A stretch of DNA of 64,000 nucleotides. Origin: Asticcacaulis sp. AND118 (lineage in GTDB: Bacteria > Pseudomonadota > Alphaproteobacteria > Caulobacterales > Caulobacteraceae). Location of the stretch: positions 62,001-126,000 of the forward strand of contig NZ_CP084912.1 in NCBI RefSeq assembly GCF_020535245.1, given 5' to 3'. Of this stretch, positions 1 through 64,000 are shown piece after piece (position 1 is the first letter of the stretch; every line of letters starts with the position of its first letter). The translations under genes and the position numbers were made by a program. The notes below the pieces were generated by a model, which had not been told where the DNA came from, made no database searches, and saw nothing but the letters and a program-made list of their open reading frames with translations.

Positions 1-346
1 GGCGATTGGGCAGACCCGTCAACTGATCCTCGAAGGCCAGCGAACGGACGTGGCGCTCCGCTTCGATACGGCCGCGGATTTCGCGCTTCTGGTCGAAATA
101 ACGGCGCAGGGAAAAGCCGAACATGCTGAGCGTCAGCAAGGTGCCGAGCAGCAGGGCCTCGTCCAGCTCGACGGCCTTTTCTTCCGAAGACAGACGGCCC
201 TGATGGACGAAGATGTCGATCTCAAAGCCCAGATAGGCGGCGACGGAGAGTGCGGCGCCGATAACCGTCAGGTCTTGCAGGCTGTAACGGTGACGCATGA
301 TAAATCGCACAATAAACGCAAGGAACTGGGGAAACGCAAGGAACAT
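1..346 (-). CDS. GGDEF-domain protein, truncated by window edge
   Basis: The reading frame starts at the ATG ending at 346, with a GGAG ribosome site 7 bases upstream, and runs off the left edge. The visible 115 residues hold two hydrophobic stretches (about residues 28-42 and 66-80), a basic and acidic linker helix, and then the sequence LAFEDQLTGLPNR. That last stretch is the typical beginning of a GGDEF (diguanylate cyclase) domain. The GGDEF motif itself, and any EAL domain, lie outside the window, so activity cannot be judged. A later in-frame ATG at 298 is possible but has no comparable ribosome site. It sits just downstream of another c-di-GMP protein on the same strand, which suggests a small signalling cluster at the membrane. 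Confidence 0.85.
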   Translation of the reverse strand, partial: MFLAFPQFLAFIVRFIMRHRYSLQDLTVIGAALSVAAYLGFEIDIFVHQGRLSSEEKAVELDEALLLGTLLTLSMFGFSLRRYFDQKREIRGRIEAERHVRSLAFEDQLTGLPNR

Positions 347-417
347 AGAGAGGCTCCGGTGAGCTTGGTCCTAACCTACACGCCTTCGGTTAAATTTTTC
401 TCCACCCTTCCCGTCGC

Positions 418-2706
418 TTACACCGCCACCTTTCGAGCACCTGCCCCCGGCCGCCGCGCATTGCGCGAGCGCGGACCGGCTGCGCCATACGGATCGACCT
501 CTTCCGGCATGACCTTTGACGGACCCAGACCGCTGTTGTCCGTGCCGAGCAGTTCGTCCAGCGGCAGCGGTCTGGCGAAATAATAGCCCTGCAAACTGTT
601 GCAGCCGGCGATCCTGAGAAGCCGCGCCTGAGCGAAATTCTCAACCCCTTCGGCGGTGACCTCGATCGACATGGCCTGAGCGATATTGACCGCCCCGGCA
701 ACCAGCGCCGCTGCCTGGCATTCGCGGTCGATATCGCCGGCCAGACTGCGGTCGATCTTGATGCGGTCGAACTTGAAACGGCGCAGCGAGCCGATGCTGG
801 AATAGCCTGTGCCGAAATCGTCGAGCGCGAAGGTGACGCCGTGCTTTTTCAACTGGGTGATGGCAGTGATGGCGCGTTCGGGGTTTTCGACCAGATAACC
901 CTCGGTGACCTCCAGTTCCAGTCGCGTGGACTCGAACGTTGTCTCGTTCAGGATGTCCACGACCCGCGCCTCGAAGTCCGGATCGCGGAACTGCGCCGGC
1001 GAGATGTTGACGCTGAGCTTCATCGGGCTGTGCGGCAGAAGCTGCTGACAGGCCCGCTTCAGCACGTACATGCCCAGATCCTCGATCAACCCGCTATCTT
1101 CCGCAATGGGAATGAATTCGTGCGGAAAGAGCGCGCCTTCGGGCCGCCGGGGCCAGCGCACCAGGGCTTCGACCGCGGTGACCGCGTAGGTCTTGGCGTC
1201 GACGATAGGCTGATAGACCACCTCGAACTCGTCGCGCTTCAGCCCCTCGCGGATGCCCTGCTCGATTTCCTGAATCCGCAGGCGTTCGGCGTCCAGATCG
1301 CGATTATAGCTGACGATCTGGTTCTTGCCCGACACCTTGGCGTGGTACATGGCGACATCGGCGCGGCGGAACATTTCCTCGACCGACACGGCCTTGAGGT
1401 CGTCGCTGGCGATACCGATGCTGACGCCGACCTGTATGGCCCGCTCGCCGATGCGCACAGGGTTTTTCAGCGAGGTCAGCACGCGCTTGCCGAACTGGCG
1501 CGACTGGTTGCCACTGGCCCCACCCATGACCAGCATGGCGAATTCGTCGCCGCCGATACGCGCCAGCATGGCGTCGCGCGGCATATAGGATTTCAGCACC
1601 TCGGCCATCTTGCTGATGATCTGGTCGCCGACGATATGGCCGTAGATGTCGTTGACCTCCTTAAAGCCGTCGAGGTCCATGAAGACGATGGACACCGGCA
1701 CGGCCTCGCGGCGGCGGCTGATCTCCTGCAGCCGCTCATACAAGGCCCGACGGTTGGGCAGACCGCTCAGGCTATCGGTCAGGGCCGTGAGTTGCGCGGC
1801 CTCCTCGCTGCGCGCCAGTCGATGCAGGCCGTAGGCGCTGACGAGAACCAGCGCCAGCACCAGCCCGCCGACCAGGAGGGTGATCTGCTGAATTTCATCT
1901 TCCGCCGCGCTCGACGCCACCGCGCCGCTCAGACGCTGCGTCCAGGCCAGTTCGCTGATGACGGCGCCGTTGGCTTCGAGCAGCGGCAGGGTCGCTTCGT
2001 TGTGCGTGCCCTCTTCCGGCACATGGATATGCAGATCGCTCAGCTTGAACGCATCGCCCATGGCGGTGACGGTCGGCGGTGTCAGATGACGCGTGAAGAC
2101 CAGATAGCGTCTCGGAGCCTCGGCGGTCGGTCGCACCGCATGGTAAGACCGGATCAGGGCAATGGTGACGATCGCAGGTCCGCTTTCGGTCAGGGTGACG
2201 CCCGACACGATCTTCGACCCATCAGACAGTTCGCGGCGATTTTTTTGCACGAGTGTCGTGAAACCGTTTCCCAACAGTTCGGTCGTGCCGGCCCCAATCG
2301 ATTTCTGACGCCATTTACCCCACAAACGATGAAACGCTTCGTCCATCACGAAGGCCCCGTCATAGGGGCGGTCCTCTCCGGTCGATGCGCCCCAGTTGCG
2401 GTCAAGCCATGCCGAATCGATCGGCGTCTGATAGACGTGCCGAACGGCGTCGTCCCAAAGCGCATTGTCGGTGGCGATGCCGGTCAGGCGGTTTTCCAGC
2501 GCCTGAATGGAGGCGTTGACCAGTTCGCGCGCGCGTTCGGTCTCCATTTCGTTGGCCTTGGACGCAATGGTCGACAGCGAGGCATTAAGCAGAAAGACAA
2601 CAGCCGCCAGTATGGCCAGACCGCCGCAACTCACGCTCAGAATCATGATCCGGGCTTTGCGGTTTATGCCCATCAGGGAGGCGGGCCGTTTCTTCGTATG
2701 GGGCAT
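418..2706 (-). CDS. CHASE4-GGDEF-EAL membrane c-di-GMP enzyme
   Basis: This 762-residue protein should make and/or degrade cyclic di-GMP. A transmembrane helix (about residues 20-41) is followed by a periplasmic CHASE4-like sensor region (about 50-265), a second transmembrane helix (about 275-295), a GGDEF domain with an intact GGDEF at 385-389, and an EAL domain with the EAL motif at 513-515 (in AVEALVRW). The EAL domain also keeps the DFGTGYSS loop. Both catalytic signatures are intact, so either or both activities are possible. The start is an ATG. It lies 6 bases downstream of the Hpt gene and upstream of a second GGDEF protein, suggesting one transcriptional unit with the efflux lipoprotein gene. 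Confidence 0.93.
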   Translation of the reverse strand: MPHTKKRPASLMGINRKARIMILSVSCGGLAILAAVVFLLNASLSTIASKANEMETERARELVNASIQALENRLTGIATDNALWDDAVRHVYQTPIDSAWLDRNWGASTGEDRPYDGAFVMDEAFHRLWGKWRQKSIGAGTTELLGNGFTTLVQKNRRELSDGSKIVSGVTLTESGPAIVTIALIRSYHAVRPTAEAPRRYLVFTRHLTPPTVTAMGDAFKLSDLHIHVPEEGTHNEATLPLLEANGAVISELAWTQRLSGAVASSAAEDEIQQITLLVGGLVLALVLVSAYGLHRLARSEEAAQLTALTDSLSGLPNRRALYERLQEISRRREAVPVSIVFMDLDGFKEVNDIYGHIVGDQIISKMAEVLKSYMPRDAMLARIGGDEFAMLVMGGASGNQSRQFGKRVLTSLKNPVRIGERAIQVGVSIGIASDDLKAVSVEEMFRRADVAMYHAKVSGKNQIVSYNRDLDAERLRIQEIEQGIREGLKRDEFEVVYQPIVDAKTYAVTAVEALVRWPRRPEGALFPHEFIPIAEDSGLIEDLGMYVLKRACQQLLPHSPMKLSVNISPAQFRDPDFEARVVDILNETTFESTRLELEVTEGYLVENPERAITAITQLKKHGVTFALDDFGTGYSSIGSLRRFKFDRIKIDRSLAGDIDRECQAAALVAGAVNIAQAMSIEVTAEGVENFAQARLLRIAGCNSLQGYYFARPLPLDELLGTDNSGLGPSKVMPEEVDPYGAAGPRSRNARRPGAGARKVAV

Positions 2707-2711
2707 GGGGA

Positions 2712-3065
2712 TCAGGCGTCCGGATAGGCGTTGCGCGTGTCGCTGAAGGCCTGTTCCAGACGGCTCAGCATGGTGGTGAAATCATTCATGTCCGCCGTGC
2801 CGGCCTCGACCTGTGCGCGGGCGGTGGCCTCGATATCTTTGGCCAGTCCGGAGACAAGCGCCGCCCCCATCTGCCGGCTGGAGGATTTCAGCGTGTGGGC
2901 GGGCGTGACGATCTGCGAGACGTCGCGGGCGGCGACCGCATCGCGGATATTGGCGATGTAGCCTTCGGAATCTTCGAAATAATAACCGGCCATGGTCGGG
3001 AACTTGTGCTTGAAAAGGGCGCGGGCCTCGTCAACGGCGTGCGGGTCCAGGAGTTGGGCTTCCAT
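2712..3065 (-). CDS. Hpt-domain histidine phosphotransfer protein
   Basis: This is a stand-alone phosphotransfer protein of 117 residues. The sequence AHTLKSSSRQMG (His57) is the hallmark Hpt phosphorylation site, inside an all-helical sequence of normal family length. I chose the ATG at 3065 because AAGG lies 8 bases upstream. An in-frame TTG at 3086 would overlap the preceding gene but has no advantage. It would relay phosphate between a hybrid kinase and a response regulator, neither of which is in the neighbourhood. Its place just before a CHASE4-GGDEF-EAL gene suggests that phosphorelay and c-di-GMP signalling are linked; that link is inference. Confidence 0.85.
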   Translation of the reverse strand: MEAQLLDPHAVDEARALFKHKFPTMAGYYFEDSEGYIANIRDAVAARDVSQIVTPAHTLKSSSRQMGAALVSGLAKDIEATARAQVEAGTADMNDFTTMLSRLEQAFSDTRNAYPDA

Positions 3066-3082
3066 GTGATATGCCTTTCTGG

Positions 3083-4504
3083 TCAAAGGTTACGGGGCAC
3101 ATTGGCCCCCAGCGCGGTGTAAAGATCGACCCCGGCGCCGGCGAGGCGGCTTTTCGACTGTACGGCGCCGAATTCCGAATTGAGCAGTTGCTGCTCGGCG
3201 ATAAGGACATCGAGGAAGGTGGCGTCGCCGATCTTGTAACGGAGCCGCGCCTGACGGGCGACTTCACGCTGAAGGTCCGCCGTGCGCTGGAGGCTCTCCA
3301 GCCGCAGCTTCTCCTGCTGATAGACCACGGAGGCGTTTTCGACGTTTTCGACGGCCAGCAGGATCGATTGCCGGTAACGGCTGAAGGCCTGCTGCTTCTG
3401 GGCTTCGGCCACGTCGATCTGGCGCTCTATGCGGCCATAGTCGAGCAGCGGACGCGCCAGTTGCACGAACAGATTGGCCGGGGTCGAGGCGCCGAAACGC
3501 TCGGACGAGCCCAGGCCCAGAAAGCCCGAAAGCGTGAGGCGCGGGAAGTGATCGGCGGCGCGGATGTCGCGCAAGGCCGCCGCCTGCATGAGCTGGTACT
3601 CGGCATTCTGCACATCCGGACGCTCAGCGATGACTTCGGCGGGCAGGTCCATGCCGATGTCGGCGGCGAAGACCGGAATATCCGTGGCCGAGGCAAGAAG
3701 GGCGTCGACCGCGCCCGGCGTCTGACCCGTCAACACCGCCAGACGGTTGCCGGCGAGCCGGATGGATGCCGCCAGATTGGGAAATTCCGAGCGGGTGTTT
3801 TCGACCTGCGCCTTGGCGCGCAGCACGTCGAGCTGCACGCCATCACCGGCGCGCGTCTGAATTTCGATGATGCGCTGGGTTTCGGTCTGCAGTTCAAGGT
3901 TCTTTTGCAGGAGCGCTTTCAACTGCTGGCGCGTGCGCAGATCGATATAGACGCGCGCCACCTCGGACATCAGCGCGTTCATGACCTGACGCCGTTGCGC
4001 CTGCGCCAGCCACAGTCCCGTTTCGGCGTAACGCCCTTCAAGGCCGCGTATATTATAGGGATCGAATTCCAGACTTCCGCCTAAGCCGACGCTGGCGCGG
4101 CCGATAGCGTCATCATATCCGCCTTCGTAGCCCTGCCCCGCTGCTATACCGCCATTGGCCTGAATGCCGACTTGCGGTTTGCGCTGGGCCGCGGTCAGGC
4201 CCTGAAGCGCCTGCGCCTCGCGGATGCGATGGCCGGCGGCCTCGACATCGAGGTTCTGGGCCTGCGCCAGCGTCATGAGCTGATCCAGAACCGGATCGTT
4301 CAGTTGCAGCCACCAGGCCGGACGCTGGGCGCGCGGTGTGGCGTCCGCCGCTGCCCCGGCTGTGCGCCATGCCGCGGGCAGTTCGGCCTTGGGCACCGGC
4401 GTCGGCTGCAAACGCGCCGATTCCATGGTTTTACAGGCCCCTAATGAGGCAAAAATCATAATGGCGGCAGCCGTTCTGGCCGCAGGAAAAGCCGTTCTAC
4501 GCAT
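3083..4504 (-). CDS. NodT-family outer-membrane efflux lipoprotein
   Basis: This 473-residue outer-membrane factor belongs to the TolC/OprM (NodT) family, the exit duct of RND- or MFS-type tripartite pumps. It begins with a signal peptide ending in a lipobox (ASLGAC, Cys about residue 24). The body shows the duplicated OEP repeat, with long alanine- and glutamine-rich helices. The ATG at 4504 is preceded by GGAG. No inner-membrane pump or periplasmic adaptor gene lies next to it, so it is an orphan exit duct here and its cargo is unknown. The stop overlaps the extended frame of the Hpt gene, suggesting co-transcription. Confidence 0.92.
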   Translation of the reverse strand: MRRTAFPAARTAAAIMIFASLGACKTMESARLQPTPVPKAELPAAWRTAGAAADATPRAQRPAWWLQLNDPVLDQLMTLAQAQNLDVEAAGHRIREAQALQGLTAAQRKPQVGIQANGGIAAGQGYEGGYDDAIGRASVGLGGSLEFDPYNIRGLEGRYAETGLWLAQAQRRQVMNALMSEVARVYIDLRTRQQLKALLQKNLELQTETQRIIEIQTRAGDGVQLDVLRAKAQVENTRSEFPNLAASIRLAGNRLAVLTGQTPGAVDALLASATDIPVFAADIGMDLPAEVIAERPDVQNAEYQLMQAAALRDIRAADHFPRLTLSGFLGLGSSERFGASTPANLFVQLARPLLDYGRIERQIDVAEAQKQQAFSRYRQSILLAVENVENASVVYQQEKLRLESLQRTADLQREVARQARLRYKIGDATFLDVLIAEQQLLNSEFGAVQSKSRLAGAGVDLYTALGANVPRNL

Positions 4505-4953
4505 GGTACTCTCCGCTAATTCAGCGATTGACGCGCCGCTTCTGGCACAAGGGTAGGGGTGTGGCCGTCATGGCCGTTGAGAGGGGTGGGCGTGGTGACG
4601 CTCGACAGGGCAGCTTCGACGCCGCTCCACGCCGCCATCAGAGCGTCGGCCATCGGGCGCAGGGTTTCACTGCCGCGTTCGTGCACCGAATGGTGTGACG
4701 CGGCCTGAAGCAGACGCTGGGCGGCTTCAACGAACTCGTCGTCACACGCAGCCGGAAGGCGTTTTTAACGTTCCGTGCCCAACCTTATTGCCTGAAATCC
4801 TTGTGAACGGGAAACCGGTCGCTCAGCGGGCCGCTCTCCCGGAGCGTTCCCATCTCAGGTATGGGTTGCGTCAATATGCACAACCTTTACATTTATTATC
4901 CTGCTGCCGGGCGCTGTCACGAGTTTCGTGCACGCGCACACCTGCGGCGGTCT
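4505..4953. other. 449-bp gap with a possible gene fragment
   Basis: No convincing complete gene is present. On the minus strand the frame ending at 4516 stays open up to about 4770 and reads like coding sequence, with alternating helical acidic and alanine-rich residues. It has no ATG; the only plausible start is a GTG at 4686, without a ribosome site, giving 56 residues. It may be a remnant of a lost gene upstream of the efflux lipoprotein. The 4770-4953 part holds AT-rich stretches that could carry the promoter of the efflux and signalling genes. Confidence 0.35.
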
Positions 4954-7900
4954 TCACACGCTGTAGGGTCGTCTGGGGTGCACGCGTTGGTGGAGGGCGT
5001 GCATGGCGACGAACATCTCGGTCCAGCCGCCCATGCGCACGCGCAGCAGGTCATAGGCTTCCGGTGAGCCTGCCGCCGACAGGAAGGTCTGCTGACCCGC
5101 GACCGTAACGGTCAGCACGTTCGACCCCGCGCCACCGGTAAAGGCCTCCAGAATCTCGACCAGCCGTTCCACCGGCATGGATTCCGCCACATTCAGGTCG
5201 ATTGGCGCGCCATTGGCGTAGCCGAAGGCATCGGCGGAGCGCAACCCTTCCAGCACGGCCACCCCATCGGCCTGTTGCCGCGAATCCGCCGTCGCCGGCT
5301 GATCCACAGGCGAAGGCGCCGGCGACATGTCGGTGGCCAGAGGCTGCGCCGACAGACGCCCGTCCGCCGAAGCCGCGCAGCCTAACCCCTGTTCCACATA
5401 GCTGGCGAAGGTGCCGACGCCGGGCTGCATCGAAAAACCGCCGAACGGATGTTTTACCGTGCCGAAACGGGCCGCCGCCTGCTCGTACAGGGCCGCCAGA
5501 GCCGGGCGCGGCCTGGCCATGACGTCCATTGCCACCGTCGCCACGCGCGCCGCGATACGGTTGCCGAAGGCGTCGATATCGGCATGACCCCGCCCCCAGC
5601 GCGGCAGAGACAGGGCTATGGTGCGCAGGTGCCGGAAACGCCGGGCTGTTTCGGCCACGCGCGGATGGTCTGAAGTCAGCAGGGTCGAATGGACCAGCGG
5701 GTCGATCATGGACTCCCCCCAGTTACATAGCAGGGCCTGAACCAGCTCCGGCAGACTGGTGACCGCAGTTTCCGGCTGGAAACACAGGCTCCGCAGCGCC
5801 CACAGGGCATTGATCGTATTAGCCAGCGAGGTGAAGCACGGGCCGAAAACATTATAGCGCGCCCCGCCCCCATAAATGTCCTGCCCCTTTTCGAGGCAGT
5901 CATTGATGAACAGGTCGAGCAGCGGCGCGGGACAGACCGGCTCCATGCGCCCGAAATCGGCGACCGTGCCCTCCATCTGCCGTGCGTAAGACCATTCGAG
6001 GTGCCGAAAGAACAACGCTTCCAACTCCTCGTAGGCGGTGATCTCGCTGGCGGGCGGCGAGCGGAAAGACAGGCTCTTGCCGAACAGGTCCACAGGTCCC
6101 GCCGATTGAATCTGCCGGCCCTGATTGAGGGCGTATTCCAACGGCTGAAGCAGAACGACTCCACCGAGGTGGAACCAGTTGGCCCCAACGAACTGCGGCT
6201 CGTAACAGCCGTCGGCCGCATAGTCGTGGGCGTCTTCGGGGCGCACCTGGGCATTCCAGCGCGACGCATTCGGGGAATCCGGGCGTAGAGCTATGCCCGA
6301 ACCGGCCATCGCCGGTATGATCTTGTCGTCGTTCATCAATATGGGGCTGGCCCCGCCGCTAAGCTGCCCCAGCGCCGCCTCGCGCAGCAAGCGGTCTCGC
6401 CATTCCGCCGGCATGTCCTTGCCCACACGCAGGGACAGGACCGGGGCATTGAACGGCAGGCGGGCCGCGGCGCGCAGACAGGCCAGGGTGACGTCGGAAT
6501 ATTCCCAGCTACCGTCCGGATTGCGCCCGCCGACGGTGAGCTGCTGAATCCACTGATTGACGCTCTGCCCCTTGGGATAGGGGCCGGCGCGGTTGCCCAT
6601 GGCCATATTGCCAAGTTGCTGACGGTCGTCGATGAAGATGCGGTTGAGCAGGACCTTTTCCGCCAGCTTGATCCAGAAGCCGTCGATCGCGTCCTGCAAC
6701 TCGGCTTCTGACAGATTCTCGCGTTCCTGAAACGGGCGCAGCAGACGGTCGAGCCGCCCGACGGCCACCGGCTCGCCGCACAGATGCAGGGTCGCGTGGC
6801 CGGAAAAGACCAGTTGCAACGCCTCCAGCACGGTGCGCGGCGCGTTTCCGGCCGCCAGCCAGCGCAGACGGTTTTCGAGGGCCGTCAGGTTCTCACGCTC
6901 GATGGTCTGGGTCGGCGTCAGTGTCTGCGCCTTGGCCTTAACCGTATCGGCCAGCCCTTCCAGATATTCGGCCAGCCCCTTGGTGGCCAACCGCGCGCCC
7001 ATATAGAAATCGACAGCCTTAGCGGCGCGGTCAGGCTCATGCACCTTCAACGCCGCCTCCGCCGCGTCGATGCGCGCGAACAGGCCCGATATACCCTTGT
7101 CGAGCAGGTCCTGATAACCCGGCACCACGTGTCCGACACCGGAATTGGGCCCCAGCCCCAGACTGAACCAGCGATAACGTTCCTCATCGCCGTCATCGTC
7201 GCGCACATAGTCGATGAAGTAGCGCCCTTCGGCCAGCGACTGCGCCGGCATGGACCCGGCCAGCAGGTCGAGCGGGTGGATGTCGCAGGTATCCATGCCG
7301 CCATTGCCACGCCGGCCCACCCCATCGAGACGCGCGGCCAGATTGCAGACGAGCCGGTTGGCCCAGCCGGCGCGCACCGCCACCGACGCCCTCATGATGA
7401 GGTCCGCCGCTTCTTTTGCCGAGGCCCCGCTACGCAAGGCGTCGCGTTCGGCCTCATTGCGCGGATCGGCGAAGAAACGCTCCAGTTGAGGTCGCAGAGG
7501 CGCGAGATCATCAGGCTTCTGCGCGCGGAACCAGGTATCGTCCCAGCGCGCGAACATCCGCTCCAGCAGGTATTGCAGGCGCAAGGAAGGCGGCTTCAAC
7601 CCTTGCGCCGTTTCATCCTCCCGCGTACCCATGGCGAAGAGATAATCCTGATGATTGTAGTACATCAGACCGTTCGCCGAACGCTTCTCATAATGACGGT
7701 TCAGCCGCGACCAGTCGATTCCCGGAAACCGCCGCCAGTCGCTGAATGGTTGGGTGCTGCGCACATGGGCGTCTTCGATGATCGCCTCCGCCCCCAGCTC
7801 GCGGATGCTCGGCACATAGAAGAAGCCGCCGAGGTCTGAGCGCGCCGCCGATCCGGCCAGCAGCCGGTCGCGGGCAAATTCGCCATCATCGGCATTGCCG

Positions 7901-8934
7901 AACTGCGAGCGCAATATGGCTTCGATGCGCGACGCCGCGCGCGCCATGCCGATGAAATAGATGCCTTTTTCGTCGCCCGCCGAGCTACCGCCCGCATGAT
8001 CGATCAGCGGCGTCCCCTTGTCCGCCTCGTCGCGCTCACCGAACGGCAGGCCGATACGCAGCAGTTTGATGGTGTGACCGTCGGCATCGTGCGTATGGGC
8101 GCTGCGGATGTGCGAACGCGCGTCGAAGGAGGGGACCAGTTCGTCGGTGAACTGACGGCGGCCGACCATGGCCTCCATCTCGCTGGCCGCCTTGGAATGC
8201 AGCTCCGCCCAGTTGAGACGGAAGCGCTGGGTGAACAGGAAGGCGCCGCCGGCGGACAGCGGGTCTTCGTGCCCGACCAGCACGTGCTCAAGGATTTCGA
8301 CGGGCGAGGCCGGATTGCGCAAATTCTCCTTGTAACGCCCGCCCAGAACGCGTCCGCCCTTGCCGCTGGTCGGCACAGTCGGGTTATTGCGGCTGTGCAT
8401 ATCGACGCGATAAATATCCTTTGCGGCGATCCCCAGCATCTCCAGTTCGGCGCTCAGGAAATCGGCCAGCGCCGCAACCGGCGCGGCCTCGTCGGCCTTG
8501 ACGATGAACCATGCCCCCGCCTCGCTGTCGCGCAGCACGCCGCCCGAACGTTCGATGACCCGCGCGCTGAAGAGCGTGTCACCCGGTTCGTCGAAGGCCA
8601 GACCGCTGGGCACGGGCCGCCCCTCCGCTTCACAGAAACCGGACCAGACGCGCAGTGAAAAGGCCAGACACACGCTGGCGTGCAGGCTGCCGAAGTCCTG
8701 GTGAATCCTGCGCCGGGCCTGCGAAAGTATATGGGCGAAAGCCGCGCGATCCGCTGCGGGCGGTAGGTCGAAAACCGACAAGGCGCATTGCCAGGGCGCG
8801 GGATAGATGAGTCCCGGCTGCATCCAGCTCAGAGTCTGGTTGGCGCGATCCCTCAGGCGCTGCTCGATCGTATCTTCGTCGCGATCGGCGAAATAACAGG
8901 CCGCCGGCACGTTCCAGTGTTGCGAAGTGCTCAT
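4954..8934 (-). CDS. DyP-type peroxidase fused to glycyl radical enzyme
   Basis: This 1326-residue protein joins two unrelated redox enzymes. Residues about 1-390 are a DyP-type haem peroxidase: GGRYKENLRNP (198-208), FTQRFRLNW (234-242), and RSHIR with the likely haem-ligand His275. Residues about 600-1326 are a glycyl radical enzyme: LTVGGRNPDGS (799-809), the active-site Cys910 in DGCYEP, and a C-terminal RMGGW (Gly1303 as radical site) followed by the usual basic tail. The GCxEP form of the Cys motif is typical of the dehydratase/lyase branch rather than pyruvate formate-lyase. Residues 390-600 are unassigned. The ATG has a very strong GGGAGGGG site. No signal peptide is apparent. No radical-SAM activase lies in the window. 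A haem domain might form or protect the radical, but that is inference. Confidence 0.88.
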   Translation of the reverse strand: MSTSQHWNVPAACYFADRDEDTIEQRLRDRANQTLSWMQPGLIYPAPWQCALSVFDLPPAADRAAFAHILSQARRRIHQDFGSLHASVCLAFSLRVWSGFCEAEGRPVPSGLAFDEPGDTLFSARVIERSGGVLRDSEAGAWFIVKADEAAPVAALADFLSAELEMLGIAAKDIYRVDMHSRNNPTVPTSGKGGRVLGGRYKENLRNPASPVEILEHVLVGHEDPLSAGGAFLFTQRFRLNWAELHSKAASEMEAMVGRRQFTDELVPSFDARSHIRSAHTHDADGHTIKLLRIGLPFGERDEADKGTPLIDHAGGSSAGDEKGIYFIGMARAASRIEAILRSQFGNADDGEFARDRLLAGSAARSDLGGFFYVPSIRELGAEAIIEDAHVRSTQPFSDWRRFPGIDWSRLNRHYEKRSANGLMYYNHQDYLFAMGTREDETAQGLKPPSLRLQYLLERMFARWDDTWFRAQKPDDLAPLRPQLERFFADPRNEAERDALRSGASAKEAADLIMRASVAVRAGWANRLVCNLAARLDGVGRRGNGGMDTCDIHPLDLLAGSMPAQSLAEGRYFIDYVRDDDGDEERYRWFSLGLGPNSGVGHVVPGYQDLLDKGISGLFARIDAAEAALKVHEPDRAAKAVDFYMGARLATKGLAEYLEGLADTVKAKAQTLTPTQTIERENLTALENRLRWLAAGNAPRTVLEALQLVFSGHATLHLCGEPVAVGRLDRLLRPFQERENLSEAELQDAIDGFWIKLAEKVLLNRIFIDDRQQLGNMAMGNRAGPYPKGQSVNQWIQQLTVGGRNPDGSWEYSDVTLACLRAAARLPFNAPVLSLRVGKDMPAEWRDRLLREAALGQLSGGASPILMNDDKIIPAMAGSGIALRPDSPNASRWNAQVRPEDAHDYAADGCYEPQFVGANWFHLGGVVLLQPLEYALNQGRQIQSAGPVDLFGKSLSFRSPPASEITAYEELEALFFRHLEWSYARQMEGTVADFGRMEPVCPAPLLDLFINDCLEKGQDIYGGGARYNVFGPCFTSLANTINALWALRSLCFQPETAVTSLPELVQALLCNWGESMIDPLVHSTLLTSDHPRVAETARRFRHLRTIALSLPRWGRGHADIDAFGNRIAARVATVAMDVMARPRPALAALYEQAAARFGTVKHPFGGFSMQPGVGTFASYVEQGLGCAASADGRLSAQPLATDMSPAPSPVDQPATADSRQQADGVAVLEGLRSADAFGYANGAPIDLNVAESMPVERLVEILEAFTGGAGSNVLTVTVAGQQTFLSAAGSPEAYDLLRVRMGGWTEMFVAMHALHQRVHPRRPYSV

Positions 8935-8964
8935 AATCCCCTCCCCCTTTGGTGTCGTGGGCGG

Positions 8965-9975
8965 TCACTCCGCCTGAAGCGCGAGACGGAAGCCGATATT
9001 GGCCGCTGTGGTTTGTTCGTCGGCGCGGCGGCGTTTGGCGACGCGCAGATAGGGCAGCTCCCAGTCGAACCCGCCGCCGCGATGCACGCGCTGGCTTCCG
9101 GTCGATGGCCCCTGCGGGTCCTGCGCCGGACCGCTGAGATAATAGTCGGCGGCGTAACGGTCGGCGCACCATTCCCAGACGTTACCGGTCATGTCATGAA
9201 GCCCGAAGCCGTTGGCCCTGTATCGCCCGACCGGGGCCGTATGGACGAAGCCGTCATCGACGGATTTCAGCACCGGATATTTCCACTGCGGATAGGCAGC
9301 GGCGAAGCGCGCATCGGCTATATTGCCCTCCTGACCCGTCACCGGCTCGTGCTCGCCCCAGCTATAGACGGCATGGTCGGGACCGCCGGCGGCGTATTCC
9401 CATTCCGCCTCGCTCGGCAGGCGGAAGGGCCGCCCCGTCTTGTCGCGCAGCCACTGGACGAAGGCTGCCGCATCCGTCCAGCTTACGTGCACGACCGGAT
9501 GGTCGTCGCCCGCCTTCCAGCCTGTATGTTCCCAATCCAGCCCATTGCCGGGGCCCCACTGACCGCTCTGACGGCCTTGCGCATCCGTAGTCAGGGTATA
9601 GTCTCCCAGACTCTCACCCACGCGCTCCGCCGTGGTGACATATCCCGTTTCCGCGACGAACAGCCTGAAGGCGGCCACGGTCGTCTCGGTGCTGGCCAGC
9701 CAGAAATCCCCGCTGAGCGTGACCGTGCGCGACGGCGCTTCGTCGGCATACCATTTGCGATCGGCTTCGGGCTGCGCTTCGCCGAAGCGGCTGCCCATGA
9801 TGAAAGACCCAGCCGGTATGCGCACGAAACGCAGACCGGTGACCGGTTCGACAAAGCTGCGGGGTAACGTGACGGAGGGACTCGTGGCGGCGGTCTGCGG
9901 CGGAGCCGCGGACGCACTCAATGCGCCCGTCGCCAGCATCACCGACAGGAGGAGGGTTTTCAGGGACATGACCAT
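8965..9975 (-). CDS. exported SUMF1/FGE-fold protein lacking the cysteine pair
   Basis: This 336-residue protein has a signal peptide (cleavage near SASAAPP) and a complete SUMF1 (formylglycine-generating enzyme-like) fold: FVRIPAGSFIMGS, HPVVHVSWTDAAAFVQWL, RLPSEAEWEYAA, GLHDMTGNVWEWC, and RVHRGGGFDWE near the end. The paired cysteines that bind copper in true formylglycine-generating enzymes, normally after the RGGS motif, are absent. It is therefore probably not a sulfatase activator and may act as a structural or other modifying SUMF1 protein, like PvdO-type members. It starts 6 bases after the DUF2278 gene and ends 30 bases before the peroxidase-radical enzyme gene, so all three appear to be one operon. 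Confidence 0.9.
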   Translation of the reverse strand: MVMSLKTLLLSVMLATGALSASAAPPQTAATSPSVTLPRSFVEPVTGLRFVRIPAGSFIMGSRFGEAQPEADRKWYADEAPSRTVTLSGDFWLASTETTVAAFRLFVAETGYVTTAERVGESLGDYTLTTDAQGRQSGQWGPGNGLDWEHTGWKAGDDHPVVHVSWTDAAAFVQWLRDKTGRPFRLPSEAEWEYAAGGPDHAVYSWGEHEPVTGQEGNIADARFAAAYPQWKYPVLKSVDDGFVHTAPVGRYRANGFGLHDMTGNVWEWCADRYAADYYLSGPAQDPQGPSTGSQRVHRGGGFDWELPYLRVAKRRRADEQTTAANIGFRLALQAE

Positions 9976-9981
9976 GGCTCT

Positions 9982-11052
9982 TTAGAAGACGATGGTCCAG
10001 CCCGGGTGGCGCGATTGCTCCCGACTGTAGGCGACGCCGTCGACCTTCAGACCCGTGTCGTCCAGCAGGGTGATGATCCCGCCCCGGTTGGTCAGGGCCG
10101 CAGGCTGGACGATCGGCACCACGACGACCCCGCCTGCCGCGATTTCACCCGCCAAAGCCGTCCGCACCTTATTGGTGTCGGCGATCGTCCACCCTTCGAG
10201 CGATATCGCGTGCGGCGCGGTGTTGATCAACGTGACGGTCTCGTTTTCCGGGGACTGAGTCCCGTTGACGAGGGCGGCGATGATGCGCACCAGACCCTGC
10301 GGTTCCTCGGTGTCGGGCAGATCGATGCGCGTCGGCGCCGCCGGGGGCAGGGCGGGATCGGGGCGCGCCGGCGGCGGCACGCTGTAACCGTCGGCAAGAC
10401 CCACGAGGCGATGACCGGTCTGGTCGTCCGTATGCCAGGCCTGCGACTGAAATTTCAGGAATATGCCGACCCACTCGTTCTGATCCGGGAACTGCACCAG
10501 CAGGCCGCCGTCCTGCCAGATACCGTCGTCGCCGGTAAAGCGGCCGACATTGCCCTGGTTCATATGGATGTCGTGTATGCCGTTGCCCGGCAGGAAACCG
10601 AAGAACTTGTCCTTCTTGCCGCCTTCCGGTCCCCAGCGCTCGCCGAAGGCATAGACCATCGCTTCTTCGTCGCCCATGGCGCGCTGCATGATGCGGTCGA
10701 TCTTTTCGTTGAGATCGTTATCGACGCCCGGCACATCGAAGGGCAGAGGCCGCATCTTAGAGCGGTCGAACAGGTTGCCGCGAATATAGTCAAGTGCGCC
10801 GCTATTGGGTGTAGCCGCCAGGCGAGTAAAGCCCGGCGACAGACCCGACACGCGGTCGATGACCGGGTGCCTGAATTCTTCGACGACGATATATTCGACT
10901 TCGGACGGCGACAGGGCCGACTGCACATTGATGGCGATACGATAGTCGGTCGTTTCGTCGACCAGATGGACCTGATAGTGCGCATTGCGGCTTGTGCCCA
11001 GCCGTACCTCTACCGCCCTGCCCTTGAGGACGCCATAACTTCTGAGTGGCAT
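9982..11052 (-). CDS. DUF2278 protein with C-terminal lamin-tail domain
   Basis: This 356-residue protein is the first gene of the operon that holds the SUMF1 protein and the peroxidase-radical enzyme fusion. Residues about 1-215 match the DUF2278 (YukJ-like) family, with LPGNGIHDIHMNQGN and WQDGGLLVQFPD as recognisable parts. A proline-rich linker follows (about 225-245). Then comes an immunoglobulin-like lamin-tail domain (about 260-356) containing VTLINTAPHAISLEGWTIAD. No signal peptide is seen. The function of DUF2278 is unknown; lamin-tail domains commonly mediate binding. It might be a scaffold or substrate-binding partner of the fusion enzyme, which is inference from gene order only. 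Confidence 0.85.
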   Translation of the reverse strand: MPLRSYGVLKGRAVEVRLGTSRNAHYQVHLVDETTDYRIAINVQSALSPSEVEYIVVEEFRHPVIDRVSGLSPGFTRLAATPNSGALDYIRGNLFDRSKMRPLPFDVPGVDNDLNEKIDRIMQRAMGDEEAMVYAFGERWGPEGGKKDKFFGFLPGNGIHDIHMNQGNVGRFTGDDGIWQDGGLLVQFPDQNEWVGIFLKFQSQAWHTDDQTGHRLVGLADGYSVPPPARPDPALPPAAPTRIDLPDTEEPQGLVRIIAALVNGTQSPENETVTLINTAPHAISLEGWTIADTNKVRTALAGEIAAGGVVVVPIVQPAALTNRGGIITLLDDTGLKVDGVAYSREQSRHPGWTIVF

Positions 11053-11150
11053 GTCTTTCCCCGCCCGCTTGAGTTTGCAGGAGGGAGCGAACCACGATTT
11101 TAACCATTACACAACCATAAAGTGTATTTCTGACGAGTCAAAAGGATCGG

Positions 11151-14100
11151 CTACCAGATCGCCTCGTTATTGGATTTGAGGATTTCCTTCGGCTCGCCGT
11201 CGAGCGTCAGAACCACCTTACCCTCAGTGATCGCGGCGGGCAGCCGCACCGACACGGTTTGCGCCTTGGGCAGAAGGTCCAGCGGCGCGGCCAGCTCCCC
11301 AAAGCGCACGCGGGCGATTTCGCGACCTTGTGCATCGCTGACAACCGCGGTTCCGGCCGGAGTCGGTTTTGCCCCTAACGAATGAACGCGGATGCTTAAG
11401 CTGCGACCCTTGAGGTGTATGCTCTCCGTCGACACGGCGATGTCGGGACGGTTTGCCGTCTCCTCTCCCGCTGACACGCGCTCGAAGCGATAGGTGACGC
11501 TTTGGCGCGACGGCAAATCGAGGCGCAGGTCCGCCCCGCGCTCCAGTTCAGCCATGCGCGTCCGTCCCATGCCATCCGTGACGCGCCATTGGCCCGGGGC
11601 CATCTGATCGGCGGTCAGGATCGCCGTCGCCGCGCTATTCGCAAAGCTGTAGGCGCTGACCGTAAAGGCGGTCGGATGACCGGAATCGACCAGCACCGCC
11701 ACATCCTCGCCCTTGGCGCCCTCGAAGCGCCAGCGCAGCAGATTACCGGGATAGTAGACATTGCGCCGGTGCGCCACGCCGCCCAGTCGCGTGCGCTGCA
11801 GAAGCTCGTTCGGCACGCTGACGCGATCGGACCACAGATGCGCTTCGGTCAGGACCGGCATACGCCGCGTATTGGCCTCGACCTCCTTTTCGTAGAGCCC
11901 GCTCAGCAGCGCCGCATCGCCGGTCTTCTGCCAGCGCACCAGCGCCGCGAAATCCTTATCGCCTATGCCGCCCAGATTGCGGTCGATGGGCGCGCCCTTA
12001 CCGCCGATCTCGCCTGCCACGATGCGGTTGGCCAACTCAGGCCCGCCCGGCGCGCGCGTCATCAGGTCGGCATTGATCTGCGACAGGGCCGCCAGATTGC
12101 CGCGTTTGATATCGCCTTCAATCGGCCGCAGATAGCGGGCGTCACCGGTCCAGCTATAGGCCGCCCAGAACAGGCTGCCTGCGCTCTGGATGCCGTTACC
12201 CGACGTCTTGTCGGTCGCCCATTCGATATCGCTGGGGAAGGACCAGTTGCCCTTATCGTCCGGTTTCCCGTGCGCCAGCCAGCCGTCCACCGTCTCCAGC
12301 AACAGTTTCCGCGTCTGCGGCGCGCCGTTATGATCGACCAGCAGCAAGCCCGGATGGGTGATCAGCAGGCCGAAGTGCCGCTGCCAGCCGAGATGGCCTT
12401 CGCGCGCGATGTGCGTGCCGGAGAACCAGCCGGAGACCAGATGGCGGTGCCCGGCGGGATTGACCTCGAACAGGCGCGGATATTCGCGCGCCACTGCCAT
12501 GGCGCGCTCAAGCGCGACCGGATCACCAGGGCTCATCTGCAGCGCCTGCGCCACGGCATTGATGCCCTCTTCGTAGGAGTGCAGGTCGTCCGTGACGATG
12601 CGGCTGAGCCCCCCGCTCCACATTTCATTCTTGTAGGTCGCATCCAGCAATCTGCGTTGTGACGCGATGTAGCGCTGCGGATCGACACCCATCAGAACCA
12701 GCGGCACCCAGGCATTCATCAGATCGGTATCGTCGCTCAGGCCCCCGCCGAATTCACCGTTTTCGACCTGACGATTGTCGATCCACCAGTCGACGAAACG
12801 CTTGTAAAGCCGCAAATCCTCGACCTGACGCCAGGCCCAAAGGGGCGCGCCCGCGGGCGGCTGCGACTGTTGAAACGGCGGGCCGTAGGGCTGTTCGGGA
12901 TTCTTCTCAACCCAGTAGGCGCGTGCGGTTTCATTGCCCGGATCGACGCGCAGCACATCGGAAATGTCGCGCTCGAACCGCGTCCACAGCGGATAGGCGC
13001 GGATATTGGGCTGTTCCTCGACGAAAAAGGCCAGATTGTCGCGCGCCTGCTCCAGCCGATCGGCGACGTGCTCGGCCTTCGCCTCCGCCGCTGGCTTGAA
13101 CACCAGCCGCACCTGCGTCCCGTTCAGCGCCGCGGCGTCGAAATCGCGATCGGAGGCGAGGCTGATCATCAGGCTGGCGGTCGGCGGCAGGATGCGATCG
13201 CGCGTATCGAGCCACAGGGTGCGCGCTTCGCCGGGTTTGACCGCCACATTGACGTCCATCAGGTCGCGTTCGGGCCAGTTCGGATCGCGCAGGCGGATAT
13301 TCAGCGGGATGAGTTCGCCCTGCGACGGCGTGACCTTCAGCGCCGGCAGATCGAGGGCGATGCCGTCGAGGCCCGCCTCCATATTCGCCCAGCCATAGGC
13401 AAAGCGCGTCGGCGCTTCGCCCGGCCGCGTATCGCGGAAATCGCCGGGGATCAGCAGGTGCACGATCGGCGCACAGCCTACAACCGCCTTACCCGGTTTA
13501 CGCGGCGCGCCCGCCGGCAGGGCCACGGCGACGCTGCGCTCGGACGGCACATACCGCCCACCGATGAAGCCGCGCAGATCATCGAGCGCCGGATAAAGCC
13601 CGGCATCCGCCGAGGCGTCGACCGTATAGCGCAGGGTGGCGTAGCCTTCCGGCACCTCGCCCTTGGTCACGTGATAGGCGGCGATCTCCTGTATCGGCGT
13701 TTCCGGCAGGGTGGTCTCAAACCGCAGCTTGCCGCCCCTATGCTCCGGCACCACGGTCGAGGTACGCTCGACGCCGGGCTTGCGCGCGAACAGCGCCTTG
13801 CCGTCCCGCGTCAGCGTGCCGAAGGCCGCGCCGGTGATCTCGATGCGGTTCCACGGCTCGTCCGGCAGCGTCAAATCGTAGGCCTTGCCGCCTTCGGAAT
13901 AGACGTTCCAATCGGGCAACTGGAAATAGTCGTTTCGCCCCTCAAGGCGCGAACGGTTATAGACGCCGGGCCAGGTGGTTTCGCGGATACCGTCCGCGCC
14001 GCGAAACATTTTAGCCTTCAGGTCGCGCGTATCGGTGAACTCGACCTTGCGGATGCGCGTCACCGGATCGCTGAGATAGGTTGCATCGGGCGTCTCGAAA

Positions 14101-14879
14101 CCATGCCGCTGCAGCCAGAGGCTCCGGTCGAACGTCAAGGACGGGAGGGCGGGCGCGCCGTTCGTCGCCAGCGCCGCCACGCCGGCATCGTCCAGTCGCC
14201 GATCATAGACGCGGATCTCGTCGATGTCGCCCGAACGGCGGAAATTGTACATCGAATGGACCTGATAGGGCGACAGAATGCGCTGGAACGGCCCGAAGCC
14301 GTAAAGGCCCATATCGTAATGCGCTTTCAGTGTCTTTTCGGCGGCGGCCCGGCCGTTGATCCACAGCTTGACGCCCTGCGCCTCGTCCCAAGCGAAGGCC
14401 ACATGCACCCAGTCGTCCTTCGCCGGGACACGGTCCATTTTGAACGACACGCGCGAACGGGCCAGATTGGTGTCGGTGACGAAGGCGTCGAAACCGTGCC
14501 CGTTCCAGTCGATACGCAGCCACACCATGTCCCAACTGCTGCTTTCCGAGGCGGCGACGCGGAACAACGGAAACGGCTCGCTGCCCAAATCGTCGCGGGG
14601 CCGGAAGAAGAAGGACAGGGTGCCGCGCTGCGCCTGAATATTGCCGGGCGCCGACCACGCCAGCGCCAGATTGTCGTTGAGCCTCAGCGCTGGCCCGCTC
14701 TGACCGTCCGGCGTCGTCGTGGCCCCTACGGCGAAGATCGGCTGGGCCTGCCCCGCAGCGGCATCGGCGCTCAGCCCATTGTCGCCCGACAGGGAGAATA
14801 ACAGACCCTTATCGGCGGTTTGCGCCGCGGCGGGCACGGCGGCGAGCCACAAAAGGGACAGACAGGCGGGGATTTTCAT
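11151..14879 (-). CDS. large secreted LamG-containing protein, probable carbohydrate-active enzyme
   Basis: This 1242-residue protein has a signal peptide (cleavage after AVPAAAQ). It begins with a LamG/concanavalin-like domain (about residues 25-245) and continues with beta-rich segments. An aromatic, helix-rich region (about 690-1000) has features of an (alpha/alpha)6 toroid, with repeated WW, DD and HR pairs as in polysaccharide lyases and family-type glycosidases. Beta-sandwich modules complete the C-terminus. The overall layout fits a polysaccharide-degrading enzyme, but I cannot place it in a named family. AAGGAAG lies in front of the ATG. It may be controlled by the adjacent double-TetR regulator or stand alone. 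Confidence 0.75.
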   Translation of the reverse strand: MKIPACLSLLWLAAVPAAAQTADKGLLFSLSGDNGLSADAAAGQAQPIFAVGATTTPDGQSGPALRLNDNLALAWSAPGNIQAQRGTLSFFFRPRDDLGSEPFPLFRVAASESSSWDMVWLRIDWNGHGFDAFVTDTNLARSRVSFKMDRVPAKDDWVHVAFAWDEAQGVKLWINGRAAAEKTLKAHYDMGLYGFGPFQRILSPYQVHSMYNFRRSGDIDEIRVYDRRLDDAGVAALATNGAPALPSLTFDRSLWLQRHGFETPDATYLSDPVTRIRKVEFTDTRDLKAKMFRGADGIRETTWPGVYNRSRLEGRNDYFQLPDWNVYSEGGKAYDLTLPDEPWNRIEITGAAFGTLTRDGKALFARKPGVERTSTVVPEHRGGKLRFETTLPETPIQEIAAYHVTKGEVPEGYATLRYTVDASADAGLYPALDDLRGFIGGRYVPSERSVAVALPAGAPRKPGKAVVGCAPIVHLLIPGDFRDTRPGEAPTRFAYGWANMEAGLDGIALDLPALKVTPSQGELIPLNIRLRDPNWPERDLMDVNVAVKPGEARTLWLDTRDRILPPTASLMISLASDRDFDAAALNGTQVRLVFKPAAEAKAEHVADRLEQARDNLAFFVEEQPNIRAYPLWTRFERDISDVLRVDPGNETARAYWVEKNPEQPYGPPFQQSQPPAGAPLWAWRQVEDLRLYKRFVDWWIDNRQVENGEFGGGLSDDTDLMNAWVPLVLMGVDPQRYIASQRRLLDATYKNEMWSGGLSRIVTDDLHSYEEGINAVAQALQMSPGDPVALERAMAVAREYPRLFEVNPAGHRHLVSGWFSGTHIAREGHLGWQRHFGLLITHPGLLLVDHNGAPQTRKLLLETVDGWLAHGKPDDKGNWSFPSDIEWATDKTSGNGIQSAGSLFWAAYSWTGDARYLRPIEGDIKRGNLAALSQINADLMTRAPGGPELANRIVAGEIGGKGAPIDRNLGGIGDKDFAALVRWQKTGDAALLSGLYEKEVEANTRRMPVLTEAHLWSDRVSVPNELLQRTRLGGVAHRRNVYYPGNLLRWRFEGAKGEDVAVLVDSGHPTAFTVSAYSFANSAATAILTADQMAPGQWRVTDGMGRTRMAELERGADLRLDLPSRQSVTYRFERVSAGEETANRPDIAVSTESIHLKGRSLSIRVHSLGAKPTPAGTAVVSDAQGREIARVRFGELAAPLDLLPKAQTVSVRLPAAITEGKVVLTLDGEPKEILKSNNEAIW

Positions 14880-14951
14880 GAGCGCTTCCTTACCCGCTAT
14901 GCATCGGGCTTTCGCGCATCATAAATCAAAATCGCGCAATGGCGACGACAA

Positions 14952-16199
14952 TCAGCGCACCTGCAGGGCGTCGAGCAGTTGGGTGATCAGCCGCCGCGCC
15001 TCTGCCGGGCGTTGCGCCGGCGACAGAACGCTGAGGTCACGCCCCAGACCCTGCGCAAAGGTCGAGACCAGCCCGGCGGCTTGTGGCCCAAGCGGACCCT
15101 GTTCGCGCGGCAGTCGGCTCAGCCGATGCAGGGTGGTCTGACCGCGCGAATAACGGATCATGGCGCCGCGGTCGCGCAGGCTTTCATCGCGCGCCGCCTG
15201 CGACAGCAGCGCCTCCATGGCCAGCGCGTCGGGTTGCCGCGCATCGGCGGCAGAATAGGCCGTCAGTCCCTCGATATAGGACTGGCGCGTCACCGGCGCG
15301 TCATCGGCGGTCAGGTGCGGGCGGGTCAGACGCAGATAGATATAGGCCCACGCCGCCGCCATCAGGTCGCCGGCGCTGGGGAAATGATAGGTCACCGCCC
15401 CCAGATTGAGCCCTGCCGTTTGCGCCACCGCCCGATGCGTCACCGCCGCAGCACCCTCGCGCCCCACAATATCGGCGGCAGCTTCGGCAATGCGTTCGTG
15501 CACCGAACCGGCCACCAGCACCGGAGCGGCGAAGCGCGCGGTTTCCACCCGCGCATAGTCGCGCAACGGTCCTTCGCCCGGATCGCCGGTCATCAGCAGA
15601 CGCGCCCAGGACAGGCCGCTTTCCGACAGGCAGGCGCGGTCGAAGGAACCGCGCCAGACGATGCGATGGAGAAAGGCCTCGCCCGTGAAGAAGACCCGCA
15701 CCAGATCGGCCTGCGGCCCCATTCCGGTCAGCGCGCAGGCTTCGTCCCAGAAGCGTTTCCACAAAGCCTGCCACTGGGCGTTGGCGTCGGCGAAGTCCGG
15801 CTGTCGCGCCGCCAGAATCTGACACTCGCCCCAGGCAAAGGCCAGATCGGCCTGCGACCGGCACCAGTCGTCGATGATTGCCGCCAGCAGATGCCCGAAG
15901 GCTTCCCCGCCATTAGCCGTGGCGTCGATACGGCCCATTTCGCTTAAGGTCCGCTCGCACCAAGCTGCGGCGTGTGCGATGGCGCGCCCCTGCGCCGAAC
16001 ATAACAACTGTTCAAATCCGCCAAAATAGTAGTTGATTTGCGAGGCCTGAGCGCCGGCGCTCTGACTGACCTGACGCGCACTCATCTGGGCGCGTCCGTG
16101 GCTACGCCACATGCCGGCAACCGCCCCAAGCAGCCGATCGGCCGCAGACACCTTAAGCGCTTCTGTCTCTTTATTATAGACGCTGTCTATAGTCTGCAT
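14952..16199 (-). CDS. tandem double-TetR transcriptional regulator
   Basis: This 415-residue protein carries two complete TetR units in one chain, about twice the usual length of 190-220. The first helix-turn-helix is at about residues 20-65 (MSARQVSQSAGAQASQINYYF) and the second at about 236-282 (VTHRAVAQTAGLNLGAVTYHF), each followed by a helical ligand or dimer region. It would probably act as an intramolecular dimer. It is divergent from a TonB receptor and phosphatase unit, the most likely target. A perfect palindrome covers codons 3-9. If translation really starts at the GTG of codon 17, the palindrome would lie in the leader and serve as an operator. Confidence 0.88.
   Translation of the reverse strand: MQTIDSVYNKETEALKVSAADRLLGAVAGMWRSHGRAQMSARQVSQSAGAQASQINYYFGGFEQLLCSAQGRAIAHAAAWCERTLSEMGRIDATANGGEAFGHLLAAIIDDWCRSQADLAFAWGECQILAARQPDFADANAQWQALWKRFWDEACALTGMGPQADLVRVFFTGEAFLHRIVWRGSFDRACLSESGLSWARLLMTGDPGEGPLRDYARVETARFAAPVLVAGSVHERIAEAAADIVGREGAAAVTHRAVAQTAGLNLGAVTYHFPSAGDLMAAAWAYIYLRLTRPHLTADDAPVTRQSYIEGLTAYSAADARQPDALAMEALLSQAARDESLRDRGAMIRYSRGQTTLHRLSRLPREQGPLGPQAAGLVSTFAQGLGRDLSVLSPAQRPAEARRLITQLLDALQVR
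16175..16191. promoter_or_regulatory. palindrome TATAGAC-GCT-GTCTATA, candidate TetR operator
   Basis: A perfect 7-bp inverted repeat with a 3-bp spacer lies at the 5' end of the double-TetR gene. A further GTCTATAG half-site occurs at 16238-16245. Size and symmetry fit a TetR-family autoregulatory operator. Confidence 0.5.
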
Positions 16200-16315
16200 A
16201 TCCGCCCGAACCGGCCTCGCACTATGATACCTTTTTCGTCTATAGCCCGGTTTGCGGCGCGAATGCCACAGGGAATTACAGAAATCAGCGCGGGAGACGG
16301 GCGTTACGAATCCTT

Positions 16316-16355
16316 CATATAAACGTTCAAATTTTTACATACAAACGTTCTAATT
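16316..16355 (+). promoter_or_regulatory. two direct repeats CATAyAAACGTTCwAATT with 22-bp period
   Basis: CATATAAACGTTCAAATT (16316-16333) and CATACAAACGTTCTAATT (16338-16355) match at 16 of 18 positions. Their period of 22 bp equals two helical turns. They lie 36-75 bases upstream of the TonB receptor start, so they are good candidates for a regulator-binding region in its promoter. Confidence 0.5.
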
Positions 16356-16390
16356 GACCATCCCGAGTTCGTCATCATCGGGGCACGTTC

Positions 16391-19045
16391 ATGTTCATCT
16401 CTTCCAAAAACCGCATCCGCGCGGCCGCACTGGCCGGGCTTTCCACCTTCGCGCTGGGGGCCGCACTGGGCGTCGCCGCGCGCGCCGAAGACCAGCCGTC
16501 GCCTGAGCCCGCACCGTTACCGGCACCGGCTGAAGACGAGGTGACCGAAGTCGTCGTTTTCGCGCCGTTGCGCGACTCGCAACTGGCGGCCCTGCGCGAA
16601 CAGCGCAATGCCGACAATCTGGTCAATGTCATCGCTTCGGACACGGTGGGCCGCTTCCCGGACCAGAACTCCGCCGCCGCCCTGTCGCGCCTGCCCGCTG
16701 TCGCCGTTCAGCGCGATCAGGGTCAGGAGCGCTATATTCAGGTGCGCGGCGCACCGAACCGCTGGACCAGCGTGTCGTTTGACGGCGTGCCGGTGATCGG
16801 CGTCGACGAAGGCGGTTCGGGCCGCGCCTTCCGCTTCGATGCGGTTCCGGCGGTGATCCTGCAATCGCTCGCCGTCAACAAGTCGCTGACGCCCGACCTT
16901 CCTGCCGAGGCCGTGGTAGCGCAGATCGATCTGCGCACCTATTCGCCGATGAACCGCAAGGGCTTCGACGTTCAGGGCGAGCTGGGTGCAGGTCAAATGG
17001 AGCTGGGCGGCGGCGAACAGCGTCAGGGGTCGCTTCGCGGCGCCTGGTCGAACGGCGCGTTCGGCGTCATGGCCGCCGTGTCGCACTATCAGCGCGAACA
17101 GGTCACCGACAACCGCGAATTCTCCTACGACGCCAACGGCATCAGCAGCTTCGACGCCCGCAACTACCTGCTGGTACGCGAAAACAATGGCGCGTCGCTG
17201 GGCTTCGAATGGCGTCCCGCCGAAGGCCACGAGTTGTTCCTGAAATGGGTCTCCTCGGAATTCAAGGACGACGAAGAGCGCAACCACTACACCTTCCAGT
17301 TGGCCAACGCCCTGTCGGGCACGCGCACGGCCACCGGCGGCGATCTGGTCGGCGTGCCGGTGCGTTCGACCGCCGAGTTCGGCGAATACCGCACCAAGAA
17401 CGAGCTGACGACGCTCGGTGGCGAGCATGGCTTCAACGACGGCTGGTCCCTGAGCTGGCGCGCCAATGTCGCCAAGATGACCAACACCACCTATCTGCCG
17501 CTCGTTTTGCAGAACCAGCAACTCAACCGTCTGCTTCGCCCGTCGATCAGCTACCGCGTCGACGATCCCAACTTCCCGATCATCAGCCTGTACAAGACCG
17601 TCAACGGCGCAACCAGCGGCACCTATGCCCGCGGCGACGCCCTGACGACACTGGATCAGAGTGCATTCGACTTCAATATCGGCCTGCCGATCATCTCGAA
17701 TATCAAGGCCGATAGCTGGACCGCCAGGTTCGACGTGACGCGCGACACCGGCAACTGGGTCTACAAAGCCGGCTACCAGCACGATCACCGCGAGATCGAG
17801 GGCAACACCATCAACCAGCCGACCGTGCTGCTGACGCAGCTCCTCGGCATCGGTTCGGCGGACGATCTGAAAGCCTCGAACTACGTCACCGGCCGCAACT
17901 GGGACACCGGCTTCCCGCTGGGCATCAATCTGAAATACATCGACAACAAGCGCCTGCGCACCGATTTCGAAGCGCGTCTCAACACGCTGCAGGCCGCCGG
18001 CAAATATAATCCCGCCACCATTATCGACCCGTCCAGCCTGTACGACATCACCGAGAATCTCGGCGCGGCCTACGGCATGGCCAAATACATGTGGGAAGGC
18101 GGTCAGGTGGTCTTCGGCGCGCGTGTCGAGCACATGAAGCAGCGCATCACGGGCTTCACCAAGTCGGGCACGACCGTCACCCCGCTGGTGGTCGACAACG
18201 ACTATACGGACCTCTTCCCCAGCCTCAACGCCAGGTTCGACCTGTCGGACAAGCTGGTCCTGCGCGGCGCGGTGCAGCGCGGCATCGCCCGCCCGTCCTT
18301 CGGCGCCATCCGAAGCGGCGCGTCGATCAACGACACCGCGACGCCGGGCACGATTTCAGGCGGCAATCCGCATCTGGAGCCGGAATACACCTGGGGCCTC
18401 GACTCCTCTCTCGAATACTACCTCTCGAACGACAGCGTGGTGTCGGCGGGCGTCTTCTACCGCAAGGTGGACAACGTCCTCTACGACTCGAAGACCAAGA
18501 TCACCAACGACGCCTATGACGCCAACGGCATCGACCGCACGGGCTACGACTTCACCTCGACGCTCAATGGCGATAACGGCAAGCTTTATGGTCTGGAACT
18601 GAACTATCAGCAGACCTTCTCCGCCCTGCCCTCGCCGTTCGACGGCCTCGGCTTCAGCGGCAATGTCGCCCTTCTGGACGGTGAATTCGACACCGTGGCG
18701 CGCAAGGGCGTGCCCTTCCCCGGCACCTCCAAGACCATCGTCAACACCTCGGTCTCCTACGAAAAGTACGGCGTTTCGGCGCGTCTTTCGTATCAGTGGC
18801 GCGACGACTGGGCCGATACGCTGGGCGGTCTGGGCTTGGGTGCGGGCGGTGACGAATACCGCAAGGCCTACGGCAACCTCGACCTGACCCTGCGCTATGC
18901 GGCGACCCGGCACATTACCCTGTTCGCCGACGCTTCGAACCTGACCGACGAAACCTACATCGCCTTTGAAGGCGACGAGCGTCACCCGTCGGAAGTCGAA
19001 CAGATCGGCCGCCGCTTCCTCGCCGGCCTGCGCTTCAACTTCTAA
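16391..19045 (+). CDS. TonB-dependent outer-membrane receptor
   Basis: This 884-residue outer-membrane receptor imports an unknown ligand using TonB energy. It has a signal peptide (cleavage near ARAED) and a TonB box-like VTEVVVFAPLR. The plug domain (about 65-200) contains GRFPDQNSAAALSRLPAVAVQRDQG and IQVRGAPNRWTSVSFDG. A 22-strand-type barrel ends in the aromatic RRFLAGLRFNF. The plug resembles the oligosaccharide-type receptors common in Caulobacterales and Xanthomonads. A secreted phosphatase follows after 22 bases, in the same operon, and the double-TetR gene is divergent. The ligand may be a phosphorylated compound, which is inference from the neighbour. Confidence 0.93.
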   Translation: MFISSKNRIRAAALAGLSTFALGAALGVAARAEDQPSPEPAPLPAPAEDEVTEVVVFAPLRDSQLAALREQRNADNLVNVIASDTVGRFPDQNSAAALSRLPAVAVQRDQGQERYIQVRGAPNRWTSVSFDGVPVIGVDEGGSGRAFRFDAVPAVILQSLAVNKSLTPDLPAEAVVAQIDLRTYSPMNRKGFDVQGELGAGQMELGGGEQRQGSLRGAWSNGAFGVMAAVSHYQREQVTDNREFSYDANGISSFDARNYLLVRENNGASLGFEWRPAEGHELFLKWVSSEFKDDEERNHYTFQLANALSGTRTATGGDLVGVPVRSTAEFGEYRTKNELTTLGGEHGFNDGWSLSWRANVAKMTNTTYLPLVLQNQQLNRLLRPSISYRVDDPNFPIISLYKTVNGATSGTYARGDALTTLDQSAFDFNIGLPIISNIKADSWTARFDVTRDTGNWVYKAGYQHDHREIEGNTINQPTVLLTQLLGIGSADDLKASNYVTGRNWDTGFPLGINLKYIDNKRLRTDFEARLNTLQAAGKYNPATIIDPSSLYDITENLGAAYGMAKYMWEGGQVVFGARVEHMKQRITGFTKSGTTVTPLVVDNDYTDLFPSLNARFDLSDKLVLRGAVQRGIARPSFGAIRSGASINDTATPGTISGGNPHLEPEYTWGLDSSLEYYLSNDSVVSAGVFYRKVDNVLYDSKTKITNDAYDANGIDRTGYDFTSTLNGDNGKLYGLELNYQQTFSALPSPFDGLGFSGNVALLDGEFDTVARKGVPFPGTSKTIVNTSVSYEKYGVSARLSYQWRDDWADTLGGLGLGAGGDEYRKAYGNLDLTLRYAATRHITLFADASNLTDETYIAFEGDERHPSEVEQIGRRFLAGLRFNF

Positions 19046-19067
19046 TAAAAACAAAAGGATAAAACAG

Positions 19068-19934
19068 ATGAAAACCCTCCTGAAAAGCGCGGCCCTCGCC
19101 GCGCTCCTCTCCGCCGCGTCCATGGCCCCGACCACCTGGGCCCAGACGGTTCCCGCTGCCGAAGCCCCGTCGCGTCTGATTGCCATCGAAGGCAGCAACA
19201 ATTTCCGCGATCTCGGTGGTTACAAAACCGCCGACGGCCGTGAATTGAAGTGGGGCGTGCTCTACCGCTCGGCGGCGATGCATCGCATTACGCCCAAAGG
19301 CTTCGAACAACTGCGCGCCCGCGGCATCAAGACCAATATCGATTTCCGCGCCACGCAGGAACGTCGCGCCGCCCCGGCGGTGTGGCCCGCCGACATGAAA
19401 GTCGCGGTCTATACGCAGGACTACGACCTCGACATGACGCCGTTCATGGCCTTTTTTCAGAAGGGCAATGTTACCGCCGAGGAGACCCGCCATATGATGG
19501 CCGGCTTCTACCGCCAGGCGCCGTTCAGCTTCGCGGATCAGTACAAGCGCATGCTGCGCCTGATCATCGATGGCGAAACACCGATGGTTTATAACTGTTC
19601 GGCGGGCAAGGACCGCACAGGCGTAGCCACGGCGCTGATCCTGACCCTCGTCGGCGTGCCGCGCGCCACCGTTACCGAGGACTATCTGCTGTCGAACCGG
19701 TACTATACGCCCGACGTGCCGAAGGCCGGCGAACAGGAAGACCCGCAAACAGCCGCCTTCCGCCGGTTGCCGCCCGACGTCCTTCAGGCCCTGATGGGCG
19801 TTGACGCCAGCTATCTCGACGCGGCGTTTGCGGCCATCGAGACGCGCGAAGGCGGCTGGGACCGCTATGTCCGCGAAGACCTCGGCCTTACCGCCGGGGA
19901 CGTAGAGGCGCTCAAGGCGCGTCTGCTGAAGTAA
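19068..19934 (+). CDS. secreted tyrosine-phosphatase-like protein (CX5R)
   Basis: This 288-residue exported phosphatase belongs to the Y_phosphatase3 family. A signal peptide ends near TTWAQ. NNFRDLGGYKTADGR and GVLYRSAAMHRIT are family signatures, and the catalytic P-loop is CSAGKDRTG (Cys177, Arg183). Family members hydrolyse phosphotyrosine, phosphoinositides or other phosphate monoesters through a cysteinyl-phosphate intermediate. The ATG at 19068 has AAAAGGAT 7 bases upstream. It follows a TonB receptor, so it probably removes phosphate from the imported compound in the periplasm. A strong hairpin lies just after its stop. Confidence 0.9.
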   Translation: MKTLLKSAALAALLSAASMAPTTWAQTVPAAEAPSRLIAIEGSNNFRDLGGYKTADGRELKWGVLYRSAAMHRITPKGFEQLRARGIKTNIDFRATQERRAAPAVWPADMKVAVYTQDYDLDMTPFMAFFQKGNVTAEETRHMMAGFYRQAPFSFADQYKRMLRLIIDGETPMVYNCSAGKDRTGVATALILTLVGVPRATVTEDYLLSNRYYTPDVPKAGEQEDPQTAAFRRLPPDVLQALMGVDASYLDAAFAAIETREGGWDRYVREDLGLTAGDVEALKARLLK

Positions 19935-19943
19935 GGTTTAAAA

Positions 19944-19982
19944 GCGTACCCCAAAAAGCGCCCGGCGTTTTTTGGGGTACGC
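19944..19982 (+). terminator. 19-bp hairpin after receptor-phosphatase unit
   Basis: GCGTACCCCAAAAAGCGCC pairs with GGCGTTTTTTGGGGTACGC with a single G-T wobble and a one-base loop. It begins 10 bases after the phosphatase stop. It is not followed by a T run, so it may terminate transcription or protect the RNA end. Confidence 0.55.
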
Positions 19983-20245
19983 GACAAGGTAAGCGTTTAT
20001 TGTGATGGCCGTCGCGTCTGCGGATGCGGCGGCCGTTGCCGTACGTGGACATTTTATCTGGCCCGGCTTCGGCTGGACCCACGGTTGACCCGCACCTTGC
20101 CGGCTACACGCCCGCGAGTGGTCACACGGCCAAAGACGCGAAATGAGCGTATACCGTATTTAAAAATTCATTAAGCCATCACCTGAGCGTCGCAGACGAC
20201 CCCTAGCAAGCGCCCCATCCTTCGTCATGTTTTGGGGACAAAGAC
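19983..20245. other. intergenic region before second TonB receptor
   Basis: This is the rest of a 311-bp gap. No gene is visible. An AT-rich patch near 20150-20175 could be the promoter of the next receptor. Nothing else is recognisable. Confidence 0.4.
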
Positions 20246-22663
20246 ATGCTTGCCGCCTTCAATCTTCGCCTGCTGCGCACGACCGCCTCGCTGTGGCCGC
20301 TTCTGCCCGCCGCCCTCCTCATCGCGCCCGTGGCGCACGCTCAAACCCGTCCCGCTCCGGCGGTCGAAGAGACCCAGGAAATCATCGTCACCGGCACCCG
20401 CGAAAAGGGCCGCACCAGGTACGAAAGCCTGACGCCGGTCGACGTCGTTTCGGCCAAGGCGGTGCAGGACGGCGCGTCGGCGGAACTGGCCGACAATCTG
20501 GCTCAGGTCATCCCGTCGCTTCAGGTGCTCAAGCTGCCGTCGTCGGACGGCCTGCAGTTCATCCGTCCGGCCCGGCTGCGCGGCCTCGGCTCGGACCAGA
20601 CGCTGGTGCTGGTCAACGGCAAGCGCTTCCACCGTTCGGCATTTCTGGGACAGCGCGGCGCTCAGGGCGCGGACCTCAACAAGATCTCGTCCTTAAGTGT
20701 TGGCCGCGTCGAAGTGCTGCGTGACGGCGCTTCGGCCCAGTACGGTTCGGACGCCATCGCCGGCGTCATCAACATCCAGTTGGATGAGCGTCCGGGCGTC
20801 AACGCCTATGTGCAGGGCTCGCAATATTACGAAGGGGACGGCGAGACCGTGCGCGCGGGCCTGAAGGCCGGCACGCGCTTCGATCAGGGCTTCGTCACCG
20901 CCTCGCTGGAATGGGCGGACGCGAAGATGACCTCGCGCAGCCATCAGCGTCAGGACGCCATAGACTATATGAAGGCCAATCCGGGCGTCGTCCTGCCGGA
21001 CCCCGTTCAGCACTGGGGCGCGCCGGACACCAAAAGCTACAATTTCGCGCTCAACGGCGCGTTCGATCTCGGTTTTGCCGAAGCCTACGGCTTTGCCACG
21101 GCGGCCAGGGGTGAAGGCATCAACGACATCAACTGGCGTATTCCGTCGGCGACGTCGAACGCCAGCGTCTACAAGACCGTCCCGAGTTTCCCCGGCTGGG
21201 ACCTCAAGACCGTCTATCCGCTGGGCTTCACCCCGCGCGAACAGGCCAAATATCAGGACTATCAGGCCGTGGCCGGTCTGCGCGGCGGCGGCGAGGTCTT
21301 CACCTGGGACGTCAGCGCCTCGGTCGGTGAGAACGAGACCAAGTTCTATCTCTATAACTCGATCAACGCCTCGCTGGGGCCCTCCTCGCCCTTCGACTTC
21401 TTCCTCGGCACCCAGACCCAGCGCGAAGTCACCCTCAATGCCGACGGCGTCTACCGCCTCGACCTCGGCCTGAGCGAGCCGGTCAATATCGCCTTCGGGG
21501 CCGAGCGGCGCGAAGAGACCTATAAGGTCGGCGCCGGCGACAAGGCGTCTTACGAAGTCGGTCCGGGCGCGAAGGACGGCCTCGCCGTCGGTTCCAACGG
21601 CTTCCCCGGCTTCTCCGACCTGCAGGCCGGCGAGTGGTCGCAGGAAAGCTCTGCCGCCTATGTCGACATCGAAGCGAAGCTGACCCCGGAATGGACCGTC
21701 GGCAGCGCAGTGCGCTACGAAGACTTCGACAGCTTCGGCGACACCACCAACGGCAAGCTCTCGACCCGTTACGAGTTCACCCCCTACTTCGCCGCCCGCG
21801 GGTCGTGGTCCACCGGCTTCCGCGCCCCGACGCCGGGCCAGATCAACTCGCTGGCCGTGTCGCAAGGCCTAGATACGGTGACGCTGCAGGTCTTCACCAA
21901 TGGCCGCCTGTCGCCGCTCAACCCCATCGCTGTCAGCAAGGGTGCCAAGCCGCTGGAGCCGGAAGAATCGACCAACAAGAGCGCCGGCTTCGTCTGGCGC
22001 ACCGATTTCGGTCTGTCGGGTTCGTTCGACATGTACCAGATCGAGGTGAGCAATCGTCTGGGGCAATCGGCGTCAGTCAGCCTGAGCACGGCGGAAAAGA
22101 ACGCTCTCGTGGCGCAGGGTTATCCGGCGGCGGCCAGCTTCACCTCGGTTTACTGGTACACCAACGATTACGACACCCGCACCAAGGGCATCGACGTGGT
22201 GACCACCTATACCCGACCGCTGTGGGACGGCCGCCTGACCCTGCTGCTGGCCTATAATAACAACAAAACGCTGGTCACGGCGGGTTCGATCATGGCCAAC
22301 CCGACCACCAAGCGTATTTACGAAGAAGGCCTGCCGCAGAATAACGCCGCCTTCACCGGCACCTTCCGCAAGGGCGCGTTCGAGTATCAGGTGCGCACGC
22401 GTCACTACGCGGCGTGGACCGACTCGACCGGCAATTCGACGGGCGACATTTTCCAGCGCTTCGGCGCGATGAACTTCGTCGACGCCTCGGTGCTGTGGGA
22501 CCTCAACGAAAAGCTGTCGCTCAAGGTCTCGGCCGAAAACCTCTTCGACCAGTACCCGGAAAAGGCCATCTTCCAGGCGTCGCGCGGTATCGAATACTCG
22601 CGTAACGCGCCGTACGACACCTACGGCGGTCAGTACTATGTGCGCCTGAACGCCCGATTCTGA
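20246..22663 (+). CDS. TonB-dependent outer-membrane receptor
   Basis: This 805-residue receptor has a signal peptide (cleavage near VAHAQ), a TonB box-like EIIVTGTR, and a plug (about 50-170) with the signatures RLRGLGSDQTLVLVNGKR and VEVLRDGASAQYGSDAIAGVIN. A beta barrel ends in the aromatic YYVRLNARF. The plug signatures are those of siderophore, vitamin and small-molecule type receptors, distinct from the oligosaccharide type at 16.4 kb. A PLP enzyme gene with a Tat-like signal follows after 67 bases in the same direction. The ligand could be an amine or amino-acid-like compound, judging only from this neighbour. Confidence 0.94.
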   Translation: MLAAFNLRLLRTTASLWPLLPAALLIAPVAHAQTRPAPAVEETQEIIVTGTREKGRTRYESLTPVDVVSAKAVQDGASAELADNLAQVIPSLQVLKLPSSDGLQFIRPARLRGLGSDQTLVLVNGKRFHRSAFLGQRGAQGADLNKISSLSVGRVEVLRDGASAQYGSDAIAGVINIQLDERPGVNAYVQGSQYYEGDGETVRAGLKAGTRFDQGFVTASLEWADAKMTSRSHQRQDAIDYMKANPGVVLPDPVQHWGAPDTKSYNFALNGAFDLGFAEAYGFATAARGEGINDINWRIPSATSNASVYKTVPSFPGWDLKTVYPLGFTPREQAKYQDYQAVAGLRGGGEVFTWDVSASVGENETKFYLYNSINASLGPSSPFDFFLGTQTQREVTLNADGVYRLDLGLSEPVNIAFGAERREETYKVGAGDKASYEVGPGAKDGLAVGSNGFPGFSDLQAGEWSQESSAAYVDIEAKLTPEWTVGSAVRYEDFDSFGDTTNGKLSTRYEFTPYFAARGSWSTGFRAPTPGQINSLAVSQGLDTVTLQVFTNGRLSPLNPIAVSKGAKPLEPEESTNKSAGFVWRTDFGLSGSFDMYQIEVSNRLGQSASVSLSTAEKNALVAQGYPAAASFTSVYWYTNDYDTRTKGIDVVTTYTRPLWDGRLTLLLAYNNNKTLVTAGSIMANPTTKRIYEEGLPQNNAAFTGTFRKGAFEYQVRTRHYAAWTDSTGNSTGDIFQRFGAMNFVDASVLWDLNEKLSLKVSAENLFDQYPEKAIFQASRGIEYSRNAPYDTYGGQYYVRLNARF

Positions 22664-22730
22664 TCGGCGTGACATCGTGATCGGGGGGCGGGTCTTCGGA
22701 CCTGTCCCCTTCTGCTTTTCCGGAGTCCCC

Positions 22731-24002
22731 ATGCACCGCCGAAGTGTGTTGAGCGCCCTTTCTTCGCCTATCCTGGGCGCACTTGTTCCAGCTTCCACCC
22801 TTGCGCAATCCGCGACGCTCGTGACCGCGCCGGCCGGGCCGCAGGATGACGCCGGCTGGGCGCGGGTGGCCGAAGCGTTTCCGGCGCGGCCCGACGGGCT
22901 GATCAATCTCGAATACGGCGCCTTCGGGCAGATGCCGCGTGCGGTCGAAGCGGCTTTTGCCCGCTACACGGCGCAGGTCAATCGCGAAGGCGCGTCCTTC
23001 ACGCGGCGCGGCTTCGCCCCCTATTACCTCAAGCTGCGTCAGGCGGTCGCCATGGCGCTCAATGCCGATCCGTCCGAGATCGCCCTGACGCGCAACGCCA
23101 CCGAAGCGCTTCAGGCCCTGATCGGCGGCTATAACCGCCTGAAAGCCGGCGATGCGGTCCTGTTTGCCGACCACGATTACGACAGCATGCAGACGGCGAT
23201 GGCGTGGCTGAAAATCCGTCGTGGGGTCGAGGTGGTGCGTATCGCCCTCCCCCACCCGGCGACGCATCAGAACCTGATCGACGCCTACGACGACGCGCTG
23301 AAGACTCATCCCAATATTCGAATGATCCTGCTGACCCATCTCGGTCACCGCAGCGGCCTGCGTCTGCCGGTGCGCGAGATTGTCAGCATGGCCCGCACAC
23401 GCGGCGTCGACGCCATCGTCGACAGCGCCCACGCCTGGGGCCAAAGCCCGGTCGATGTGAAGGCCGAGGGCCTCGACTTCGCGGGCTTCAATCTGCATAA
23501 ATGGATCGGCGCACCGGTGGGCGTCGGGGCCATGTTTATCCGCAAGGCGCGCCTTAACGACATCGATCCCTACATGGGCGAGGCGGTCAGTGAACGCGAT
23601 CCGGTCTCGGCGCGCGTCCATACCGGTACGGCGAATTTCGCCGCCCAGATGGCGGCCATCGATGCGCTTAGCCTGCACGCGCAGATCGGTTCGGCGGCCT
23701 GCGAACAACGGTTCCGCGCCTTGCGTGACCTGTGGGCCGAACCGGCGCGCGCGTTGAAGACCATCGACATATTGACGCCCGCCGATCCGCGTCTGCACAT
23801 CGGCATCACCTCGTTCCGCCTGAAAGCCGATCCGTCGCCCGCTGCTCATGCGGCTTTTGCCAAGCGCCTGCTGGATGACCAAGGCATTTTCACCGTTATG
23901 CGCACAGGCCTCGACCGCGGGGCCTGCATCCGCGTGACGCCGGGCTTCACTTCGACACCCGCCGACATGATGCGGCTTCTGAGCACCTTGGAGCGGCTAT
24001 AG
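22731..24002 (+). CDS. exported PLP enzyme, aminotransferase class V (isopenicillin N epimerase-like)
   Basis: This 423-residue enzyme of the class V aminotransferase fold has the cofactor motif DSAHAWGQ (Asp231, His234) and the Schiff-base lysine in FNLHKWIGAP (Lys257). The ATG at 22731, preceded by GGAG, gives an N-terminus MHRRSVLSAL with a twin-arginine-like signal followed by a hydrophobic segment. A folded PLP protein would need Tat export, so periplasmic location is likely. Relatives include isopenicillin N epimerase and cysteine desulfurase-like enzymes. Its pairing with a TonB receptor suggests that it acts on an imported amino-acid derivative. Confidence 0.87.
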   Translation: MHRRSVLSALSSPILGALVPASTLAQSATLVTAPAGPQDDAGWARVAEAFPARPDGLINLEYGAFGQMPRAVEAAFARYTAQVNREGASFTRRGFAPYYLKLRQAVAMALNADPSEIALTRNATEALQALIGGYNRLKAGDAVLFADHDYDSMQTAMAWLKIRRGVEVVRIALPHPATHQNLIDAYDDALKTHPNIRMILLTHLGHRSGLRLPVREIVSMARTRGVDAIVDSAHAWGQSPVDVKAEGLDFAGFNLHKWIGAPVGVGAMFIRKARLNDIDPYMGEAVSERDPVSARVHTGTANFAAQMAAIDALSLHAQIGSAACEQRFRALRDLWAEPARALKTIDILTPADPRLHIGITSFRLKADPSPAAHAAFAKRLLDDQGIFTVMRTGLDRGACIRVTPGFTSTPADMMRLLSTLERL

Positions 24003-24004
24003 GC

Positions 24005-24217
24005 CTACCATACGCTCATTTCGGAGATATCGCTGTAGCCAAAGGCCGTACGCAGGCGTTCGACGGCCATCACCTGCGCCAGCTTGGCGTCGCCATAGCG
24101 TTGATAGGCGGGCGTGGTCATATCGGTCCCCGCCACCGGACAGACCAGTAGTTGATGCAGCGGCAAGGGTTTGCCCGCATCGCGCGCCCTGATTGCCGTG
24201 GCGATGTCCTTGAGCAT
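24005..24217 (-). CDS. small hypothetical protein (70 residues)
   Basis: This 70-residue frame has an excellent ribosome site (AAAGGAT, 5 bases before the ATG). It contains LHQLLVCPVAGTDMTTPAYQ and a helical C-terminus. No known domain is recognised and there is no signal peptide or membrane segment. It is convergent with the PLP enzyme, with only a 2-base gap. The ribosome site and the clean frame make it likely to be real; its function is unknown. Confidence 0.55.
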   Translation of the reverse strand: MLKDIATAIRARDAGKPLPLHQLLVCPVAGTDMTTPAYQRYGDAKLAQVMAVERLRTAFGYSDISEMSVW

Positions 24218-24337
24218 GGTGTATCCTTTCGGTTGCGGGGAGGCGCTAACCCTACGCGGCCTTGCGTAAGGATAAGCCCGGAGCTTCCGCGACAGGCATC
24301 AGCGGCCGGTAAAGCCGCGCCATTGCGTAACCCAGAT

Positions 24338-24360
24338 AGCGTTGCATTTGCAGCAACGCT
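24338..24360. promoter_or_regulatory. palindrome AGCGTTGC-N7-GCAACGCT
   Basis: A perfect 8-bp inverted repeat lies in the 321-bp gap (24218-24538) between the small hypothetical gene and the alpha/beta hydrolase gene. It could be an operator for either divergent gene. No other feature stands out in this gap. Confidence 0.4.
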
Positions 24361-24538
24361 GAATGCGTAAAATGACGGCTTTCGGTAACCGGACGCCGCC
24401 TGTACACCTTACAACGTACACAGCGTTTCGGCCTCCCCGGGCCACTTCAAACCCTTACCTGTCCACGATGTCCGCAAGTGCCCTTTTCAGCCAGCCGGCG
24501 AAGCCTTGCCCAAACCGAACCCTTCAGGAGCTACCGCC

Positions 24539-25378
24539 ATGACCAACGAATCCTTCGTCACGACCGCCGACGGCACCCGCCTCTTCTTCAAGGACTGGGG
24601 CCCCCGCGAGGCTCAAGCCATCGTCTTCCACCACGGCTGGCCCCTGTCGTCTGACGACTGGGACGCACAGATGCTGTTCTTCCTGTCCAAAGGCTATCGC
24701 GTCGTCGCCCACGACCGCCGCGGCCACGGCCGCTCCAGCCAGTCGAGCGAAGGCCACGACATGGACACCTACGCCGCCGACGCCAATGCCATCGTCGAAT
24801 ATCTTGATCTGAAGAACGCCATCCATGTCGGCCATTCGACCGGCGGCGGCGAAGTGGCCCGCTATGTGGCGCGTTACGGCGGCAATGGGCGCGTCGCCAA
24901 GGCCGTGCTGATCAGCGCCGTCACCCCGATCATGCTCAAGACCGAAGCCTTCCCGCTGGGCCTGCCGATCGAGGTGTTCGACGGCCTGCGCGCCCAGACC
25001 GCCGCCAACCGGGCCCAGTTCTTCCGCGACCTGCCCATCCCCTTCTACAACTTCAACCGCGACGGCAACGCGCCGATCCCCGGCGTGATCGACAACTGGT
25101 GGCGTCAGGGCATGATGGGGAGCGCCAAAGCGCACTATGAAGGGATCAAGGCCTTTTCGGAAACCGATCTGAGCGCGGACCTGAAGGCCATCGAGGTGCC
25201 GGTGCTGATCCTGCACGGCGACGACGACCAGATCGTCCCCATCGCCGCCGCCGCGCTCGAAGCCATCAAGCTGGTCAAGCACGGCACGCTGAAGGTCTAT
25301 CCCGGCTTCTCTCACGGCATGGCGACGATCAATGCCGATGCGATCAATGCCGACATACTGAGCTTTATTGAAGGCTAA
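24539..25378 (+). CDS. alpha/beta hydrolase, cofactor-free haloperoxidase family
   Basis: This 279-residue alpha/beta-hydrolase has the nucleophile elbow GHSTGGG (Ser100), an oxyanion region HHGWPLSSDDW, and the acid and base segments ILHGDDDQIVP and GFSHGM. The length and motifs match non-haem chloroperoxidase/arylesterase proteins, which in vivo are usually esterases with promiscuous perhydrolase activity. The ATG at 24539 has AGGAG 8 bases upstream. No signal peptide is present, so it is cytoplasmic. It stands alone, followed by a strong hairpin. Confidence 0.92.
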   Translation: MTNESFVTTADGTRLFFKDWGPREAQAIVFHHGWPLSSDDWDAQMLFFLSKGYRVVAHDRRGHGRSSQSSEGHDMDTYAADANAIVEYLDLKNAIHVGHSTGGGEVARYVARYGGNGRVAKAVLISAVTPIMLKTEAFPLGLPIEVFDGLRAQTAANRAQFFRDLPIPFYNFNRDGNAPIPGVIDNWWRQGMMGSAKAHYEGIKAFSETDLSADLKAIEVPVLILHGDDDQIVPIAAAALEAIKLVKHGTLKVYPGFSHGMATINADAINADILSFIEG

Positions 25379-25384
25379 AAAAAA

Positions 25385-25413
25385 ACCGCCGTGCCCCAGG
25401 ATGGCACGGCGGT
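25385..25413. terminator. 11-bp GC-rich hairpin after hydrolase gene
   Basis: ACCGCCGTGCC and GGCACGGCGGT form an 11-bp stem with a 7-base loop. A run of A precedes the stem on the plus strand, so the classic T-tail is on the minus strand. It may work bidirectionally. Confidence 0.65.
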
Positions 25414-25601
25414 ATATACATTGACTCCGGACGAGGGAGGTGGGCCCGGTTTCCCTGCATAAGGTTGGGAAGAGTGCATTCCCGAATGACAGGCTCACCC
25501 TGCCTGCAACCCCTGCGGGCGGCCAGCTTCATTCGCCGAAACGGCCTGCCTTATCGACCAGCCGGATAGGACAGGATCGGACACCATGCTATGGTCCGGC
25601 C

Positions 25602-26681
25602 ATGTCAGTGGGGATCAAAGACCGGAGTATCGCGCGGGGCCGTTCGGCGGCCCTGCTATTGGGCGTGTGGACGCTGGTCGCCCTGCTCAACGCCACCCAG
25701 TGGCAGCTCATCAACGATTCCTACGGCGCGGCGAAACCGTGGAGCGCCTATTTCGGCCCGGCCCTCACCGTCAGCCTGATCTGGGCCGCCCTGACCCCGG
25801 CCATCCTGTGGCTGGGGCGGCGCATCCCGATGAACGCCGCCCGCTGGCGCAAGGGGCTGGCCCTGCACCTCGTCGCCGGCAGCCTCCTGTCGGTCGTCCA
25901 TACCCTGATCTATGTCCTCTTGTTGGGCGTGCTGTTCGGCGGGGACGAAGCCCTGACGCCGGGCCTGCAATTGCTTCAGCGCAAGCTGGCCACCAGCTTT
26001 CAGGCCAATTTCCTGATCTACGCCATAGTCGCCGCCGGGGCCGCCGGGGCCGAGGCCCTGCGCACGCTCGGGGCGCAGGAGCTGGAACGCGCACAACTGA
26101 AAGGTCAGATCGCCGAAACCGCGGCCGCCGCCCTGCGCCAGCAGGTCCAGCCGCATTTTCTGTTTAACGCGCTGAACGCCATTTCGGCCCTGGTCCGCAC
26201 CCAGCCGGTCGAGGCCGAGCGCATGATCGCGCGGCTGGGCGACCTGCTGCGCCTGTCGCTCAACGCCAACCGCAATCCGGATGCGAGCTTGAGCGACGAG
26301 TTGCAGTTGATCGACGCCTATCTGGCGGTCGAGCAGATGCGGCTGGGGTCGCGCCTCAACGTCGTCCGCCGTATAGCCCCGGAGGCCGAGGCCGCGCGCC
26401 TGCCGACCCTGCTGCTGCAGCCGCTGGTCGAAAACGCCATCCGCCACGGCATCGCCCCCTCGCCCCGGCCCTCCACCCTGACCCTGACCGCGGCGCTCGA
26501 TGGCGCCTATCTGGATGTGCAGGTGGCCGACGACGGCGTCGGCGCGTCGGATATCCGGGAAAATATCGGGCTCGGTCACACGCGCCAGCGTCTGGCGCAC
26601 CTCTTTCCGGGCCGGCACGACTTCCATATCGACACGACCAAGGGCGACGGCTTCCGCGTCCGCCTGCGGGTGCCGCAATGA
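25602..26681 (+). CDS. LytS/YehU-type sensor histidine kinase
   Basis: This 359-residue membrane kinase has four hydrophobic segments in residues 15-155, a short coiled coil, the His_kinase box QVQPHFLFNALNAISAL (His185) and an HATPase region with LLLQPLVENAIRHGI and GVGASDIRENIGLGHTRQRL. These are hallmarks of the LytS family, which pairs with LytTR regulators. The start at 25602 is chosen because the first transmembrane helix follows directly; the ribosome site is weak, so the start is uncertain. Its stop overlaps the start of the response regulator by 4 bases (ATGA), so the two are translationally coupled. Confidence 0.9.
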   Translation: MSVGIKDRSIARGRSAALLLGVWTLVALLNATQWQLINDSYGAAKPWSAYFGPALTVSLIWAALTPAILWLGRRIPMNAARWRKGLALHLVAGSLLSVVHTLIYVLLLGVLFGGDEALTPGLQLLQRKLATSFQANFLIYAIVAAGAAGAEALRTLGAQELERAQLKGQIAETAAAALRQQVQPHFLFNALNAISALVRTQPVEAERMIARLGDLLRLSLNANRNPDASLSDELQLIDAYLAVEQMRLGSRLNVVRRIAPEAEAARLPTLLLQPLVENAIRHGIAPSPRPSTLTLTAALDGAYLDVQVADDGVGASDIRENIGLGHTRQRLAHLFPGRHDFHIDTTKGDGFRVRLRVPQ

Positions 26682-27412
26682 TCCGCGTCCTCATCGCCGA
26701 CGACGAGCCGCTGGCCCGCGCGCGCATCCGCGACCTTCTGGCCGAGGCCCCGGACATGCACATCGTCGCCGAGGCCGAAAACGGTCAGGCCGCCGTGGAC
26801 GCCATCCGCACCGCCGCGCCGGACGTCGTCTTTCTCGATATCGCCATGCCGCTGCTCAACGGGCTGGAAGTGGTGACCTCCATCGGGCGCGACCACATGC
26901 CGCTGACCGTGTTTCTCACCGCCTACGATCAGTACGCGGTAACGGCTTTCGAGGCCGAGGCGGTCGATTATCTGCTCAAGCCCTTCGACGATCTGCGTTT
27001 CGCCGCCATGCTGGCGCGGGTGCGCACGCGGCTGGAAACACGGTCAGGCAAGGCGGCGGACAGCCGCGACTGGCGCGCCGCCTGTCTGGTGGCGCGCAGC
27101 AAGGGGCGACGCATCTTTATTCCCCCGGAAGATATCATCTGGGTCCGCGCCGCCGGCGACTATGCGGAAGTCCACGCCGGTGCCGAGGCCTTTCTGGTCG
27201 ATGAGAGCCTGTCGGCCCTGTCGCAGCGCCTGCCCGGCGACCGCTTCGCCCGCATCCACCGCAGCGGGCTGGTCCGTCTCGATCAGGTGCGCGAGGTGCG
27301 CTCGATCGGGCGCGGCGATGCGCAGCTTGTCCTGCGCGACGGGGCGGTGCTACGCCTGAGCCGGCTTTACCGCGCGGAATTTATGGAAAGACTTGAGACC
27401 GCGCGACGTTAA
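26678..27412 (+). CDS. LytTR-family response regulator
   Basis: This 244-residue regulator has a receiver domain (about 1-120; Asp54 in VFLDIAMP, Lys in YLLKPFDD) and a C-terminal LytTR DNA-binding domain (about 140-240; GRRIFIPPEDIIWVRAAGDYAEVH, FARIHRSGLVRLDQV). It is coupled to the sensor kinase by a 4-base overlap. LytTR regulators bind direct repeats in promoters of export, adhesion or metabolite genes; its targets here are not evident. It is convergent with the following hypothetical gene. Confidence 0.94.
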   Translation: MIRVLIADDEPLARARIRDLLAEAPDMHIVAEAENGQAAVDAIRTAAPDVVFLDIAMPLLNGLEVVTSIGRDHMPLTVFLTAYDQYAVTAFEAEAVDYLLKPFDDLRFAAMLARVRTRLETRSGKAADSRDWRAACLVARSKGRRIFIPPEDIIWVRAAGDYAEVHAGAEAFLVDESLSALSQRLPGDRFARIHRSGLVRLDQVREVRSIGRGDAQLVLRDGAVLRLSRLYRAEFMERLETARR

Positions 27413-27425
27413 CTGCCGACCCAAA

Positions 27426-28571
27426 CTACCAGCTTTGCGCCGTGTCCTCGTCCTCGATATAGAGGGCCGACAGGCTGTCGGAATAGTCCATCAGCAGTTC
27501 GGCATATTCTTCGGCCGACAGCCGCTGCATACGATGGACCCGCGCCATGCGATAGTTCCAGAACGAGCTGATATGGCTGAGGATGCCGATATGCTCGCCC
27601 AGCTCGAAAAACAGCGATGGCCCGTCGAGCAGGAAGCGGCGGAACGGTCCCGGATCGCGGCCGCGCGTCAGAGCCTGATAGGCCTTGTCGTACACCGCCA
27701 GCGTACGACCCACCGAGACGATGGCCTGAGAGATGCGCCGGCCCAGACGCGGGCGGATGTCGCTCAGAAAGTCCAGCACCGCCTTTTCGCGCGTCATCAT
27801 CGGCTGATAGGTGGCCAGACCGTTCAGCACCTTATTCAGCTCTTCCTGAAGCTCGGTATAGCGCCATTTGAAATAGAGGAAGCCGCGCCACGAAAAGACC
27901 CCGTCGGAAAATTCGCCATTCGACAGGCGCAGCGTCATACGCAGCGGGTCCAGTTCGTGATCCAGTTCGTTGGCCAGTATCTTCCCGGCCAGTTTGAGCG
28001 TCGCCTGCTGCATGGCCGAGCCGAAGGCTTCACGCACCAGGCTCTCGATCTCACTATTGGCGAAACCGATCATGCGCGCGATGTCGGCCTGAGAAATATG
28101 CAGATAGCAGCCCGCCGGGCGATAGCCGCGCCGCCCCAGATGCTCGCGCACCAGAAACGGGTCGAGCGAGGGCAATTCATCGAGCGCGCGCAGCACCTCG
28201 GCATCGGGCAGGGTAGCCACGGCCTTGGTGTTATAGATATTGCGCAGGAAGGCATCGTAACCCACTTGGCCCACCAGCACCGACTGGCCGCCCAGCTTCA
28301 GGTCTTCGTTGTCGAAGGGCAGGATGATCTTGGTCGTGGTGCGCCGCGGTTTGGCGAACAGATCCTGCTCGTTGGCGCGCAGGGTGTGTTTGAGGATCAG
28401 GGCGCGGTTCATCTGCCGGTTGGTGAAAAACGGCTTGAGGCCGTATTCCGGCAGGTCGCCGTGCGTGCGGTACACATGCCCAAGGTTGAGCACCCGCGAG
28501 GTCGAGGCCGTCTCGCTGAGATTGGCCAGACTGCGAACATCCTTCTGCCCGACAGAGGAATCGAAAATCAT
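27426..28571 (-). CDS. conserved hypothetical protein (381 residues)
   Basis: This soluble-looking protein has no signal peptide and is helix-rich in its second half (about 180-381), with many conserved-looking aromatic and acidic residues. The N-terminal part contains RALILKHTLRANEQDLFAKPRRTTTKIILPFD. I do not recognise a known domain. The codon use is normal for the window, so it is unlikely to be a recent import. It stands alone, convergent with the LytTR regulator and divergent from SURF1 across a 285-bp gap. Its function is unknown. Confidence 0.8.
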   Translation of the reverse strand: MIFDSSVGQKDVRSLANLSETASTSRVLNLGHVYRTHGDLPEYGLKPFFTNRQMNRALILKHTLRANEQDLFAKPRRTTTKIILPFDNEDLKLGGQSVLVGQVGYDAFLRNIYNTKAVATLPDAEVLRALDELPSLDPFLVREHLGRRGYRPAGCYLHISQADIARMIGFANSEIESLVREAFGSAMQQATLKLAGKILANELDHELDPLRMTLRLSNGEFSDGVFSWRGFLYFKWRYTELQEELNKVLNGLATYQPMMTREKAVLDFLSDIRPRLGRRISQAIVSVGRTLAVYDKAYQALTRGRDPGPFRRFLLDGPSLFFELGEHIGILSHISSFWNYRMARVHRMQRLSAEEYAELLMDYSDSLSALYIEDEDTAQSW

Positions 28572-28856
28572 GGGGCCCCCGCCCTGTTTTTGCTTATTGT
28601 CAGCCGAAAGAAAGGTTTCGGGGCTTTCGTCCCGTACCTTGTTACCGGCTGACCGTGCGCCGCTGGAGATGACTCCGTTATGCGACTTATGAGATCACAG
28701 GGTTAACCATAGGTAAATTTCCACCAGATAGTATACAAATACGACTCTCCTCCCCTACACGTCTGCGTGTAGTGACCGCAGGGTTGTATGGATTTGGGGA
28801 GGACGCGGGCGCGTCCATGGATTATAGGACGGGGACATTCCGAAAGGTTCCCCTTC
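28572..28856. promoter_or_regulatory. divergent promoter region with two short palindromes
   Basis: The gap between the hypothetical gene and SURF1 contains CTACACG-TCTG-CGTGTAG (28755-28772) and GGACGC-GGGC-GCGTCC (28800-28815). Either could be an operator or leader hairpin. No gene is visible. Confidence 0.4.
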
Positions 28857-29567
28857 ATGCGTCGTCTCATTGCCTTCTTCGCCGTTTCCGTGGTCGTGCT
28901 GGCCCTGACCGCGCTGGGCGTATGGCAGGTGCAGCGTCTGATGTGGAAGACGGCGCTGATCGAAACGGTCAATGCCCGCGTGCACCGCGCACCTCAGCCG
29001 CTGGTGGCCGGGCCGGGTGGCTGGCCCGCCTTTACGCCCGCCAATGACGAATATCGCCGCGTCACGCTTAGCGGCCATTTCCGTCATGACAAGGAGACGC
29101 AGGTCTACGCCCTGACCGACCTTGGCGCGGGCTACTGGGTCATGACGCCGCTGGAAACCGCCGGCGGGACGGTGATCATCAATCGCGGCTATGTGCCGAC
29201 GGAGCTACGCGCTCCAGAGACAAGGGCGCAGGGTCAGGTCCCCGGAGAGGTGCAGGTTACCGGTCTGGTGCGCATGTCGCAGGACAAGGGCTGGCTGTTC
29301 TCGCAACCCAACGATCCGGCGAAGGATCAATGGTTCCTGCGCGACGTGGCGCAGATCGCCAGGGCGCGCGGCGTATCGACGCCGAACTGGTTCATCGATG
29401 CCGAAGCCGCAACGGTGTCCGGCGGCTGGCCCAGGGGCGGATTGACCGTGGTGCGCTTCACCAACAACCATCTGGTCTATGCGCTGACATGGTTCACGCT
29501 GGCGGCGGGTCTGGCCGGCGGCAGTCTGTGGCTGGTTCGCCGCGGGCGGAAGGCGGAAAAAAAATAG
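28857..29567 (+). CDS. SURF1 family oxidase assembly protein
   Basis: This 236-residue protein has the SURF1 topology: an N-terminal transmembrane helix (about 4-24), a periplasmic region with the family signatures GVWQVQRL, YWVMTPLETAGGTVIINRGYVP and NNHLVYALTWF, and a C-terminal helix. The family inserts haem into haem-copper oxidases. The ATG at 28857 has AAAGG upstream. The cyo quinol oxidase operon begins 865 bases downstream on the same strand, so this is probably the quinol-oxidase-type SURF1. A terminator follows directly. Confidence 0.93.
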   Translation: MRRLIAFFAVSVVVLALTALGVWQVQRLMWKTALIETVNARVHRAPQPLVAGPGGWPAFTPANDEYRRVTLSGHFRHDKETQVYALTDLGAGYWVMTPLETAGGTVIINRGYVPTELRAPETRAQGQVPGEVQVTGLVRMSQDKGWLFSQPNDPAKDQWFLRDVAQIARARGVSTPNWFIDAEAATVSGGWPRGGLTVVRFTNNHLVYALTWFTLAAGLAGGSLWLVRRGRKAEKK

Positions 29568-29599
29568 ATCTCGCCAAACAGGTCATGGGCCAAAATTAA

Positions 29600-29650
29600 A
29601 AGCGCCCGACCTTTCAGCCGGGCGCTTGTTTGTTTTTTTTGTTTTTCTCG
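29600..29650 (+). terminator. rho-independent terminator after SURF1
   Basis: AAGCGCCCG pairs with CGGGCGCTT around a short loop (29600-29627), followed by a long T-rich tract. This is a classic intrinsic terminator. Confidence 0.9.
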
Positions 29651-29669
29651 TTTCTATCCCCGTAGGCAA

Positions 29670-30101
29670 TCAGGCGTGGGCCTTGTTGAGCCAGTTCGCC
29701 AGACGCTCTTCGTTCTTGTCCATGATGGCCAGCCGCAGGCGGCGGAACGGCCCGTTGATCAGTTCAAGCGACACGTCGAACATGCCCATGCCGCGCCTGG
29801 GGGCGGCCGCCGCGACGATGTCTTCACGCGGGATAGCGATGTCGAGCAGGACACCCTGATACTCCAGACGGTCTTCATAGACGCGCAGTTCGCAACGCCA
29901 CAGGACGGGCACCACGAACAGGGCGATCGCCACCGGGATCAGGCCCAGAACCACGCCCGAAAACTGCTGCATGACCGTGCCGCCGGCCATGTAGGCCTGA
30001 GACATAAGCAACACGCCTGCGACAATTTGTAGCAGAGCGGCGCAAACCAGCGCGGACTTTACGCCCAGGCCGAAACGGTAGGTGTGCAGAGCATCCGTCA
30101 T
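29670..30101 (-). CDS. small membrane protein with PH-like domain
   Basis: This 143-residue protein has two hydrophobic segments (about residues 17-35 and 48-66), followed by a beta-rich cytoplasmic tail. The tail (LRVYEDRLEYQGVLLDIAIPREDIVAAA) resembles bacterial PH-like domains. GGAGGAAC lies 5 bases before the ATG. It lies between SURF1 and cyoA but on the opposite strand, so it is not part of their operon. Function unknown. Confidence 0.72.
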   Translation of the reverse strand: MTDALHTYRFGLGVKSALVCAALLQIVAGVLLMSQAYMAGGTVMQQFSGVVLGLIPVAIALFVVPVLWRCELRVYEDRLEYQGVLLDIAIPREDIVAAAAPRRGMGMFDVSLELINGPFRRLRLAIMDKNEERLANWLNKAHA

Positions 30102-30431
30102 GTCAGTTCCTCCATACGCAGCGCCCGAACGTCACAAAACTCACACGGGCGTCAATTTCACCCTAGCTTACGCAGCATAACGGTTTGCGCAAGTGGAATC
30201 TGCGACAATCTGACACATATGTCATTTATTTATCCACATACCGGCGCATGCTTATGCGTTTTTTACGCAAGTGCCGAATTTAACATAACAAAATTACAAC
30301 GCTTGTTTTAAGCGCTGCGCGCCCCCCTGAGACAATTTGCCCCTTGCGCTTCCCTGTAATTTCATTAGGACGCGAGCGCTTTGACATTTGAAAACCTCCC
30401 GCGCGCGGGACTTACTTCCGGTGAATGCGTC
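30102..30431. promoter_or_regulatory. cyo promoter region with small palindromes
   Basis: This AT-rich 330-bp gap holds TGACA-CATA-TGTCA (30211-30224), a small CGCAT-GCTT-ATGCG hairpin with a T run (30245-30264), and a TTGACA hexamer at 30381-30386. It is likely to contain the cyo operon promoter and its control sites. No gene is visible. Confidence 0.5.
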
Positions 30432-31463
30432 GTGCATCTGAATTTTCTTGAAGGCAGGAACCTGATCCGCAAAGGCCTCGTGGCCGGTCTGATGGCCGCC
30501 GCTGCCCTGAGCCTCAGCGGTTGTGACTGGGCGCTGATGGACCCCAAGGGTCCGATCGGTCTGGCGCAGAAGGACCTGATCATTCTGGCCACCCTGCTCA
30601 TGCTGATCCCGGTCGTGCCGGTCATCTTCATGACCCTGTGGTTCGCCTGGCGCTACCGCGCCTCGAACACCAAGGCGACCTACGATCCTAACTTCGAGCA
30701 TTCGAACCGCATCGAAGCCGTGGTGTGGGCCATCCCGACCCTGATTATCATCGCGCTCGGCACCGTGACGTGGATTTCCACGCACGAACTGGACCCGCAC
30801 AAGAAGGTCGAGGCCGTCGCCGAAAAGGCCGGCGTGACCCCGATCGAGGTTCAGGTCGTGGCGCTCGACTGGAAGTGGCTGTTCATCTATCCGCAGTACG
30901 GCATCGCTACGGTGAACGAAATGGCCATGCCGGTCGGCGTGCCGGTGCATTTCGAGATCACTTCGGCCAGCGTGATGAACTCCTTCTTCATCCCGCAACT
31001 CGGCACGCAGATCTACGCCATGAACGGCATGCAGACCCACCTGTCGCTGCGCGCCGACCATGCCGGCGTCTATGACGGCATCTCGGCCAACTATTCGGGC
31101 TTCGGTTTCGCCAATATGAAGTTCAAGGCCAAGGCCGTGGATGAAGCCGGGTTCGAGGCATGGGTCGCCAGCGCCAAGGCCTCGGGCCAGACGCTCGACG
31201 CCGACGCCGACGCCTACAAGACGCTGCATCAGAAAAGCACGCTCAAGGCCCCGGCCTTCTACGCCACGGTCCAGCCCGCCCTGTTCAGCAAGGTTGTCAA
31301 TGGCTGTGCCGATGGCGGCCTGTGCAAGGAAGACGCCTTCAACATGGCGATGATGAAGAATCTTGTCCCCGGCGCGGTTGATTGCGTCGCCCCTGAAATC
31401 CTGACCTCGAAAAACAAGACGGCCGACAAGGTGGCGTTGACCAACGCCACTCCGGAAAGCTGA
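30432..31463 (+). CDS. cyoA: cytochrome bo-type ubiquinol oxidase subunit II
   Basis: This is a 343-residue subunit II of the haem-copper quinol oxidase. A lipoprotein signal with lipobox LSLSGC comes first, then two transmembrane helices (about residues 45-70 and 85-105) and a cupredoxin-like periplasmic domain containing VVALDWKWLFIYPQYGIATVNE and SVMNSFFIPQLGTQIYAM. The CuA-binding cysteines and histidines of cytochrome c oxidases are absent, so electrons come from quinol. I chose the GTG at 30432 because it places the signal peptide near the N-terminus; an upstream TTG at 30381 is possible. It is the first gene of cyoABCD. Confidence 0.93.
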   Translation: MHLNFLEGRNLIRKGLVAGLMAAAALSLSGCDWALMDPKGPIGLAQKDLIILATLLMLIPVVPVIFMTLWFAWRYRASNTKATYDPNFEHSNRIEAVVWAIPTLIIIALGTVTWISTHELDPHKKVEAVAEKAGVTPIEVQVVALDWKWLFIYPQYGIATVNEMAMPVGVPVHFEITSASVMNSFFIPQLGTQIYAMNGMQTHLSLRADHAGVYDGISANYSGFGFANMKFKAKAVDEAGFEAWVASAKASGQTLDADADAYKTLHQKSTLKAPAFYATVQPALFSKVVNGCADGGLCKEDAFNMAMMKNLVPGAVDCVAPEILTSKNKTADKVALTNATPES

Positions 31464-31514
31464 TCTCCGATCCGCGTCGCCCTCAAAGATTTGACCCGTA
31501 AAGCGATTTAACCC

Positions 31515-33542
31515 ATGTCCAGCCCTGTCGCCGAACTTCACGAAGACCCGCTTCTTCGCTTCCTCTTCGGTAAACTCAACATCGATTCCGTGCCGTGGCA
31601 CGACCCCATCATCATGGGCGCCGGCGCCGGCATGGTCGGCGCGGCCGTCATCGTGCTCGGCCTGACCACCTACTTCAAGCAGTGGCCGTATGTGTGGAAA
31701 GAGTGGTTGACCAGTGTCGACCACAAGAAGATCGGGGTGATGTACATCATCCTCGCCCTCATCATGCTGCTGCGCGGTTTCGCCGACGCCCTGATGATGC
31801 GCGCCCAGCAAGCGCTCGCCTCCGCAGGCGGCGAGGGTTTCCTGCCGCCCGACCACTTCGACCAGATCTTCACCGCCCACGGCGTGATCATGATCTTCTT
31901 CGTGGCCATGCCCTTCGTCGTCGGCCTGATGAACGTCGTCATGCCGCTGCAGATCGGCGCGCGCGACGTGGCCTTCCCCTACCTGAACTCCTTAAGCTTC
32001 TGGTTCACGGCGGCGGGTGCGGTGCTGATCAACGTCTCGCTGGTTATCGGTGAGTTCGCCCATACCGGCTGGCTGGCCTACGCGCCGCTATCGGGGATCG
32101 AATTCTCTCCGGGGGTCGGGGTCGATTATTACCTGTGGGCTATCCAGATCGCGGGGATAGGTACGACACTGTCCGGCGTCAACCTGATCGCTACCATCTT
32201 CAAGATGCGCGCGCCCGGCATGACCCTGATGCGTATGCCCGTCTTCACCTGGACGACGCTGGCCGCCAACATCCTGATCGTCGCCGCCTTCCCGATCCTG
32301 ACGGTGACGCTGGCCCTGCTCAGCCTCGACCGCTACCTGGGCATGCACTTCTTCACCAATGACGGCGGCGGCAACGCCATGATGTACGTCAACCTGATCT
32401 GGGCCTGGGGCCATCCGGAAGTGTACATCCTCGTCCTGCCCGCCTTCGGTGTCTTCTCGGAGGTCGTCGCCACCTTCTGCCGCAAGCGTCTGTTCGGTTA
32501 CGACGCCATGGTCTACGCCACCATGGCCATCGCCGTCCTTTCGTTCCTAGTCTGGCTGCACCACTTCTTCACCATGGGTGCCGGCGCCAATGTGAACGCC
32601 TTCTTCGGCATCACCACCATGATCATCTCCATCCCGACCGGGGTGAAGGTGTTCAACTGGCTCTTCACCATGTACCGCGGCCGGATCCGCCTCGAAGTAC
32701 CGATGCTGTGGACGCTGGGCTTCATCATCACCTTCGTCATCGGCGGCGCCACCGGCGTCATGCTGGCCATTCCGGGCGCGGACTTCGTCCTGCACAATTC
32801 GGTCTTCCTGATCGCCCACTTCCACAATGTCATCATCGGCGGCGTGCTGTTCGGCTGCATCGCCGGCCTGAACTACTGGTTCCCCAAGGCCTTCGGCTTC
32901 AGGCTGCATTCGGGCATCGGCAAGGTCAGCTTCTGGTGCTGGCTGATCGGCTTCTACCTCGCCTTCATGCCGCTCTATGCGCTGGGCCTGATGGGCATGA
33001 CGCGCCGCCTCAGCCACATGGACAACCCGGTGTGGCACACCTACCTGATCGTCGCCGCCGTCGGCGCGCTGGTCATTCTGGCCGGCATCGTCGCTCAGAT
33101 CGTGCAGATCGCCTACTCCATCTGGAAGCGCGACGAATTGCGCGACGTCACGGGCGACCCGTGGGACGGCCGCACGCTGGAATGGGCGACCTCTTCGCCG
33201 CCGCCCTTCTATAACTTCGCCGTCACCCCGGCCATCGGCAACCACGACTCGTTCTGGGACGCCAAGCAGACCGGTCAGGCCTATGTGCAGCCGGAAACCT
33301 ACGAGCCCATCCACATGCCGCGCAACACGGCGACGGGCCTGCTGATCGGTCTGGTCAGCATTCCGTTCGGCTTCGCCCTGGTGTGGCATATCTGGTGGCT
33401 GGTGGTTGTGACCTTCGTCGGCATGATCGCGCTCGCCATCCTGCACACCTTCAACGAAAACCGCGACTATTACGTCCAGCCTGACGAGATCAAGGCGATC
33501 GAGGACGCGCGCTTCGCCCAGCTCAAGAAGACGGAGGCGTAA
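31515..33542 (+). CDS. cyoB: cytochrome bo-type ubiquinol oxidase subunit I
   Basis: This 675-residue catalytic subunit has about 15 transmembrane helices. It carries the haem and CuB ligands: [20 protein letters not shown] (the cross-linked His-Tyr pair), WLHHFFTMG and [11 protein letters not shown]. It reduces O2 to water and pumps protons. It lies 51 bases after cyoA and 3 bases before cyoC. The length agrees with CyoB (about 660). Confidence 0.97.
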
Positions 33543-33545
33543 TCC

Positions 33546-34223
33546 ATGAGCAGCCCCTCTACCAACCCGGCGGAAAACCCTCTGGGCGCGTTCAAGGATC
33601 AGGTGAAGTCGGCCTACGACCACAATCCGAACGACACCCACCACACGGACGACCATCATCATCACGACGAAGAAGCCAAGGTCACCTTCGGTTTCTGGAT
33701 CTACCTGATGAGCGACTGCCTGATCTTCGCGACCCTCTTCGCCACCTTCGCGGTGCTGAAGGACGCGACGGCGGGCGGCCCGAACGGTCGTGAACTGTTC
33801 GACCTCAGCTTCGTGGCCGTCGAAACCGCCCTGCTGCTGCTCTCATCGCTGACCTTCGGCCTGTCGATGATCTCGATGCAGAATAATAAACTCAACGGCG
33901 TCATCGGCTGGCTGGCCGTCACCGGCCTGCTCGGCCTCGGCTTCATGGGCATGGAACTCTATGAGTTCAACCACCTGATCCACGAAGGTGCCGGTCCCGA
34001 CCGCTCGGCCTTCCTGTCGTCCTTCTTCACGCTGGTCGGCACCCACGGCCTGCACGTGACGTCGGGCCTGATCTGGATGGGCGTCATGTTCGTCCACCTC
34101 TTCCGCCGCGGCCTCACCCCCGCCAACCGTATCCGCATGATGGAACTGAGCCTCTTCTGGCACTTCCTCGACATCATCTGGATCGGCGTTTTCAGCATCG
34201 TCTACCTGATGGGAGCCGCCTGA
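33546..34223 (+). CDS. cyoC: cytochrome bo-type ubiquinol oxidase subunit III
   Basis: This 225-residue subunit III has five transmembrane helices ([21 protein letters not shown], and [20 protein letters not shown] with the conserved THGLHV). The N-terminal 45 residues contain an unusual His/Asp cluster ([12 protein letters not shown]) that could bind metal. Its stop overlaps the cyoD start (TGATG). Confidence 0.95.
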
Positions 34224-34663
34224 TGCACATCCCTGACAAGCCCACCCTACACAAGGCCAACGACCCGCATACCGAGCTGGCCGACCACCACGCGGTCGAC
34301 AAGCTGAACCATGGCCATGGTCACGGTCATGACCACGGCGCGGGCCACGCCTCCGTGAAGGATTACCTGATCGGTTTCGCTCTGGCGGTGATCCTGACGG
34401 CCATCCCGTTCGCCCTGACCATGCTGAAGATTCTGCCGGCGTCGACTCTTGTGCCGGTTATCCTCATCCTCGGCGTGATCCAGATCGTGGTGCACCTGTA
34501 CTACTTCCTGCACATGAACACCTCGTCCAGCCAGGTGTGGAACAACCTCGCCTTCGTCTTCACAGCGATTATCCTCGGCATCCTGATCGTGGGCTCGCTG
34601 TGGGTCATGACGCACCTCAACCACAACATGGCCCCCGGCATGATGGGCGGCGGTATGGGTTAA
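34223..34663 (+). CDS. cyoD: cytochrome bo-type ubiquinol oxidase subunit IV
   Basis: This 146-residue protein has three transmembrane helices (residues about 48-125), as in CyoD, and HLYYFLHMNTSSSQVWN. The N-terminus is extended and rich in His and Gly (GHGHGHDHGAGH), similar in idea to the cyoC extension. The haem O synthase gene (cyoE) is not adjacent. It is the last gene of the operon, followed by a terminator. Confidence 0.93.
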   Translation: MHIPDKPTLHKANDPHTELADHHAVDKLNHGHGHGHDHGAGHASVKDYLIGFALAVILTAIPFALTMLKILPASTLVPVILILGVIQIVVHLYYFLHMNTSSSQVWNNLAFVFTAIILGILIVGSLWVMTHLNHNMAPGMMGGGMG

Positions 34664-34691
34664 GGCTTTGGGCTGAGTGCCAAAGATGCTG

Positions 34692-34726
34692 AAGGCCGCT
34701 CAGGATTTTCCTGAGCGGCCTTTTCC
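34692..34726 (+). terminator. terminator of the cyo operon
   Basis: AAGGCCGCTCAGG and CCTGAGCGGCCTT form a 13-bp stem (34692-34722) with a 5-base loop, followed by TTCC. It lies 28 bases after the cyoD stop. Confidence 0.85.
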
Positions 34727-34738
34727 TTTGAAGCGATG

Positions 34739-34780
34739 AAGACGCAGGGGCCGCGGGCCCCTGCACCCCGATACAGGGCG
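34739..34780. repeat. GGGGCC palindromic repeat, copy a
   Basis: GCAGGGGCCGCGGGCCCCTGC followed by ACCCCGATAC. It belongs to a family also found at 38640, 38757, 39977 and 40021, around repA. Confidence 0.75.
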
Positions 34781-34873
34781 CGCACGCACTTTCGGACGAA
34801 GCCCCCTCCTATCTTGGTAGCAGACGCCGGTCTTAACGTTTGCGCTCACCATCAGGAGGGCATCCCCTGTGTC

Positions 34874-35965
34874 CTAACCTTCCGACACTTCAAGGAACAA
34901 CCGTACCAGTTTTGTATTGATGTAGTAGTTGCTTTTGCCTGACCGGTGTTTCTCCACAAAGCCTTGCTCAGCCAGCGTATCGAGGTAGCGCGCCGCCGTC
35001 TGGCGGGTCACGTTCAGATCGTTCTGAACGTACTCAATCCGCGTGTAGGGGTGACGAAACAGATTGTTCAGCAAATCCTGGCTGTAAAGCTTCGGCAATT
35101 TGTCGCGCATCTGATGCTTTGCACTGGCCATTTGATCGCGGATACCTTCGACCAGGCGCACAGTGGTAACAGAGGTTTGCGCCACGGCTTCAAGCATGAA
35201 AACGACCCAGTCTTCCCATGCGCCGTCGTCGCGCACCGCTTGGAGCAGGCGATAATAGTCGCTCTTATGCCTGGTAATATGCCGTGACAGATAGAGGATC
35301 GGAATATCCAGAAGGCCCGTCCGCGTCAGATAAAGCACATTCAGTATCCGACCGATCCGTCCATTCCCATCAGGAAAGGGGTGGATGCTTTCAAACTGAT
35401 GATGAATCAGCGCCATTTTGATTAACGGATCAAGGGGCGACAGTTCGTCATCATTGATGAACCGCTCCAGTGCCCGCATGTGATGTAAAATCGCCTGCCC
35501 ATCCTGCGGCGGTACAAAGACAGTTTCACCGGTCGTTTCATTCCTCAACGCGGTACCCGGCATGACACGGAAACTGTCGTCTCGTCGCTTGAGTAATCGG
35601 AACATCTCGATCAGGACAGCGTTGGTGATGAGGCCGTTTGTCCGGCGCAAGCGCTCATGGCCCAACCGTACGGCATCCCGATAAAGCGCTACCTCCTTGG
35701 CGGCGGGAGATTGCGGGTCGTCGGGAAAGAGGTCGGCCTGAAACAGCTCATCCTGAGTGGTGACGATATTCTCGATTTCGGATGAAGCCTTCGCTTCCTG
35801 CAAGGCCAGCGTGTCGATCAGTATGCCTTGATTGGGGATAGTCCTCGCCTGCCCTTTTAGATCGGCCAAGGCACGGCTGGCCATAGTCAGCGCCCTATAG
35901 ACGCGCACAGTCTCCAGTTCGACAGGTGGCGGCAAATCGGGAATGGCGTAGCTTTGAACCAGCAT
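34874..35965 (-). CDS. class II Fic family protein with C-terminal winged helix
   Basis: This 363-residue protein has the complete FIC motif HPFPDGNGRIGR (His195), a flap region (VMPGTALRNETTGETVFVPP), and an N-terminal inhibitory motif SSEIEN (residues 61-66, Glu65), typical of class II Fic proteins. The last 75 residues form a winged-helix domain (VQNDLNVTRQTAARYLDTLAEQG) that probably binds DNA. Fic enzymes transfer AMP from ATP to protein hydroxyls, and the inhibitory glutamate keeps them off until needed. A double palindrome at the promoter suggests autoregulation by the winged helix. It stands alone. Confidence 0.95.
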   Translation of the reverse strand: MLVQSYAIPDLPPPVELETVRVYRALTMASRALADLKGQARTIPNQGILIDTLALQEAKASSEIENIVTTQDELFQADLFPDDPQSPAAKEVALYRDAVRLGHERLRRTNGLITNAVLIEMFRLLKRRDDSFRVMPGTALRNETTGETVFVPPQDGQAILHHMRALERFINDDELSPLDPLIKMALIHHQFESIHPFPDGNGRIGRILNVLYLTRTGLLDIPILYLSRHITRHKSDYYRLLQAVRDDGAWEDWVVFMLEAVAQTSVTTVRLVEGIRDQMASAKHQMRDKLPKLYSQDLLNNLFRHPYTRIEYVQNDLNVTRQTAARYLDTLAEQGFVEKHRSGKSNYYINTKLVRLFLEVSEG

Positions 35966-35976
35966 GGTGTCTATTT

Positions 35977-36000
35977 TAACATGTTACACGTAACATGTTA
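35977..36000. promoter_or_regulatory. double palindrome TAACATGTTA x2 at Fic promoter
   Basis: Two identical perfect 10-bp palindromes TAACATGTTA (35977-35986 and 35991-36000) are separated by CACG, 12 bases upstream of the Fic start. The layout suits a dimeric DNA-binding protein, most simply the Fic protein itself. Confidence 0.6.
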
Positions 36001-36554
36001 TTAAAAATTCATTTAATTAACATGAAATGCGAAATATGTTCGCTACAGCGTGTTTTTCGAACATGACAAAGTGCATACGGGGTGGGGTCTACCCGTCCCT
36101 ACGTCTTGAAAGGCGTGAAACGCCCATTCCCGCATACCGCGAATTCGGTATATACTATCGCGTTAACATTCAATTCACCTAACGTCGATATTTAAAACGT
36201 GGCGCTACTCTTACGGGTTGGCCGTTCTGCCGTCCTCGGCGGAAGACTGTCCGGTTGGCTCCCGGGAGGTTGCAGGCCGGGATGACTGCAGGACCGTGTA
36301 CAATTGCCCCGTTGCCCACGGTCCTGCCTCTTCTCCCTCAGTTTGACGCGATACTTTGGCGCTGAGAATTTCAAAATCGACCCCATCAACGTAAAGCCAC
36401 TTAGAAAGCTCTGTGAGCGGCTTTTTACGTTTTTGGCACTACATATCGGAAAATCAAACGAAGGGCGCTCAGAGGCCGCCTGAGCGGCTCGACACGACAG
36501 GTGGCGCAAGGCAAGCCATCTCAAACCCTAAGACTCTGATTTTGAATCAATTTT
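36001..36554. other. rest of 589-bp gap with an 11-bp hairpin
   Basis: No convincing gene. GCAGGACCGTG and CACGGTCCTGC form an inverted repeat near 36287-36326 with an 18-base loop. AT-rich DNA at 36001-36190 could hold promoters. The hairpin could belong to a small RNA or be the remnant of a mobile element; the sequence does not decide. Confidence 0.4.
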
Positions 36555-37595
36555 TCAGCGCTTGTGCGGCCCAACCTTGACCGGCTCGCCGAAATCCGGC
36601 GTTCCGTCCTTGCGATAGCGGAAATATTGGATACGCGTGTGGCGGTTCGGGTCGAACAGCGAGTTGCCCTTGATCTCCTTGTAGTCGCGCGCGTGATAGA
36701 CGATGACATCGCGGCCATTTCCGTCGACCGTGAAGCCATTGTGCCCCGGCCCCCAGATATTGTTTGTTTCCGAGCTGACGAAGACCGGTACGGGCGATTT
36801 GGTCCACGCAGCCGGGTCCATCAGGTCGGCGTCGTCCTTGGCCGTCAGAAGCCCCAGGCAATAGTTATGGTCCGTCGCCGACGCCGAGTAGGTCAGGAAG
36901 ACGCGACCGTTACGGATCAGCACCGCCGGGCCTTCCGCGACCTTGTACTTCACCGTCTCCCAGTCATAGGTCGGGATGGTCAGCCGCACCGGCGTCCTGG
37001 CAAAGGTCGTCGCCGTCGCCAGAGGCGCTATGTACAGATTCGAATTGGTGTCGATACCCGGTTCCTTCTGCGCCCATATCATGTAGGTGACGCCCTTGTG
37101 CTCGAACAGGCTGGCGTCGAGATTGAAGGTGTCCCACGGCATCTGAACCTGAACCGGCGCGTTCCACTTCGCCGTCAGCGGATTGGCCTCCGCCGTCGAG
37201 ATGACGTAGGTGCGGACGCGGAACGGCTCACCCTTGTCCCCTGCCCCGAAATACAGACGCCACTGACCCTGGAAATGGTGCAATTCCGGCGCCCAGATAT
37301 AGCCGCCCATCTTGCCTTCGGTCGGACGCCGCCACACCACCACCTCTTCGGCCGCCGTCAGTCCGCCAAGCGTCTTCGAGCGGCGAATAACCAGACGATC
37401 ATATTCCGGCACCGTCGCCATGAAATAATAATAGCCATCGACGTGCTTCAGAATCTGCGGATCGGCGCGCTGCGGCACAACGGGATTGACGATCTGAGGC
37501 GTTGCCGCCTGCGCCAGACCCGGCGCCCCTAACCCCGCCGCCGCTGCCGAGCCGATGAAAAAGCGGCGCGAAAGATGGCTGTGATCGTCGCTCAT
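36555..37595 (-). CDS. GH43-family glycosidase, Tat-exported
   Basis: This 346-residue five-bladed propeller glycosidase resembles alpha-L-arabinofuranosidases and beta-xylosidases. The N-terminus has a twin-arginine signal (SRRFFIGS). The three expected acidic residues are visible: Asp45 in RADPQIL (base), Asp160 in NLDASLF (pKa modulator) and Glu221 in AEGPAVL (acid). It probably releases arabinose or similar side chains in the periplasm. It stands alone; no sugar operon surrounds it. Its exact substrate cannot be read from the sequence. Confidence 0.9.
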   Translation of the reverse strand: MSDDHSHLSRRFFIGSAAAAGLGAPGLAQAATPQIVNPVVPQRADPQILKHVDGYYYFMATVPEYDRLVIRRSKTLGGLTAAEEVVVWRRPTEGKMGGYIWAPELHHFQGQWRLYFGAGDKGEPFRVRTYVISTAEANPLTAKWNAPVQVQMPWDTFNLDASLFEHKGVTYMIWAQKEPGIDTNSNLYIAPLATATTFARTPVRLTIPTYDWETVKYKVAEGPAVLIRNGRVFLTYSASATDHNYCLGLLTAKDDADLMDPAAWTKSPVPVFVSSETNNIWGPGHNGFTVDGNGRDVIVYHARDYKEIKGNSLFDPNRHTRIQYFRYRKDGTPDFGEPVKVGPHKR

Positions 37596-37743
37596 GGTCG
37601 GGCTCCCGTTGTTATTATGTCGTACAATTATCTAACCGCCCTCCCCCGCCCTGTCAAAGGGCGCGACACGACGAAATCGTTTGGGCAGCTATGCGTACCG
37701 GAGAAGTCTGGTATCTTCATCCTAACGGGACGCGGGAGGACCA

Positions 37744-38208
37744 ATGGCAGATCAACAAACCAAGGGCTGGGGCGAGACTGGGCGGGTTCTGTTGGCCTTT
37801 CTCTTGGCTCCGCTTCCCCTGCCCTTTTTCACCTCGGCGGCGTTGAGGGAACCTTCGTTTCTCTTAAGCCTGTTTGTTCCCGCCTATCTTTTCGCATGGA
37901 CCGCCCTTTTCCTTTTCGGCCTCCCCTGGCACTTCCTCATGAAGGCGTTAAAACAGCGCTCCATCCTCGGTTATCTCGTCGGAGGCAGCCTCGCCGGAAC
38001 CATACTGTGGGTTCTGTTTTTCGGGAGCGTATCTACTCAGTCCGTCATTGATGCGATTCTTGAACTGGCTACAGGTCAACACTATTTGCCGCAGCTCGGT
38101 TTTGCGCTCGGTTCAGGCCTTATATGTGCAGGGGTATTCTGGTGGGTCGTCATCCGCTGGTCTGGCCCGTTTCACTCAACGCGCCCTAGGCTCGATCAAA
38201 ACCTTTGA
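37744..38208 (+). CDS. small integral membrane protein
   Basis: This 154-residue protein has about four hydrophobic segments (residues 14-35, 42-62, 74-95, 115-140) and no recognised domain. GGAGGACCA precedes the ATG. It lies at the edge of the replication origin region and points toward it. Function unknown. Confidence 0.68.
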   Translation: MADQQTKGWGETGRVLLAFLLAPLPLPFFTSAALREPSFLLSLFVPAYLFAWTALFLFGLPWHFLMKALKQRSILGYLVGGSLAGTILWVLFFGSVSTQSVIDAILELATGQHYLPQLGFALGSGLICAGVFWWVVIRWSGPFHSTRPRLDQNL

Positions 38209-38332
38209 GTCCCTCTCAAAATATCTAAAATCTCTAAGGCCGTTAGAGGGGTTTAAGAGTCTTAAGTTACAGAGTTAAGGCTCTACCAAAGACCGAAATC
38301 CGCAAACAAATCAGATTTCTCTGATAGACCTT
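38209..38332. other. AT-rich stretch next to iterons, possible DNA-unwinding element
   Basis: A relatively AT-rich stretch with several short TCTAA/TTAAG-like repeats lies directly beside the iteron block. In iteron origins the unwinding element sits in this position. The role is inferred from location. Confidence 0.4.
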
Positions 38333-38436
38333 CGTTCCCGTTGTGTCGCGTCCTCGTTCCCGAAGTGTCAAAGGCAGCGTTCCTGAAGTGTCAGGGGATT
38401 GTTCCCGATGTGCCGAAGGCCGTTCCCGAAGTATCG
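38333..38436. repeat. five iterons, consensus CGTTCCCGAAGTGTCA
   Basis: Copies start at 38333, 38355, 38378, 38400 and 38421, so the period is 21-23 bp (two helical turns). Units are CGTTCCCGTTGTGTCG, CGTTCCCGAAGTGTCA, CGTTCCTGAAGTGTCA, TGTTCCCGATGTGCCG and CGTTCCCGAAGTATCG. A sixth degenerate copy is at 38504-38520 and an inverted one at 38580-38595. This is the expected binding array for the RepA initiator encoded just upstream. Confidence 0.82.
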
Positions 38437-38579
38437 AAACTCCGGTGCACAGGCTCTGAAATTGAATCAATTTGGCCGAAGGCCCCGCCAAACTCATTCA
38501 AACCGATTCCCATTGTGTCAATAGATTCGCTTTTTGCGCGGCTTTTGCGGGGACAGGTCGGCAAAGGTGCGAGGTGATT

Positions 38580-38595
38580 CGTCACTTCAGGAACG
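38580..38595 (-). repeat. inverted iteron copy near repA end
   Basis: The complement reads CGTTCCTGAAGTGACG, matching the third iteron at 14 of 16 positions. An inverted copy apart from the main array is common in iteron plasmids as a control site. Confidence 0.6.
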
Positions 38596-38639
38596 CTTTT
38601 GTCGCGGGGATAGATAAAGAACGAAAATCAGAAAGCGTA

Positions 38640-38671
38640 AAGACGCAGGGGCCGCAGGCCCCTGCACCCCA
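38640..38671. repeat. GGGGCC palindromic repeat, copy b
   Basis: GCAGGGGCCGCAGGCCCCTGC followed by ACCCC. Almost identical to copies a and c. Confidence 0.75.
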
Positions 38672-38756
38672 TAACCGGGCGCTTCAATCGGTGCCGACAA
38701 TGCGCGGTGAAATGGATTAAGGGGCTTCGCCCGAAATTATACGCACATGGAGAGTA

Positions 38757-38791
38757 TCGGGGTGCAGGGGCCTGCGGCCCCTGCGTTCTTC
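38757..38791. repeat. GGGGCC palindromic repeat, copy c (inverted)
   Basis: GGGGTGCAGGGGCC-TGC-GGCCCCTGC, the reverse orientation of copy b. It lies between repA and the iterons, 17 bases beyond the repA stop. Confidence 0.75.
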
Positions 38792-38807
38792 CTCTTTTCA
38801 CGATGAA

Positions 38808-39896
38808 CTAGGCCCGCAACTGATGGCGGTTCTTCTCGTGATAACGCTTCACGAAGCCGATAAAGGCGCTCTGATAGCGGTCCGGCGCGCGGTCGGCGCT
38901 TTCGGCCAGCCAACCGCGGAAGTCCGAATGCAGGGCGTGGAAGTCCCAGCCGCGATAGTGCTTGCGCAGATGCTCCAGCGTGTCCTCGCTGATATAGCCG
39001 CGGGGCTCTTCGTTGGCGGAGACGGGCTTTGCCTTCGGGGCGGGTTTGATGACTTCTATCGGCGTGGCAGCGAGGTCGCGGCGGACCATTTGCAGCAGAG
39101 GTTCGCGTGAGGTGGCGGCTTCGATGAGGCTGAGGTCGTAGCCGGGCAGGTCGTTGCGGCGGACGATGGCGGCCATTTCGAACTTGAAGCGGCGGTACTG
39201 GCCTTCGGCCCCGGACTTCTCGAACAGGGTCGGCAGGGCGATGGCGAAACCGCCCTCGCCTGCCCCACCGGCATGTTTGCGGGCGACCTTGTACAGCCAG
39301 CGTTCGCGGCCGCCGGTGATGTCGAAATAGGCCCGATCAATCGACAGGACGCCGCCATTCATCAGCACACCGTCGTAGAACCAGCTCGACAGCGAAAGGC
39401 TCAGGCCGCGTGAGCGCTCGGTCTTTTCATCGACCAACTGGCTCCAGTTATCGAGCCAGGAGAAGGTGGCTTCGCGGCGCAGGTCCGAGCGGATATTGGT
39501 CTTGACCGTGGTCGATTGCAGCCTATCCAGCGCCTGTCCCAGCAATTCGTAGGAGCGCCCGGAGATTGGGCGGCCGATCGAGCGCAGCAGATCGTAGGGC
39601 ATGATCTTCAGCGTGCGCGGGATCTCGTTGACCCGGCGCTGCTTCAAATCGTTGAGCACGCTGGCGCAATAGATGAGGATGTCGGCGTCCCAGATGGTCG
39701 CCATGCCGTAGTCGGGATTGGCCGAGACGTGGACCCAGACCTTACCGTCGGGCGAGGTGTAATCGATGGGCTTGAGACGCTTGGACTTGGCGAGACTGAA
39801 GAAGGGCCGCTCCATCATCTCGCGCTGATCGCGCAGGCTCAGATCGGCCAGATAGGGCAGGAAGAGATCGATCTGTTCGGACTTGTCTTCGGCCAT
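38808..39896 (-). CDS. repA: replication initiator protein A (RPA family)
   Basis: This 362-residue initiator belongs to the alphaproteobacterial plasmid replication initiator A family. Recognisable parts are an N-terminal FLPYLADLSLRDQREMMERPFFSLAK, a winged-helix region (YDLLRSIGRPISGRSYELLGQALDRLQSTTVKTNI), and a C-terminal segment ending HSDFRGWLAESADRAPDRYQSAFIGFVKR. It should bind the iterons just downstream of its stop and open the origin. It is the third gene of parA-parB-repA, and this organisation shows that the region is a replication and partition module of a secondary replicon. Confidence 0.93.
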   Translation of the reverse strand: MAEDKSEQIDLFLPYLADLSLRDQREMMERPFFSLAKSKRLKPIDYTSPDGKVWVHVSANPDYGMATIWDADILIYCASVLNDLKQRRVNEIPRTLKIMPYDLLRSIGRPISGRSYELLGQALDRLQSTTVKTNIRSDLRREATFSWLDNWSQLVDEKTERSRGLSLSLSSWFYDGVLMNGGVLSIDRAYFDITGGRERWLYKVARKHAGGAGEGGFAIALPTLFEKSGAEGQYRRFKFEMAAIVRRNDLPGYDLSLIEAATSREPLLQMVRRDLAATPIEVIKPAPKAKPVSANEEPRGYISEDTLEHLRKHYRGWDFHALHSDFRGWLAESADRAPDRYQSAFIGFVKRYHEKNRHQLRA

Positions 39897-39928
39897 AAAT
39901 CTACGAGGTCAGGAGCGGATCGACGGAA

Positions 39929-39944
39929 GTTTCCTCAAAGAAAC
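39929..39944. promoter_or_regulatory. parS-like palindrome 1 (GTTTCCTCAAAGAAAC)
   Basis: A 16-bp partial palindrome (arms GTTTC/GAAAC) lies 33 bases upstream of repA. It differs by one base from a second copy next to the parB stop. The core resembles the GTTTC...GAAAC layout of ParB centromere sites. Confidence 0.6.
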
Positions 39945-39976
39945 TTTTTCATAAACCGATTCTCAGAAAGAGGTGA

Positions 39977-40012
39977 GTATCGGGGTGTGGGGCCTGCGGC
40001 CCCACGAATCTT
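39977..40012. repeat. GGGGCC palindromic repeat, copy d (inverted)
   Basis: GTATCGGGGTGTGGGGCC-TGC-GGCCCCACG, same family as copies a-c with the outer stem changed from GCA to GT. Confidence 0.65.
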
Positions 40013-40020
40013 AAAGGTGT

Positions 40021-40050
40021 AAAGACTTGGGGCCACAGGCCCCAAACCCA
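40021..40050. repeat. GGGGCC palindromic repeat, copy e
   Basis: AAAGACTTGGGGCC-ACA-GGCCCCAAACCC. The compensating change in the outer stem (TT and AA) keeps pairing, which supports a role of the structure. Confidence 0.65.
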
Positions 40051-40053
40051 AAA

Positions 40054-40069
40054 GTTTCCTCAAGGAAAC
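40054..40069. promoter_or_regulatory. parS-like palindrome 2 (GTTTCCTCAAGGAAAC)
   Basis: Arms GTTTCCT and AGGAAAC are perfectly complementary with a 2-base spacer. It lies 125 bp from copy 1 and just beyond the parB stop; together they are candidate centromere sites. Confidence 0.62.
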
Positions 40070-40074
40070 CTCCT

Positions 40075-41145
40075 CTAGCGCAGCCCCTTGCCCTGCTTGT
40101 CCAGCGCTTCCAGCGCCTTGCGGAAGAGGTCGGTCAGTTCGCGCGGCGACGCCCCGGAACCGGCATGGAGGCGGAGCGAGACGCCGTTGCGGTTCGACGA
40201 CATGACGCTGAGCGCCGGGCGGCCGGAGGGGGCGGGGAGGGTGATCAGACTGCGGTCTTCGGACGCTGAGGGCGCATCGACGGTCAGAAGCTGACGTACT
40301 ACCTCGGCTGCGGGTACGGACGGACCGCCACGGAAACTTGCCTGCATTTTTGCCAGTTCTTCAGCGGCGTACTTCATCAGCGGTAGAAGCTCGACGTCGT
40401 TGGCGGCCTCCAGCGTCTGGATGCGCTGTGCCAGCGGGTAGCAGGTGGCGAGTTGAATATCGGCGGGGCTGGCAAAGGCGGCGACGGCCCAGTCGGGCAG
40501 GGCGCCGACGCTGAGCATTTTCGATAGCCAGCCCTTCGACAGGCGCAGACGCTCGGCCATACGCACCTGCTTGCCGCCATAGTGCTGATCGAGCGCGGCG
40601 AGATAGGTGCGGGCGCGCTCGAAGTCCGAAACGTCCTTGCGCGCGCGATTTTCGATGTCGGAGATGCGGAAGGCCGACTCGTCGTCCAGTGCATAGACCT
40701 GCGCCAGGAACATCATGTCCGGATAGTTGTTGGCGCGCAGCCAGGAGATGGCCCAGTGACGACGCGAACCGGCAATGACTTCGTAATCGTGGTCGGGATC
40801 GTTATCGACGCGACGGACGACGGCCGGCACCTTCTGACCGCCTTCGGCGAGAATAGAGTCGATCAGTTCGCGGCAATTGGCTTCGTTGAGCGACTCTTGA
40901 TGGCGCGGATTGCCGCTCCAGATGCGCACGCGCGCCGGATCGAGCAGAAGCTGGGTGACCTGCCTGACCTCGCCATTGGCGACGCGGGCCAGAGCGGATT
41001 CGCGGGCCAGAAGCGTGTTGGCCGAGCGCACCGAGGCGGGGGCAGGGGCGCCGGGCGCCGGCGAGGGGGCTGCAGGTGCAGGCGCACTTTCAGCCAGCGC
41101 ATCGTTGAGAAGGGCGGAGAGGTAATCGGACTGGCGTTTGGACAT
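40075..41145 (-). CDS. parB: ParB-family partition protein
   Basis: This 356-residue centromere-binding protein has a disordered Pro/Ala-rich N-terminus (about 15-45) and a ParB/Srx-type domain with EVIAGSRRHWA (about 120-130; GSRRH in place of the chromosomal GERR). A helix-turn-helix region (MAERLRLSKGWLSKMLSVGALPDWA) follows, then a C-terminal dimerisation region. The plasmid-type motif fits a secondary replicon. It starts 9 bases after parA. It should bind the two parS-like palindromes that follow its stop. Confidence 0.94.
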   Translation of the reverse strand: MSKRQSDYLSALLNDALAESAPAPAAPSPAPGAPAPASVRSANTLLARESALARVANGEVRQVTQLLLDPARVRIWSGNPRHQESLNEANCRELIDSILAEGGQKVPAVVRRVDNDPDHDYEVIAGSRRHWAISWLRANNYPDMMFLAQVYALDDESAFRISDIENRARKDVSDFERARTYLAALDQHYGGKQVRMAERLRLSKGWLSKMLSVGALPDWAVAAFASPADIQLATCYPLAQRIQTLEAANDVELLPLMKYAAEELAKMQASFRGGPSVPAAEVVRQLLTVDAPSASEDRSLITLPAPSGRPALSVMSSNRNGVSLRLHAGSGASPRELTDLFRKALEALDKQGKGLR

Positions 41146-41154
41146 GATGTCTCC

Positions 41155-42393
41155 TTACAAGGCGGCGGTCAGCGCCGCGCCCTTCTCATTATCCACCCGG
41201 CCCCAGCGCAGGCGGATAAGTTTTTCGATCTGGCCCATGGCTTCGTCGATATTGTTGCGGCAGCGCTTGTGCGTTTTCGGTGTCCCCACAGGCTTTTCCA
41301 GCTCGTAGACCGTCATCATGCGCAGCGCCGCATGGCTGATTTCGGCGGACTCCAGTATGGGGATAGGTAGAAGCGCCGGACCGAAGGCCTGTTCCATGAT
41401 GCGCTGGATCATGGCGTGGCTGGGGTCGTTGGAATTGAACTTCGAGCAGATCAGGCGGCAGAAGTCGTATTCGACCTGAATGCCGGCTTCCTGAAGCTGA
41501 TTGATCACCTGCGACATCATAGACAGAAACTGCACGGTCGAACAGAAGTCCGGCGTGGTTGCCGCCAGCGGCACCAGCAGCGCATTGGCGGCCTGCATGA
41601 CGGCCAGCGAGATGGTGCCCAGCGCCGGGGGCGGGTCGAGCAGAACAACGTCGTAATCCTGCGCCAGTTCGTTTAAGCCTTGTTTCAATTTGCGGAAGCG
41701 CGAGGCGAGGGTGCCGCCGCCACCCGAACCGGCTGCCGCCAGTTCATACTCGACGTCGAACATTTGCAGGTTCGACGGGATGAGGTCGACATTGGGCCAG
41801 ATGGTCGACTTGACCGCATAGTGCAGGCTGTCCTCGGTCGGCTCGATCGACAGATAGGGATAGAGGGTCTCTTCGCGCCGGATGGCGAAGTGCGGATTGA
41901 ATCCGAACAGGGTCGTGGTGGTGGCCTGACTGTCGCAATCGACGACCAGCACGCGATAGCCCTGAACGGCGAGATAATGGGCAAGGTGCGTGGTGACGGT
42001 CGATTTGCCGACGCCACCCTTGAAGTTCTGCACGGTGATGATGGCCGGCGGGTCTTCGGGCGAGCGGCGTGGCGAGGCCCCCAGCACCTGACGCATGTTG
42101 AGCAGGGCCGGTATGTCGTAGCCGAGACGCCGGCCGGTATCGCTTTCGGGCGGCAGGGGCAGGCGACCATCCTGTTCGGCCATGCGGATGCGATTGGTGG
42201 AGCAGCCCAGGAGTTCAGCGGCCTCGGCGATGCCCAGACGCACATTCAGCGCCTTGGTAGCGCCAGGCAGGAAGGCGGTGCGGCGCAAACGCTCGACCAT
42301 CTGCTCACCGGCCTGAGCCAGTTGTGTGATTCGCTCGGCTTCGGCCAGGTGAAGAGCATCAAACCCCTCATTATTCCAATGATTTGCGTTCAT
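41155..42393 (-). CDS. parA: ParA-family partition ATPase with N-terminal HTH
   Basis: This 412-residue ATPase has the deviant Walker A motif KGGVGKSTVTTHLAHYLA (about residue 123), Walker A' with VVDCDSQATTT and Walker B VVLLDPPPALG. The first 110 residues contain a MerR-like helix-turn-helix (IAEAAELLGCSTNRIRMAEQDGRL), so this is a type Ia ParA that can repress its own operon. It moves ParB-parS complexes. It is the first gene of the operon and is divergent from a LuxR-type regulator. Confidence 0.95.
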   Translation of the reverse strand: MNANHWNNEGFDALHLAEAERITQLAQAGEQMVERLRRTAFLPGATKALNVRLGIAEAAELLGCSTNRIRMAEQDGRLPLPPESDTGRRLGYDIPALLNMRQVLGASPRRSPEDPPAIITVQNFKGGVGKSTVTTHLAHYLAVQGYRVLVVDCDSQATTTTLFGFNPHFAIRREETLYPYLSIEPTEDSLHYAVKSTIWPNVDLIPSNLQMFDVEYELAAAGSGGGGTLASRFRKLKQGLNELAQDYDVVLLDPPPALGTISLAVMQAANALLVPLAATTPDFCSTVQFLSMMSQVINQLQEAGIQVEYDFCRLICSKFNSNDPSHAMIQRIMEQAFGPALLPIPILESAEISHAALRMMTVYELEKPVGTPKTHKRCRNNIDEAMGQIEKLIRLRWGRVDNEKGAALTAAL

Positions 42394-42425
42394 TTTGATG
42401 TTACCGAAAGCCGTTGAATGAAATG

Positions 42426-42483
42426 TAAGGGAAATTTACCCTTAAAGCTTCAATCGCGCCAAGAGGTAAATATCACGTTAACC
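42426..42483. promoter_or_regulatory. candidate parA operator palindromes
   Basis: TAAGGG-AAATTTA-CCCTTA (42426-42444) and the partly symmetrical GGTAA...TTAACC (42465-42483) lie in the 155-bp gap between parA and the LuxR gene. They are candidates for ParA autorepression. Confidence 0.4.
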
Positions 42484-42548
42484 CTAATGATGGATGGCTT
42501 CACACCGTCACGCAATCGCCCTAAGCCAGTCCCTCAGGAGGTGCAGCC

Positions 42549-43292
42549 ATGCCCAGCTATGTCCGGTCCCGGCTTTTGGCGGCGCGTGAGTTCGCGCTTG
42601 ATGAGCTATCGGTTCTCAGGGAAAGCGATCCGGCCTTTGACGGAGCCATAATCGAGACCATCCGGGCGTTTGCGCCCTTCGACGCCTATTGTTTCAGTGG
42701 GGTGGACCTGGACGGGTGCCGGGCGGGGTCGGGCATTCTACTGTCCACCGACATGCCCCTCGATATGCTGGCGACCTATAGCCGGGAAGGCTTCATCCAA
42801 ACGGATCCTCTGATAGCCGCCCTCACTTCTGAAGCGCCGGATGCCGCCTGGGATGAATTGCCGGATACCGTCACAGGCACCCCTGCCGCGAGGCGACTGT
42901 CGCAGTTGATGGAGACCTATCTTCTGCCGCCACGCCTCGTCTTTTCCTTCTGGAATGAACAGGGAGAGCTTTATGGGGCGGCGACGTTTGCCCGCGCCAG
43001 GCCCTTTTCGGCGGCCGAACGCCAACTCTTAAAATGGGTGGCCTCACGGTTGCACGCGGCGATGCAGGCCCCTGTCCTTACCCGCTTCAATGCGCAGATA
43101 GGCCTTACGGATAAGGAGTTGGCATGTCTGGAACTGGCGTCGCGGGGACACAGCAGTTCTGAAATCGCCAGTCGGCTCGCCCTGAGCGCTGAGACCGTCG
43201 ACACCTATTTCAAATCCCTGTCGCGCAAGATGCAGGTGCGTAATCGCACTCAGGCCGTGGCGGACGCTTTGAGGATCGGTTTGATACACTAA
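42549..43292 (+). CDS. LuxR-family transcriptional regulator (solo)
   Basis: This 247-residue regulator has a C-terminal LuxR helix-turn-helix (LTDKELACLELASRGHSSSEIASRLALSAETVDTYFKSL, about 185-240) and an N-terminal ligand-binding domain (about 25-165). The N-terminal domain has the DP pair of autoinducer-binding domains in SREGFIQTDPLI but lacks several other residues needed for acyl-homoserine lactone binding. No LuxI synthase is nearby. AGGAGGTGC precedes the ATG. It is divergent from parA, and might respond to another signal. Confidence 0.88.
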   Translation: MPSYVRSRLLAAREFALDELSVLRESDPAFDGAIIETIRAFAPFDAYCFSGVDLDGCRAGSGILLSTDMPLDMLATYSREGFIQTDPLIAALTSEAPDAAWDELPDTVTGTPAARRLSQLMETYLLPPRLVFSFWNEQGELYGAATFARARPFSAAERQLLKWVASRLHAAMQAPVLTRFNAQIGLTDKELACLELASRGHSSSEIASRLALSAETVDTYFKSLSRKMQVRNRTQAVADALRIGLIH

Positions 43293-43468
43293 TCAGAAAG
43301 CATCTTTTTTAAAGACGCGACCATGCACCATTAATCATTGCGCAACGAATAGGTCCCAAAATCGGATAGCAATGTTTTTCGATGGTTGACGACCGCTTAA
43401 TAACACTCGGCATCAGGCATCAGGTATAAAATGCGGCGGCCGATACCGCCGTCGGGCGGGAGACGCGT

Positions 43469-45157
43469 ATGAAACTGTCGGATATCAAAATCGGTACCAA
43501 GATTCTGGCCATTATCCTTGCGTTCGGCCTGTCGGCCATCGGCATGACTGTGTGGCAGAACGCCAACATCATGGAGGCGGAAAAGGCCTATGATAAGGTT
43601 ATAAGCTCATATGACGCCGCTCTCTTGTCTGGGGCGCGTATGAACCAGAATGTCTATGCCATTCAGGGCGCTATCAATGGTCTGGCGTTTCAGTCCTGCC
43701 CCAGCAAGGCCTGTGACATCTACGAAGAACAGGTCAAGCTGGCGAATGAACGCTTCACGCAACGCTATGCCGATCTGATCCGGTTTGCGCCCGAATACAA
43801 GGCGGAATTCGAGCCGCTGAAGGTGCGCTTTGACGCCCTTTCCCACGAGATCAGAACCCGGCACCTTGACCTTGCCCGCGCCAATGACACCCAGGCGCTC
43901 GCGCCCGAACTGGCCGCCCAGGCCGAGACGGTCGCCCAACTCACAACCGATATCCGCAACACCGTGGATACCCGCCAGAAAGAAAACGACGCCATCGTGG
44001 AGACGTTGGGGGAGAAAATTCATTCAGATGCGCTGAAGGGCCTGATCCTTTCCGTGGTTGTGGTCGCCCTGATTACCGGCCTCGCCGCCTATATCGCCTT
44101 CGGTGATATCGTTCGCTCTCTGCGTCGGCTTACCGATCAGATGTCGCAGGTGGCGAAGGGGGCGCTGGACCTCAAGATCGATGGTCAGACGCGCGGCGAT
44201 GAAATCGGTCTGATGGCGCAGGGGCTGGAGGGGTTCCGGCAGGGGCTGTTCGAGGCCGAGGCCCTGCGCAGCGAAGCCGAAGCGCTTAAAAAACGCGCTG
44301 AAGAGGACCGCCGTCAGGCGATGCTGAAACTGGCCGACGATTTTGAAGCGTCGGTGGGGCAGGTCGTCTCCATGGTGTCGGCGGCCGCGACGGAAATGCA
44401 GGCGTCCGCCGCGCAACTCACCGCGACGGCGCAGGAAACCGCGGCTCAGTCCGTTGCGGTTTCGTCGGCCGCGGAAGAGGCCGGGACCAACGTCACCTCC
44501 GTGGCCTCGGCGGCGGAAGAAATGGGCGCGTCGGTCAGCGAAATCGGGCGTCAGGTCGCGTCCTCGGCCCAGACGTCGCGAGACGCCGTGTCGCAGGCCG
44601 ACGCCGCTTCCGAAGTCGTGAACGAACTGAGCGAGGTGGCCACCTCCATTAACGGCATCGTCGATCTGATTGCCGGCCTGGCGGGACAGACCAATCTTCT
44701 GGCGCTGAACGCCACCATTGAGTCGGCGCGCGCCGGTGAGGCGGGCAAAGGCTTCGCCGTGGTGGCGTCGGAGGTCAAGGCGCTGGCCGGACAAACCGCC
44801 AAGGCCACGACCGATATCTCGGCGCGTATCGCTCAGATACAGGAGTCAACCGGTAAGGCCGCGGCGGCCTTCCGTAACATTACGTCCACGATTCAAAATA
44901 TCGACGCCACCAATACGATGATTTCGGCGGCGGTGGAGCAACAATCGGCGGCGACGCAGGAGATCATACAGGCTGTCAATCAGGCGTCCCTGGGGACGCA
45001 GGAGGTGACGATCAACATTACCGGTGTAGCGCAAGCGTCAAACCAGACCGGCGATGCGGCTGCGCAGGTACTTACCTCTTCGGGCGAACTTGCCCAGCAG
45101 GCGGAGCGGCTGCGACATGAAATGGATCAGTTCCTGGCGACCGTGCGCGCCGCCTGA
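43469..45157 (+). CDS. methyl-accepting chemotaxis protein
   Basis: This 562-residue chemoreceptor has a transmembrane helix (about 10-30), a periplasmic four-helix-bundle domain (about 31-190) with two close cysteines (SCPSKACD) that could form a disulfide, a second transmembrane helix (about 192-215), a HAMP domain (about 215-270) and a long signalling domain. The signalling domain has the conserved tip [46 protein letters not shown] precedes the ATG. No other che genes lie nearby. The ligand is unknown. Confidence 0.96.
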
Positions 45158-45202
45158 TCCCACCCACTTCGACCGCGCTGCGTGCGTAAGGTGCGGTTGT
45201 AG

Positions 45203-45241
45203 AGAGACGGTACGGCGGGCCCCCTCAGCCGTATCGTCTCT
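45203..45241 (+). terminator. terminator-like hairpin after the chemoreceptor
   Basis: AGAGACGGTACGGC and GCCGTATCGTCTCT form a 14-bp stem with one G-T pair and an 11-base loop. A weak T-rich tail follows. Confidence 0.6.
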
Positions 45242-45313
45242 ACCCTTGTCTTCGGATCAGAACCAGATAAGTTCCATTCACCATTGGTGATTGGGGCTTT
45301 GTTTTTGCCAAAA

Positions 45314-45336
45314 TCTATTCAAAATCGGATGAACAT
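45314..45336. promoter_or_regulatory. LysR-type operator copy A (TCTATTC-N8-ATGAACAT)
   Basis: This site overlaps the start of the lysR-type gene and repeats at 46214-46236 upstream of the dehydrogenase gene with the same spacing. This fits autoregulation. Confidence 0.45.
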
Positions 45337-46213
45337 AGCTTCGGAGCTGTCGTGGGACGACCTGCGACTGGTGCTGGCCATCCACCGCGAAGGCACCCTG
45401 TCCGCCGCCGGCAAGACCTTGAACCTCAGTCAGCCGACTATGGGGCGGCGTCTGGAGGCGGCGGAGGCGGCTTTGGGGGAGCGTTTGTTCCAGCGCACAA
45501 CGCGGGGTCTGGTGGCCACGGGATTGGGTCTGACGGTGGCCGGGCACGCCAGGGCTATGGAAGATGAGGTTCTGGCCCTGTCACGGCGCCTGACGGGGGC
45601 TCAGCAGGCCCTATCGGGGGTGATCCGGGTGTCGGCTTCCGAATGGTTTTTCAATCATGTACTGATGCCCGTGTTCGAGGGCTTTATGGCGGCTCATCCG
45701 CAGGTGGTGATAGAGGCGGTCGTGGAAACGCGGGCGCTGGATCTCGATCGGCGCGAGGCCGATCTGGTGTTTCGCTTCGGTGGATTTACTGACGGTAATG
45801 CCGTGCAGCGCAAGCTGACGGAGATTGGTTATGGGCTTTACGCCTCGGCCTCTTATCTCAACCGTCACGGTTTGCCGGAACCCGATGACGGCGAAAATCA
45901 TCGGTTGATTTTAATGGACGAAGCCTTCGGGCATCTGAGCGATGTCGTGTGGCTGCAAAGGCTTCTGCCGGGGGCCGCTCCGGGATTCCGCTCCAACAGC
46001 CGCGATCTTCAGGCCATGGCCGCCGTCGCTGGGCGGGGCCTGGCGGTTTTGCCGGCCCTTGTCGCCCGCCCCCTGGGTCTGGTGCCGGTCGATCTGGGCG
46101 AAGAGGCGCCCGGTCGGGAGGTGTTTCTGGCATATCATGCCGATCTGAAGCCCATGGCCCGGCTGCGGGCGCTGATCGATTATGTGACGCAAACCGTGCC
46201 GTCACGGCTCTAA
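45329..46213 (+). CDS. LysR-family transcriptional regulator
   Basis: This 294-residue LysR protein has the N-terminal winged helix (WDDLRLVLAIHREGTLSAAGKTLNLSQPTMGRRLEAAEAALGERLFQRT) and a substrate-binding co-inducer domain (about 92-290). The ATG at 45329 places the helix-turn-helix at the usual distance from the N-terminus, although no good ribosome site is seen. It probably controls the dehydrogenase gene downstream, as shown by a shared motif in both promoters. Confidence 0.92.
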   Translation: MNIASELSWDDLRLVLAIHREGTLSAAGKTLNLSQPTMGRRLEAAEAALGERLFQRTTRGLVATGLGLTVAGHARAMEDEVLALSRRLTGAQQALSGVIRVSASEWFFNHVLMPVFEGFMAAHPQVVIEAVVETRALDLDRREADLVFRFGGFTDGNAVQRKLTEIGYGLYASASYLNRHGLPEPDDGENHRLILMDEAFGHLSDVVWLQRLLPGAAPGFRSNSRDLQAMAAVAGRGLAVLPALVARPLGLVPVDLGEEAPGREVFLAYHADLKPMARLRALIDYVTQTVPSRL

Positions 46214-46236
46214 TCTATTCATTTTTGCATGAATAT
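46214..46236. promoter_or_regulatory. LysR-type operator copy B (TCTATTC-N8-ATGAATAT)
   Basis: It contains the perfect inverted repeat ATTCAT-TTTTGC-ATGAAT (46217-46234) with the T-N11-A spacing typical of LysR sites, about 80 bases upstream of the dehydrogenase start. Confidence 0.55.
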
Positions 46237-46315
46237 TATACCATAATGGGCATTTTCAGTCTGCGTGAATGGACTATATGGCGATCATCGTCCCTTTGAT
46301 GATAAGGAGCCTCAG

Positions 46316-47320
46316 ATGAAAGCCATTGGCTATAGCGAAACCGGTCCTGCCGCCGTCCTGCGTGATCTCGACTTGCCCAAGCCCTTCGCCGGACCTCGCG
46401 ATCTGATCGTCAGGGTCGAAGCCATGTCGGTTAATCCTGCCGATACCAAACTGAGACGCTTCGCAGCGCCCCCCGATGGTCAACCGCGCGTGCTGGGATT
46501 CGACGCCGCCGGGGTCGTTGAGTCGGTCGGTTCGGACGTCGCTCTGTTCAGGCCCGGTGATGAGGTGTTTTACGCCGGTGACATCATGCGGTCAGGCACA
46601 AACGCCGAGTTTCACGCCGTCGACGAACGCATTGTCGGCCATAAGCCCAGGAGTCTGAGCTTTGCCGAAGCGGCGGCCCTGCCCCTGACGGCCATCACCG
46701 CATGGGAGATATTGTTCGAGCGTTTGCGGGTCTTACGCGACGCTTCCGCCGCGCCGCAAACCCTGCTGGTAATCGGTGGGGCAGGGGGCGTGGGGTCAAT
46801 ATTGATTCAGATCGCCAGACGTCTGACCAACCTCACCGTTATTGCCACGGCTTCGCGACCGGAAACTGTCCAATGGGTTGAAAAGATGGGGGCGAACGCG
46901 GTTATCAATCATCGATTCCCCTTGCACGAAGAACTGAAGCGCATCGGTATTCCGCAGGTCGATCTCATTGCCAGCCTGACGGCCAGCGACCGGCATTATG
47001 AGGCTTTGAAAGAGGCCATCAAACCGCAGGGTCATATCGCGCTGATCGACGATCCCGACACCTTCGACATCGTGCCGTTCAAGCGCAAGAGCGTCACTCT
47101 GAGTTGGGAGTTCATGTTTACTCGCGCCGCCTTTCAGACGCCGGACATGATCGAACAGCATAGGCTGCTCAACGCCGTGGCGGCGATGGTCGATCGCGGC
47201 GAACTGATCACCACTCTGACGCAGGACGCCGGCCCGGTCACGGCCGCCAATCTGATCCGTGTGCACGAGCAGGTCGAGACGGGGAGCGGCATAGGTAAAA
47301 CAGTTTTGAGTGGGTTTTAG
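46316..47320 (+). CDS. medium-chain dehydrogenase/reductase (quinone oxidoreductase-like)
   Basis: This 334-residue protein has an N-terminal GroES-like fold and the cofactor motif VIGGAGGVGSILIQIA (NADPH binding, about 152-167). It lacks the catalytic zinc ligands (no GHE; LGFDAAGVVESVG instead), so it is a zinc-free oxidoreductase of the zinc-type alcohol dehydrogenase-like/quinone reductase branch. The ATG at 46316 has AAGGAG. It lies next to the LysR regulator, which probably induces it in response to a quinone or electrophile; the inducer is unknown. Confidence 0.9.
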   Translation: MKAIGYSETGPAAVLRDLDLPKPFAGPRDLIVRVEAMSVNPADTKLRRFAAPPDGQPRVLGFDAAGVVESVGSDVALFRPGDEVFYAGDIMRSGTNAEFHAVDERIVGHKPRSLSFAEAAALPLTAITAWEILFERLRVLRDASAAPQTLLVIGGAGGVGSILIQIARRLTNLTVIATASRPETVQWVEKMGANAVINHRFPLHEELKRIGIPQVDLIASLTASDRHYEALKEAIKPQGHIALIDDPDTFDIVPFKRKSVTLSWEFMFTRAAFQTPDMIEQHRLLNAVAAMVDRGELITTLTQDAGPVTAANLIRVHEQVETGSGIGKTVLSGF

Positions 47321-47421
47321 GATATGAAGGACCCAATCGGCAGGGCTAAAACATCGACTTGTTTCGGTCTTTGGTTGATGCTTTGATCGTCACGGCTCAG
47401 TGAAAGCAAGAGGGGGATGGA

Positions 47422-48009
47422 ATGGGGTTTCTTCGCGCAGGTCTGTTTGCAACGTCATTCATGCTGGCGTCAGTGGTTTCTGTTCCGGCTCTGGCGCAAT
47501 ATGCCGGATCGGAGGCACGACCGGTGACGTGGTGCGATGAAAGCGGTCAATGCACGACGAAAAATGTTTGGGACACCTATGTCCCCCTCACGCAGGGTCA
47601 TTCTCGCCTCAGCGTGACCACAACCACGCCGTTTCAGGTGTGCCTGTTGCTGACGCGTGAAGATCACCCGGACCTGATCGCTGATCAGGACCGCTGCTGG
47701 TATGTGAACGGCAAGATGACGCTGCCAGCCGTCAACCTTCCAGCCCGCGCGCGTTTTATGCTGCTGCAGATGGACGTCAAGAATGATACGCGCCCCTTTG
47801 TGTCGATGGAGGTGGTGATGCGCTGTGGGGATCAAAGATGTATCCAAGAGCGGGGCTGGCAGGGCAAAATCGAAAACGTCGCGCTTAAGGCCAAGACCGA
47901 CAAGGCTTGTGCACGGGCAGAAGAGGGCGAAACCCTGTGGGTGGATAGCTACAGGCCCGATCCGCAAAGCGGCACCTACCAGGTCATGATCGGTTGCGCC
48001 ATGCGTTAG
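47422..48009 (+). CDS. secreted hypothetical protein
   Basis: This 195-residue protein has a clear signal peptide (cleavage after VPALAQ). The mature part contains several cysteines (TWCDESGQCTT, VCLLLTREDHPDLIADQDRCW, MRCGDQRCIQ) that may form disulfides, and is beta-rich. No known domain. GGGGGATGGA precedes the ATG. It is followed after 90 bases by the dehydrogenase-kinase pair. Function unknown. Confidence 0.7.
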   Translation: MGFLRAGLFATSFMLASVVSVPALAQYAGSEARPVTWCDESGQCTTKNVWDTYVPLTQGHSRLSVTTTTPFQVCLLLTREDHPDLIADQDRCWYVNGKMTLPAVNLPARARFMLLQMDVKNDTRPFVSMEVVMRCGDQRCIQERGWQGKIENVALKAKTDKACARAEEGETLWVDSYRPDPQSGTYQVMIGCAMR

Positions 48010-48099
48010 GCACGGCGTGTGTCGTGAGACTGACCTTTTTCCGCATTGATTTCGGCGCAGGGGAGGGGGACAACAGGGCGATCCGGCACAGGAGCCTGC

Positions 48100-49068
48100 A
48101 TGTCCCGCCCCAAAATCCTCCTTACCCGTCCCTGGCCCGAAGGCGCGTTCGATTATCTCAAGACGCGTTACGACGTGACGGTGAACGAGACCGGTGTGCC
48201 GCTGACGCAGGCGCAATTGATCGCGGCCATGGGTGAGTACGACGCCTTGTGCCCGACGGTCACGGATAAACTGACGGCGGATATTTTGCGCCCCGCCACG
48301 CGGGTGCGGATGATCGCCAATTTCGGCGCCGGGTTCGAGCATATCGACATTGACGCGGCGAGGGCGGCAGGGATCAGCGTCTCCAATACGCCTGATGTCC
48401 TGACCGAGGCGACCGCGGAGATCGCCTTGCTGCTAATCTTGATGACCAGTCGTCGCGCTTCAGAGGCGGAAAGAGGTTTGCGCGACGGGCGCTGGAACGG
48501 CTGGAAGCCGACGCAGTTTCTGGGGCAGAGCCTGAACGGCAAGACGCTGGGTCTGGTCGGGTTCGGGCGCATCGGTCAGGCAACGGCGCATAAGGCGAAG
48601 ACCGCGCTGGGCCTGAAGATCGCCTATCATAGTCGCAACCGGGTCGCGCCGGAGATTGAGGCGCAACTGGGCGCGCGTTATGTGGACTCGCTCGATGCGC
48701 TGGTCGCCGAATCCGATGTGCTGTCGCTGCATACGCCGGGCGGTGACGCCACGCGGCATAGGGTCGATGCCCGCTTGCTGGGCCTGATGAAGCCGAGCGC
48801 CATCCTGATCAATACGGCGCGCGGATCGGTCGTCAACGAGGCGGACCTGGCCGCCGCCATGAAGGCCGGAACGATCTGGGCTGCGGGGCTCGACGTCTAT
48901 GAGCGCGAACCGCAGGTGCATCCGGACCTTCTGCCGCTCGATAATGTCGTGCTGCTGCCGCATCTGGGGTCGGCGACGCGCGAAACGCGCGACAATATGG
49001 GCCTGCGCGCGGCCTACAATCTCGACCGCTTCTTCGCCGGGAAAGAATTGATTGACCGGATCGCCTGA
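48100..49068 (+). CDS. D-2-hydroxyacid dehydrogenase (hydroxypyruvate/glyoxylate reductase type)
   Basis: This 322-residue enzyme of the D-isomer-specific 2-hydroxyacid dehydrogenase family shows the Rossmann motif GLVGFGRIGQ, and the catalytic Arg (NTARGSVVNE), Glu (DVYEREP) and His (LLPHLGSAT). It probably reduces hydroxypyruvate or glyoxylate with NAD(P)H. The ATG at 48100 with AGGAG upstream is preferred over earlier in-frame codons. Its last 17 bases overlap the glycerate kinase gene, so the two work together: hydroxypyruvate to D-glycerate to phosphoglycerate. Confidence 0.92.
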   Translation: MSRPKILLTRPWPEGAFDYLKTRYDVTVNETGVPLTQAQLIAAMGEYDALCPTVTDKLTADILRPATRVRMIANFGAGFEHIDIDAARAAGISVSNTPDVLTEATAEIALLLILMTSRRASEAERGLRDGRWNGWKPTQFLGQSLNGKTLGLVGFGRIGQATAHKAKTALGLKIAYHSRNRVAPEIEAQLGARYVDSLDALVAESDVLSLHTPGGDATRHRVDARLLGLMKPSAILINTARGSVVNEADLAAAMKAGTIWAAGLDVYEREPQVHPDLLPLDNVVLLPHLGSATRETRDNMGLRAAYNLDRFFAGKELIDRIA

Positions 49069-49852
49069 AATCTCAGCCGCTCAAATCGTTATTGAGGCGG
49101 TTCGACGCTGGCGTAACGAGGGCGCCCGTCTGATCGGCCTGTGCGGGGCGCAGGGCTGTGGAAAATCAACGATTGCCGAGGCGGTGCGGGTGCATTTTTC
49201 AGCGCAAGGGCTGACCGTCGCCGTTCTGTCGTTGGACGATCTCTACCTGCCGCCGCAAACGCGGCCCGTTCAGGTGCATCCGCTGTTCGCCACGCGCGGC
49301 GTTCCCGGCACGCACGACGTGACGCTGGGGGTTGCAGTGTTCGATGCACTGAAAGCCGGGGTGAGGTTGGCGCTGCCGCGTTTCGATAAAGCCACTGACA
49401 AACCCCTACCGCGTAAAGACTGGCCTCAGATCGCCGCGCCGGACCTGATCCTGTTCGAAGGCTGGTGCGTGGGGGCTTGGCCGCAAGGCGATCAGGCTTT
49501 GGTTGAACCCGTCAATGCGCTTGAGCGCGATGAAGACCCTGACGGGCTTTGGCGGCGTTATGCGAATCAACAATTGGCCGGGCCCTATGCCGATCTGTTC
49601 GCCCGGCTGGATCGGCTGATCCTTCTGGCCGCGCCGGGTTTCGAGGTGGTGCAGGGTTGGCGCACCCAACAGGAAGAGGCGTTGCGCCGGAAATTGCACA
49701 CCGAGGGGCGTGATACATCAGGCCTTATGGACGCCTCTGCCCTGACGCGTTTCATCGCCCATTATGAACGGCTGACGCGGCATATCCTGGAGGACATGCC
49801 GCGCCATGCGGATTTGACGATCCGGCTGGGATCTGAGCGAGAGAGTCTATAA
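49052..49852 (+). CDS. D-glycerate kinase (GLYK-type P-loop kinase)
   Basis: This 266-residue P-loop kinase has Walker A GLCGAQGCGKST (about 29-40), LSLDDLYLPP, and FEGWCVGAWP, all signatures of the D-glycerate 3-kinase (GLYK) family, not of GckA/GlxK. It would make 3-phosphoglycerate. The only possible start is a TTG at 49052, with GGGAAAG upstream. The 17-base overlap with the reductase gene implies translational coupling. It is convergent with the DUF2442 gene, overlapping its stop. Confidence 0.88.
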   Translation: MTGSPEISAAQIVIEAVRRWRNEGARLIGLCGAQGCGKSTIAEAVRVHFSAQGLTVAVLSLDDLYLPPQTRPVQVHPLFATRGVPGTHDVTLGVAVFDALKAGVRLALPRFDKATDKPLPRKDWPQIAAPDLILFEGWCVGAWPQGDQALVEPVNALERDEDPDGLWRRYANQQLAGPYADLFARLDRLILLAAPGFEVVQGWRTQQEEALRRKLHTEGRDTSGLMDASALTRFIAHYERLTRHILEDMPRHADLTIRLGSERESL

Positions 49853-50233
49853 GGCTTGTGGGCTGGCTTTTGGACGGCCACCCTTGGCGCCATTCGCCCG
49901 GCTGGCCGTTGCACGACGTTCGGCCCGGCTCATGACGTTGGAGCCCAGCACGTCCAGAAACAGACGCGACACGGAGATATCGGCGTCGAGCAGCGGGACG
50001 TGCAAACCATAACCGCGCCCCTGCACCTCGATCCGCTTCAGATCCTCGGGCGTCGCCGCCTCCAGGCCCTGAATGGAGGTCAGCGGAAATCCGGCGGACG
50101 CCCCATTCGTCAGTTGCACGACAAGCTGATCAGCCCCGGCGTCGTATCGCGCGCTTGCGGCGCGGAAGGCGGTGTTCGGCCGACGCCTGGTCTTTTCGAA
50201 GGTTCGGGTTGTGACAGGCTTGAACTCACCCAT
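49847..50233 (-). CDS. DUF2442 protein, probable antitoxin
   Basis: This 128-residue protein has a DUF2442 core (about 25-85: ARYDAGADQLVVQLTNGASAGFPLTSIQGLE) and a basic C-terminus (SRAERRATASRANGAKGGRPK). The gene begins inside the last codons of the DUF4160 gene (8-base overlap), a usual arrangement of toxin-antitoxin pairs. DUF2442 is regarded as the antitoxin-like partner of DUF4160. The ATG at 50233 is preferred over a GTG at 50242. Confidence 0.82.
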   Translation of the reverse strand: MGEFKPVTTRTFEKTRRRPNTAFRAASARYDAGADQLVVQLTNGASAGFPLTSIQGLEAATPEDLKRIEVQGRGYGLHVPLLDADISVSRLFLDVLGSNVMSRAERRATASRANGAKGGRPKASPQAL

Positions 50234-50471
50234 GAATCTCACTCCATTTCTCGCAGATCGCTTCGAGGTTCTCCGCGATCAGGGCACCGATTTCATTCAG
50301 TTCGCTTAGTTTGAACCCTTCGTGGTCCCAGAGTTCCACGGGGCCTTGCGAGCCGTTTAGCCGGAAGCGCGCTTCAGCCTCATTGCCCTTCAGCGCATGG
50401 ACATGCGGGGGCGGATGATCGTTTGTATAGATGGCGATGCGGATATTCCGCAGGGTCAGCAGTGTCGGCAT
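50226..50471 (-). CDS. DUF4160 protein, probable toxin
   Basis: This 81-residue protein has the DUF4160 signature (IRIAIYTNDHPPPHVHAL, with a HPPPHVH motif, then ELWDHEGFKLSELNEI). It is the first gene of a pair with DUF2442 and overlaps it. Its function is not established; the pairing and the palindromic operator upstream favour a toxin-antitoxin module. Confidence 0.85.
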   Translation of the reverse strand: MPTLLTLRNIRIAIYTNDHPPPHVHALKGNEAEARFRLNGSQGPVELWDHEGFKLSELNEIGALIAENLEAICEKWSEIHG

Positions 50472-50485
50472 GACCCTTTATAGCC

Positions 50486-50513
50486 AATAACCTAGATCGC
50501 AGTCTAGGTTATT
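50486..50513. promoter_or_regulatory. palindromic operator of the DUF4160/DUF2442 pair
   Basis: AATAACCTAGA and TCTAGGTTATT are perfectly complementary with a 6-base spacer, 15 bases upstream of the DUF4160 start. The position over the promoter is typical for autoregulated toxin-antitoxin modules. Confidence 0.65.
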
Positions 50514-50523
50514 TTGCAAACAA

Positions 50524-50552
50524 AACGCCGATCCGCAGAGCGGACCGGCGTT
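50524..50552 (-). terminator. terminator of the FAH-family gene
   Basis: AACGCCG-A-TCCGC pairs with GCGGA-C-CGGCGTT (one mismatch, 3-base loop). On the minus strand the stem is followed by a T-rich stretch, as expected for the gene at 50577-51419. Confidence 0.7.
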
Positions 50553-50576
50553 GCAAATCGGTCTTTTAAGCCAGGC

Positions 50577-51419
50577 TCAGGCCGCGATGACAGTCTGCTT
50601 CTGGGTGCCGAGGCCTTCGATGCCCAGTTCCATCACGTCGCCGACCTCCAGATAGACCGGCGGCTTCTGGCCCAGGCCGACACCCGGCGGCGTACCGGTC
50701 GAAATGACATCGCCCGGATGCAGGCTCATGAACTGCGACAGGTAGGAGACGATGAAGGCCGGCTTGAAGATCATGGTGGCGGTCGAGCCGTCCTGATAGG
50801 TCTTGCCGTTGACGCTCAGCCACATTTTGAGATTGGTCGGGTCGCCGACCTCGTCGCGGGTGACCAGCCAGGGGCCGATGGGACCGAAGGTGTCGCAGCC
50901 CTTGCCCTTATCCCAGGTGCCGCCGCGATCGAGCTGAAAGGCGCGTTCGGAGACGTCGTTGATGGTGCAATAGCCAGCGATGCAGGCCTCGGCCTCGGCT
51001 TCCGATACGTAGGAGGCCGTCTTGCCGATGATGATGCCCAGTTCGACTTCCCAGTCCATCTTGGTCGAGCCGCGCGGCTTCTTCACCTCGTCGTTCGGGC
51101 CGATGATGGAGGACGTGGTCTTGGTGAACAGGACGGGTTCTTCGGGGATGGGCAGGTTCGATTCGGCCGCGTGGTCGGCATAGTTAAGGCCAATGCACAG
51201 GAACTTGCCGACGCCGGCGACGCACGGGCCGTAACGGACGCCTTCGGGGGCCAGCGGGAGCGAGGCCGGATCTAGGGCCGCTAGTTTGGCCAGCGCTTCA
51301 TCGGAAATCGTTGACCCGGTGATGTCGGCGATGACGCCGGACAGGTCGCGGATGCGGCCTTCGCTATCGAGCAGGCCGGGCTTTTCCTGACCCGGTTGGC
51401 CAAAACGCAGCAGTTTCAT
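50577..51419 (-). CDS. fumarylacetoacetate hydrolase-family protein
   Basis: This 280-residue FAH-family enzyme has metal-binding residues Glu124, Glu126 and Asp155 (in KMDWEVELGIIIGK and CTINDVSERAFQ) and GTPPGVGLGQKPPVYL near the C-terminus. Relatives of this length cleave acylpyruvates or dehydrate/hydrolyse 2,4-diketo-3-deoxy sugar acids (such as rhamnonate or fuconate derivatives), or act as ureidoglycolate lyases. The ATG at 51419 has AGGGGAAA. It is divergent from an IclR regulator, its likely controller. Confidence 0.9.
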   Translation of the reverse strand: MKLLRFGQPGQEKPGLLDSEGRIRDLSGVIADITGSTISDEALAKLAALDPASLPLAPEGVRYGPCVAGVGKFLCIGLNYADHAAESNLPIPEEPVLFTKTTSSIIGPNDEVKKPRGSTKMDWEVELGIIIGKTASYVSEAEAEACIAGYCTINDVSERAFQLDRGGTWDKGKGCDTFGPIGPWLVTRDEVGDPTNLKMWLSVNGKTYQDGSTATMIFKPAFIVSYLSQFMSLHPGDVISTGTPPGVGLGQKPPVYLEVGDVMELGIEGLGTQKQTVIAA

Positions 51420-51743
51420 GAGGTTTCCCCTTTTGGACGATCGTGGCAATGTAGTCTGCCGGGAGTGGGATAGCGGGTTTGCGCACGGCGGCAAAGGCCG
51501 GATTTTGTTTTGCTGACAGAAGTTATTTCGCCAATAAAATTCAGATATGCGGGCTATTCCTTGTGAAAGTCAGGCGGGTCCGAAGGTGAAAGGGAGGTTT
51601 GATTTCGGCGCGTATCAGGTTTGACTGTGGAGCGCTTGCAATCTTGGGACGACCGTCTCATCTTTTTGTCGTACCAAAGCCGAAAAGGCTTCCCACCCGC
51701 CGCAATGCGCTTTAGATTACATACAGATTGTCCGTGACCGGAG
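51420..51743. promoter_or_regulatory. divergent promoter region between FAH and IclR genes
   Basis: This 324-bp region carries both promoters. The short palindrome TTATT-TCGCC-AATAA (51523-51537) is the best candidate operator. No gene is visible. Confidence 0.4.
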
Positions 51744-52583
51744 ATGCCTGAATTGGCGCGAGTAAAAACACAGGAAAATGAAGCCTTTGGGGCAGAGGTC
51801 GAGGACTTGGCCGAGGCGGGCGCCGAGAAGGAAAAGGGAATCGCCGGGGCGTTGACCCTGATGCGCGGTCTCGACGTGCTGGGACGCGTGGCCAAGGGCG
51901 ATAACACCCTGCCCAAGATTTCCAAATCCCTGGGGTTGAATAAGTCCACCGTGCACCGTCTGGCGTCGACGCTGGTTGAGTACGGCTTTCTGTCCTTCAC
52001 CCAGCGCGAGGGTTATGCGCTGGGGACGCGGTTGCTCGAACTGGGTCACGCGGCGTCGCAACAGATCACACTTACGCGCGTGTCGCACGACCATCTGGTG
52101 AGGCTGGCGGCCGATACCGGCGATACGATCAATCTCGGCGTGCTGGACGGTCATCAGGTCCATTATATCGACAAGATTCCGGGCACGCGCCGTATCGAGG
52201 TGCGTTGCGTGATCGGCGAGCGCCAGTACCTGCGGCCGACCGGGCTGGGTAAGGCTCTGCTGCTGGATGAGGACGAGGACAAGTTGCGCGAAGTCTATAA
52301 CCGTGAGGCGCGGGAATTCCCCAACTACCGCTACGACCTCAAGGGCTGGCTCGACATCATGAAGACGTATCGCGAAGGCGGCTACGCGCTCGACATGGAT
52401 GAAAACGAAGACCGTATCCGATGTGTGTCGGCGCCGATCCGCGATTTGTCGGGCAAGATCATCGCGGCGATTTCGATTTCCAGCGCGGCCCAGTACATGG
52501 ACGATGCACGTCTGGAGACGCTGAAAGGCTATGTGAAGGAAGTCACCCGCACCATCAGCCGCGAGCTGGGGTATAAGGGGTAA
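51744..52583 (+). CDS. IclR-family transcriptional regulator
   Basis: This 279-residue IclR regulator has a winged helix (about 36-90: LPKISKSLGLNKSTVHRLASTLVEYGFL) and an effector domain (about 110-275: HYIDKIPGTRRIEVRCVIGERQYLRPTGLGKALL, with RCVSAPIRDLSGKIIAAISIS). The N-terminal 30 residues are an acidic extension. The ATG at 51744 directly follows GGAG, so spacing is unusual and the real start might be a TTG nine bases later. It probably regulates the FAH-family gene. Confidence 0.92.
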   Translation: MPELARVKTQENEAFGAEVEDLAEAGAEKEKGIAGALTLMRGLDVLGRVAKGDNTLPKISKSLGLNKSTVHRLASTLVEYGFLSFTQREGYALGTRLLELGHAASQQITLTRVSHDHLVRLAADTGDTINLGVLDGHQVHYIDKIPGTRRIEVRCVIGERQYLRPTGLGKALLLDEDEDKLREVYNREAREFPNYRYDLKGWLDIMKTYREGGYALDMDENEDRIRCVSAPIRDLSGKIIAAISISSAAQYMDDARLETLKGYVKEVTRTISRELGYKG

Positions 52584-52713
52584 GGCTTTCCGGCGGATAA
52601 TCGCCCTTGAGACGGTATGTCATTACAATTTCACTTTGCGTTCGCCGTTGCCAGTCGTATCAATTGAGTGAAGCGGGCGCAAAAGCCCGAAACCGTCTCC
52701 GAGGGGGGAAGAC

Positions 52714-53955
52714 ATGCATCGTTTTGCCATTACGCTTGCCGCTGTTCCGGCGCTGATCTTCAGTACGTCCGCACAGGCTCAGATTTCGTTTCAGCCGGCC
52801 ACGCCTGCGGCACCCAAGGCTCAGGTCTTCACCCTGGAAGCGAAGGACGGCGTGACTTGCGCCAACGGGACGCTGGCTTGGCCCGCCGCCTTGACCTTTC
52901 CGGCCGGGCTGATGGCGCAAAGGCCTGCCCCGCCGGTCAGCAGCGGTAATGATGAGCCGATCGTGTTCAACGGGGCGGATCCGCAGCCCGCGCTGCAAGC
53001 CAAATCGCCCAGAGGCTATACGCTCAGCTTCGATGTGCTGACCAATGGCCGGATGACCAATATACGTCCGTTGGCCACAGATTATCCTCTGTACAATAAC
53101 GATTTTCTGCCGGCTTGGGCGGCGGGCTGGACTCTCGGCGCGCAGGAAAAGCCACTGACCGGTTGCAAGATGACGTGGACGGTGAAGACCGACTATTCAC
53201 CCGAAGCCGCGCGGCCGCTGATGTATGAGGCGGCGCAACTGCGCAATATCACCCCCGGTCTGCAGCTCAGCGATCCGCGTACGCCCGATTGCAAGGCCGC
53301 CGACCGCCGTATCAAGACCCGCGCCTATCCCGATGTGCGCACCTCGCGTAAGACGCCGGGTCGTCCGCAGTGGGTGGTGGTGCGTTACGACGTGCTGGCC
53401 AATGGTAAGGTCAAGCCCGGCGGTCAGGTGCGGGCTTCGGGCGACGCCGAAAACCTCTCCGCCATAGAAAAGGCCCTGGGTCAGCGCACCTTCCATGCCG
53501 GCGAGCCGGCGGCGGAATGCCTGACCAGCCTCGCCATTTCGCCGGCAACCCTGCCGGTGGAGCCGGGTATCGGCGAACTGTCGGCGCTGAACAAGGCCCC
53601 CATCAAAGGCGATGGCGATACGGATGAGCAAAAGACCTGCCCCGCGGATATGCGCCGCGAGGCCATGACCTTTACCTACCGTGCGGACTATTACCCCGCT
53701 CAGGCTAAGCGCTTGGGCGTCGAAGGCGTCGCGCTTCTGACCTTCGATGTCGCGCCGTGGGGGCAGGTGAGGCTGAAATCGAGCTGGAGCCACCCGCTGC
53801 CGCAGTTTGGACAGGCCGCGACGCGAATGCTCAATCAGTCGACCTTCAAAGCCTCGGACCGCGGACTGAGCGGTTGCCGACTGCTGGTCCGTTTCGTGCG
53901 TGAAAAGGACGAGGTCGAGACGAACGAAGCCGATGAGGAAGACACCGCGTCCTAG
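52714..53955 (+). CDS. periplasmic protein with three TonB C-terminal-like repeats
   Basis: This 413-residue protein has a signal peptide (cleavage after SAQAQ) and three stretches resembling the TonB C-terminal fold: about 98-160 (GYTLSFDVLTNGRMTNIRPL), 218-275 (WVVVRYDVLANGKVKPGGQV) and 325-396 (YYPAQAKRLGVEGVALLTFDV). It lacks the N-terminal membrane anchor of TonB and has a cleavable signal instead, so it cannot draw energy from ExbBD by the usual route. It may bind TonB-receptor proteins or the cell wall. GAGGGGGGAA precedes the ATG. Confidence 0.78.
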   Translation: MHRFAITLAAVPALIFSTSAQAQISFQPATPAAPKAQVFTLEAKDGVTCANGTLAWPAALTFPAGLMAQRPAPPVSSGNDEPIVFNGADPQPALQAKSPRGYTLSFDVLTNGRMTNIRPLATDYPLYNNDFLPAWAAGWTLGAQEKPLTGCKMTWTVKTDYSPEAARPLMYEAAQLRNITPGLQLSDPRTPDCKAADRRIKTRAYPDVRTSRKTPGRPQWVVVRYDVLANGKVKPGGQVRASGDAENLSAIEKALGQRTFHAGEPAAECLTSLAISPATLPVEPGIGELSALNKAPIKGDGDTDEQKTCPADMRREAMTFTYRADYYPAQAKRLGVEGVALLTFDVAPWGQVRLKSSWSHPLPQFGQAATRMLNQSTFKASDRGLSGCRLLVRFVREKDEVETNEADEEDTAS

Positions 53956-53956
53956 A

Positions 53957-54214
53957 GCGCAATCCGATAAAGTGGGCACCCCTTTTGGCTTCGCCGAACT
54001 TCGTTTCGGAAAAATTGCGCGACCACTCAAAAACTGAGAGCGAGATGATGTTTCCACTTTAAATCATCTCGCTCTAGAGCGGAATGATTTCTGATGGAAT
54101 CATTCCGCTCAAGCCGCCATTGCGGCGGCGGCCAAGGTGGCGGAGCCACCGCCCGGCGCGGGCGTAAACAAAATCTAGATCATTATGTTTCCATAAGAAA
54201 ACATAATGATCTAG
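53957..54214. repeat. cluster of four hairpins (intergenic palindromic element)
   Basis: Four palindromes lie in one gap: GCGCAAT/ATTGCGC (53957-54020), GAGCGAGATGAT/ATCATCTCGCTC (54038-54074), GAGCGGAATGATT/AATCATTCCGCTC (54077-54110) and CTAGATCATTATGTTT with its 16-base complement (54175-54214). The first resembles the widespread alphaproteobacterial intergenic element containing GATAAAGTGGGCACC and TTCGGAAAAATTGCGC. The last overlaps the stop codon of the next gene. The cluster may terminate both convergent genes. Confidence 0.7.
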
Positions 54215-55437
54215 AAGGCGGGTCCGTCCCTCAGCACAAACCGGCGCTCGCCGTGTTGGGCGGCATAGGTCTCGGCCTTTGACGCCAGTACGGCGTCATT
54301 GGTGGCCGCGGCGGCCTTGAGCAACATCTGATAGACCATTTCCGGTTCCGGCGAGATTTCTTTCCAAGCCCACGGTTTGCCGTCGCCGGCAAAGGCCGCA
54401 TGGAAATCGACGGCCGTGCGCAAGGATTGCCCCTGCGGTCCTTTGTGTGCCCACAGATCCACCCCGACACAGCGCGACAGGGCGGCGATGTCGAGCATGG
54501 CCGACAGATTGGTGTAGCTGTAGTGCTGCGATCGGGTGCGCTCCAGTTCCTTCGGCTGGCTGCCGTCGGCGGCGATCTGCGCGTCGATGCGTTTCGTAAA
54601 GCCCATCGCCACTTGCCGCGCCAGATCGGCACGCCCGGCAAACAGCGCAAAGGTGATCAGTTGATGATCATAGTGGACGGCGTGGTTGTTGAGCGCCGCC
54701 GCCTCTTCCTTGCCCAGCGGATCGTTGACGAACCAGTCGGCCATGTCCGAGAACCACTGTTTCAGGCCCGCCGTATCCTGCGCGGTCAAAGCACCCGACG
54801 GGCCGAGCAGGCCAACGCCTTCGACCACGCCGATCAGGTTTTCCATGTCGATCAGGCCTTCGGCGCGGCCTCTGGTGCGGCCCGGCACGCCCTGACCGAA
54901 GCTGACATTGGGGTTCATCTTGGTCTGCGGATCGAGGAACCAGACGCGCAGGATCAGAACCGCGTGCTCGGCATAGGCCTTGTCGCCGGTGAAATAGTAG
55001 GCCAGCGACAGGGCCTCCACGGCGTCGGCCATGCGGGTCACGGCCGTGCGGTCGAAGGCGTCGGTAGCGCGCTCCGGATTGACCTGCCCGTCGCGGCGGA
55101 TATAGGGCTCGCCCCCCGGCACGGCAGGGTCGGGCCACCAGTAGGGACCCATGCTCATATAGTCGTGCTTGTCGCCTGACGGCGGGGTGCGCGTCTTGTA
55201 GGTGACGCTCCAGGGCCCGGCTTTCAGCGCCTTGTCGGCGTCCTTGATGACCCTGGCCACGGAGGCGGCGGCGGGACCTTTGGCCTTGAAGCTCTCCAGC
55301 CGCTCAGGCGACCAGCCGAAGGTCCGACGTCCCTCGAAAGCCGCGCTGTAGCCCTTGACGCCGTCGCACACGGGCGCGGTAAGGGCGGTTGACGCGCTCA
55401 GACCCAGCGCGAGGCTGGCGATGATGAGGCTACGCAC
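54211..55437 (-). CDS. alginate lyase-family polysaccharide lyase
   Basis: This 408-residue secreted enzyme has a signal peptide and an (alpha/alpha) toroid of the alginate_lyase (PF05426) family. The probable catalytic residues are Asn251-His252 (LNNHAVHYD) and His305-Tyr306 (RSQHYSYTNL). YWWPDP (about 99-104) suggests relation to glucuronan/alginate lyases of the PL38 or PL5 type. It starts with GTG, overlapping the MFS transporter stop by 8 bases. It would cleave uronate-containing polymers so that the transporter can import products. Confidence 0.87.
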   Translation of the reverse strand: MRSLIIASLALGLSASTALTAPVCDGVKGYSAAFEGRRTFGWSPERLESFKAKGPAAASVARVIKDADKALKAGPWSVTYKTRTPPSGDKHDYMSMGPYWWPDPAVPGGEPYIRRDGQVNPERATDAFDRTAVTRMADAVEALSLAYYFTGDKAYAEHAVLILRVWFLDPQTKMNPNVSFGQGVPGRTRGRAEGLIDMENLIGVVEGVGLLGPSGALTAQDTAGLKQWFSDMADWFVNDPLGKEEAAALNNHAVHYDHQLITFALFAGRADLARQVAMGFTKRIDAQIAADGSQPKELERTRSQHYSYTNLSAMLDIAALSRCVGVDLWAHKGPQGQSLRTAVDFHAAFAGDGKPWAWKEISPEPEMVYQMLLKAAAATNDAVLASKAETYAAQHGERRFVLRDGPAF

Positions 55438-56749
55438 GGTTGACCCCCTTCAGAATTTTTTCTTCGGGCACTTTTTCGAGCCTTGGCGCGAGTGTGTGGA
55501 TGACGAAGATGGCGATGAGGTAGGCCGAACCGGCGACGATGAAGATCGGCTGGTAGGACTTGAACAGCTCCAGAATATAGCCGTTATAGGTGGTCATCAG
55601 CATACCGCCGATGGCCCCGGCCATGCCGCCGATGCCGATGACCGAGGCTACGGCCTGTTTCGGGAACAGGTCGGACGGCAGGGTCATCAGATTGGCCGAC
55701 CAGGCCTGATGCGAGGCGGCCGCCAGGCCGATGATGGCGACCGCGCCCCACAGATTGTCGACGAACTGCGCGGCGACGATGGGGGTGACGAGCAGCGCGC
55801 ACATCAGCATGGTCGATTTGCGCGCGGCATTGGCGCTGCGCCCGGCCTGCATCTGTTTCGACGAGGCCCAGCCGCCGAAGACCGAACCGAAGTCGGCCAG
55901 CAGATAAACGGCGATCAGGGCCGGGCCGAAGGTCTTGAGATCGAGGCCGTGGCGCTTGTTGAGGAAGTCCGGCAGCCAGAAGAGATAGAGCCACCAGATG
56001 GGATCGGTGAGAAACTTGCCCAGCGCATAGGCCCAGGTCTGACGGAAGGTCAAAAGCTTGAACCACGAGATTTTCGCCGCAGGCGCGGCGGCTTCGGCGG
56101 GCGTGTCGTCGGACTGAATGTGCGCCAGTTCGGCCGGCGACACCCTGGGGTGCTTGTGCGGCTGACGGTACATGATCAGCCAGGCGATCAGCCACAGGGC
56201 CGTCACAATGCCGATGGAGATGAACGCCGCGCGCCACCCGAAGGCCAGGGTGATGGCGGGGACGAGCAGGGGGGTGATGATCGGGCCCATGGCGGTGCCG
56301 GCGTTGAAGATGCCGACGGCCTGAGCGCGCTCTTTCTGCGGGAACCATTCCGACACGGCCTTCAGCGAGGCCGGGAAGGAGCCGGATTCGCCAAAGCCGA
56401 GGATGGAGCGGGCGATGGCGAACTGGGTGACGCTGTGGATCAGGCCATGGCCGATGGAGGCGACGGTCCAGATGGTGAAGGCCACAGCATACCCGATGCG
56501 CACGCCGACGGCGTCGATGATCCGCCCGAAGGTCAGAAAGCCCACGGCGTAGAAACACTGGAACCAGAAGACGATATTGGCGTAGTCGATCTCGTTCCAC
56601 TGAAGCTCGCCTTGCAGCGTGGGCTTCAGGATGCCGATCATCTGGCGGTCGATATAGTTGATCCCGATGGCGATGAACAACAAGGCGCAAATCACCCAAC
56701 GGTAGCGGGTGACCGGGCCCGTTTTGGCCGGCGAGGCGGAAACGGTCAT
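55430..56749 (-). CDS. MFS transporter, hexuronate (ExuT)-type
   Basis: This 439-residue transporter has 12 predicted transmembrane helices and belongs to the anion:cation symporter branch of MFS (INYIDRQMIGIL, GFGESGSFPASLKAVSEWFPQKERA, SEWFP motif), which includes galacturonate/glucuronate and glucarate carriers. The ATG at 56749 has AGGGAG 8 bases upstream. It is co-translated with the lyase. It probably imports hexuronate or unsaturated uronate products. A palindromic operator lies upstream. Confidence 0.92.
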   Translation of the reverse strand: MTVSASPAKTGPVTRYRWVICALLFIAIGINYIDRQMIGILKPTLQGELQWNEIDYANIVFWFQCFYAVGFLTFGRIIDAVGVRIGYAVAFTIWTVASIGHGLIHSVTQFAIARSILGFGESGSFPASLKAVSEWFPQKERAQAVGIFNAGTAMGPIITPLLVPAITLAFGWRAAFISIGIVTALWLIAWLIMYRQPHKHPRVSPAELAHIQSDDTPAEAAAPAAKISWFKLLTFRQTWAYALGKFLTDPIWWLYLFWLPDFLNKRHGLDLKTFGPALIAVYLLADFGSVFGGWASSKQMQAGRSANAARKSTMLMCALLVTPIVAAQFVDNLWGAVAIIGLAAASHQAWSANLMTLPSDLFPKQAVASVIGIGGMAGAIGGMLMTTYNGYILELFKSYQPIFIVAGSAYLIAIFVIHTLAPRLEKVPEEKILKGVNRA

Positions 56750-56802
56750 GCAGAAACTCCCTGCGCAGCCGAAATTGGCCACAGTTTCATTTATAGGTAC
56801 GA

Positions 56803-56823
56803 TTGTTTCTTATATAGAAACAA
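56803..56823. promoter_or_regulatory. palindrome TTGTTTCT-TATAT-AGAAACAA upstream of MFS gene
   Basis: A perfect 8-bp inverted repeat with a 5-base spacer lies 54 bases upstream of the transporter start. It suits a uronate-responsive GntR- or IclR-type repressor, which is not in the window's adjacent genes. Confidence 0.6.
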
Positions 56824-56836
56824 ATTTGACCAGGTT

Positions 56837-58741
56837 TCAACCGGCTTTTTGGCGATACCAGTCAGCCAGCACGGCAAAGGCCTGTTTGCGCGCCCCGGTT
56901 TCCGACAAAAGACCCTTGCGGTTCCAGCCGTTCTGATAGACCGGATGCTCGCGGCGCGGCGTCTGGAAATCCTTGAGAATCCACGGCGACAGCCCGGCGA
57001 GGAAGGGCACGGTAGCGGCATTGGCCAGGGTCGCGCGGTAGAAGTCGGCCTGAAACTCTTCGGAAAATTTGCGGCGGTCGCGGGCGTGGAAACCGGCCAG
57101 CGCATCGGCGCCGAATTCGGAAAAGATCAGCGGCTTGTCCACCGGGGCCGACCATCGGATCGGCGGCACGTCCTCCAACTTGTCGCCGCCGTACCACGCT
57201 GTGTAGGTGTTGGCCGACATGATATCGAGCTTGTCGACCAGCGGATCGTCGATGCGCGCGTGCAGCACGCCATCAACCTTTGTTTTGTTAACCAGCAGGG
57301 CGGCGGAGGTCAGGCGCGACGGGTCCAGCCGTTTGGCGTCGTCGGCCAGCGTGCCCATGAAGCGGTTGCGCGCCTCGGTCTTCGGCGTCTCGTTACCGAC
57401 GCTCCAGATGATGAGGCTGGCGCGGTTGCGGTCGCGCAGGATGTTCTCGGCCATCATGCGCCGCGCCGTCGTCAGCGCGCGCTCATCGGCAAAGGCGACG
57501 GCCCAGTAGACGGGGATTTCGCTCCACACCAGAAGCCCCATCTCGTCGGCCAGTCGCGTGGTGACTTCGGAATGGGGATAGTGCGACAGGCGGACGAAAT
57601 TGCCGTTCAACCCGTGCTTGACCTCGGTGAGCAGGGCGCGTGAGGCCTGTTCGGTCATAATGCGCGCCGGGTTCGAGCCGAACTCTTCTTCATGCAGGCA
57701 GATGCCGCGCAGGAAGATCGGCTTGCCGTTGAGCCGAATTTCATGGCCCTTCACGGCGACGGTGCGGAAACCGACGCGGTCGCTCAGCGTGTCCGAACCC
57801 GCCGTCAGTGTGACGTCGTAAAGGGTCGGGGTTTCCGGCGTCCATAACTTGAGCCCGCGCGGGGCCTTGATATCGAAACGCGCCTCGCCTTTTTCGTCCG
57901 TGCGCGCCCTGGCGCTCAGTTTCAGCGCGGGGATCGACAGGGTCAGTTCGCTGTTGGCGGCGGCCGGGCCGAGCAGGCGGGCCTCTGCGATGATGCGACC
58001 TTCGGGCGTATAGCGTATATAGAGGTCGTCGATGAAGGTATCAGGCACGACGAACAGCCGCACCGGGCGCGTGACGCCGCCATAGATGTCCCAGTCGGTG
58101 ATGCGCGGCGGCACGCTCTGGTCCGTATGGCTGGAATCGACGCCGAGGGTCACCTGATTGACGCCGTCTCGGATGAGGTCGGTAATATCGAAGGTGAAGG
58201 GGGTAAAGCCGCCTTCGTGCGCGCCGGCCGGCTTGCCGTTGACGAAGACCTGGGTGACGTAGTTGACGGCCTCGAAGCGCAGCAGGGCGCGGTAGCCTGG
58301 TTTGGGGCTGGCGATGAAGGTACGCTGGAACCAGATCAGCCCGTCATAATAGCGCAGTTGCGGCAGGGCGGCGTTCCATGCGCCCGGCAGCGCCATGCGC
58401 GGGGCCTTCTGCATGTCATATTCGAACAGGGCGTAACGGTCCCTTGCCTCTTCGGCGGCGACATCGACATCGGTGAAGCGCTGATTGCCGCGGCTGGGTT
58501 TCCAGTCCATCAGGGTCGACCAACCGGTCTTGTAGAGGTCCTTGGAATAGGCCCACGCCCCGGACAAGTCCTCGTTCGGCCGATTGACCGCCGCCGTCAG
58601 GCGGATGGCGGGCAGGATCGGGGCAGCGGCGAGATTGGCGGGTTCCGCGCGGGCTCCGGTCGCGGCGAAAGCCCCCAGACTTGTGCTGGAGAACAGGGCG
58701 GTGCCGGAAAACAGCGCATGGCGGCGGGTCAGATGGTTCAT
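56837..58741 (-). CDS. GH2-family glycosidase (beta-glucuronidase/galactosidase-like), Tat-exported
   Basis: This 634-residue GH2 enzyme starts with a twin-arginine signal (TRRHALFSG), then a jelly-roll, an immunoglobulin-like and a TIM-barrel domain. The acid/base is Glu451 (SVGNETP) and the nucleophile Glu542 (FSEFGAD). The length agrees with bacterial beta-glucuronidases (about 600). Beside lyases and a hexuronate carrier, glucuronidase activity is the most likely, though not proven. It is divergent from the large TonB receptor. Confidence 0.9.
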   Translation of the reverse strand: MNHLTRRHALFSGTALFSSTSLGAFAATGARAEPANLAAAPILPAIRLTAAVNRPNEDLSGAWAYSKDLYKTGWSTLMDWKPSRGNQRFTDVDVAAEEARDRYALFEYDMQKAPRMALPGAWNAALPQLRYYDGLIWFQRTFIASPKPGYRALLRFEAVNYVTQVFVNGKPAGAHEGGFTPFTFDITDLIRDGVNQVTLGVDSSHTDQSVPPRITDWDIYGGVTRPVRLFVVPDTFIDDLYIRYTPEGRIIAEARLLGPAAANSELTLSIPALKLSARARTDEKGEARFDIKAPRGLKLWTPETPTLYDVTLTAGSDTLSDRVGFRTVAVKGHEIRLNGKPIFLRGICLHEEEFGSNPARIMTEQASRALLTEVKHGLNGNFVRLSHYPHSEVTTRLADEMGLLVWSEIPVYWAVAFADERALTTARRMMAENILRDRNRASLIIWSVGNETPKTEARNRFMGTLADDAKRLDPSRLTSAALLVNKTKVDGVLHARIDDPLVDKLDIMSANTYTAWYGGDKLEDVPPIRWSAPVDKPLIFSEFGADALAGFHARDRRKFSEEFQADFYRATLANAATVPFLAGLSPWILKDFQTPRREHPVYQNGWNRKGLLSETGARKQAFAVLADWYRQKAG

Positions 58742-59222
58742 AGGCGTTCCCTGTGTCTTTTATCGTTGTGCCGCGGTCGGTCTTTTAGCCGGATAAGGCG
58801 ACCGCTTCCGGGTCGCGGCGCAGTTGGTCAGCCTTCGCGATACGGCGGTCGCGGGCCATTAAGGGCGCGGAGATGGTCTGACCTCTGTCCTGAAAAGTTG
58901 ACGTTTGGACAGCATTTCAGCATACGCGATCCATCAAATAGATCAACCAGTCAAAACGTCGAACCTAAAATGAGTTGACATCGGCGAAGGCCATACAGGC
59001 CTCGAAAATATCAAAAAATCTTTTAAAATCATATTGTCCCTATATTTATCATCACATCCCACTTGTTGCAATTTTGAAACATCTCGGTGTTCAGTGAGGA
59101 AAGCGCTGTCAAAAATCGTCCCGATATGTAGACGACCGTTCTGAAAAATAATATTGATTGGTAAGACAAACGGCGGCTGTAACGGTCAGACCGATTTGTA
59201 TAATAATACAGGAAACGCGAAT
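58742..59222. promoter_or_regulatory. divergent promoter region with AAGCGCTGTCA site
   Basis: This 481-bp AT-rich gap holds AAGCGCTGTCA at 59101-59111. The AGCGCT core with flanking TGTCA resembles LacI-type operators of alphaproteobacterial sugar genes. It lies about 110 bases upstream of the TonB receptor. No gene is seen. Confidence 0.45.
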
Positions 59223-62200
59223 ATGATCAGGATTACGGCGCAGCGCCGCAGGCTGGCCTTGGCCTCGGTGTCACTTCTGGCGGTATGGACGGGTGCGGCG
59301 ATGGCGCAAGAAACGCCCGCCGCTCAAACCCCGGCGCAGGCCGCCGACGGCAACGAAACCGTGGTGGTGGTGACGGGTTTCCGCCGCTCCTACGCCGATG
59401 CTGTGAAGGTCAAGCGCGACACCATCCAGATTTCGGACAGCATTTCGTCGGACGGTCTGGGCCGTTTCCCCGACCTCAATGTCGGCGAAGCCATCCAGCG
59501 CATCCCCGGCATCCAGATCAACCGCGAAGCCGATGCGCGCAACGCCACCATCTCCCTGCGCGGTCTGCCCGGCTCGTTTGCGCGGACCACGCTGAACGGC
59601 GGGGCCTTCGCCGATCCGATCCTTAACGGCTCGACGCCGCTGGGGGCTTTCGCGTCGGACATCTTCTCGTCGATCACGGTCATCAAGTCGCCGGCGGCGT
59701 CCGACCTCGCGGGCGGCCTGTCGGGCAATATCGACCTGCGCATCGCGCCGGCCCTGTCGCGCAAGGACGGCGGTTTCGTCAAGCTGGCCTATGAGTACAA
59801 TTCGCTGGGCGGCCTCGGCAGCCCGTTGGCCTCGATCGGTTATAATAAGCGCATCTCCAGCGACTTCGCCGTGTTCGGCGTGCTCGCCTTCAAAGACGAA
59901 AAGTTCCGCCGCGACTCGATTACGGTCAATTCGTGGGGCAATCGTCTGGGTGCGATCCAGTACGGCAATCAGGCGGCGTGGTCGGCGACCAACACCACGG
60001 CCAACCCGGAATTCAATGCCTTGATGGCGCAGTATCCGGGCGGCGTCTACTACCCCAGCCAGACACGCCAACTGGTGCGTTTCAACCGCGGCACGCTGTT
60101 GTCAGGCGCGACGGGCTTTGAATGGAAACCGGCGGAAAACTGGAAGATCGGCGCCAACGCCTTCTATACCGAGCGCAATCTCGACGAATCGACCAACCAC
60201 CTCCTCTATGTCGATGCCGGTCCGGGTAACAACACCAATACGGTGCTGACCGCGACTTCGGCGGTGGCGAAGATCACCAATATCGGCACGCCCTATTTGG
60301 TCGATACGCCCAACGGGCCGCGCGCCTATATCAACAGCTTCACGGCGGAAAACCTCAACACCTTCGATTCGGTGCGTTCGGAACCCGGCGTCAACAAGAC
60401 CTGGGCCTTCAACCCCAGTGTCGAATTCGCCAATGACGACTGGCGCGTCAAGGCGGCGATCACGATTTCCGAAGCCACGGCCGAAGCCAACCAGATCGAG
60501 TTCGACATTGTGCAGAACCCGTACCGTAATCTCGGTTCGGCGGGCCTGAATGGCATCAAGGCGATTGTGGGGCTGGGCGGCGCGGACCTGTCCAACTATT
60601 CGGTCCTGCTGACCACGCCCAAGGCGACGCACATCCCCGTCGGCGGTTATCCGATCCCGGCGGCGGCCAGCGCGGCGACCCAGGCCGGCGCGCCCATGCC
60701 GGGCCAGTCGGCGACCACGGCGGGCGACCGTTTCGGCATTACCGGCACCAATGGCAAGGCGGTCAATACGCTCGATTCGGCGCAGTTCGACGCGGAACGT
60801 TTCTTCCATGACAACAGCTTCCTCACCAGCCTCCAATTCGGCGTGCGCAAACAAACGGGCGAGTTCACCTCTTCAGGATCGCGCAACACCTCGCTGGGCG
60901 CGGCGGCCGACAAGATAACGCCGCAGATGGCGTCGCAGCTCAAATACACCAGCGACTTCTTCGGCGGCGAAGCGCCGGGCTATACCAGCAACTGGATGGG
61001 CGTCGACATCAAGGCCGTTCTGGCAGCCATTACGCCGGTCAACACCAATCCGCGCTCGATCAGCAACCCTAACGGCCTGCCCGATCAGTTCAAGTTCGAC
61101 CCGGCTATCGGCGTCTTCCTGACCCCCTACGGTCTGGTCAACAACTATTGGGACGGCAATTACTGGAACAACAATTTCAGCTTCAAGAGCGACATCGTTT
61201 CGTCCTATGTGATGGCGAAGTTCAAAAGCGAGGTGTTCTCGATCCCGGTGCGCGGTACCTTCGGCGTGCGGTACGAATCCTCACGTAACACGGTGACGGC
61301 GCTCAACTGCGTGAACTGTACGGCCGCCCTGTCGACTGCCGCGGGTGCCGTCAATCACCGCCTGACGACGCGCACGACATATCAGGAATACAGCTACGCC
61401 CTGCCGTCCTTCATCGTCGCCGCCGACCTGACCGAAAAGCTGGTCATGCGCTTCGCCGCCTATCAGACCTATGTCCGACCGCAGCCGCGCGACACCGTGC
61501 CGATCACCTTCGTGCAGACGCCGGTCGATCAGACCCCGCCGGTCGATCCGATCTACACCGTCACCATCGGCGCGACCGACCTCAAGCCCTATACCGCCGA
61601 CTCGCTCGACCTGTCGTTTGAATGGTATAATCGTCCGGGCGGCATGGTGGCGCTGGCCCTCTATGAAAAGAAGGTCGACGGCTATATCGGACCGATCACC
61701 GACCAGAGCGTTCTGTGCCCGGCGAACGGTCTGATCGACGGCTTCGACTACGGCCTCGGTACGCTGAGCATCGACAACAGCGCTGGTACGCCGCGTTGCG
61801 TCTCGTCCAACCAGTTTGTCGGCGCCGGTGGCACGCTCAAGAACGCTACGGTCAATGTCAGCGGCCGCACCAACCAGAACCCGATGACCGTGCGCGGGGT
61901 CGAGTTCAGCGTCCAGCAGAACCTCGACTTCCTGCCGGGCTTCTGGAAGAATTTCGGCGGGGCGTTCAACGTCTCCTATACGACGATTTCGGGTCGCGAC
62001 ACAGCGGGTAACCGCATCACGCTCCCCAGCGTGTCGAAGAACAACCTCAACCTGATCGGCTATTACGAGACCAAAAAATTCGGCGTGCGCATGGTCTATA
62101 ACTGGCGCGACAAGTACGACCTGGCCGCCGGCAACTCCTTCGTCGGCGACGCCCGCACCGTCAAGGCGCGCAGTCAACTCGACGCCTCGGCCTCATACAA

Positions 62201-62345
62201 CCTCACGGACAAGGTGTCGGTATCGCTGGACGCCTTCAACCTGACCGACGCCACGCGCTCGGAGTACGAGAACGATCCGATGCTGCCTCGCCGCATCGAC
62301 TATGACGGTCGCACCTATCAGATCACCCTGCGCGGCACCTTCTAG
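59223..62345 (+). CDS. large TonB-dependent receptor of the uronate-polysaccharide locus
   Basis: This 1040-residue receptor of the oligosaccharide type has a signal peptide (cleavage near AAMAQ), a TonB box-like ETVVVVTGFRRSY, and a plug with DGLGRFPDLNVGEAIQRIPGIQINR and ATISLRGLPGSFARTTLNGG. A long barrel ends in TYQITLRGTF. The size of over 1000 residues is common for polysaccharide-type receptors. The ATG at 59223 has AGGAAA. It would take large uronate oligosaccharides across the outer membrane. Followed in the same direction by a second lyase gene. Confidence 0.95.
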   Translation: MIRITAQRRRLALASVSLLAVWTGAAMAQETPAAQTPAQAADGNETVVVVTGFRRSYADAVKVKRDTIQISDSISSDGLGRFPDLNVGEAIQRIPGIQINREADARNATISLRGLPGSFARTTLNGGAFADPILNGSTPLGAFASDIFSSITVIKSPAASDLAGGLSGNIDLRIAPALSRKDGGFVKLAYEYNSLGGLGSPLASIGYNKRISSDFAVFGVLAFKDEKFRRDSITVNSWGNRLGAIQYGNQAAWSATNTTANPEFNALMAQYPGGVYYPSQTRQLVRFNRGTLLSGATGFEWKPAENWKIGANAFYTERNLDESTNHLLYVDAGPGNNTNTVLTATSAVAKITNIGTPYLVDTPNGPRAYINSFTAENLNTFDSVRSEPGVNKTWAFNPSVEFANDDWRVKAAITISEATAEANQIEFDIVQNPYRNLGSAGLNGIKAIVGLGGADLSNYSVLLTTPKATHIPVGGYPIPAAASAATQAGAPMPGQSATTAGDRFGITGTNGKAVNTLDSAQFDAERFFHDNSFLTSLQFGVRKQTGEFTSSGSRNTSLGAAADKITPQMASQLKYTSDFFGGEAPGYTSNWMGVDIKAVLAAITPVNTNPRSISNPNGLPDQFKFDPAIGVFLTPYGLVNNYWDGNYWNNNFSFKSDIVSSYVMAKFKSEVFSIPVRGTFGVRYESSRNTVTALNCVNCTAALSTAAGAVNHRLTTRTTYQEYSYALPSFIVAADLTEKLVMRFAAYQTYVRPQPRDTVPITFVQTPVDQTPPVDPIYTVTIGATDLKPYTADSLDLSFEWYNRPGGMVALALYEKKVDGYIGPITDQSVLCPANGLIDGFDYGLGTLSIDNSAGTPRCVSSNQFVGAGGTLKNATVNVSGRTNQNPMTVRGVEFSVQQNLDFLPGFWKNFGGAFNVSYTTISGRDTAGNRITLPSVSKNNLNLIGYYETKKFGVRMVYNWRDKYDLAAGNSFVGDARTVKARSQLDASASYNLTDKVSVSLDAFNLTDATRSEYENDPMLPRRIDYDGRTYQITLRGTF

Positions 62346-62421
62346 TCCCTTCCTCCCGCAGGGAACTTGCCGCGCTGGAGTCTCATGCCAGCGCGGCCTC
62401 TTTTTCCAGGAAAGTCATGCC

Positions 62422-63501
62422 ATGAAACGTGCCTTATCGATGGTGTGCGCGGTGGGCTTCGCCAGCGCCGCATGGCCCTGTCTGGCCGCCGCGCCTCTGG
62501 CCGCCAAAGGCATCGAGCCGCGCTGGTGCACGGTCAGCCCGGCGGTCGCCGCCCAAGGCCTTGGGCCGGTCGTCAAGCGGCTGAAGCCCCTGCTCGACAG
62601 TCAGCCTGAGCCGATGGCCTATATGCACACCGAAGGCACCCTGCCGGGCAAGGGCATCCGCGAGGAAAGCATGAGGGCCCGGCGTCAGTTGCCGATCATG
62701 CGCGATGCGGCCTATGCGTGGCGCGCGGGTGCCGGCGACGCCTATTACGCCCTGGCCGAGCGCTATCTGACGCGCTGGGCGGCGGTCTATGAACCGAGCT
62801 TCAACCCCATCGACGAGACGGGTTTCGACGCCTTTATCGACACCTATGCGGTGCTGGCGCCGAAGATGGACCCGGCGGCGCGCGAAACCGTTCGCGCCTA
62901 TCTGGTCAAGTGGGGCCACGGCTATGTGCGCGAGATCGAGGCCCAGCGTGTGGTCAGCGAAAGCCCGCAGGCCAACAAGTGGAACAACAACTGGCAAAGT
63001 CACCGGGTGAAACTGGTGACCATGGCGGCGGTGGCGACCCATGACGCCGACCTGTTCAATCTCGCGCGCGCCCTGTTCCGGAAACAGATCGCGCAGAACA
63101 TGCACGGCGACGGCGAGATCCTTGATTTCAAGGAGCGCGACGCCCTGCATTACGTCGTCTACAGCCTCGAACCCCTGCTACAGGCGGCGCTGGCTGCGCG
63201 CGTGCGCGGCGAGGACTGGTATCTCTATGCCTCGCCGACCGGCAGTTCGCTGATGAAGGGCGTCAAATGGCTGCATCCTTACGCCACCGGCGAAAAGACC
63301 CATCAGGAGTTTGCCAATTCGACGGTCAAGTTCGATGCGGAGCGTCTGGCGGCGGGTCAGACCGAGTTTTCCGGCCTCTTCAAGCCATCGAAGGCCGCGA
63401 CCGTCTATTGGCTGGCCAGCGAATTCGAGCCCAGCTATCGTGAACTGGCGCGTAGCCTACGCGCCGATCGGCCGCTGTTCCTGTCCCTTTGCGGCAACTG
63501 A
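62422..63501 (+). CDS. alginate lyase-family enzyme 2
   Basis: This 359-residue secreted protein has a signal peptide and the alginate_lyase fold. NKWNNNWQSHRVKL (about residues 193-206) and ERDALHYVVYSLEPLL (about 237-252) match the Asn/His and Arg/His-Tyr catalytic segments of PL5-like enzymes. It differs strongly from the lyase at 54.2 kb, so the two may split different bonds or act on different ends. The ATG at 62422 has AGGAAAG. Confidence 0.85.
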   Translation: MKRALSMVCAVGFASAAWPCLAAAPLAAKGIEPRWCTVSPAVAAQGLGPVVKRLKPLLDSQPEPMAYMHTEGTLPGKGIREESMRARRQLPIMRDAAYAWRAGAGDAYYALAERYLTRWAAVYEPSFNPIDETGFDAFIDTYAVLAPKMDPAARETVRAYLVKWGHGYVREIEAQRVVSESPQANKWNNNWQSHRVKLVTMAAVATHDADLFNLARALFRKQIAQNMHGDGEILDFKERDALHYVVYSLEPLLQAALAARVRGEDWYLYASPTGSSLMKGVKWLHPYATGEKTHQEFANSTVKFDAERLAAGQTEFSGLFKPSKAATVYWLASEFEPSYRELARSLRADRPLFLSLCGN

Positions 63502-63508
63502 GGCCCTG

Positions 63509-64000
63509 ATGTTCAAATCGTCTGCGTTCCTCGTGATCACCGCCGCACTGGCGGTCGGTGTACCGGCACGGGCTGCCATTCCGGCCGCGCCGGAGGGGCT
63601 GGTCTATGCACCTGCGACCGTCGCGCCCATGTCGGTTACCGTGCGCGAGCGCCTGTTGCCGCAGGAGGCGGTGCTGCTGCGCCGTCTGATCCGCGAAGGG
63701 CGGGCCATGATCATCGATGGTCAGCCCGTTTTCGGCATTAAAGATTCCGGGGGGGACAAGTTCCTGCCGGGCAAGATCGCCTCCGGTCTGGCCTATCTGA
63801 TCGTCCAAACCCCGGCCTCGGACCCGGCGCGGGCCGAGTATCTGCAAGGGTTCCGCACCCTGTCGCGCCTGACGCTGGACGACACCAACGACACCTGGGG
63901 CATCTACTATTATTTGACGGCGCTGGAACAGTTGCACGCGGCGGGGCTGCTCGATCAGGCCGTGGACGCCGATGTGCTGGCGCGTCTGAAAACGAAGCTC
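63509..64000 (+). CDS. secreted protein of the polysaccharide locus, truncated by window edge
   Basis: It starts 7 bases after the second lyase gene and runs off the right end. The visible 164 residues show a signal peptide (cleavage near ARAA) and a helical mature part (RERLLPQEAVLLRRLIREGRAMII, WGIYYYLTALEQLHAAGLL) with the look of an (alpha/alpha) toroid. No family can be assigned from the fragment. Its position suggests another enzyme of the same pathway. Confidence 0.7.
   Translation, partial: MFKSSAFLVITAALAVGVPARAAIPAAPEGLVYAPATVAPMSVTVRERLLPQEAVLLRRLIREGRAMIIDGQPVFGIKDSGGDKFLPGKIASGLAYLIVQTPASDPARAEYLQGFRTLSRLTLDDTNDTWGIYYYLTALEQLHAAGLLDQAVDADVLARLKTKL

Follow-up and report, generated by a model that had tools for sequence, protein, structure and literature searches.

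Bacterial fusions of a DyP-type peroxidase to a glycyl radical enzyme in genomes without a recognisable activase

In the glycyl radical enzymes (GREs) that, to our knowledge, have been characterised, the radical is supplied by a radical-SAM activase and the enzyme is destroyed by air. The autonomous glycyl radical cofactor GrcA (YfiD) is a GRE accessory that is linked to oxygen damage and uses the PFL activase. Zamocky et al. (2016) described a DyP-PFL fusion in the fungus Chaetomium cochliodes and its relatives, and that paper calls its role elusive, states that prokaryotes also have DyP-PFL and that transfer took place between proteobacteria and ascomycetes, and reports a putative PFL activase, CHGG_03160, for the fungal host (PMC5041501). 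H2O2 raised the expression of the fungal fusion gene 3-fold, and peroxyacetic acid did so 18.5-fold (PMC5041501). Among the literature matches listed, from a search of the main text of open papers, this is the only paper to describe the fusion; term searches of the available text of PMC9064869 and PMC8197335 returned no mention of it. The first-pass annotation of the locus considered here knew of no characterised example, a claim overtaken by the 2016 description, and the architecture is already published rather than new. What we add is a set of four bacterial fusions in two subfamilies. They have lost neither the radical residues nor His and Arg of the haem site, form a clade with a Hymenobacter GRE, and occur in genomes with no recognisable activase.

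The locus lies in a 64,000-nucleotide stretch of DNA from Asticcacaulis sp. AND118 (the window). As far as descriptions can be compared, its protein resembles that of C. cochliodes, with an N-terminal DyP part (there called type B) and a C-terminal PFL/glycyl radical part (PMC5041501, available text). The fusion and its features are as follows.

4954..8934, minus strand: DyP peroxidase-GRE fusion, 1326 aa; one open frame, with a 78% identical homologue over residues 22 to 1326
7780..8820, minus strand: DyP haem peroxidase domain by TIGR01413, residues 39 to 385, class-B-like by its nearest solved relatives
8326..8328, minus strand: Glu203, at the position where DyPs have their distal catalytic Asp; the fusions of G305 and G1205 have Asp here
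8110..8112, minus strand: His275, putative proximal haem ligand, aligned with the His of 9obr and 7bok
8056..8058, minus strand: Arg293, putative distal Arg, aligned with the Arg of 9obr, 7bok and 8u4z
4957..7737, minus strand: GRE part, residues 400 to 1326, by PF02901, the tree and alignments to solved GREs as far as residue 1312
6205..6207, minus strand: Cys910, active-site (thiyl) Cys in DGCYEP, aligned with GCVEP of glycerol dehydratase 1r8w
6199..6201, minus strand: Glu912, in DGCYEP
5026..5028, minus strand: Gly1303, the radical-site residue of the VRMGGW loop; solved GREs have VRVAGY at the aligned position

The reading frame begins with ATG and is uninterrupted on the minus strand. 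The first-pass annotation, which named no strand, had proposed that a single protein at 4954..8934 holds both a DyP peroxidase and a GRE, and profile searches found both domains there; the plus-strand reading contains stops and was ruled out. A homologue of 1342 aa (78% identical) is present in an independent record of Pseudomonas sp. SDI, and two further fusions of 1209 and 1210 aa occur in other genomes, so that the proposed genome search for the fused architecture yields four bacterial fusions, that of the window included. Because of these independent copies, a chimeric assembly of the Asticcacaulis fusion is unlikely. The four host genomes are designated G000 (that of the window), G061, G305 and G1205, of which G061 and G1205 are drafts. 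None of the three genomes tested (G000, G061 and G305) encodes a PF02901 protein other than the fusion.

The GRE part contains a PFL-like barrel, matched by PF02901 (Pfam) at residues 575 to 1133 with 294.2 bits (cut-off, 24.3), whereas none of the listed NCBIfam GRE models reaches its cut-off; TIGR01774 scores best (146.9 versus 678.2). Its best solved relative is the B12-independent glycerol dehydratase 1r8w (E = 3.9e-27). Like the glycerol and diol dehydratases (1r8w and 5i2a), the fusion has a GCxEP active site and a GVGHV motif; unlike glycerol dehydratase, it has GEP in place of GHS, the loop VRMGGW and no recognisable activase. Cys910 in DGCYEP and Gly1303 in RMGGW lie where they had been assigned from the sequence, and Cys910, Glu912, Arg1300 and Gly1303 are invariant in all four fusions. 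The C-terminal radical loop, typically of the form RVxGY, is present as a variant: the four fusions and an unfused Hymenobacter GRE have VRxGGW, against [VI]RVAGYS in 19 of 20 ordinary GREs, a deviation that could be expected if no activase must read the loop. The C terminus of the fusion also matches GrcA3 below threshold (19.3 bits; cut-off, 158), but unlike GrcA/YfiD the fusion has a peroxidase attached.

The DyP part is recognised by TIGR01413 (NCBIfam) at residues 39 to 380 (162.9 bits; cut-off, 100.5) and by Dyp_perox_C (Pfam) at residues 206 to 377 (60.4 bits; cut-off, 20). Its nearest solved relatives are 9obr, 7bok and encapsulin-associated DyPs, and class-B DyPs (DypB, encapsulin-associated DyPs and YfeX) are among the best; we take it to be class-B-like. 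The haem-site His and Arg typical of DyP-type peroxidases, and common to class B, are conserved in all four fusions as His275 and Arg293, which presumably act as the proximal haem ligand and the distal Arg, respectively. Unlike class-B DyPs, the fusions carry a GRE and have an altered GXXDG motif in all four cases (RYKEN, containing Glu203, in the window; RFKEN in Pseudomonas; RFRDA in G305; RFIDG in G1205), the distal acid being Glu in two and Asp in two. Haem binding, on which the first-pass annotation had made its peroxidase-activation idea depend, is plausible, since the site retains both His275 and Arg293 and Glu203 occupies the position of the distal Asp.

By sequence comparison, the four fusions fall into two subfamilies, and in a tree they form one clade with the unfused Hymenobacter GRE. 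The Hymenobacter GRE gene is followed 11 nt on by a DyP gene of a different, EfeB-like type, and a haem peroxidase partner is therefore present for all five clade members examined (the four fusions and Hymenobacter). Three further matches, from the taxonomic order to which G305 belongs (E values between 3e-50 and 1e-42), grouped with ordinary GREs in the tree and were set aside; one region of these three that was read resembles what we take to be a microcompartment locus. A phage origin was rejected, as the seven matching phage records each cover the GRE or the DyP part only, none exceeding 80% of the query, and none of 30 pattern-matching stretches in viral_contigs encodes a relative.

Two genes on the same strand adjoin the fusion in the window and recur as conserved cassette partners.

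8965..9975, minus strand: FGE-sulfatase/SUMF1-like protein, 336 aa (PF03781, 194 bits)
9982..11052, minus strand: DUF2278 and lamin-tail-like protein, 356 aa (PF10042, 264 bits)

The first lies 30 nt upstream of the fusion, and its product is probably exported, to judge by eye from its signal sequence. The lamin-tail match in the second scores 32.4 bits, slightly below the cut-off of 34.3. Genes 72% and 74% identical to these two, respectively, adjoin the Pseudomonas fusion. Across the family, PLD-like, phosphoesterase, DUF2608 and FGE-like genes occur beside members, and neighbours differ between subfamilies, with only DyP constant. DUF2278 was rejected as a marker of the system: five regions from 32 matching plasmid records contained no annotated DyP or GRE in gene tables that are themselves incomplete, and DUF2278 was not mentioned in the main text of the open papers searched. 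In one of the five regions, a PLD-like neighbour shares 35% identity with its PLD-like counterpart next to the Hymenobacter pair.

We then considered the source of the radical. The first-pass annotation had noted that an activase is absent from the window, and as far as profiles tell this extends to the whole genome: the activase profile TIGR02494 gave only a partial match of 21.6 bits (cut-off, 174), and the 12 radical-SAM proteins that G000 encodes were all assigned, above the cut-offs of the respective models, to other families (MoaA, MiaB, BioB, LipA, HemW, RimO, HemN, RlmN, MtaB, PA0069-type, UDG-linked and QueE), so that an activase encoded elsewhere, which the annotation had said would count against its idea, was not detected. 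TIGR02494 exceeded its cut-off in none of the four fusion genomes, compared with 19 of 20 ordinary-GRE genomes, a contrast drawn from few genomes, with 10 of the 20 coming from one family and G061 and G1205 being drafts. In this the four bacterial hosts differ from C. cochliodes, for which a putative PFL activase is reported (PMC5041501, available text).

Our preferred reading, which we hold tentatively and which is drawn from sequence comparison, is that the DyP haem and H2O2 make the glycyl or thiyl radical in place of an activase, yielding an activase-independent GRE of aerobic bacteria. H2O2 would convert the haem to Compound I, which, directly or through a Tyr/Trp relay, would generate the radical on Gly1303 in the attached GRE barrel; alternatively, the oxidant might create it straight on Cys910. 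With Glu912 acting as the base, the thiyl on Cys910 could then carry out an eliminase- or dehydratase-like reaction on a small substrate, a reaction class that we infer from the Cys-x-Glu motif only. Such a relay is consistent with the tyrosyl radicals formed by a B-type DyP, which suggest long-range electron paths (PMC8154254, available text). Also in favour of the reading are the missing activase, the lack of any other PF02901 protein in the three genomes tested, the invariant radical residues in GRE parts that share only 36-38% identity between subfamilies, the low dN/dS, the conserved His and Arg at the haem site, the pairing of this GRE clade with a second DyP type in Hymenobacter, the VRxGGW loop and the peroxide response of the fungal gene. 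Structure predictions from a two-row alignment had mean pLDDT values of 30.9 (residues 127 to 1326) and 37.1 (residues 1 to 400), and the models were discarded. The activase reported in the fungal host, a PA0069-type radical-SAM protein that might act as an unrecognised activase, the replacement of the distal Asp by Glu in two of four fusions and the altered GXXDG motif in all four argue against peroxide activation, and the peroxide route alone does not solve O2 sensitivity, since the PFL glycyl radical is cut by O2 (PMC12338860, available text). The annotation's overall interpretation is thus supported in part, by the missing activase and the retained haem-site residues, while the fusion, described in 2016, is not new. 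In broader terms, it is possible, and we put this with similar caution, that an attached haem peroxidase offers a second chemical route to a glycyl radical and permits GRE chemistry in aerobes, apparently with two DyP classes, one class-B-like and fused, the other EfeB-like and encoded by a neighbouring gene.

It is unlikely that the DyP domain instead protects an ordinary GRE by removing H2O2 near the radical site while an unrecognised radical-SAM enzyme activates it. Besides the fungal activase, this reading can draw on a PA0069-type radical-SAM protein (a hypothetical equivalog) found in G000, G061 and G305, all three genomes whose radical-SAM proteins were named, and on a second, UDG-linked protein that both G000 and G061 encode. 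The PA0069-family protein might be such an activase, but its family is probably common across proteobacteria, and a dedicated function would then be improbable; the TIGR02494 contrast also speaks against this reading, and O2, the main threat, would not be removed by DyP. That the GRE part is a pseudo-enzyme without a radical, now serving as a scaffold or to sense peroxide or oxygen, we consider rather unlikely: the missing activase, the unusual VRxGGW loop and the presumably aerobic hosts would fit, yet none of the four fusions has lost the Cys, Glu, Arg or Gly of the radical machinery, and between subfamilies the GRE parts (36-38% identical) are better conserved than the DyP parts (25-27%). 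Doubtful, too, is a channelled pathway with two consecutive catalysts on one chain, in which the GRE barrel would cleave what DyP has oxidised, or the two would act in the opposite order; the neighbouring genes resemble those of a catabolic cassette and the Hymenobacter DyP and GRE are separate genes, but DyP alone is constant among the varying neighbours and a radical source would still be required. Finally, an acquired, probably plasmid-borne gene that needs an activase missing from its hosts and is inactive or marginal there would suit the lack of a match in 24 same-genus genomes, the resemblance of the window's contig to Asticcacaulis plasmids and a decayed fragment with stops in another genome (G435), but is improbable in view of the recurrent activase absence in four hosts and a dN/dS of 0.089 between the window and Pseudomonas copies, a value that is only rough because dS (1.67) is near saturation.

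A GRE clade with a haem peroxidase partner and no recognisable activase makes the question of a peroxide-made glycyl radical testable with a single purified protein. Should peroxide activation prove untrue, the clade would still depart from the activase rule, as judged from the four fusion genomes that the activase search covered. If it is true, GRE chemistry would be widened to aerobic conditions.

The first-pass annotation had described a DyP haem peroxidase joined to a complete glycyl radical enzyme (GRE), and this was confirmed: one intact ORF matches DyP and PFL-like profiles and carries the predicted Cys910 and Gly1303. The ORF and the genes in line with it are as follows (window positions).

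4954-8934, minus strand: DyP-GRE fusion, 1,326 aa, ATG start, no internal stops
8965-9975, minus strand, as the fusion: FGE-sulfatase/SUMF1-like gene, 30 nt upstream of the fusion
9982-11052, minus strand, as the fusion: DUF2278 plus lamin-tail-like gene, 6 nt beyond the FGE-like gene
11151-14879, further upstream, in line with the cassette: LamG-bearing protein, 1,242 aa
14952-16199, in line with the cassette: TetR-type regulator, 415 aa, TetR_N at 237-282

In a profile search, TIGR01413 (DyP) covered residues 39 to 380 with 162.9 bits (cut-off, 100.5), Pfam Dyp_perox_C covered residues 206 to 377, and PF02901 (PFL-like) covered residues 575 to 1133 with 294 bits. The active-site motif DGCYEP (Cys910, Glu912) aligns with GCVEP of solved GREs and the C-terminal loop VRMGGW (Gly1303) with their VRVAGY; the codons were verified at both. 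We infer that Glu203 could also be functionally relevant. Because every matching NCBIfam GRE model (choline lyase, hydroxyproline dehydratase, sulfopropanediol dehydratase, and others) scored below its cut-off, the substrate class of the fusion is not among them.

Asticcacaulis is an aerobic genus, and the window is part of contig C3 of a 4.05-Mb genome (4 contigs, 99.9% complete). The FGE-like protein, with a putative signal sequence judged by eye, has no Cys in its RGGGFDWELPYLRVAKRR stretch, which we take to be the place of the copper-binding Cys in true formylglycine-generating enzymes, and it is therefore probably not a genuine FGE. The first half of the 415-aa regulator also resembles TetR by eye. 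An outer-membrane efflux protein gene lies downstream of the fusion. For positions 16200 to 41000, the three best plasmid matches were Asticcacaulis plasmids (~86% identity, 25 to 28% of the query) with cyo oxidase genes; positions 34874 to 35965 encode a SoFic-like Fic protein adenylyltransferase.

Scanning genome_contigs with the fusion returned one locus, in Pseudomonas sp. SDI. The protein there is 78% identical to the window fusion across residues 22 to 1326, and DUF2278 (74%) and FGE-like (72%) genes adjoin it in the same order as in the window. The LamG, TetR, OEP, Hpt, and GGDEF genes of the window had no match in this 23.9-kb locus. Since the locus keeps the fusion, FGE-like, and DUF2278 genes without the other five tested, these three form a set that moves together. 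Among 61 genomes of the host genus, family, and order (own genome included; 24 of the same genus), the own genome was the sole match. We also used four overlapping samples, in which at most two first-look candidates were scored per genome, so that the counts are lower bounds. At E 0.001, 67 of 398 genomes of the phylum matched, nearly all with DyP alone or GRE alone, and one additional fusion (G305, 1,209 aa) and a decayed fragment (G435) were found. At E 1e-20, the class sample (385 genomes) yielded the own genome and G305; the order of G305 (248 genomes), G305 and three genomes grouping with ordinary GREs; and the class of genome G435 (369 genomes), a fusion in G1205 (1,210 aa), the G435 fragment, and two other GREs. 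The fragment (L064, G435:C14, ~9716 to 10303) is a decayed GRE part with stops, a remnant of a former copy. Seven phage records matched, each with one part only, and viral contigs held no relative. The family looks rare and scattered.

Zamocky et al. (2016, PMC5041501) described a DyP-PFL fusion from Chaetomium cochliodes, a fungus. According to these authors the fusion is found in prokaryotes as well as eukaryotes that are only distantly related, which they attribute to gene transfer between proteobacteria and ascomycetes. They also found a putative PFL activase in C. cochliodes and measured 3-fold induction by H2O2 and 18.5-fold by peroxyacetic acid. Because they describe the fusion and call its significance elusive, the architecture is already known in print yet, as far as the literature searched shows, uncharacterised.

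A match was present in 121 plasmid records, and among the best 20 of these an unfused GRE of Hymenobacter cellulosilyticus, 33% identical, stood out. It is annotated as two genes owing to a frame break, and a separate DyP gene, its C-terminal part in another frame, follows 11 nt later (L027, NZ_CP095048.1, 11590 to 15400 for the pair); both breaks are perhaps sequencing errors. PLD-like and HAD-like genes come after the pair. The PLD-like protein (L027:15425-17206) is 35% identical over 592 columns to one beside DUF2278 on a Comamonadaceae plasmid (L028:7092-8765), an indirect link of DUF2278 to the GRE-DyP system.

A maximum-likelihood tree of 25 GREs unites the four fusions with the first piece of the Hymenobacter GRE: a branch with 100/100 support sets them apart from the 20 other sequences. 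The position of Hymenobacter inside this clade is tentative, and the tool warned of long branches and of the window composition. The radical loop reads [VI]RVAGYS in 19 of the 20 other GREs and VRxGGW in the fusions and Hymenobacter. H275, R293, H602, E721, C910, E912, R1300, G1302, G1303, W1304, and a C-terminal RRPY are invariant in all four fusions, which form two subfamilies: the window and Pseudomonas proteins share 36 to 38% identity with those of G305 and G1205 in the GRE part and 25 to 27% in the DyP part, and the distal acid of the DyP is Glu in the former pair and Asp in the latter. A DUF2608 gene directly after the fusion is a second conserved partner in G305 (L063:12473-13426) and G1205 (L094:2042-3034); its products, 48% identical to each other, are presumably HAD-like. 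In G1205, a PF04185 phosphoesterase gene comes next. The fused DyPs resemble DypB and encapsulin-associated DyPs. In Hymenobacter, the first DyP piece had deferrochelatases/EfeB as its best matches and no meaningful BLASTP match to the window DyP. One GRE clade thus appears tied to two DyP types, one by fusion and one by gene order in a single record with frame breaks.

The first-pass annotation had proposed a genome search for the fused architecture and for activases, which brought the further fusions in Pseudomonas sp. SDI, G305, and G1205. The activase profile TIGR02494 exceeded its cut-off in none of the four fusion genomes, versus 19 of 20 ordinary-GRE genomes in the same search, the latter being those with a GRE in the tree (ten from one family); four phylum-sample genomes with a C-terminal GRE match only (G077, G108, G159, and G265) were excluded. 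The sole exception was G1297, whose GRE lacks the usual motifs. Partial matches below threshold scored up to 37 bits for G305 and up to 22 bits for the own genome, and G435, which has the decayed copy, also stayed below the cut-off. PF02901 found exactly one GRE apiece in the own genome, Pseudomonas sp. SDI, and G305, namely the fusion. All 12 radical-SAM matches of the own genome fit non-activase models over cut-off (MoaA, MiaB, BioB, LipA, HemW, RimO, HemN, RlmN, MtaB, PA0069-type, UDG-linked, and QueE). None of the 8 of 12 Pseudomonas sp. SDI radical-SAM proteins scanned had an activase match at E 1e-15; the other four we take, from sequence resemblance, to be like RimO, LipA, BioB, and RlmN. 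Among the five of ten scanned in G305, the nearest to an activase was L083, an AmmeMemoRadiSam enzyme (641 bits) whose PFLA score, 58 bits, fell well short of the cut-off (232 bits); the remaining five were assessed by motif. For G1205, the search used TIGR02494 only. Counting against an activase-free reading, the own genome, Pseudomonas sp. SDI, and G305 each encode a radical-SAM protein of the functionally uncharacterised PA0069 type (L010, L022, L085), so that a cryptic activase is possible.

The recurrent DyP partner, intact radical residues, missing activase, and changed radical loop all fit a peroxidase in place of an activase. From what is generally known of haem enzymes and GREs, two routes are conceivable for Compound I: oxidation of a Tyr/Trp relay, or abstraction of the activated hydrogen from the glycyl residue. 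The same observations suit less well a DyP domain that protects the GRE, or a two-step pathway of DyP and GRE; nor do they suit as well a GRE part that has lost its radical function. The peroxide-linked radical route first suggested for this protein is partly supported: the lack of a recognisable activase and the kept radical residues speak in favour, and activation by peroxide is what we infer. What is new and testable is a GRE-DyP clade without a recognisable activase.
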